23,372 bases of DNA from a virus. The translations under genes were made by a program, and so were the position numbers. The notes beneath the pieces are model-generated. The model was not told the origin of the DNA, did no database searches, and was given only the letters and a program-made list of their open reading frames with translations. This document shows, piece after piece, positions 1 to 23,372 of this stretch. Numbering within the stretch: position 1 is the stretch's first letter; each line of letters starts with the position of its first letter. The DNA lies in the IMG/VR virus record IMGVR_UViG_3300020183_006139, positions 1-23,372 of that record, one strand, 5' to 3'.

Positions 1-131
1 AATACATCCATGACTTGATAGAACGCAAGCGTGGTGTCGTTGATGTGGCGACCGACGGCGGGGAAGTGTTGGGTGGTGGCACGGGGGCGGAGATAGTTTC
101 GCTTTTCACGCAACGGGGTTTGGCGGTTTAG
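1..131 (+). CDS. C-terminal fragment of unknown phage protein
   Basis: The reading frame whose codons begin at base 3 is open from the window edge to a TAG at 129-131 and encodes about 42 residues ending in SLFTQRGLAV. The start lies outside the window. The stop overlaps the TAA of the leftward gene that follows, an end-to-end packing seen at several other convergent junctions here, which supports the frame as coding. I do not recognise the family. The Gly-rich stretch (GGEVLGGGTG) is the only visible compositional feature. Confidence 0.5.
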   Translation, partial: YIHDLIERKRGVVDVATDGGEVLGGGTGAEIVSLFTQRGLAV

Positions 132-415
132 TTTCCGTCTAGGAATTTACGGAGTGCTTCCTCGTCATTGAGTTGGTTCGCCTCGGTCTGCGCAACTTTT
201 TGTTCCCACTCGTCTACTGCCCGTTTCTCGTGTTCGTCAAGGAGTTCGGCAACCGACAGTAAAACCTGTATGTCATCGTGACGGAACGGGTGTTGCTCGT
301 CGTTTGTCTCAATTGCGAGGAACATGAGTCGCGACCGTATCGCTTTATGGATTTCCATCATTTGTTGGACAGTAAGTGTGATGTCTCCCGTGTAGGTGCT
401 TGGTTCGTGGTTCAT
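128..415 (-). CDS. Small hypothetical protein, mainly helical
   Basis: This 95-residue product reads from an ATG at 415 and begins MNHEPSTYTG. A GTG at 430 in the same frame would add five residues; neither start has a clear Shine-Dalgarno sequence. The protein is charged and probably mostly alpha-helical (AELLDEHEKRAVDEWEQKVA), with no membrane segment or recognised catalytic motif. It converges on the rightward partial gene, with overlapping stop codons. The family is unknown. Confidence 0.6.
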   Translation of the reverse strand: MNHEPSTYTGDITLTVQQMMEIHKAIRSRLMFLAIETNDEQHPFRHDDIQVLLSVAELLDEHEKRAVDEWEQKVAQTEANQLNDEEALRKFLDGN

Positions 416-450
416 ACTGTTATTACGCACAAGGTGCTCTAGTCTGTGAG

Positions 451-574
451 CCGAAACGGTAGCCCTAACCCACCCGAAACGGTAGCCCCACCAAATAATG
501 TGACGCTCGTCACCCGTGTATCCAATTGGATACCCACCGAAATAAATAAACGCCCACTAGATAAACGCCCACTA
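451..574. repeat. Two direct-repeat pairs and two palindromes upstream of the DUF932 gene
   Basis: The 163-bp divergent gap holds no gene but is highly structured. The 15-mer CCGAAACGGTAGCCC occurs at 451-465 and 474-488. GTGACG-CT-CGTCAC forms an inverted repeat at 500-513. GTATCCAATTGGATAC at 518-533 is a perfect 16-bp palindrome. The 14-mer ATAAACGCCCACTA occurs at 546-559 and 561-574, spaced 15 bp. The last pair overlaps the predicted -35 region of the DUF932 promoter, so these look like operators. Confidence 0.6.
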
Positions 575-586
575 ATCAGATAACAT
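558..586 (+). promoter_or_regulatory. Predicted leaderless promoter for the DUF932 gene
   Basis: TAGATA (558-563) and TAACAT (581-586) are separated by 17 bp. The -10 box ends 7 nt before the ATG at 594, so transcription would start at or next to the start codon. No Shine-Dalgarno sequence is visible. Confidence 0.5.
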
Positions 587-593
587 AGACCGC

Positions 594-1619
594 ATGACAG
601 CAAACATAGAAATCAACAAAGACGGAAAAGCCCGATTCGCCTACGCAGGAGAAGTCCCGTGGCACAAACTTGGCACAAAGATGTACGGTCTTCGCACCGT
701 AGACGAAATGTTGGAAGCATCCCAAGCCGACTACCAAGTCATACTCACCAAAGTTGCCATTGTTGATGACGAAGGAAACCTCATCAGAAACCCTGACGGC
801 ACACCCGTACTCGTAGACGACAGCCGTGCGACCGTGCGTGTGAACGATGACGGGACTTTTGATTCCCTGTCCACCGTAGGCACACGGTACGACGTGCGTC
901 AGAATCGCGAAGTTCTAGAACGGGCGATGGCAGTCGTCGGCGCATCCAAAGGTGACACCGTTATTGACACTTGCGGAGTTCTCAAAGGTGGCGCAAGATT
1001 CTTCGCAACCATTGACCTCGGAACACTCATCATTGACCCGACAGGGGTAAACGACAAAATCGCCCGTTATCTCGTGGTTTCGCACGGACATGACGGACTC
1101 TGGCCGATTCGGTACGCAAACACCGACATCCGTGCGGTCTGCCAAAACACCGTCATCATGGGACTCAAGCAAGCAACCCGTGTATTCACGGCACGGCACA
1201 CCCGTTACGCAGAGGAATACATCCAAACCGCCCAAGAAGCACTCCACATCTCAACCGAGTGGGCGACCAAATTCCGAGAAGAAGCAGAAAAAATGCTCTC
1301 AATTCCAGTCCCGCAGTCTTCCAACCGTGTGGATAAGGTCATTGAGGCGGTCTTTGAGCAACCCGACGCAGACGCAAAGGACATCACCAAGAGAAATTGG
1401 GAAGAAATCAACGGGACTTTGCGTGCGTTGTATGTGAACCCCCGTAACGCTTCGGGTTTCGGTTTTAACGGGTGGAGTATTTACAACACCATCGTTGAGT
1501 ACCTAGACCACCACCGTCGCGGAACATCCGAAGACCGTGCGTTGGCGACGATGGAAGAGCACTCGTGGGTGAACAAGAAGAAAATTGTCGCTCAGAACGC
1601 TGTTCTGTCACTCGCTTAG
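594..1619 (+). CDS. DUF932 phage/plasmid-like protein
   Basis: The 341-residue product carries the signature of the DUF932 (phage/plasmid-like, TIGR03299-type) family. It has VPWHKLGT near residues 21-28, a central VSHGHDGLWPIRYANTDIRAVCQNT block, and a C-terminal GWSIYNTIVEYLDHHR block. The length is typical of the family. These proteins are common in phages and mobile elements; their biochemical function is not established. The ATG at 594 is favoured because a TANNNT -10 box ends 7 nt upstream, and the motif starts soon after the N-terminus. The next gene follows in the same direction after 38 nt. Confidence 0.9.
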   Translation: MTANIEINKDGKARFAYAGEVPWHKLGTKMYGLRTVDEMLEASQADYQVILTKVAIVDDEGNLIRNPDGTPVLVDDSRATVRVNDDGTFDSLSTVGTRYDVRQNREVLERAMAVVGASKGDTVIDTCGVLKGGARFFATIDLGTLIIDPTGVNDKIARYLVVSHGHDGLWPIRYANTDIRAVCQNTVIMGLKQATRVFTARHTRYAEEYIQTAQEALHISTEWATKFREEAEKMLSIPVPQSSNRVDKVIEAVFEQPDADAKDITKRNWEEINGTLRALYVNPRNASGFGFNGWSIYNTIVEYLDHHRRGTSEDRALATMEEHSWVNKKKIVAQNAVLSLA

Positions 1620-1657
1620 AAACTGAGCAACAACAACAAGAGTGGTAATCTTGGTGA

Positions 1658-2176
1658 GTGGCGCACCAAGACCCGTTTGACTACGAAGCGGAAGACGAGG
1701 AGAACGATGACGACCCAACCGAATTGGAATTGCCATCCGAACTACCCGTTCCGCACGCACATCTCTATGACTTGTTCCTATTCATGTCAAAGTCAAGCGA
1801 TGAACAGGATTCGGTCATGAACCTTATTCGTTACCACATGAACGAACTGTACGACGCGTTTGAGGATGATTATCCCGAACGGGACTTGGAGACTCTCGGT
1901 GGTGATGTCGTTGCCTATCTTTGCCGACGGCACAAATGGAATGTTGAGTTGTTGTGGGATAGGAAAGACGCCGAAGAAATGTTGTTCCGAAAATACAATT
2001 CTTACGACCCGAACATTTGGGAAAAGATTATGGACACCGAAGCGTTGCGAGACATGCACCGTTCCGTGTACGAGGTTACTCAGAAATACCTGTCTGACGC
2101 AATAGAGGAAGTCATCTCCCCAAACGACCACAAGAAACGGAAACCAAGATTCGGCAAACGCCGAGGAAACCGCTAA
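1658..2176 (+). CDS. Acidic hypothetical phage protein
   Basis: A GTG start at 1658 gives 172 residues. The N-terminal 30 residues are strongly acidic (EAEDEENDDDPTELELP), the centre is probably helical, and the last 15 residues are strongly basic (KKRKPRFGKRRGNR). This bipolar charge distribution could suit a nucleic-acid or protein-scaffold role, but no domain is recognised. It lies downstream of DUF932 in the same direction and may be cotranscribed. Its TAA overlaps the stop of the convergent leftward gene by 3 nt. Confidence 0.65.
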   Translation: MAHQDPFDYEAEDEENDDDPTELELPSELPVPHAHLYDLFLFMSKSSDEQDSVMNLIRYHMNELYDAFEDDYPERDLETLGGDVVAYLCRRHKWNVELLWDRKDAEEMLFRKYNSYDPNIWEKIMDTEALRDMHRSVYEVTQKYLSDAIEEVISPNDHKKRKPRFGKRRGNR

Positions 2177-2433
2177 CCAACCAACTCTCTGAGTAGCGTT
2201 CGCTCAAACGACACCTGTAACTGTGCGTGCCACCGAGCGACATCCAACATGCGGTCTCGTATCACCAACAACTTCGGGTTCGCTTTGTACGGGACTACGG
2301 CGACGGGAGACTTGTTTGAGAACAAGCACGGCTCTGACTCAGCCATCAGTTTGATGAGAAGCGAAGGCTGAACATTTGTGGTCTTCTTCTCCCTCTCGTA
2401 CTCCTCTATGTCGTGAGTATCCCTGCTTGTCAT
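2173..2433 (-). CDS. Small hypothetical protein, coupled to the upstream membrane protein
   Basis: An ATG at 2433 gives 86 residues beginning MTSRDTHDIEEYERE. A longer reading back to a TTG near 2574 is possible in this frame. The shorter start is preferred because its ATG shares one base with the TGA of the 55-aa membrane-protein gene upstream (TGATG), a translational-coupling arrangement used elsewhere in the window. The N-terminus is charged and the C-terminal half is hydrophobic/basic (PKLLVIRDRMLDVARWHAQL). There is no recognised family. It is the last gene of a three-gene leftward cassette. Confidence 0.6.
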   Translation of the reverse strand: MTSRDTHDIEEYEREKKTTNVQPSLLIKLMAESEPCLFSNKSPVAVVPYKANPKLLVIRDRMLDVARWHAQLQVSFERTLLRELVG

Positions 2434-2600
2434 CAGAAGTTGTTCCCGATACACGACGACATGAAAGCACCCATGAATACGAAGTAGAGTATGATTCCAC
2501 CCGCAAGCAAATACTTGCCGAAAGTCCTGTACTTCCTGATGTAACTTATCTCGTTCCTTGTCGGCATAACCCAACTACCCCATCTTTCTTCACTCGTCAT
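2433..2600 (-). CDS. 55-aa single-pass membrane protein
   Basis: An ATG at 2600 overlaps the stop of the upstream leftward gene as ATGA, and the frame runs 55 codons to a TGA that overlaps the next gene's ATG as TGATG. The N-terminal half is polar and basic (about residues 12-30 include RNEISYIRKYRTFGK). A hydrophobic stretch follows (LLAGGIILYFVFMGAFM, about residues 31-47), then a short tail, SSCIGNNF. This predicts one transmembrane helix, possibly N-in by the positive-inside rule. Both coupled junctions and the clean hydrophobic segment support it over a longer competing frame. The function is unknown; small phage membrane proteins include lysis, exclusion and anti-host factors, but nothing here decides among them. 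Confidence 0.6.
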   Translation of the reverse strand: MTSEERWGSWVMPTRNEISYIRKYRTFGKYLLAGGIILYFVFMGAFMSSCIGNNF

Positions 2601-2878
2601 GCTTCGTCACCGATTACTTCCTCGTACTCATCTTCACTCAACGGGTCGCCCTCATCGTACGAAAGGTTGGCTGTCAAACGGGTAGTCCCGTCTTCCTCGG
2701 ATACTGAAGTTACCTCAAAAGCGAAGGTGTCCAAGATGAGGTTTGCGACCTGTGCGAAGTCGGTCTCCATGTCGGCTATTTCTTCGTCGGGAGTTTCATC
2801 ATCTACAGCCAAACTGACCAAGATTTCGGTGATTAGTTCGTGGATTTCTAAACGGACTTCGTGCGCTGTTTTAGCCAT
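2597..2878 (-). CDS. Acidic hypothetical protein
   Basis: This is a 93-residue, very acidic protein (for example DDETPDEEIADMETD and DEGDPLSEDEYEEVIGDEA) from an ATG at 2878. A TANNNT box (TAGGCT) ends 7 nt upstream of the ATG, hinting at a leaderless message, but no good -35 is visible. It is the first gene of the leftward three-gene cassette and diverges from SSB. A longer opposite-strand frame across this region was rejected in favour of this coupled set. Such acidic small phage proteins can be DNA mimics; that is speculation without a recognised family. Confidence 0.65.
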   Translation of the reverse strand: MAKTAHEVRLEIHELITEILVSLAVDDETPDEEIADMETDFAQVANLILDTFAFEVTSVSEEDGTTRLTANLSYDEGDPLSEDEYEEVIGDEA

Positions 2879-2942
2879 GTGGGACAGCCTAACAGGTGCT
2901 AGGGTGGAGTTGTAGCCCCAAATCGGGACTGCGAATCACACT

Positions 2943-2948
2943 AGGAGG
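2943..2948 (+). promoter_or_regulatory. Strong Shine-Dalgarno for SSB
   Basis: A perfect AGGAGG lies 9 nt upstream of the ATG at 2958. It stands out because many genes in this window have no Shine-Dalgarno sequence and depend on coupling or leaderless starts; SSB is probably highly translated. Confidence 0.85.
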
Positions 2949-2957
2949 ATACGAAGT

Positions 2958-3413
2958 ATGTCAGGTTCACCCGTAACACTCGTCGGCAACATCACAGCCG
3001 ACCCGAAGTTGGAGTACCTCAACAACGGCGCAGGAAAACTCACTTTCTCTGTTGCCGTGAATCATTATTGGACTGACCAAAGTGGCGAGAAGCAAGAAAA
3101 AACATCTTTCTTCAACATCGTTGCGTGGCGCACCCTCGCTGAAGACGGCGGAAATGTTCTCGCAAAGGGAAGCAAGGTCGTCGTAACGGGTCGCTTGGAA
3201 CAGCGTTCGTGGGAAGATAAGGAAGGGCAGAAACGCTCAACCATTGAGGTTGTCGCTGACAACATCGGTCTTTCTGTTTATGGTATTGACACCTACACCA
3301 AGAAAGTGAAGGAAACGGGTGCGAAGTCGGAAACGACTCCGAAGCCTCGCACGGTTACCCCGAAGAAACAGGCTCAGCCCGCTTTGGTTTCTGAAGAAGA
3401 AGAACCGTTCTAG
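2958..3413 (+). CDS. ssb: Single-stranded DNA-binding protein
   Basis: The 151-residue protein has the SSB OB-fold: N-terminal PVTLVGNITADPKLEYL, central KTSFFNIVAWRTLAE, then GSKVVVTGRLEQRSWEDKEG and IEVVADNIG. A basic, low-complexity linker (about residues 115-140) leads to an acidic tail ending EEEEPF, equivalent to the DDIPF-type C-terminal peptide that binds replication partners in bacterial SSBs. It coats ssDNA during replication and recombination in the host cytoplasm. Length and architecture are normal. It stands alone between two leftward operons, with its own strong ribosome-binding site, and its stop overlaps that of the convergent RHH gene. Confidence 0.95.
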   Translation: MSGSPVTLVGNITADPKLEYLNNGAGKLTFSVAVNHYWTDQSGEKQEKTSFFNIVAWRTLAEDGGNVLAKGSKVVVTGRLEQRSWEDKEGQKRSTIEVVADNIGLSVYGIDTYTKKVKETGAKSETTPKPRTVTPKKQAQPALVSEEEEPF

Positions 3414-3583
3414 ATTCCCGTAGCAACGAAAAGTATCCCTCGGACTAACTCTCCGACTGTCACGCCTTTGCTGTCTGCGATGGTCTTCAGTTTGTTCAGT
3501 TGGTTCGTGGTGACTTTGACGCTCAGCGTTTTGTTTGCGCTTTGCTTTCCTGTCATGTCTACGGTTCTCGGTCTGCCTTTCAT
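3410..3583 (-). CDS. Small ribbon-helix-helix DNA-binding protein
   Basis: The ATG at 3583 overlaps the previous gene's stop as ATGA and gives 57 residues. The second half fits an Arc/CopG-type ribbon-helix-helix: a beta strand (KTLSVKVTTNQLNKL), then two helices with a turn (KTIADSKGVTVGELVRGIL). The N-terminal dozen residues are basic. RHH proteins of this size usually dimerise and bind operators. It ends the leftward metallophosphatase operon, so it may autoregulate it, but no toxin partner is evident. A longer N-terminal extension in this frame would overlap the upstream gene extensively and is unlikely. Confidence 0.7.
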   Translation of the reverse strand: MKGRPRTVDMTGKQSANKTLSVKVTTNQLNKLKTIADSKGVTVGELVRGILFVATGI

Positions 3584-3906
3584 GCTTCCACCTCGTTGTT
3601 GCTCGTTGCGTACTCTTCGCTTTTTAGCAGACGAGAGGGTGTGTAGATGATTTCTTTCGTTTGCTTGCTGTCGGTGCGACGAAGCGGGATAACCGTACAC
3701 CTTACACCGAAGGGGAGTTTGGTGCGTATCCACTCGCTCGCTTCCGCACCGTCACGGAACGGACCGAACAAAACGAGTTCCATGTCGGGTTGCGAGATGT
3801 AGATAACGCACCAAGTGTTGCGATACCTCGCTGAAATCTCTTCAGCGAAGTCCGCAAAGTTCGGTGCTAGACGCATTTGTTCGTCGTTTCTATCCAACTC
3901 AGACAT
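3580..3906 (-). CDS. Hypothetical protein
   Basis: This is a 108-residue product from an ATG at 3906 that overlaps the metallophosphatase stop by 8 nt. The central part (WCVIYISQPDMELVLFGPF followed by DGAEASEWIRTKLPFG) has a beta-beta-alpha pattern often seen in small phage proteins; no catalytic motif is visible. Its stop overlaps the ATG of the following RHH gene. The family is not recognised. Confidence 0.65.
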   Translation of the reverse strand: MSELDRNDEQMRLAPNFADFAEEISARYRNTWCVIYISQPDMELVLFGPFRDGAEASEWIRTKLPFGVRCTVIPLRRTDSKQTKEIIYTPSRLLKSEEYATSNNEVEA

Positions 3907-4648
3907 CTAGCACCAAGTAACTTTCCTTGCCCATGCCGTCACGACCTAGCACATCTACTTTGATTTCATCGTTGATGTACCACTCTTCTCGTGTGTGGTG
4001 ATGACCGCACACTACCTGACAAGGGGTAACTTTTTGTACGAGTTCGCTGATGAGCGCACGCTGTGACACGCTGACAGGAATCTCATCTTTGTACGAGATT
4101 TCCTTGCCAAGTGGTGCTTCGTGTGTTACCAAGATGTCCACTTGCTCGTCACTCACTTCGTCAATGTGAAACGGGTTGATGAGTTCGCCTCTCCACCACG
4201 ATTCGCCCTCTACGCGCTGTTTCCAATCCACGCTGTACGCACCGCCGTAGCCCATGAAGATTTGGTCTCCGATTTGGAAACGACAGCCTCGTGGAATCCA
4301 TTGACACCACTCGTTTGGTGTGTCAATAGGTGCTGAGTCACCGTACAGTTGTACGAGGTCGTGGAGTATGTCGTGGTTCTCGTGATTACCGTCTACCCAC
4401 AGGAACTTGATGTTGTTCTTCTCTGCGAGTGACGCAACCAAGTTCACGAACTTCTCGCCTCTCGGTATGTGTACCCAATAACCGAAGTCGCCACAAGCGA
4501 TGATGTGCGTACAGCCGTGCTTGCGTGCCTCTGCGAATACATACTTAGCGTGGTGTTCGTCGCCGTGTATGTCGCCCGCAAACAAGACACGCTGAGCGGT
4601 GTAGCCCTCGTGGTCTAGGTTCGGGATTATGTTTAGTAATGTTTCCAT
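3899..4648 (-). CDS. Calcineurin-like metallophosphatase
   Basis: Starting at ATG 4648, the 249-residue protein has the ordered metal-binding motifs of calcineurin-like phosphoesterases. These are GDIHG (residues 25-29), a following GDFG, GNHE, a TH (VTHEAP) and GHHHT near the C-terminus. The family hydrolyses phosphomono- or diesters with two metal ions; the phage substrate could be a nucleotide, nucleic acid or protein phosphate. A start 37 codons upstream is in frame but would run through the promoter; the ATG at 4648 sits 7 nt after a -10 box, which supports it. It heads a leftward operon with a hypothetical and an RHH protein. Confidence 0.88.
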   Translation of the reverse strand: METLLNIIPNLDHEGYTAQRVLFAGDIHGDEHHAKYVFAEARKHGCTHIIACGDFGYWVHIPRGEKFVNLVASLAEKNNIKFLWVDGNHENHDILHDLVQLYGDSAPIDTPNEWCQWIPRGCRFQIGDQIFMGYGGAYSVDWKQRVEGESWWRGELINPFHIDEVSDEQVDILVTHEAPLGKEISYKDEIPVSVSQRALISELVQKVTPCQVVCGHHHTREEWYINDEIKVDVLGRDGMGKESYLVLDV

Positions 4649-4655
4649 ACCTACT

Positions 4656-4684
4656 ATCGTAGTACCTAAATGGCGGTTTGTCAA
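4656..4684 (-). promoter_or_regulatory. Leaderless sigma70-type promoter for the metallophosphatase operon
   Basis: On the minus strand, a perfect TTGACA (4684-4679) is separated by 17 bp from TACGAT (4661-4656). The -10 box ends 7 nt before the ATG at 4648, so the first transcribed base should be at or next to the start codon. Confidence 0.75.
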
Positions 4685-4750
4685 GGGGACTTTTGTCACA
4701 CCTAAATACCCCTTTCGGGCGCAAAACCCGTAGTGAAGTAATCTAGTGAA

Positions 4751-5194
4751 ATGCCCCAAAAAGTCTCGGAATTGACAAAAGCACTCAACGGGCTATTCCC
4801 CGAAGAAATCCGCCAATTAGTGACCGCCGTGTACCAAGACGGAGACATTGACGAGAACGAAGAGGGCGTTCAGGAATACCTACCACCGAAATACTGCGTT
4901 GATGTCATACTCGCAGTAGCGGGACTAGCCCAAGACCCTACGGTCAGCAGTCTTGACCAAACCTCGGCGTGGATACGGGAGCAAGTTGAGTGGCAAACCC
5001 GTGCGATGAAAGCCATGAAGTCGCTCAACGAATACGACCCGATGTCCGCAGAGGAAGCCATCAAAGGGAATTTCCCCACATGGTTCAGAGAAGGTTTTGC
5101 CCCGAAACTCAACTACTTGTGGTCTAGCGGGTTGGAGAAATCAGTTTTGGAAGCAGAAACATGGTTGAGTAACGCCAAAGCAAACCCGTCATGA
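4751..5194 (+). CDS. Hypothetical phage protein
   Basis: This is a 147-residue, moderately acidic and probably alpha-helical protein (for example SELTKALNGLFPEEIRQLVTAVY; later WIREQVEWQTRAMKAMKSLNEYD). No family is recognised. The ATG at 4751 is preceded by a possible TAATCT -10 box ending 6 nt upstream but no convincing -35. It opens the rightward block that runs through ParB, and its TGA overlaps the next gene's ATG as ATGA. Confidence 0.65.
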   Translation: MPQKVSELTKALNGLFPEEIRQLVTAVYQDGDIDENEEGVQEYLPPKYCVDVILAVAGLAQDPTVSSLDQTSAWIREQVEWQTRAMKAMKSLNEYDPMSAEEAIKGNFPTWFREGFAPKLNYLWSSGLEKSVLEAETWLSNAKANPS

Positions 5195-5562
5195 GCGACT
5201 CACCCGAAGACAACATCGTTCCCGAAATGGAAAGAGTCGCAAAAAAGTTAGTCCCGTCTCGTAAGAAGATTCAGGGAACAAGCGAAGGCGAACCCGCACA
5301 AAGCCAAATTCTGATTCGGGCAACGAAAGAAGACCACGAACTCATAAAGCGCGCCGCGGAACACGAAGGCAAATCCATGTCGGAGTTCGTGAGGGAAGTG
5401 GCGGTCACGAAAGCGAGAGACATCGTTGAGTGTCAACACCCGTTGAGTCATAGGATAATCTACCCGTGGGCAGAGTTTTGTCTCAAATGTGGGAAACGAC
5501 TGAAAGACGGTGACGGTCTAACTTACAGAACATCCCGTGTTCGCCGTGAAAAAAAGAAATAA
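5191..5562 (+). CDS. Ribbon-helix-helix protein with C-terminal zinc ribbon
   Basis: This 123-residue protein starts in an ATGA overlap. After a polar N-terminus it shows an RHH/DUF1778-like segment, with strand SQILIRATKEDHELIKRAA and second helix GKSMSEFVREVAVTKARDI (about residues 38-78). A short C-terminal metal-binding module follows: C-x-H in VECQHP and C-x-x-C in FCLKCGKRL. The tail is very basic (RRVRREKKK-like). RHH domains bind operators as dimers; an added zinc ribbon could widen or alter DNA or RNA contact. It is encoded just before HNH and RuvC-like nucleases. Confidence 0.7.
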   Translation: MSDSPEDNIVPEMERVAKKLVPSRKKIQGTSEGEPAQSQILIRATKEDHELIKRAAEHEGKSMSEFVREVAVTKARDIVECQHPLSHRIIYPWAEFCLKCGKRLKDGDGLTYRTSRVRREKKK

Positions 5563-5884
5563 ACCACTCAAACGAACCCCGTTACGGAAGCGTTCGCAGA
5601 AACGGGAGAAATTGTATGAAACTCGCCGTGAGTTGGTGTCGGGACTGTTGGCGAAACACCCGTACTGTCAGGCGTGCGTTGTGTTCGCACAGTACGACGG
5701 CAAGGTCACTTTTGTTCAGCGCAAATCTCAGGATGTTCACGAAATAATCCGAAGGTCGCAAGGCGGAAGCATCGTAGATGAAGCGAACTGTTTGGCGGTT
5801 TGTCGCCCGTGCCACAGACGCATCGGCGATTACCCGCAGTTGGCTTTTGAGTTGGGGTTGGCGAAACACGGGTGGGAACGGTGA
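5537..5884 (+). CDS. HNH endonuclease
   Basis: The 115-residue protein has a canonical zinc-bearing HNH arrangement: CQAC (C44, C47), the H of DVHEII (H68), N84 and CRPCH (C89, C92, H93). The basic N-terminus (KPLKRTPLRKRS) is typical of small phage HNH proteins. The GTG at 5537 is used here; a second GTG at 5546 would remove three residues. Both starts lie inside the end of the preceding gene. Free-standing HNH enzymes in phages nick or cut DNA and some assist terminase or recombination. The adjacency to a RuvC-like nuclease suggests a DNA-processing module. Confidence 0.88.
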   Translation: MFAVKKRNKPLKRTPLRKRSQKREKLYETRRELVSGLLAKHPYCQACVVFAQYDGKVTFVQRKSQDVHEIIRRSQGGSIVDEANCLAVCRPCHRRIGDYPQLAFELGLAKHGWER

Positions 5885-6393
5885 ACACGCTCGGACTTGA
5901 CTTGTCGCTCACCTCAACGGGTGTCTCATACGGCGGTGTTACGGACAGTATTCGCCCAAACACCCGTGGTGCTGAACGGCTCATTGAGGTCAGAGACAAA
6001 GTGATGGCGGTGTGCGAAGGGCAACGCATCCAACTTGTCGCCATAGAGAACTACTCCTACATGTCCCGCTACTCGCAGGCACACAGCATCGGTGAACTTG
6101 GCGGTGTCGTCAGGGTCGCCTTGTACGAACGGAAAATCCCGTTCGTCGTAATTCCTCCGACTTGCCGTGCGAAGTTCGCGACGGGGAAAGGAAACGCAGG
6201 AAAAGTTCAGGTTATGGAGGAAATCACCCGTATGACGGGCATCGTGTGGGAAGGAAATGACGCAGATGACCGTTGCGACGCTTGGGTTTTGGAACAAATG
6301 TTGCTTGCCAAGTTGGGTTTGAGTTCATACACTTGGAATACGGAACAACTAAAAGGTTTAGGTGGCGTAGAGTGGGAGACGGCGGGACTATGA
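5881..6393 (+). CDS. RuvC-like Holliday-junction resolvase
   Basis: The GTG at 5881 overlaps the HNH stop as GTGA and gives 170 residues. The RNase H-fold catalytic acids are placed as in RuvC: D7 in TLGLDLS, E56 in VAIENYS, and D130/D133 in DADDRCDAW near residue 130. There is also a conserved-looking GKGNAGK loop before the last motif. The family resolves or trims branched DNA before packaging or during recombination. A GTG nine bases upstream is possible but loses the overlap logic seen at the neighbours. Its TGA overlaps the next ATG. Confidence 0.85.
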   Translation: MNTLGLDLSLTSTGVSYGGVTDSIRPNTRGAERLIEVRDKVMAVCEGQRIQLVAIENYSYMSRYSQAHSIGELGGVVRVALYERKIPFVVIPPTCRAKFATGKGNAGKVQVMEEITRMTGIVWEGNDADDRCDAWVLEQMLLAKLGLSSYTWNTEQLKGLGGVEWETAGL

Positions 6394-6734
6394 CGAGAAC
6401 AACACCCATCAGTCAGGTTGATGTTGAGCGTGAAATCTTGCGTTTGATGACCATGTTGGAAGAGGAAACTGAGGCGTTTGAGGCGTTGAGTCTTGACTGC
6501 GCCAAAAAGGAAGCGTTGATGAAAGCGAATTGGGCGAAAGAGTATCTGTCGGCAAAGGGGTCAATAAAAGAACGGGAAGCGTGGGCTGACTACAAACTGT
6601 CCGACGAGGTGTATGGTTACAAGATAGCGGAGGCTTTGGTAAAATCGAAGCGAGAAAAATTGTTGTCAGTTCGTGCGTCGCTTGACTCACTAAGAACTCT
6701 CAACGCCAATGTGAGAGTTCAGGTGGTTCCGTGA
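6390..6734 (+). CDS. Helical/coiled-coil hypothetical phage protein
   Basis: The ATG at 6390 (ATGA overlap with the resolvase) gives 114 residues. The protein is almost wholly predicted helix, with heptad-like runs (EREILRLMTMLEEETEAFEAL and EALVKSKREKLLSVRASLDSL). It resembles small coiled-coil proteins found beside recombination nucleases in actinophages, but I cannot name a family. The unusual 39-codon in-frame extension upstream was rejected because it lies inside the resolvase gene. The next gene starts in a GTGA overlap. Confidence 0.7.
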   Translation: MTRTTPISQVDVEREILRLMTMLEEETEAFEALSLDCAKKEALMKANWAKEYLSAKGSIKEREAWADYKLSDEVYGYKIAEALVKSKREKLLSVRASLDSLRTLNANVRVQVVP

Positions 6735-7558
6735 GTGAATACCCGTTGAGAGTCTTGTCCCTCGGGGCGGGCGTACAGTCAACTGCGTTGTTGTTGATGA
6801 TGGTCAAAGGCGAACTCCCGAAGGCTGACCATGTTGTTTTCGCAGACACAGGATGGGAACCCAAGAGGGTGTATGCCCATCTCCAATGGCTCAGAGGAAT
6901 AATGGAAGAAAACGGGATGCCGTTCCACATCGTTTCTAAAGGCAACATCCGTGAAGACTTCCTTGCCGAAGGTAAACGGTATGCGTCTATGCCGTTACAC
7001 CTAACCAACGAAGAGGGCAATAAAGGCATGGTACGACGCCAATGTACGAGCGAATACAAACTGGGTCCGTTGATGAAGAAGCAACGAGAGTTGGCGGGAC
7101 TCAAGTCGGGGCAACGGTGTAAAGAGCATCGGATTACGACGGTTATCGGTATCTCGTACGACGAATCTCAGCGTATGCGAGACCCCGAGTTCTCGTGGAT
7201 TCGGAACGACTACCCGTTGGTGGATAATAAACTCACCCGTCAAGACTGTATTGATTGGTGCGAAAAAAACGGATACCCTCGCCCGCCAAGGTCTGCTTGT
7301 ATCGGATGCCCGTTCAAGAATCAAGACGAGTGGCGTCACCTCAAACAGAATCCCGAGGAGTGGGATGATGCGGTTGCGTTTGACCGTGACTTGCGAAGCA
7401 TCCCCCATGTCGCTCAACGGTTGAGAGGAACTGCCTACCTCCACTCTTCACGAGTCCCGTTGCCCGAAGCCGACCTGCGGACAGATTACGAGAAAGGCAT
7501 CCTTGACTTGTTCGGCGATAACTTCGGGCAAGAGTGCGAAGGTATGTGTGGCGTCTGA
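6731..7558 (+). CDS. PAPS-reductase-like PP-loop enzyme
   Basis: This 275-residue protein starts at GTG 6731 in a GTGA overlap. The N-terminal PP-loop SLGAGVQST (residues 10-18) marks the adenine-nucleotide alpha-hydrolase/PAPS-reductase superfamily. RRQCTSEYK (C105) and SACIGCPF (C190, C193) are conserved cysteine sites that in relatives can hold an Fe-S cluster. Phage versions are usually annotated as phosphoadenosine phosphosulfate reductase, but there is no surrounding sulfate-assimilation pathway. A sulfur-transfer or nucleic-acid-modification role is equally possible. It overlaps the ParB-domain gene by 11 nt, a pairing common in phages and plasmids. Confidence 0.85.
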   Translation: MSEYPLRVLSLGAGVQSTALLLMMVKGELPKADHVVFADTGWEPKRVYAHLQWLRGIMEENGMPFHIVSKGNIREDFLAEGKRYASMPLHLTNEEGNKGMVRRQCTSEYKLGPLMKKQRELAGLKSGQRCKEHRITTVIGISYDESQRMRDPEFSWIRNDYPLVDNKLTRQDCIDWCEKNGYPRPPRSACIGCPFKNQDEWRHLKQNPEEWDDAVAFDRDLRSIPHVAQRLRGTAYLHSSRVPLPEADLRTDYEKGILDLFGDNFGQECEGMCGV

Positions 7559-8327
7559 GTCAAACATCCACGAAAGCATCCGTCATCTAGCGGTAGACAT
7601 TACGAAACTTGTGCCACTTGACGGGAATCCCCGTAAGGGAAATGTTGATGCGATTATGGCATCGTACAAAGAGTTCGGTCGGGTGAAACCCGTAGTGGTG
7701 AAGAAGAACGATGACGGGACTTTGACAGTCATCGCAGGTAATCATCAGGTTGAGGCGTGTCGTCGCCTCGGTTGGAAAGATGTTGCCGTCGTTGAGTTTG
7801 ACGGTGATGATGCCCGTGCTATCGCTTTCGCCCTTGCCGATAATCGGACTACTGAGTTGGGGTTGGTGGATAACGACTTGTTGTTTGAGATGATGGAACA
7901 ACTCGGTGAGGATTACGACGAGTTGTTCGGGTCGTTGGGGTGGGATGAGTTTGAGTTCGCTTCGTTGGAGTCTGATTACGGCACTAGCGAGGATGACAAC
8001 ACTTTCATCCCTCCCGTGATGATAGAACCCACTACTCCCGTAGCACCCGTAGCACCCGTGATGCGTGTGGTGGAAACCGCTTCAGGTGACGGCGTTATTG
8101 CGCCTGCGGATACAGACATTGACAAGGCACTCACACAAGGCTCATCGGCAGTCGTTGGCAGTAGTGGTAGCCGTGCGGTGGTTCAGTACACACTTGTGTT
8201 TGATGACAGCGAGCAACAGCGTCGGTGGTATGACTTTGTGCGATGGCTGAAAGCGTCGCCTGCGTATGACGGTGATACTACGGCTCAGCGGATTCTGTCG
8301 TTTATTGACGCTCATAGCGAAATCTAA
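7548..8327 (+). CDS. ParB-like nuclease-domain protein
   Basis: Start GTG 7548 is preferred, with GAAGG five bases upstream and an 11-nt overlap with the PP-loop gene; a start 45 nt further upstream is in frame. The 259-residue protein has an N-terminal ParB/Srx-type domain: KLVPLDGNPRKGN, PVVVKKNDDGTLTVIAGNHQ, EACRRLGW and AFALADNRTTELG. This is followed by a helical section, a Pro/Val repeat linker (TPVAPVAPV), and a C-terminal domain with FDDSEQQRRWYDFVRWLKA. There is no ParA nearby, so it is more likely a phage DNA-metabolism or modification factor than a partition protein. Confidence 0.85.
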   Translation: MASESNIHESIRHLAVDITKLVPLDGNPRKGNVDAIMASYKEFGRVKPVVVKKNDDGTLTVIAGNHQVEACRRLGWKDVAVVEFDGDDARAIAFALADNRTTELGLVDNDLLFEMMEQLGEDYDELFGSLGWDEFEFASLESDYGTSEDDNTFIPPVMIEPTTPVAPVAPVMRVVETASGDGVIAPADTDIDKALTQGSSAVVGSSGSRAVVQYTLVFDDSEQQRRWYDFVRWLKASPAYDGDTTAQRILSFIDAHSEI

Positions 8328-8339
8328 CTGTGTAACACC

Positions 8340-8383
8340 CCACCCGTAAGGTGGTTGGTAACTACTAGCCCTACGAAAGTAGG
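8340..8383 (+). other. Two small hairpins in an intergenic gap
   Basis: CCACC (8340-8344) pairs with GGTGG (8350-8354) around a 5-nt loop. CCTAC (8370-8374) pairs with GTAGG (8379-8383) around a GAAA tetraloop of the GNRA class. They lie between ParB and the next gene, upstream of a weak GGAGAAAGCAAGG ribosome-binding region. They could be processing or translation-control structures. Confidence 0.45.
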
Positions 8384-8401
8384 AGAAAGCAAGGCAACGA
8401 A

Positions 8402-8650
8402 ATGGATGCAAGTTGGTTCATAGTGGAACTCCGAGCCACTATCACAAACGGCGCAAAGCAAACCGAGGACTACCACATTGAGTTTCTCAACTCAGAAGAG
8501 GAAGCACAGGGTTACGCAAAGCGGATGCTCGGACACGCCTCACGAAAAGGTGCGATGTCATCGGTCATCACACGAACAACCGTCTACTCCGCATCGTTGG
8601 ATGAGGGAGACTTCGTGAAAGATGAGATGCTCAACGACTATCGCTTGTGA
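8402..8650 (+). CDS. Small hypothetical protein
   Basis: An 82-residue product starts at ATG 8402, with AAGG 7 nt upstream. It reads like a compact alpha/beta protein (SWFIVELRATITNGAK, then EEEAQGYAKRMLGHA and VITRTTVYSASLDEGDF). There is no catalytic motif and no recognised family. It ends the rightward ParB block; a strong hairpin follows within 20 bp. Confidence 0.65.
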   Translation: MDASWFIVELRATITNGAKQTEDYHIEFLNSEEEAQGYAKRMLGHASRKGAMSSVITRTTVYSASLDEGDFVKDEMLNDYRL

Positions 8651-8664
8651 TGGTTGATAGGTGA

Positions 8665-8687
8665 CTACGGGAACTAGCAACCCGTAG
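8665..8687. terminator. Bidirectional hairpin between convergent genes
   Basis: CTACGGG (8665-8671) and CCCGTAG (8681-8687) form a 7-bp perfect stem with a 9-nt loop. It lies between the stops of the rightward small gene and the leftward gene at 8701. There is no T-run, so termination may be Rho-dependent or weak. Confidence 0.5.
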
Positions 8688-8700
8688 CCACCCGTAGACC

Positions 8701-9396
8701 TCAGTTCAGATTCGGGTTATCGTCATCGTTCTTACTGCGAATCTCAGATAGGTATGCGATAGCGTCACGCAAACCTTTCTCCTCAATGAGTTCTTTTACC
8801 GCCTCAACATAGACTCGCCCCTCTGCGCTATCCAACTCCTCACGACAGTAGTTAGCAAACGACTTGAGTATCTCTATGCCTCGCCCACCTACCCGTGCGA
8901 GTGTCTCAAACCCTTCGGGTGTTGTCGGTGCGAACACTTCCTGAAACTCGGGTCGCCCCTTGTCGTCATAGCCAAACGGTGTGAATTGTGTGAGTGAGTC
9001 ACCTTCCCAAGTTATTGTTGAGATAGCGAAACCCTCAATGACCTCGCTCAACGGATTCTCTTTGTAATCTTTCTCAAGGTCACCGTGCTCATACTTGCCG
9101 ATGTCAAAGCGTTCTAGGTTCGTTCGCATAAACGCTTCAGTTATGAAGGTGAGGTTATGCCAATAGATGAAACCTGCCTGCGCTATGTTGCTCAGTATCT
9201 GAGGTAGATGGTCAATGGGGTTGCCTTTGAGTGTGTTCTCTACACCTACGAAATCGTGTTTGTAACCTAGCAACACCATTGAGTTGGTGTCTGCTACACC
9301 TTTCGCTTTGCGACATACTTCAGTCTTACGAAGTATCGCTATGTCACGAGCACGATTAGTTATGTTCTGACAGTTGTTGTAATAGTTGTTGCTCAC
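8701..9396 (-). CDS. Hypothetical phage protein
   Basis: A GTG start at 9396 gives 231 residues. The protein has an Asn/Tyr-rich N-terminus (SNNYYNNCQN), a middle section with FIYWHNLTFITEAFMRTN, and an acidic C-terminus (KNDDDNPNLN). No catalytic or binding motif is recognised. A good promoter (TTGACA-17-TACACT) lies 42 nt upstream of the GTG, which leaves an AAC-rich 5' leader and is compatible with a normal rather than leaderless start. It sits at the edge of the repeat-rich hub. Confidence 0.65.
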   Translation of the reverse strand: MSNNYYNNCQNITNRARDIAILRKTEVCRKAKGVADTNSMVLLGYKHDFVGVENTLKGNPIDHLPQILSNIAQAGFIYWHNLTFITEAFMRTNLERFDIGKYEHGDLEKDYKENPLSEVIEGFAISTITWEGDSLTQFTPFGYDDKGRPEFQEVFAPTTPEGFETLARVGGRGIEILKSFANYCREELDSAEGRVYVEAVKELIEEKGLRDAIAYLSEIRSKNDDDNPNLN

Positions 9397-9438
9397 TTGT
9401 GTACCTGCTAGTTGTTAGTTGTTGTTACTCTCACTAAT

Positions 9439-9467
9439 AGTGTAATGAAAGAATAAGATGATGTCAA
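9439..9467 (-). promoter_or_regulatory. Sigma70-type promoter for the leftward gene at 9396
   Basis: Minus strand: TTGACA (9467-9462), 17-bp spacer, TACACT (9444-9439). It is embedded in the repeat-rich gap, so the nearby repeats could be its operators. Confidence 0.65.
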
Positions 9468-9477
9468 TAGTGTGAGA

Positions 9478-9582
9478 TGAGATGGTATCTATGGGGTAAT
9501 GGTAGTAATGAGTGAGAGTAATGAGTGAGAGTAATGAGAGTAGTGATAGTAGTGAGAGATGATAGTGAGATGGTATCTATGA
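9478..9582. repeat. GA/GT-rich tandem and direct repeats
   Basis: The 16-mer TGAGATGGTATCTATG occurs at 9478-9493 and 9566-9581. Between the copies, the 13-bp unit AGTAATGAGTGAG is tandemly repeated from 9504. It decays into 9-bp units (AGTAATGAG, AGTAGTGAT, AGTAGTGAG) up to about 9556. No gene is seen between 9397 and 9718. Confidence 0.8.
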
Positions 9583-9636
9583 GGTGATAGTAATAGTTAC
9601 CCGTAGTCACCCGTAGCCTCTGCGACTCGCTCAACG

Positions 9637-9715
9637 GCGATGACTATGCGATGACCGCACGATGACTGTGCGATGACTATGCGATGATACGATGACTATG
9701 CGATGAGACGATGAC
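9637..9715. repeat. Array of 11-bp iteron-like repeats
   Basis: Eight GATGA cores start at 9639, 9650, 9661, 9672, 9683, 9691, 9702 and 9710, so the spacing is 11,11,11,11,8,11,8 bp. The best unit is GATGACTATGC. An 11-bp period matches one helical turn and cannot be a codon repeat. The array abuts the stop of the small leftward gene at 9719. Iteron origin, operator array or parS-like centromere are the possible roles. Confidence 0.8.
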
Positions 9716-9718
9716 GAT

Positions 9719-9880
9719 TCACTTGCGTCTATCCAAACGATACGCTTCACGCAACGCTTCACTCTTACTATTCCACTTAGACACACGACAATAACGATTA
9801 CGAGTGTCTACAACAAACCACTTACCTCGCTCTTCATGACAAGGTGCGATGTCGTAACGATAATCATAATAAACGGTCAT
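9719..9880 (-). CDS. Small basic hypothetical protein
   Basis: The ATG at 9880 gives 53 residues rich in Tyr, Arg and Lys (TVYYDYRYDIAPCHEERGKW near the N-terminus, ending YRLDRRK). A TTG at 9901 would add seven residues, but the ATG lies 9 nt after the -10 box of a consensus promoter. The WFVVDTRNRYCRVSKWNSK centre reads like a small beta-sheet protein. No family is recognised. It lies between the iteron array and the SOS-box region, so a replication or regulatory role is plausible but unproven. Confidence 0.55.
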   Translation of the reverse strand: MTVYYDYRYDIAPCHEERGKWFVVDTRNRYCRVSKWNSKSEALREAYRLDRRK

Positions 9881-9889
9881 ACAACAAAC

Positions 9890-9918
9890 AGCATACAACA
9901 AACTTCATAAGATGTCAA
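9890..9918 (-). promoter_or_regulatory. Near-leaderless promoter for the 53-aa gene
   Basis: Minus strand: TTGACA (9918-9913), 17-bp spacer, TATGCT (9895-9890), then 9 nt to the ATG at 9880. The three SOS boxes lie about 45-95 bp upstream of its -35. Confidence 0.65.
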
Positions 9919-9923
9919 GTCAA

Positions 9924-9957
9924 ACGAAACAAACGAAACGAACGAAACGAACGAAAC
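9924..9957. repeat. 9-bp tandem repeats
   Basis: ACGAAAC occurs at 9924, 9933, 9942 and 9951, an exact 9-bp period with unit ACGAAACRA. The run leads directly into the first SOS box, whose left arm (ACGAAC) looks like a variant of the same unit. Confidence 0.75.
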
Positions 9958-9961
9958 AAAA

Positions 9962-10014
9962 CGAACACATGTTCGCTACGAACACATGTTCGCTACAAGG
10001 CGAACACATGTTCG
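9962..10014. promoter_or_regulatory. Three tandem SOS (LexA) boxes
   Basis: The 14-mer CGAACACATGTTCG occurs identically at 9962-9975, 9979-9992 and 10001-10014. It fits the Gram-positive/actinobacterial LexA box CGAAC-RNRY-GTTCG exactly, and the third copy has 7-bp arms (GCGAACA/TGTTCGC). The first two are a 17-bp tandem duplication. The nearest recognised promoter points left to the 53-aa gene. A rightward transcript is also possible but no good promoter was recognised. Confidence 0.8.
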
Positions 10015-10110
10015 CCCCCCTCTCAAACTAATAGACGGGACTGCGACCTGCGGGCTCGGGCAGGGCGTCGTGGGCAGGTGTGCGCCAAATTTTTGGTGGT
10101 GTGTGTGGTG

Positions 10111-10139
10111 TTTATTTTGTGGAGTTGGGGAGTGTGGGG
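10111..10139. repeat. TTTATTTTGT-N6-GGG intergenic motif, first copies
   Basis: TTTATTTTGT at 10111-10120 is followed by a GGG-containing block at fixed distance. A degenerate copy (TTTGTTTTGT) lies at 10148-10157. Further exact copies of the 10-mer occur at 10751, 13187 and 14465. Confidence 0.6.
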
Positions 10140-10162
10140 GTGATGTATTTGTTTTGTGGGTG

Positions 10163-10213
10163 TCGGGGACTTGAACCCCGATGTCTGCCAGCCACCCTGC
10201 CGAATTAGTCGGC
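10163..10213 (-). other. tRNA T-arm-like hairpin plus second hairpin
   Basis: On the minus strand, CGGGG-TTCAAGT-CCCCG (within 10181-10163) is a perfect T-arm with a canonical TTCAAGT loop, followed by ACACCCA. No matching acceptor, D-arm or anticodon arm was found upstream, so it is not an intact tRNA. A second hairpin, GCCGA-N5-TCGGC (10213-10199), contains the stop codon of the adjacent leftward gene. It could be a tRNA-derived attP remnant or a terminator pair. Confidence 0.4.
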
Positions 10214-10492
10214 GTCTCTTGTGCGGGAATAGGGGAATCCTTCCATAGAGTCGTGGTCTGCCCATTCGTAGTAGCCACACGCTTCTCTAAAGAGTTCACT
10301 TCGGGTTTCCCGCGGGTGTTTACCCTCATCTTCTCTGTAATAGTTGTCGTCAATCGCGTTACTTATTGATTGAACTATCGCACAGACCGTCCATCGGTCT
10401 AACGCCTGCCGATACAACTCCTCCCAAATAGCGTCCGCTATGTGTTGTATTGGCAGACTGCCCTTGACCTCTGCTCGTGTTGGTTTATTCAT
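10205..10492 (-). CDS. Hypothetical protein with upstream leader ORF
   Basis: A 95-residue acidic product starts at ATG 10492. It has a helical region, PIQHIADAIWEELYRQALDRW, then VCAIVQSISNAIDD and an Arg/Asp-rich tail (SRTRDAD). No family is recognised. The ATG overlaps the stop of a 13-codon upstream ORF (TAATG). A consensus promoter reads through both. Downstream are the T-arm-like hairpins. Confidence 0.6.
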   Translation of the reverse strand: MNKPTRAEVKGSLPIQHIADAIWEELYRQALDRWTVCAIVQSISNAIDDNYYREDEGKHPRETRSELFREACGYYEWADHDSMEGFPYSRTRDAD

Positions 10493-10533
10493 TATTGCTG
10501 TTCTTCTTTCTGCCGATGTTTCGGCGTTGTCAT
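10492..10533 (-). CDS. Possible 13-aa leader peptide (uORF)
   Basis: ATG 10533 opens MTTPKHRQKEEQQ and ends in a TAA that shares a base with the next ATG. The first codon lies about 12 nt after the -10 box, so it would be the first translated element of the message. It has no stall motif I can recognise; it may simply recruit ribosomes for the downstream gene. Confidence 0.4.
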   Translation of the reverse strand: MTTPKHRQKEEQQ

Positions 10534-10545
10534 TGTTATGGTATA

Positions 10546-10574
10546 AGGCTACAGTCCGCCGCGGCGTTTGTCAA
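10546..10574 (-). promoter_or_regulatory. Sigma70-type leftward promoter
   Basis: Minus strand: TTGACA (10574-10569), 17-bp spacer containing the GC palindrome CGCCGCGGCG, then TAGCCT (10551-10546). A T5A8T6 tract at 10577-10595 lies just upstream and may act as an UP-like or curved element. Confidence 0.6.
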
Positions 10575-10627
10575 CCTTTTTAAAAAAAATTTTTTGGGTT
10601 TGTCGGTGTCTTTTTGGGAGGTTTTAT

Positions 10628-10727
10628 ATATGCGTTCTGTATTGCGTATATGCGCTCTGTATTACACCAGAGGGGTCTGGTAAAATGTATATTCGCTCTG
10701 CATTATGCCAGAGGGGTCTGGTAAAAT
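10628..10727. repeat. Helically phased direct repeats with hairpins
   Basis: ATATGCGYTCTGTATT-type units start at 10628, 10648 and 10689 (20 and 41 bp apart). CCAGAGGGGTCTGGTAAAAT (20 bp) occurs at 10667-10686 and 10708-10727, 41 bp apart; each forms a CCAGA/TCTGG hairpin. A perfect palindrome, CGGCGCGCCG, follows at 10741-10750. The gap 10534-10795 otherwise holds no supported gene beyond the leftward promoter. Confidence 0.75.
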
Positions 10728-10750
10728 TTTGTGTTGGTGTCGGCGCGCCG

Positions 10751-10779
10751 TTTATTTTGTGAAGTTTGGGACTGTTGGG
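10751..10779. repeat. TTTATTTTGT-N6-GGG motif copy
   Basis: TTTATTTTGT, then GGG at the same offset and ACTGT, 36-45 bp before the start of the degenerate methyltransferase ORF. Confidence 0.55.
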
Positions 10780-10795
10780 CTAGTGTTTGGGGGTG

Positions 10796-11470
10796 ATGGT
10801 TCAGTGTGTGGTGTCTGTTGTGCCTCACAGTTTTGGGGGGTCGGTTGATGGGTGTGTGAACGGTGTGGTTGATGTGTTTTCTGATGTGTGGGAACGGTTG
10901 TCTGTGGATGGTGTGGTGTGGTTGGCGGTTGATGATGTTGTTGGGGATGACGGGGTTTTGGGTTTGCCGTGGCGGGTTGGTTTCGGTTTGCAGAAGTGGG
11001 GTTGGTGGTTGCGTCAGGATGTGGTGTTGGTGTCGGAGGGGGTTGTTGATGGTGAGGTAGTTCGGTTGCATCGGTATTTGTTTTTGTTGTCTAAGGGGCG
11101 CGGCTATTTTTTTAATAGTTTGGCGATTTCTGAGCGTGCGAAAACGAAACCTGGGGCTACTTGGTTGGAGCGCAAAGCGGCGGGGGCTACGGCGGGGAAT
11201 GTGATTGTTGATGATGGTAGGCGTAATGGGACGCAGAGGGTGGTGCATGGGAAAGGTGTTTCTTCTAATTTGACGCGTCAGGATGGTTTGCGTAATCGGC
11301 GGTCGGTATGGTTTTTGGGTGGTGGTGGAGTGGGGTTGTCTGCTGATGCTGTGGATTTGTGTGTGAAGTCGGGTTCTCGGGTTGGGGATGTTGTGTGGGA
11401 TGTATTCGGGGTTGGTGACGTGGAGGGGGTTGTTGTTGGGTTGGGGCGGCGTTTCGTTTCAGGTTTTTAA
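10796..11470 (+). CDS. Degenerate DNA methyltransferase-like protein
   Basis: An ATG at 10796 gives 224 residues that align in order with the full-length methyltransferase at 20902. VQCVV matches IHCVV, and GLPWRVGFGLQKWGWWLRQD matches GIPWRVALALQQDGWFLRQD. YLFLLSKGRGYFF matches YIFLLTKKANYFF, LRNRRSVW matches FKNKRSVW, and DVFGVGDVEG matches DTFFGSGTTG. Both diagnostic sites are changed: TSPPY is replaced by SVVPH, and FGSGTT by FGVGDV. The WHKPNPMPES loop is also lost. It is therefore probably catalytically dead or repurposed, although the frame is intact. Composition is extremely GT-rich. It faces a leftward methyltransferase/nuclease operon. Confidence 0.65.
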   Translation: MVQCVVSVVPHSFGGSVDGCVNGVVDVFSDVWERLSVDGVVWLAVDDVVGDDGVLGLPWRVGFGLQKWGWWLRQDVVLVSEGVVDGEVVRLHRYLFLLSKGRGYFFNSLAISERAKTKPGATWLERKAAGATAGNVIVDDGRRNGTQRVVHGKGVSSNLTRQDGLRNRRSVWFLGGGGVGLSADAVDLCVKSGSRVGDVVWDVFGVGDVEGVVVGLGRRFVSGF

Positions 11471-11496
11471 GATTGTTGAGCGAGGTGTTTTGCGTT

Positions 11497-12018
11497 CTAG
11501 ATTTTGGTGAGTTGGTGTTCTTTTAGTACGAGGCGCGGTCCGTGTCCGAAGTCGGCGTGTTCGGCGTTTGCGAAGAAGTTTTCGCGTGTGGTTCCGCCAA
11601 GTATTTGGAATTGTGTGTTCGTGCCGATGTTTTCTAGTTGTGTGGATGGTTGATTGCACCATACGACTAGGCATTGTTCTGTTTCGGGTTTCCATAGCCC
11701 GTAGTTGCAGTGCTTTGGGTCGTTGATGATGAGTATTTTGCGGGTTGAGGTTTTGATTTCTGTGCTTTTGCCGTTGATGGTGGTGTCGTGTCCGTGGTCT
11801 GCCCCGATGTAGATGTCCCAATCAACGGTGGTTCCGTAGTGGCGGGCGGTGATTACTTCTCCTGCTTTGCCCATCATGATGATGCCCTTGGGGGTCATGG
11901 TGGCGGTGTATTTGCGGTCGGTGACTTTGTGTTGGCGTTTGTTTTCGTAGCAGTCGTTGACCCATTTGCGTAGGTATATGACTTCTTTGGCGGTGAGACG
12001 CATTATCGGGTAGGTCAT
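11497..12018 (-). CDS. PD-(D/E)XK-type nuclease, possible restriction endonuclease
   Basis: The 173-residue protein starts at ATG 12018 in an ATGA overlap with the upstream gene. It shows the PD-(D/E)XK pattern: MGKAGEVITARHYG (E54 on a leading helix), an acidic residue at D78 in HGHDTTINGK, then E87-x-K89 in STEIKTST, followed by a hydrophobic strand, KILIIND. This fold is shared by restriction enzymes and by phage DNA-processing nucleases. Its place two genes downstream of a methyltransferase favours a restriction role. No recognised enzyme specificity can be assigned. It ends the operon, 26 bp from the convergent degenerate methyltransferase gene. Confidence 0.7.
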   Translation of the reverse strand: MTYPIMRLTAKEVIYLRKWVNDCYENKRQHKVTDRKYTATMTPKGIIMMGKAGEVITARHYGTTVDWDIYIGADHGHDTTINGKSTEIKTSTRKILIINDPKHCNYGLWKPETEQCLVVWCNQPSTQLENIGTNTQFQILGGTTRENFFANAEHADFGHGPRLVLKEHQLTKI

Positions 12019-12443
12019 TGTGGTTGGTCGTATTTCGGGTTGAGCATCATGTCCATTACTTCGTGTTGTTCAAGGATAAAGCCCTTGGCGGGGTTGTCGC
12101 TTTTGGGTGCAAAGTTTTGTTTGTTCTTTTCATTGAATCGTTCGGGGTGCGCCCGCATATAGCGTTTCATACGGGCGGTTTTTATCATGAGGAATGTACC
12201 GTCTAGGTGGTATTGGTAAACCCACCATTTCGCGGTGGTGATGTTGATGCCCGATTTTTTCCAACCTTCGTTGCGTGGATTTTGGTCGGTTTCTATGGCG
12301 ATTCTGCCGTTGCGGTAGCGGTCTGTTTTGATTTCTATTGAGCCGCTGTTGGCGTCATTGAGGAAATCGCGAATGATTTGTTCCCCGTTTTCTCCGTGTT
12401 GGAGGTCTTTCAAGAAGTTTGGTGGTATGTCGTATTCTCTCAT
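12015..12443 (-). CDS. Second PD-(D/E)XK-like nuclease
   Basis: The ATG at 12443 overlaps the methyltransferase stop as ATGA and gives 142 residues. It carries HGENGEQIIRDFL (E18/E21 helix), then D30 and E37-x-K39 in GSIEIKTDRYRNGRIAIE, an arrangement typical of compact PD-(D/E)XK enzymes. The following WKKSGINITTAKWWVYQY resembles the core strand/helix region in such nucleases. It differs clearly from the nuclease encoded immediately downstream, so the two could form a heteromeric endonuclease or act separately. Its position between a methyltransferase and another nuclease is the strongest clue to its role. Confidence 0.65.
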   Translation of the reverse strand: MREYDIPPNFLKDLQHGENGEQIIRDFLNDANSGSIEIKTDRYRNGRIAIETDQNPRNEGWKKSGINITTAKWWVYQYHLDGTFLMIKTARMKRYMRAHPERFNEKNKQNFAPKSDNPAKGFILEQHEVMDMMLNPKYDQPQ

Positions 12444-13177
12444 TGTCGTTCCATGTTTAGTTGAGCATCTTCAACATATCGGGGGTCTATGTCGTAGCCG
12501 ATGTATTTTCGTCCCAATCGTTTTGCTGTGGTGGTTGTTGTTCCGCTTCCGTTGAACGGGTCAAGCACGACATCACCAATTATGGTCGTGAGAAGAATGC
12601 AGTTCTCTACAAGTTGTTGGGGAAAGGGTGCAGGGTGAGTCGTTTGTTTTGGCGGTGCGATATTCCATATTTCGGTTATGTAATCAGGGTTCACATTTTC
12701 CCTGTGGGTGCGGGGTTTGTTTTTCGTCAACCAATACACATGTTCGGTGTTCGGCAGTAGATGGTCTTTACGAATATTTGGACTGTTGTGTCTATTCCAA
12801 ATTATGAGTTGATAGATTATTGCGTTCGTTTTATGTATGAACTCGGTTGGCAGTCGTGCTTGGTTGTTGTATCGTCGCGGTTTGTGGTTGAAAAAAATTG
12901 AGCCGTCACTTTTTATGACGCGAAGAAGTTGATTGATTACCGCAATTATCCATTCTTGATATTCTTCCTCTCGCATATTGTCGTGGTACGAGTTGTAGTC
13001 AATGTTGTGTTTCTGCCAAATCTGATTGCTGTTTTGTGTTCTGCCTTCCTGTATGCCTTTTTTGTTGTAGGGGGGTGATGTGACGACCGTGTTGATGGAT
13101 TCGTCGGGAAGTTTTCGCAGTTCACTGAGCGCTTCCGCGCACCTAATTATGTTGGTCTCAATATTTGCAGACGACAT
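12440..13177 (-). CDS. DNA N4/N6 methyltransferase (SPPY type)
   Basis: This 245-residue beta-class-like DNA methyltransferase has motif IV TSPPYN at residues 33-38 and the AdoMet motif DPFNGSGTT near residues 206-214, then YIGYDIDPRYVEDA. SPPY in this position is associated with N4-cytosine or N6-adenine methylation; the exact base cannot be assigned. The order (catalytic motif before the AdoMet motif) fits that class. It is the second gene of a leftward operon, 10 nt after a winged-helix-like gene and overlapping a PD-(D/E)XK-like gene by ATGA. That context suggests a restriction-modification cassette, or protection from host restriction. Confidence 0.9.
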   Translation of the reverse strand: MSSANIETNIIRCAEALSELRKLPDESINTVVTSPPYNKKGIQEGRTQNSNQIWQKHNIDYNSYHDNMREEEYQEWIIAVINQLLRVIKSDGSIFFNHKPRRYNNQARLPTEFIHKTNAIIYQLIIWNRHNSPNIRKDHLLPNTEHVYWLTKNKPRTHRENVNPDYITEIWNIAPPKQTTHPAPFPQQLVENCILLTTIIGDVVLDPFNGSGTTTTTAKRLGRKYIGYDIDPRYVEDAQLNMERQ

Positions 13178-13186
13178 TTCGTCCTG

Positions 13187-13215
13187 TTTATTTTGTAACG
13201 AATGGGACTGTGTTG
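13187..13215. repeat. TTTATTTTGT-N6-GGG motif copy
   Basis: TTTATTTTGT at 13187-13196 with GGGACTG at the same offset. Here it overlaps the last codons and stop of the winged-helix-like gene. Confidence 0.5.
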
Positions 13216-13631
13216 TTACTGCCGTTCAGGATGCTCTCCTCTTCCTTTTTCAATGATTTGTTGCGGGCATGAATTGCCGAAGCGGTTTGACTGTTTCCGT
13301 GGGGATTCATGATGGTGAAACGCTTATCCAACTCTCGTATCATTGCAAATCCGTCCTGAGTAATCCGCCATTGAATACCGTTGAAATGGCGTTCAAGGAA
13401 ACCCGACTTTGTGAGAGTGTTCGTATAATGTTTTATTTTGTTTCGGTCAATTTTTTCTAGTTGAAAGTCGTAGTACTCGGTTCTCGTGAACCACTCACCC
13501 TCTTTCATTCGTGTGCGCATGCGTGCGTAGCACAATACCATGTAGGAGCCGCGTCGTCCCCCCTTCGCCATGCCCGCGACCGTGTTGGCTTGCCAATCCG
13601 AATTTTCGGTGTTCATTTGGTTACTGCTCAT
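13188..13631 (-). CDS. Winged-helix-like protein, possible operon regulator
   Basis: Start ATG 13631 (147 residues) is chosen because TAGAAT ends 8 nt upstream; an ATG at 13652 would overlap the divergent gene's start. The middle (GEWFTRTEYYDFQLEKIDRNKIKHYTNTLTKSGFLERHF) followed by NGIQWRITQDGFAMIREL looks like a winged helix: helices, then a beta hairpin. The C-terminus is Lys/Glu-rich and polar. As the first gene before the methyltransferase and two nucleases it could be a controller protein, but its family is not recognised. Its stop contains the recurrent TTTATTTTGT motif. Confidence 0.6.
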   Translation of the reverse strand: MSSNQMNTENSDWQANTVAGMAKGGRRGSYMVLCYARMRTRMKEGEWFTRTEYYDFQLEKIDRNKIKHYTNTLTKSGFLERHFNGIQWRITQDGFAMIRELDKRFTIMNPHGNSQTASAIHARNKSLKKEEESILNGSNNTVPFVTK

Positions 13632-13636
13632 GGTGC

Positions 13637-13645
13637 TAGATTCTA
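13637..13645. promoter_or_regulatory. Face-to-face overlapping -10 boxes between divergent genes
   Basis: TAGATTCTA contains a rightward TAGATT (13637-13642), 8 nt before the ATG at 13651, and a leftward TAGAAT (13645-13640), 8 nt before the ATG at 13631. The two leaderless-type promoters would share bases and be mutually exclusive. No convincing -35 was seen on either side. Confidence 0.4.
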
Positions 13646-13650
13646 CAGTC

Positions 13651-14223
13651 ATGGCACACCTTCCCGCTACCCAAATCATTTCGTCGGACTTCAGTTTTTG
13701 GAGCAGAAAAGCCCCCGTTATGGGCGGTGTTTGGCAGGACGCTGCATCGTGTGCCTTGGAGTACATTTACGATGTTGTTGCCGAGATGCAGGACGCGGAG
13801 TATGAACCGCATCTCACCGATTTGCGTAAAATGGTTGACGACGGCATTGGTTCGTTTTTTGACCAGCCAATTCACCCAAATTTGGGGCGGTTTGCATTTT
13901 GGCGCGACTTGGGCGCAACTGGAGTGGTTTTGTCACGCAAGTTTTGTAGCCGTCCGATGCGACAGATGTTCGTACATGAGACTTTGGTGAACAAGCAGAC
14001 GGATTACGGGCATGACAATGTTGCGCGGTTTGGTTCGCGTGGTTTGCTGGTGCGTATGCACGACAAGATTGCGCGTTTAGAGAACATCATTGCCAAGGGT
14101 GTTGACCCGAAGAACGAGTCGCTGTTTGATAATTTCATGGATGTTGCGGGCTATTCGGCAATTGGTTGTATGTGGGAGGCGGACGAGTTTTTGTTGCCGT
14201 TGGCTAATGCGAAAGCGTCCTGA
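13651..14223 (+). CDS. Nmad1 (DUF1599)/MazG-like all-alpha protein
   Basis: ATG 13651 gives 190 residues; a longer start at 13630 would cross the shared promoter. The C-terminal half has TDYGHDNVARFG, GLLVRMHDKIARLENIIAKG and ESLFDNFMDVAGYSAIGCMW, the pattern of the nucleotide-modification-associated domain 1 / MazG-like group. Acidic residues there (D of MHDK, E of ESLFDNFMD) would bind metal. Relatives are thought to act on nucleotides, often next to DNA-modification genes. Here it diverges from a methyltransferase/nuclease operon by about 19 bp, which fits such a role. A plain NTP pyrophosphohydrolase is the main alternative. Confidence 0.65.
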   Translation: MAHLPATQIISSDFSFWSRKAPVMGGVWQDAASCALEYIYDVVAEMQDAEYEPHLTDLRKMVDDGIGSFFDQPIHPNLGRFAFWRDLGATGVVLSRKFCSRPMRQMFVHETLVNKQTDYGHDNVARFGSRGLLVRMHDKIARLENIIAKGVDPKNESLFDNFMDVAGYSAIGCMWEADEFLLPLANAKAS

Positions 14224-14458
14224 GCATCCCAAGAAACCCCAACCGCAGGGGGTGCGTTTGTCTGGGTCAAATATTGTGCCGAAGGGTTTTAAGCCGTACG
14301 TGGTGCGTGACCCGAAGACGGAGCAGGATGTGGTGGATTTTTTGTCGTCTGCTGCCGAGGCTGGTGATTGGGAGGCGGAGTTATTGCTCGGTCTCCTGAA
14401 AGTAATGTCTTTAAATGATTTGATTGTTGAGGGTGCTATTCGTATTCAGCGGGGTTGA
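14207..14458 (+). CDS. Small hypothetical protein
   Basis: ATG 14207 overlaps the previous gene by 17 nt and gives 83 residues. The N-terminus is basic and Pro-rich (RKRPEHPKKPQPQG); the rest looks helical (TEQDVVDFLSSAAEAGDWEAELLLGLLKVMSLNDLIVEGAIRI). Longer in-frame starts run through the upstream gene and are unlikely. No family is recognised. It is probably cotranslated with the Nmad1-like gene. Confidence 0.55.
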   Translation: MRKRPEHPKKPQPQGVRLSGSNIVPKGFKPYVVRDPKTEQDVVDFLSSAAEAGDWEAELLLGLLKVMSLNDLIVEGAIRIQRG

Positions 14459-14464
14459 TGCCTG

Positions 14465-14496
14465 TTTATTTTGTGAGGCGTGGGGCTCTGTAAAAT
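14465..14496 (+). promoter_or_regulatory. TTTATTTTGT motif and TAAAAT -10 before the DUF5872 gene
   Basis: The recurrent TTTATTTTGT (14465-14474) is followed 16 nt later by TAAAAT (14491-14496), 6 nt before the GTG at 14503. TTTTGT could act as a poor -35. This is the only copy of the motif with a good -10 at that distance. Confidence 0.45.
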
Positions 14497-14502
14497 TGGT
14501 GA

Positions 14503-15042
14503 GTGGATAAGTTGTCTGTAAAAGTTCTCGGTACACCCATACGAAAGGCAAGTACAAAATCTATGTTTGATGCCAACCAATCGGTTCACGACTTCTATCT
14601 CGTGATGTCCAACGCACAAGAAAAAAGCGAATCGCCATACACGAACAACGCGTTGCGTGAACGCATCAAGGCTCGCGTGATGGCTGGTTCGGAGGGTGGG
14701 CGACCCGGTCAGTGGTCTGCTCGTAAAGCACAACTCGTGGCGTTGCGATACAGGAAAGCGGGTGGGGGGTACAAGAAGGGTAAACGCCCAAGCAAGAAGC
14801 AACGGTCGCTGAAAAAGTGGGGACGAGAAAAGTGGAGAACCTCGGACGGCAAACCAGCCTTGCGTGGGGGCAAGATGCGCAGGTATTTGCCCGATAAGGT
14901 ATGGGGAAGGTTGTCGCCTGCTCAGCGTGCCGCCACGAATCGCAAGAAGATTCAAGGCGACAAGCGAGGACGACAGTTTGTTGCGAATACCGAAACCGCC
15001 AAAGATAAGGCGAGAAGTTACAGGAAACGAAATAAATTTTAA
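14503..15042 (+). CDS. DUF5872-like basic protein
   Basis: A GTG at 14503 gives 179 strongly basic residues. The core matches my recollection of DUF5872: GRPGQWSARKAQLVALRYRK, AGGGYKKGKRPSKKQ, LKKWGREKWRT, DGK then RYLPDKVWGRLS and FVANTETAKDKA. The family occurs in viruses and has no established function; the high Lys/Arg content suggests nucleic-acid or particle association. A -10 box ending 6 nt before the GTG supports the start. Its TAA overlaps the next gene's ATG (TAATG). Confidence 0.7.
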   Translation: MDKLSVKVLGTPIRKASTKSMFDANQSVHDFYLVMSNAQEKSESPYTNNALRERIKARVMAGSEGGRPGQWSARKAQLVALRYRKAGGGYKKGKRPSKKQRSLKKWGREKWRTSDGKPALRGGKMRRYLPDKVWGRLSPAQRAATNRKKIQGDKRGRQFVANTETAKDKARSYRKRNKF

Positions 15043-15488
15043 TGAGCGTCAATAAAAAATCTGCTCCACAAAAACAGGTAGTAGAAATAGTTAGAGTAGG
15101 GCAGTGGGGTCGTGTTGAGTATCAGCATATCCTTGAATGTGGGCATGTTGAGGTTCGTAAACGCCCATCAAAAACGGACAAAATAGCGTGCACATGGTGC
15201 GTTATCGCCACAGAAAAACAGCGAGAACTCCGCACCTTGACAGTTGTACCTCCCCCGATTACCGAAGAACCGTGGGACTTCTATGACGATGTTGCCGTTG
15301 ATGAGATAAGGCTTGCGCAAACACGGTCAGCATTAGCACACGCTCTCGGATGTCCGCAGGAAAGCATAGAAATTGTGTCATCTGTTGACGAAAAGGGAGA
15401 CTTGACGGTGAACTACATGACTGTGTTGCTTGACTACGGGCAGGCGCTGACAATAATCAAAAAATCGCAGAATATCGTTGACATCTGA
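15042..15488 (+). CDS. Hypothetical protein with Cys/His cluster
   Basis: This 148-residue product starts in a TAATG overlap. An N-terminal part has YQHILECGHVEVRKRPSKTDKIACTWC; the C-x-H and C-x-x-C could form one zinc site. The rest is an acidic alpha/beta region (PWDFYDDVAVDEIRLAQTRSALAHALG) ending in a predicted helix. The family is not recognised. The TTGACA of the WhiB promoter overlaps its last codons. Confidence 0.65.
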   Translation: MSVNKKSAPQKQVVEIVRVGQWGRVEYQHILECGHVEVRKRPSKTDKIACTWCVIATEKQRELRTLTVVPPPITEEPWDFYDDVAVDEIRLAQTRSALAHALGCPQESIEIVSSVDEKGDLTVNYMTVLLDYGQALTIIKKSQNIVDI

Positions 15489-15507
15489 ATTGGTCTGTGG
15501 TTATGCT
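15478..15507 (+). promoter_or_regulatory. Leaderless sigma70-type promoter for whiB
   Basis: TTGACA (15478-15483), 18-bp spacer, TATGCT (15502-15507), then 8 nt to the ATG at 15516. The -35 lies inside the end of the preceding gene. Confidence 0.7.
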
Positions 15508-15515
15508 TGGAGCCC

Positions 15516-15995
15516 ATGAACAAGAGCCTCCGCGCATCTCTCCCATTTGATTCATCCAAATCCGCTTGCCGTGAACACGGAGTTCGTGTCTTTTATCCAA
15601 TCGTGGAAAAACCGACAATGTCAAATAGGATGCGTGCGTTAATTCAGGAAGCAAAAAAGATTTGCTCCACATGCGAAGTCAGGGAGCCCTGTCTCAACTA
15701 TGCCTTAGAGAATGAGTCGCACGGAATTTGGGGTGGATTATCGGAAACGGAGCGACAATACCGTAGATTAGAACTAGGTATTACTTATAAACCGTGGGAA
15801 ACAGGAAATGGTACCGAGGTGGAATCCATAAATGCGATTCGTGCCCGTCGTCGTTGGCGGGATGCTGAACGAAAACGACGAGAACGTGAACGCAAATCAA
15901 AACAACGAGACGAACAAAATCCTGACCGAAAAAAGAGGCGCTCCAATGTCCAATACGAAGTGGTAATTGAAGATGAAATGATTGAATCAGAATGA
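15516..15995 (+). CDS. WhiB-family Fe-S transcription factor
   Basis: ATG 15516 (159 residues) is chosen over a TTG at 15507 because the latter overlaps the -10 box. Four cysteines fit the WhiB [4Fe-4S] site: C18 (SACRE), then C50-x2-C53-x5-C59 in ICSTCEVREPCLNYAL. The turn GIWGGLSETER (residues 70-80) is the family signature. A long Arg/Lys-rich tail (about 115-145) could bind DNA. WhiB proteins are confined to Actinobacteria and their phages, and bind sigma factor region 4 or DNA. A phage copy may redirect host transcription. Its TGA overlaps the primase ATG. Confidence 0.93.
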   Translation: MNKSLRASLPFDSSKSACREHGVRVFYPIVEKPTMSNRMRALIQEAKKICSTCEVREPCLNYALENESHGIWGGLSETERQYRRLELGITYKPWETGNGTEVESINAIRARRRWRDAERKRRERERKSKQRDEQNPDRKKRRSNVQYEVVIEDEMIESE

Positions 15996-17746
15996 CACAA
16001 CTTGCTTCTCCGACAGTTGAGTCGTTCTTAAACAAACTTAACGGCGTAAAAAAGACTGGCGCCGGTTGGCAGGCGCGTTGCCCATGTCGCAACGATGATG
16101 AAAATCCCTCTCTCTCTGTTGCGCAAGGGAATGACGGTCGCGTCCTCGTCACATGTCACCGTGGTAACGGTTGTGATGTGGTGCAAATTTGCACATCCCT
16201 CAGCATGAAAGTCACCGACCTTTATCCCCCACGCAAGGAGGAGCGGAAACTTTCTCTTGTTGCGACATATGACTACCGAAACGAAAAAGGCGAAGTTATT
16301 TATCAGAAACAGCGTTTCGTAGACCAATGGGGAAAGAAAACATTTAAGCAACGCAGACCCGACCCAAGCAATCCCAAAAAATGGATTTATTCGTTGGAGA
16401 ATATAGACAAAACGCTATATCGTCTCCCCGAAATTATTCAGGCTCGTGAAAATAACGAAGTGATATGGCTCGTTGAAGGCGAAAAAGATGCAGATAATTT
16501 GGTCAAACTCGGCTGGTGTGCAACGACTCCGCCAAACGGCGCTGGCAAATGGCAGGATTCGTTTACCGAAATTCTTCGTGGGTGCGGAGTATTCATCATC
16601 GCCGATAATGATGTACCGGGTTGGGAACATGCGAAAGAGATACAACGCCGATTACAAAAAGTTGGATGTACGGTGAGCACATTTGTGCCACCTAAACAAT
16701 TTAAGGATGTTTCCGAACTATTGGCAAACGGAGGGAATCTTGAAGAACTAATTGATTTTAAAGATGCAGAGCCTCTCAATTCGGCAGAACGAAAAGACGA
16801 AGAGAATGAAGAGTCAGATGAACAGGCTTTATCGGATGCAACATCTTCACTTGAATCCATAGCCTCGCAAATCACCAAAGTTCTATTGCGCCAAGACCTT
16901 TCTGAAGATACGCGAATTTCTCGTGCGACCATGTTGCTTAATCAAATCAAAGGCGAGAACGACTATGACCGAGGACGACTCATTAATTGGCAGGATTTCC
17001 TTGGTGAGTCGGCAGACGAGGAATTTGATTGGGTTATTGACAATCTGATTGAACGAGGTGAACGCATAATGGTGGTGGCAGCCGAGGGAGTCGGCAAAAC
17101 CATGCTTGCGCGACAGGTAGCGATTTGTGCTTCCGCAGGTCTTCATCCGTTTAATTTTTCTCGTATCAAACCTATTCGCACCCTGACTATTGACCTTGAA
17201 AATCCAGAGCGTATTATCCGACGAACATCTACGAATATCATGAACGCGGCATTGCGTTACGGTCATGTGAAGCAGGTTGATGCACACATACTTATCAAGC
17301 CTGCTGGTGTGGATTTACTGAGGGCTGAAGACAGGGCAATAATTGAGGAGGCTGTAGAGAGAATCAAGCCAGACCTTCTTGTTGTTGGACCTCTATATAA
17401 ATCATTTGTAGACCCTGGCGGGCGAACATCAGAGGCTGTTGCCGTTCAGGTGGCAAAGTTCTTTGACATGATTCGCGACTACCATAAATGCGCATTGTGG
17501 TTGGAGCACCATGCGCCCTTGGGTTCGTCAATGAGCACGAGGGATTTGCGTCCGTTCGGGTCTGCTGTTTGGTCGCGGTGGCCGGAATTCGGTCTTTCGC
17601 TACATCCCGACCCAACAATTGTTGGGGAATATGTTTACGATGTGCGACATTTTCGTGGTGCACGAGACGAACGACCATTTCCGACTAAACTTAGAAGGGG
17701 TAAAGTATTTCCGTTTGAATTAGTTGATGTGAGAGACCAAATATGA
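15992..17746 (+). CDS. Primase-helicase (zinc, Toprim, RepA/DnaB-like ATPase)
   Basis: The 584-residue protein starts in an ATGA overlap. Residues 26-60 form a CHC2-type zinc site (RCPCRNDDENPSLSV, then CHRGNGC). Residues 155-210 form a Toprim domain with VEGEKDAD (E160) and IIADND (D203, D205). A charged linker (260-280) precedes a RecA-fold ATPase with Walker A AAEGVGKT (361-368) and a Walker B-like TLTIDLE near 395, then PDLLVVGPLYK. The architecture fits phage bifunctional primase-helicases that synthesise primers and unwind the fork. It lies between WhiB and an HTH protein in an overlapping rightward operon. Confidence 0.92.
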   Translation: MTQLASPTVESFLNKLNGVKKTGAGWQARCPCRNDDENPSLSVAQGNDGRVLVTCHRGNGCDVVQICTSLSMKVTDLYPPRKEERKLSLVATYDYRNEKGEVIYQKQRFVDQWGKKTFKQRRPDPSNPKKWIYSLENIDKTLYRLPEIIQARENNEVIWLVEGEKDADNLVKLGWCATTPPNGAGKWQDSFTEILRGCGVFIIADNDVPGWEHAKEIQRRLQKVGCTVSTFVPPKQFKDVSELLANGGNLEELIDFKDAEPLNSAERKDEENEESDEQALSDATSSLESIASQITKVLLRQDLSEDTRISRATMLLNQIKGENDYDRGRLINWQDFLGESADEEFDWVIDNLIERGERIMVVAAEGVGKTMLARQVAICASAGLHPFNFSRIKPIRTLTIDLENPERIIRRTSTNIMNAALRYGHVKQVDAHILIKPAGVDLLRAEDRAIIEEAVERIKPDLLVVGPLYKSFVDPGGRTSEAVAVQVAKFFDMIRDYHKCALWLEHHAPLGSSMSTRDLRPFGSAVWSRWPEFGLSLHPDPTIVGEYVYDVRHFRGARDERPFPTKLRRGKVFPFELVDVRDQI

Positions 17747-18366
17747 CAGAAAAGGGTTTGACTCGTGAGTTCCTAGCCGAAAGAGACGTACGCATATTCA
17801 AAATGCGTCAGGCTGGTATCACCACCGCAGAAATTTCAAGAAGGTTTGGCATGACCAACAATGCTGTCAGTTCGTCTATACGGCGACAATTGGGCAGGTT
17901 GAGCCAAGAAGCGCTCATGGCGTATCCGGAGGTCTTACAGATGGAACTGGAGCGTCTGGATGCCCTTCAGAGCGCAGTGTGGCCGCTAACGCAACACAGA
18001 AAGGTCAAGTTGGATGACGGCACCGAGGTGTCTGTGGAGCCCGACATCAAAGCGGTGTCAACTATTTTGTCAATTATTGACAGGCGTGCTCGTTTGCTGG
18101 GAATGGAGCAAAACAATTTGAATGTTCGTATGGATGTTCAGGACTCCACGCAGAATCAGTTGCGGGCTGTTTTGGCTGGTGCTCCCGGTGCACAAGTTTC
18201 TGAGAAGTTTGACGCTGAGGCTGAAGCAAAGAAATTGCTTGCGATTATGCGTGATTCTGGCGTGATTGAGGAGACGACGGTGAATAAGTTGTTGGGTGAT
18301 TTCCCTGCGTTGACCGAAGGCGGGGAAGACGATGAAGAGAAAGGTGAAGACATTCACCCCGAATAG
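17743..18366 (+). CDS. HTH protein, possible terminase small subunit
   Basis: The ATG at 17743 overlaps the primase stop (ATGA) and gives 207 residues. An N-terminal helix-turn-helix is clear: RDVRIFKMRQAGITTAEISRRFGMTNNAVSSSIRRQLG (about 14-50). A helical middle, a DIKAVSTILSIIDRRARLLGM segment and an acidic C-terminus follow. This layout (HTH, oligomerising helices, acidic tail) resembles small terminases, but no large terminase follows it in this window. A sequence-specific DNA-binding or replication-associated factor is equally possible. Confidence 0.6.
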   Translation: MTEKGLTREFLAERDVRIFKMRQAGITTAEISRRFGMTNNAVSSSIRRQLGRLSQEALMAYPEVLQMELERLDALQSAVWPLTQHRKVKLDDGTEVSVEPDIKAVSTILSIIDRRARLLGMEQNNLNVRMDVQDSTQNQLRAVLAGAPGAQVSEKFDAEAEAKKLLAIMRDSGVIEETTVNKLLGDFPALTEGGEDDEEKGEDIHPE

Positions 18367-18399
18367 TGCAAACGCTCACAAGTGGATAATTTATTATAA

Positions 18400-18510
18400 A
18401 TGAATGCTTTTTTTGATAACAGCCCTTCTCTTCATTATCGCTTCAGTGTCATTCCACAAATTCGTTCTTATGAGGGCAGTGGAACACCCATTTATCTGCT
18501 TGGACAATAA
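18400..18510 (+). CDS. Possible 36-aa ORF
   Basis: ATG 18400 opens MNAFFDNSPSLHYRF and continues to a TAA at 18508-18510. TAATTT (18387-18392) ends 7 nt upstream, matching the leaderless pattern seen at other genes here. No homology is recognised and chance is likely. The gap 18367-18540 otherwise holds only this and a weak hairpin. Confidence 0.25.
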   Translation: MNAFFDNSPSLHYRFSVIPQIRSYEGSGTPIYLLGQ

Positions 18511-18523
18511 ACCGCTATCGCGG
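18507..18523 (-). terminator. Weak terminator-like hairpin
   Basis: On the minus strand CCGC-GATA-GCGG (18523-18512) is followed by TTTATT, just downstream of the dioxygenase stop. The stem is short, so confidence is low. Confidence 0.35.
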
Positions 18524-18540
18524 ATTAGGGCTGAGCGAGA

Positions 18541-19371
18541 CTATGCGCTTGTAAAAGCGACCTTATCCTTCTGAGGGGAGCAAAACTCAGTAGTAATGAC
18601 GGGGTGGGTTGAAACCACACATTCCCTCTTATCGGGAAGTTGTTCTTTTACCATCAATCTCATCAACCATCTATCTGTTCCGTCATAGCGAGGCTGAAAA
18701 GGCTTCCTGCCGTGAGCAACTTGATGATTATCAATAATGAGAACATCACCATCTTCAAGAACAATTTCTTTTATATTCTCGTCAACTAATTTCTTAAAAC
18801 ATTCCAAAGCGGAATTCGCAACTTCGGTTTTCCCCCTCATCAGGTCTTCGTCAAAAATGAATCTAAACTTTTTGTGTTTGAAATTAATGACCGGCACCAA
18901 CCATTCATCGTATTGTTTTTTGTTTTCCTTGAAGGATAAGTCGGGTTGGATATAAAATTGGGGGCGCATCAACTCGTACATCAATCCGACATCTATATTT
19001 CTTAAGATGTCCCCAAAATTCACGTATGTGGTTGGAGCATTCTTATCTCCGCGTAAACACATCAAAATAAGAACATCTGGCTTATGCGGATGAAATGCTG
19101 TTTCTGTGTGCATTTTCAGCAATGCTTTGGAAGATGAAGAAATTTGTGCGAATTCCGTTTTGGGATTGGGAAGTACGTGTTGAATCAGGCGACCGTTCTG
19201 CTCCTGTTTGTAGGCGACAGGGAAACCATAATGAGCGCCGAACTTCAACAACAAATCGGATGCCTGTTTAACGATGTCATCGCTCATCGGTGGTATCAGC
19301 GGAGTCGCAGGAATCTGACCTATCTCAACGCCTTTGATTAGTGTTAGGGGTTCATTCGGTTCAATCGTCAT
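18541..19371 (-). CDS. AsnO/VioC-like Fe(II)/2-oxoglutarate dioxygenase
   Basis: From ATG 19371 the protein is 276 residues. It has HTE at 88-90 in KMHTETAFHPHKPDVLILMCLRGD, TTYV at 114-117, and the distal H220 in DNHQVAHGRKPF. R234 lies 14 residues later. The H-x-E...H...R spacing (132, then 14) fits the clavaminate-synthase/AsnO/VioC branch of the TauD superfamily, which beta-hydroxylates amino acids such as Asn or Arg. The substrate here is unknown. A longer start at 19485 would overlap the upstream gene and is unlikely; AGAAGG about 9 nt upstream supports the ATG. It ends a leftward operon with MazG. Confidence 0.85.
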   Translation of the reverse strand: MTIEPNEPLTLIKGVEIGQIPATPLIPPMSDDIVKQASDLLLKFGAHYGFPVAYKQEQNGRLIQHVLPNPKTEFAQISSSSKALLKMHTETAFHPHKPDVLILMCLRGDKNAPTTYVNFGDILRNIDVGLMYELMRPQFYIQPDLSFKENKKQYDEWLVPVINFKHKKFRFIFDEDLMRGKTEVANSALECFKKLVDENIKEIVLEDGDVLIIDNHQVAHGRKPFQPRYDGTDRWLMRLMVKEQLPDKRECVVSTHPVITTEFCSPQKDKVAFTSA

Positions 19372-19558
19372 CCCGTTTGCCTTCTCTGCGTTTTCGTTTC
19401 GGCGCAAGGTCGTGAGTTCTGAGTGGATGACCGTACGGCAAGCGGGTTCTCCGTTTTCCTGCTTTGGTTCCCGGCACTGTCTCATACTCTTTTGTTAAGT
19501 AATTGAAGCGTGTTCGTTGTTGTGCCCCACGAGAAACTTTCTTATTTTTCTTTCCCAT
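19361..19558 (-). CDS. Small highly basic protein
   Basis: A 65-residue product starts in a TAATG overlap with MazG. Nearly a third of residues are Lys or Arg (KKNKKVSRGAQQRTRF; TKAGKRRTRLPYG; PKRKRREGKRDDD). No domain is recognised; nucleic-acid binding is the obvious possibility. It overlaps the dioxygenase ATG by 11 nt. Confidence 0.6.
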   Translation of the reverse strand: MGKKNKKVSRGAQQRTRFNYLTKEYETVPGTKAGKRRTRLPYGHPLRTHDLAPKRKRREGKRDDD

Positions 19559-19899
19559 TACCTATTGTCTCCATCTCCACTTAAAGTATTTAACTGTTGA
19601 CGCTTTAGAAGTTTTTCAATGTTGTCTCGGGCAACTAGACCCATATTCATATCAACCGCAGAACATAGTTGGGCAACATACCACAGAACATCGCCTATTT
19701 CCGCCGCTAGAGCCTGTTTCATTTCAACTGTCAATTTTGAATCGTGGTCACGAATAATTTTCTTTACTTTGCCCGCAACTTCACCTGCTTCTGACACAAG
19801 ACCGAGCGAAAGATACTCCAACATTTTTTCTTTTGGGTAAATAGCAGTTTGACTTGTTCTCCATTGATAGTTCGTAAAATCCATTTCGTGCGCCTTCAT
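19558..19899 (-). CDS. MazG-like nucleotide pyrophosphohydrolase
   Basis: ATG 19899 (ATGA overlap) gives 113 residues. EAGEVAGKVKK (E37, E40) and EIGDVLWYVAQL (E67, D70) make the EXXE...EXXD metal-binding signature of MazG-type all-alpha NTP pyrophosphohydrolases, and single-domain length is normal. Such enzymes cleave (d)NTPs to monophosphates and PPi. In phages they may balance dNTP pools, remove modified or damaged nucleotides, or affect (p)ppGpp. A second ATG five codons in is possible but lacks the overlap. It sits in a leftward operon ahead of the dioxygenase; RNR is encoded further along. Confidence 0.88.
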   Translation of the reverse strand: MKAHEMDFTNYQWRTSQTAIYPKEKMLEYLSLGLVSEAGEVAGKVKKIIRDHDSKLTVEMKQALAAEIGDVLWYVAQLCSAVDMNMGLVARDNIEKLLKRQQLNTLSGDGDNR

Positions 19900-20525
19900 A
19901 AATCGTCTCTGTAGAATATTTCAAAACCCAAATCCGTAATTGCGTCCGCGAGGGTTGCGTAAAATGATTCTTTGTATTCATCGGGTTGATTTGAGTCGGT
20001 ATTCAACTTTAATGCAGCGTTTAGCGTCGCTGCATATGTTAGGTCTCTCAATACATTAAGGGCAGAGTACCGTAAAGCCTTTCCGAACTCAACCACACGA
20101 CCGATTTTGATTGAGTAAGGAACTGACACGAATACGGGTTCTTCACCAAAATGCGTGAAGGATATGCATTCCGAAACAGGCGAATTCGGTTTTGCAAAAA
20201 GGCTTGCCAAATCCTGGTCTTTTGTTTCGGATGGCTTTAAAGAACAATATCCTTCGGCAACAAATGTAAATGAATCAACACCCCAACCTTGTCGCTTTAT
20301 GCATGCTGCTTGCGTCAACTTTTCCAAACGCTCATTTCGGCTTATCTGATGTGTCTTCATGAGTTGCATTATTGATACGAGTTTGTCCTGTTTCCAACTA
20401 AACAAATTTATGTTTATATCTTGACCGATTCCCTCCTCGTCAACGGTTTGTTGCTTGGCTATTTTCGTCGCCTCAACAGCAAGGGCTAGTTTGTCTATGT
20501 CCGTTTTGTAGGAGCCAGTTTCCAT
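19896..20525 (-). CDS. Hypothetical protein
   Basis: A 209-residue, mixed alpha/beta product starts at ATG 20525. It has no recognised motif; notable segments are DKLVSIMQLMKTHQISRNERLEKL and VFVSVPYSIKIGRVVEFGKALRY. It heads the leftward MazG/dioxygenase operon. TATTTT ends 7 nt before the ATG, with a weak TTTACG 16 bp upstream of it, suggesting a leaderless start. Confidence 0.65.
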   Translation of the reverse strand: METGSYKTDIDKLALAVEATKIAKQQTVDEEGIGQDININLFSWKQDKLVSIMQLMKTHQISRNERLEKLTQAACIKRQGWGVDSFTFVAEGYCSLKPSETKDQDLASLFAKPNSPVSECISFTHFGEEPVFVSVPYSIKIGRVVEFGKALRYSALNVLRDLTYAATLNAALKLNTDSNQPDEYKESFYATLADAITDLGFEIFYRDDL

Positions 20526-20532
20526 CTAGTCC

Positions 20533-20560
20533 AAAATACCCCATATTTATTGGTCGTAAA
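20533..20560 (-). promoter_or_regulatory. Possible leaderless promoter for the MazG operon
   Basis: Minus strand TTTACG (20560-20555), 16-bp spacer, TATTTT (20538-20533), 7 nt to the ATG at 20525. The 85-bp divergent gap also precedes the histone-like gene, where TAGTTT (20599-20604) ends 6 nt before the ATG at 20611. Confidence 0.4.
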
Positions 20561-20610
20561 AGAACTAGGGTGTTTCATTTTAGGTAGCCCAAATGTAGTA
20601 GTTTGCTGTC

Positions 20611-20889
20611 ATGGCACAAAAGAAGAAATCAACCCCAAAACAGAAGAAATCACCAGCAAAAAAGAAGGCTACTCCTAAAAAGAGTCCTTCCAAGGCTGTT
20701 GTTAAATCCAATACCGCAGAAGCGGTAAAGGACGCCACTCAGTCTGTGGCGGCGGCAGTGGCTGAAGACATCAGTGCGGCGGAAAAGTATGTTCAGGATG
20801 TTCTAAATCCTGTCATTATCTATGCCAACGACCTGAAGTCCAAGTCGCTTCGTCAGCGTGTACTTGCGTGGTTCAAGACCTCTAAGTAG
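20611..20889 (+). CDS. Histone H1-like basic protein
   Basis: A 92-residue product has an N-terminal third built of Lys/Pro/Ala/Ser motifs (TPKQKKSPAKKK, TPKKSPSKAVVK), like H1 tails and bacterial H1-like proteins. An Ala/Glu-rich helix follows (EAVKDATQSVAAAVAEDISAAEKYV), then a basic amphipathic end. It probably binds DNA or associates with the particle. No membrane segment is convincing. The methyltransferase gene follows within 13 nt. Confidence 0.6.
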   Translation: MAQKKKSTPKQKKSPAKKKATPKKSPSKAVVKSNTAEAVKDATQSVAAAVAEDISAAEKYVQDVLNPVIIYANDLKSKSLRQRVLAWFKTSK

Positions 20890-20893
20890 ACTG

Positions 20894-20909
20894 TTCCCCT
20901 GATGGGGAA
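20894..20909 (+). other. Hairpin enclosing the methyltransferase start codon
   Basis: TTCCCC (20894-20899) pairs with GGGGAA (20904-20909) around TGAT; the ATG (20902-20904) lies in the loop and first stem base. TTGCGT/TAGACT upstream (17-bp spacer) would start transcription near the 5' arm. Confidence 0.35.
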
Positions 20910-22290
20910 TGAAACTGTGGTGATTGACGAATTGCAGAATAATGCCGTCCAAGAACAGCCCCTTGTGCTCAACCCAAAAATTCTTTTGGGTGATGTTCGA
21001 GAATCTTTAAAAAGTATTCCCGATGGGTCGATTCATTGCGTAGTCACATCTCCTCCGTATTGGGGTTTGCGTGACTACGGCACAGGCAAATGGGAAGGCG
21101 GAGACCCTAATTGTTCGCACAAACGCGATAGTAAACAAAGCGACAAAACATCCACTGGTCAAAGGAATTTAGAAGGCGCAATCGGGGACGGTATTTATAA
21201 ATCCTATTGCCGTAGGTGTGGGGCAATCAGGATTGATAACCAACTTGGATTAGAACCAACATTTGATTCATATGTGGAAGATATGGTTGGCGTGTTCCGC
21301 GAAGTGCGGCGCATCCTCCGTGATGATGGCACTTTGTGGCTTAATTTGGGTGACTCGTATGCGGGAAGCAACGGTAACGGATGGAAACAAACCATTGCGT
21401 CCACAAATGCTTCCAATGCTGGTGGAGAGAATGAGGATTTTCGTTCCCGCATCGGGCGCGATGACGGCTATCTGAAACCCAAAGATTTGGTCGGCATCCC
21501 GTGGCGTGTTGCTTTGGCTCTACAGCAAGACGGATGGTTTTTGCGACAAGACATCATTTGGCACAAACCAAATCCGATGCCAGAGTCAGTAACAGACCGA
21601 TGCACCAAGGCACATGAATACATCTTCCTTCTGACAAAAAAGGCTAACTACTTCTTTGATTCGGAAGCAATCAAGGAGCCCGCAAAATATCCGCACGATA
21701 ATAGGGGTGCGAGGGCTGATAGTCGTAAAGAAGCAGGAATCCCTAATGCGATGCACGGGATGACGGGTGCGTTCAAAAACAAGCGGTCGGTGTGGACAAT
21801 AAACACAAAACCCTATAAGGAAGCACATTTCGCAGTATTCCCAACAGACCTAGTGGAACCGTGCATCAAAGCAGGCACAAGTGAAAAAGGTTGTTGCGCA
21901 TCATGTGGAACACCATGGGAAAGAATCGTTGATAGAAAAAGAATACGCAGAAACGAACTTCCCGAAGATGACCCCCGTTACCGTCCGAATATATACGAGG
22001 GAGAGTACGAAGAAATCAATGGCAAGGGCGACGCTGGTTTTGTAGAAACACAAACACTTGGTTGGGGCAAAGCGTGCGAGTGCGAAACTGACGAAACGGT
22101 GCCGTGCACAGTTCTTGACACATTCTTCGGTTCGGGAACAACTGGTGTTGTTGCGTTGCGTCTTGGGCGCGACTATCTCGGCTGTGAACTTAATTCAGAA
22201 TATGCAAAAATAGCGACAAAGCGTATAGCGGACGAAGAAGAAGAAATCAGAAAAGAAAAAGAAACGGAACAACTTAGTCTTTTTGAGTGA
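20902..22290 (+). CDS. DNA N4/N6 methyltransferase, full length
   Basis: The 462-residue phage-type DNA methyltransferase has TSPPYWGLRDYG at 49-60, GIPWRVALALQQDGWFLRQDIIWHKPNPMPES mid-protein, and DTFFGSGTT near residues 406-414 with YLGCELN after it. Cys pairs are inserted: CSHK...YCRRCG (about 72-112) and GCCASCGTPW...CEC (about 330-395), possibly zinc sites. The class methylates N4-C or N6-A; the target is unknown. It could protect phage DNA from host restriction or regulate genes. The degenerate ORF at 10796 looks like its paralogue. Its stop overlaps the convergent leftward gene by 17 nt. Confidence 0.92.
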   Translation: MGNETVVIDELQNNAVQEQPLVLNPKILLGDVRESLKSIPDGSIHCVVTSPPYWGLRDYGTGKWEGGDPNCSHKRDSKQSDKTSTGQRNLEGAIGDGIYKSYCRRCGAIRIDNQLGLEPTFDSYVEDMVGVFREVRRILRDDGTLWLNLGDSYAGSNGNGWKQTIASTNASNAGGENEDFRSRIGRDDGYLKPKDLVGIPWRVALALQQDGWFLRQDIIWHKPNPMPESVTDRCTKAHEYIFLLTKKANYFFDSEAIKEPAKYPHDNRGARADSRKEAGIPNAMHGMTGAFKNKRSVWTINTKPYKEAHFAVFPTDLVEPCIKAGTSEKGCCASCGTPWERIVDRKRIRRNELPEDDPRYRPNIYEGEYEEINGKGDAGFVETQTLGWGKACECETDETVPCTVLDTFFGSGTTGVVALRLGRDYLGCELNSEYAKIATKRIADEEEEIRKEKETEQLSLFE

Positions 22291-22666
22291 GTGATTCAGG
22301 TATCCGAATAGATATCTCTATTCTTTCTGCAAGCCTTTGAAGCAGTGCGACAGCCTCGTGCGTCGCATGGTTCTCGCACCATTCACTCGGGTCTTTAGCC
22401 AAAGCAGATTCAACATACTCGTACGCAACATGTACTTTCCCTTGGTTAACTGGTGGCACACCACATTCTTCCGTCTCCAATAAACCTTCTGCTAGTTTGC
22501 GTTCTGACGCTCCGCACGCAAGAAGAATCCCGCCCATGATGTCAATTTTGTGGGTGTACGGGTCATAGACGAGACTGTTGGACAAACCGTGTCGCGAGAT
22601 TGCTTCAGCAGCCTTATAGTAAATCTCGTGTACCCTTGCATCTTTGAGTACTGAAATAGTTGTCAC
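22274..22666 (-). CDS. Hypothetical protein following RNR
   Basis: GTG 22666 overlaps the RNR stop as GTGA and gives 130 residues. The centre (YDPYTHKIDIMGGILLACGASERKLAEGLLETEE) resembles a small phage domain of unknown function found with nucleotide genes, and the C-terminus is helical (HEAVALLQRLAERIEISI). The coupling to RNR suggests a role near nucleotide metabolism, but no family is named. Confidence 0.6.
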   Translation of the reverse strand: MTTISVLKDARVHEIYYKAAEAISRHGLSNSLVYDPYTHKIDIMGGILLACGASERKLAEGLLETEECGVPPVNQGKVHVAYEYVESALAKDPSEWCENHATHEAVALLQRLAERIEISIRIPESLTQKD

Positions 22667-23372
22667 CGGATTGGGCAAGCCCCTGATGCGCAAGCATCAA
22701 TGTCCAAGTCATCACCCGAAATCGGTGTTAGGGCAACAGACATGTCAATCTTTTCAAATATGGTGTCATATTCCTCTTCGGTGATTTCTTCATACGGTGG
22801 CAACGGGAAGTTGTGGTCGCTGTGAAGCAAGAACGATACCGATTTGATGTTCTCGTCGTAGTTCTTGGACAACCATTCTTTGATTGAATCAAGTTCTTCC
22901 TTGCGGTAATAGACGGTCACCGAAACTGCGTTATCTGCCCACACTTTCTGCATTTTCGCAACCCATTCCAACTGGTCTATGGCAGTCATGTTCTTTGCGA
23001 GAACAGCGCCCTCGGGGGATTTGCAGGGGAACTCAACCACATATTTCGTGTGGTCTTCGCGCCCATCCAAACCAATGTCCCAAACAACTTTGTGTCCACG
23101 CTTGCGGAGCGAGTCCACGAGCCCATCAGCGGCTCCGAATCGTACACGTCGGATGTAGAACGGCGCAAAAGCAGGGTGGATGCCAGGTGTGACACCTGGG
23201 AGTAGTGAAAGCGTCCCCGATGGTTGCACAGTGGTCAAACGCACTGATTTTGGAAAGTTCTTACTCTGCGAATATTTCTCGTCAAAATCAGCGAGCATCT
23301 CATAGGCGCGAGACAGCCAGCCTATTTTTTCCTCGGTGCACTGCAAGATGCCGGTGACGCTCTGCCCAAGTC
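22663..23372 (-). CDS. nrdJ: Class II (cobalamin) ribonucleotide reductase, C-terminal part
   Basis: About 236 residues are present; the frame continues past the right edge (LGQSVTGILQCTEEK at the boundary). The PSGTLSLLPGVTPGIHPAFAP block followed by YIRRVRF is typical of adenosylcobalamin-dependent, monomeric RTPR-type enzymes. The C-terminal CASGACPIR supplies the C-x4-C pair that re-reduces the active site. It converts ribonucleotides to deoxyribonucleotides for phage DNA synthesis and, being class II, works without an O2-dependent radical subunit. It is coupled to a small hypothetical gene. No NrdR-box or riboswitch can be judged, as the 5' end is missing. Confidence 0.9.
   Translation of the reverse strand, partial: LGQSVTGILQCTEEKIGWLSRAYEMLADFDEKYSQSKNFPKSVRLTTVQPSGTLSLLPGVTPGIHPAFAPFYIRRVRFGAADGLVDSLRKRGHKVVWDIGLDGREDHTKYVVEFPCKSPEGAVLAKNMTAIDQLEWVAKMQKVWADNAVSVTVYYRKEELDSIKEWLSKNYDENIKSVSFLLHSDHNFPLPPYEEITEEEYDTIFEKIDMSVALTPISGDDLDIDACASGACPIR

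Follow-up and report, generated by a model that had tools for sequence, protein, structure and literature searches.

Virus-encoded nucleases that attack host DNA include those of T4-type host DNA breakdown and the Chlorella virus restriction enzymes, and viral DNA is spared from them by base modification or methylation. The bacterial endonuclease PacI has an 8-bp site. It is a solitary endonuclease, tolerated since its host lacks that site (PMC3488263). Here, we describe an operon of a freshwater phage with two short nuclease-like genes, N1 and N2. Their products would share with PacI a restriction-type nuclease activity without a methyltransferase, in a carrier genome without the site, and with the T4-type and Chlorella virus enzymes the attack on host DNA by a virus-encoded protein while viral DNA is spared. 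In contrast to PacI, the carriers are viruses, the enzymes are predicted 4-bp cutters, and up to several hundred expected sites have been erased, repeatedly, in unrelated phages. In contrast to the viral nucleases, sparing is here apparently achieved by removal of the recognition word. A limited search of the open-access literature found no description of self-protection by recognition-word erasure in phages.

We consider it likely that N1 and N2 are solitary endonucleases specific for GATC and AGCT, respectively, and that erasure of these sites makes the phage immune to them. Somewhat less firmly, we propose that phages widely carry interchangeable solitary four-base endonucleases (N1 for GATC; N2 and a third family, N3, for AGCT), self-immune by word erasure. 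Similar phage enzymes probably exist for TCGA, GGCC, and GANTC.

Organization of the operon

The window, that is, the whole stretch of DNA analyzed, is the 23,372-base virus record IMGVR_UViG_3300020183_006139 (positions 1 to 23,372). The minus strand carries at 11497–13631 an operon of four open reading frames (ORFs) in the order wH-MT-N1-N2, and further methyltransferase-related genes lie on the plus strand:

13188–13631, minus strand: wH, small winged-helix-like protein, conserved part from near 13571
12440–13177, minus strand: MT, beta-type SPPY DNA methyltransferase, predicted N4-cytosine (Pfam N6_N4_Mtase, 6.5e-43)
12015–12443, minus strand: N1, predicted solitary GATC-specific endonuclease (phrog_13596; GATC absence)
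11497–12018, minus strand: N2, predicted solitary AGCT-specific PD-(D/E)XK endonuclease (fold model; AGCT absence)
10787–11470, plus strand: divergent methyltransferase-like ORF downstream of N2 (PADLOC MTase_II, 2e-17)
20902–22290, plus strand: MT2, second intact SPPY methyltransferase (Pfam, 6.1e-47)

An earlier note on this DNA had described a tight leftward packing of these four genes and had read them as a possible heteromeric restriction-modification (R-M) system. The packing was as described, with a 10-nt gap between the end of wH (13188) and the start of MT (13177) and ATGA overlaps at MT/N1 (12440–12443) and N1/N2 (12015–12018). The SPPY motif is present in MT as TSPPYN, and the putative catalytic motifs E37-I-K39 of N1 and E87-I-K89 of N2 are both present and invariant in the respective alignments. 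N1, N2, and MT are under purifying selection, with dN/dS of 0.08 to 0.15 against their closest relatives (0.09 to 0.11 for MT); for wH, the value was 0.39. The start of wH at 13631 is uncertain, as the conserved part starts only near 13571 and a divergent ORF on the plus strand overlaps with this one. The profile matches of wH were weak (Mrr_N, 0.02; LmuC, 0.001), and its homologs lie near the module, not invariably adjoining it. We regard wH as a possible regulator.

MT carries both the SPPY catalytic motif and the N6_N4_Mtase domain of beta-class N4-cytosine methyltransferases. Its best solved relative is a DNA cytosine-N4 methyltransferase (8s9m/8s9n, E 7e-57), of which 8s9m is, we assume, N4CMT of bdelloid rotifers. 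MT resembles N4CMT in being closest to a solved enzyme of this activity and differs from it in having no chromodomain and in being a phage gene beside nucleases. The rotifer N4CMT is reported to cluster with phage methyltransferases whose target is unknown (PMC8885841).

The ORF at 10787–11470 is a paralog of MT2, 28 to 32% identical to it, but has lost the SPPY motif, with VQCVVSVVPHSF at the corresponding alignment position. Constraint on its frame persists (dN/dS 0.21 relative to locus L009), and judging from the sequence, it may encode a catalytically dead yet maintained protein. It is not needed for the proposed nuclease function. Between 10500 and 13200, the plus strand is 61 to 75% G+T whatever the direction of the genes, with GC skew up to 0.59 and AT skew down to −0.48. 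Elsewhere in the window, a TauD/TfdA-type dioxygenase gene (18541–19485, minus strand; Pfam, 1.8e-15) lies close to a MazG gene.

Predicted folds and families of N1 and N2

The earlier note had described both short proteins as PD-(D/E)XK-like nucleases. For N2, the assignment is supported by the AlphaFold model (pLDDT 83), while for N1 the structural signal was much weaker. The N2 residues E54, D78, E87, and K89 are invariant in the alignment. The structures closest to the N2 model were those of the type II restriction endonucleases NhoI and Eco15I (8rpx, 8q5o, and 8q5m; Z 7.0 to 7.3 over 116 to 119 residues, 10 to 15% identity), and other matches included I-Ssp6803I, the Holliday resolvase Hjc, NaeI, and EcoRV. 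The best matches are PD-(D/E)XK enzymes and span Z 4.7 to 7.3 over 87 to 119 residues, all below 8. The model supports membership of N2 in the PD-(D/E)XK superfamily, with no single family preferable, since differences within Z 1 count as ties. The NhoI/Eco15I structures bind methylated DNA, whereas phages with N2 lose a plain word. A plain Foldseek search of N2 against the PDB gave nothing below E 0.8, a PDB sequence search gave no match, and none of the curated families reached threshold. In a library of predicted viral structures, N2 matched numerous similarly sized phage proteins, and two of these are labeled restriction endonuclease.

N1 matches phrog_13596 (1.3e-25), a family without known function, for which GATC specificity is newly proposed here. 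Its invariant residues are E21, E37-x-K39, and E51, and the order of the EXK motif departs from the textbook PD-(D/E)XK order. The N1 model (pLDDT 78) had its best match to Eco15I at Z 2.7, with weak matches to I-Ssp6803I and MutH (Z 2.0 to 2.2), and a PDB sequence search gave no match. MutH acts at GATC. The enzymes could accordingly be pictured as MutH-like, nicking or processing their words in replication or mismatch correction instead of introducing double-strand breaks, with the cost of the words at that step leading to their loss. We consider this improbable: the match to MutH does not rise above noise, no MutL-like partner was noticed, short of a systematic search, and the total word loss described below suggests lethal cutting. 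Profile comparison detected no homology between N1 and N2.

One viral scan yielded 539 relatives of N1, which makes the proposal a concrete function for a very common phage family. Neither N1 nor N2 had a relative in a pattern scan that covered 84,980 prokaryote species genomes, and searches of plasmids and annotated phages did not find N2. Within this scope, the two genes are phage-restricted.

N1, N2, and MT are separable

A type II or heteromeric R-M system, in which MT methylates the site cut by N1 and/or N2 and wH serves as the controller, would fit the tight operon with its ATGA overlaps. The closest relative beyond the record's own group (L010) keeps the order wH-MT-N1-N2, and MT adjoins N2 in most relatives with N2, including those with the reversed order, N2 before MT (L070, L071, and L119 to L121). 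The methyltransferase, which is conserved, the two different short nuclease-like genes, and the winged-helix-like gene are present as the earlier note had it. A heteromeric R-M unit is not supported, since N1, N2, and MT are found apart in many other relatives, and we rejected it as the main reading.

Most relatives carry N2 but no N1, with MT and N2 frequently directly adjacent and, in some cases, separated by homing-endonuclease-like ORFs or additional methyltransferases. L116 to L118 carry N2 and N1 but no MT, and the 37.5-kb contig of L116 is wholly without MT; the comparison sequences are largely fragments, so that a gene can often not be called missing with certainty. N1 is found without this methyltransferase in pelagiphages, in Puniceispirillum phage HMO-2011, and in a Roseobacter phage, and without both N2 and MT in many viral contigs and isolated pelagiphages. 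In HTVC109P, for instance, the gene order is DNA polymerase, N1, exonuclease. Thus, the endonuclease-methyltransferase linkage expected of a type II system does not hold: N1 usually lacks MT, and the MT-N2 linkage is common, not universal.

The candidate sites also argue against the R-M reading. No GATC or AGCT is left in the phage to methylate, so methylating these words could protect nothing, and an MT-only relative (L061) is depleted in neither. We therefore consider an R-M system unlikely. N1 and N2 instead resemble solitary endonucleases, in that no cognate methyltransferase is needed and the site is absent from the carrier; that each protein recognizes the absent word is what we infer.

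GATC is lost in phages with N1

Under a maximal-order Markov model, 82 GATC were expected in the record and none was found. Among isolated phage genomes with an N1 homolog (down to about one-third identity to the HTVC109P protein), GATC was zero in all 11, with 78 to 157 expected in each; these isolates are Pelagibacter, Puniceispirillum, Roseobacter, and unassigned phages. In contrast, five related phages without N1 showed near-normal counts, from 60 of 101 to 227 of 276 expected. The association between N1 and GATC absence in the isolates gave a Fisher p of 2e-4, a statistic that ignores relatedness.

The same pattern was seen in environmental sequences. The 83 pooled IMG/VR loci with N1 contained a single GATC against 3,804 expected, while the next-lowest 4-mer was ACGT at 0.39 of expectation; in the subset retaining AGCT, the lowest word other than GATC stood at 0.64. 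Grouped with the isolates (99 sequences), these loci make up 13 mutually unalignable DNA clusters, of which 12 were wholly GATC-free and one had a single site; loci of one cluster are related to each other. The two words were also lost independently: contig G003, with N1 but no N2, had 0 of 268 GATC and 317 of 425 AGCT, and G039, with neither gene, had 526 GATC against 501 expected and 145 of 220 AGCT.

The sole GATC of the pooled loci lies at position 10329 of L282, about 520 bases from a contig end, at the center of GTGTCACCCGATCGGGTGACAC, a perfect 22-bp palindrome. The palindrome could fold into a hairpin whose loop is GATC. In the only GATC-rich contig with N1, L373, none of the 21 sites lies beyond 3866, and the final 1,979 bases, which carry N1, are GATC-free. 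It is 99.5% identical to L374 and L375 up to base 4118 and then diverges; its sequence thus points to a probable assembly chimera or very recent recombinant. Missing words can, as in this case, expose chimeric contigs. Conversely, GATC was also zero in some fragments without detected N1 (G022, G034, and G046). L070, likewise GATC-free without N1, is explained by a longer contig of the same region, G056, which carries N1.

The words missing from these phages could reflect R-M systems of their hosts, with N1, N2, and N3 being repair or recombination nucleases that merely happen to be carried by these phages. Avoidance of host R-M sites is common among phages (PMC6286503), and recombination genes are often found close to N1 (RusA in L116; a Holliday-junction-resolvase-like ORF in L016). 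However, phages that share a host and differ in the presence of N1 are completely unlike each other in GATC: CRP-143 and CRP-118 on FZCC0023, HTVC109P and HTVC119P on HTCC7211, and HTVC011P and HTVC010P on HTCC1062. In addition, no R-M systems were reported in the SAR11 genomes examined (PMC9516812). Host-driven avoidance is therefore inadequate. In unrelated phages and in different environments alike, the word lost tracks the gene, and the loss is total rather than partial. Together, these observations leave the host-driven explanation with little probability. We regard the assignment of GATC to N1 as strong.

In the primase gene, GATC of a relative is replaced in the record by synonymous codons at five of nine comparable places (for example, GATCTT to GACCTT).

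AGCT is lost in phages with N2 or N3

AGCT is likewise absent from the record (0 versus 46 expected) and from 35 of 35 loci with N2 (0 versus 1,328 expected; the next word, GGCC, at 0.05), which represent only two DNA-level clusters. Two long contigs with N2 but no N1 separate the words clearly: G010 (138 kb) has 0 of 362 AGCT and 518 of 552 GATC, and G059 (145 kb) has 0 of 380 and 457 of 528, respectively. G056, which carries N1 and N2, is without GATC and AGCT.

In two relatives, L042 and L063, a different gene family, N3, with conserved E56, D85, and E91-x-R/K, follows MT in place of N2. Members of this family lie at:

L042, 1497–1988: N3, nuclease-like phage gene, downstream of MT
L063, 7029–7529: N3, nuclease-like phage gene, downstream of MT
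L307, 10617–11102: N3, nuclease-like phage gene

N2 and N3 thus alternate after MT and share the same missing word, and profiles detected no homology between them. A scan found 201 viral relatives of N3. In 79 N3 loci from 11 clusters, AGCT was absent (0 versus 2,318 expected), with the next palindrome at 0.50, and in the 38 loci in which all other palindromes are present, the count was 0 of 1,014. In the 78.8-kb contig G021, where N3 lies between primase-helicase-like and terminase-like genes, AGCT is the sole absent palindrome. N3 is the cleanest AGCT case among the gene-word pairs.

AGCT was also zero in some phages in which we found no N2 and no N3 (fragments G028, G022, and G034, and G029, covering 80 of 86 kb), which implies that other causes or enzymes for AGCT loss exist. 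Because of these phages and the two DNA-level clusters, we hold the assignment of AGCT to N2 with moderate confidence, as the best but not a proven one.

Proposed mechanism and meaning

We propose that N1 and N2 work independently and without a cognate methyltransferase, with N1 reading GATC and N2 reading AGCT. The targets would be the host chromosome and/or competing phage DNA, and the resulting fragments could feed the exonuclease and nucleotide-recycling genes of the phage; exonuclease and ribonucleotide reductase genes are present in these phages. Self-immunity would have arisen by removal of every copy of each word from the phage genome, largely through synonymous changes, and since no site is left to methylate, protection would be by site absence rather than by modification. 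MT, a frequent but not required neighbor of N2, would not protect GATC or AGCT, as the phage has none of these sites; protection of different sequences against different nucleases is its more likely role.

If this is true, the words completely missing from a phage reveal which sequences its own nucleases recognize, and the enzymes are new small four-base cutters. The depletion of words in phages of hosts that lack restriction systems could also be explained in this way. One such case is the reported depletion of GANTC in pelagiphages despite the lack of R-M systems in the SAR11 genomes examined (PMC9516812), to which the proposal offers a route.

Other avoided words

Several words are strongly but incompletely avoided in the record (observed/expected): TCGA 3/115, GGCC 3/53, ACGT 8/113, and CCGG 10/79. 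We considered TCGA as the target of the methyltransferase and rejected it, since its loss is independent of the operon (0.54 in L010 and 0.79 in L070). TCGA is absent from G010 and G059, the contigs of L041 and L059 (0/438 and 0/401), despite normal GATC, and this pattern suggests a further, TCGA-specific enzyme.

Five pelagiphages (L137, L130, L358, L359, and L134) have GANTC counts of 0/96, 1/100, 2/83, 3/95, and 12/101, respectively. The N1 of all five belongs to a subtype whose pattern is E[VIC]K.D and then TGN[VF], and either this subtype or another phage gene may recognize GANTC. Last, Roseobacter phage CRP-804 (L132) has 0/118 GTAC and 1/96 CCGG, with other palindromes ordinary, and is a candidate for another gene-word pair.
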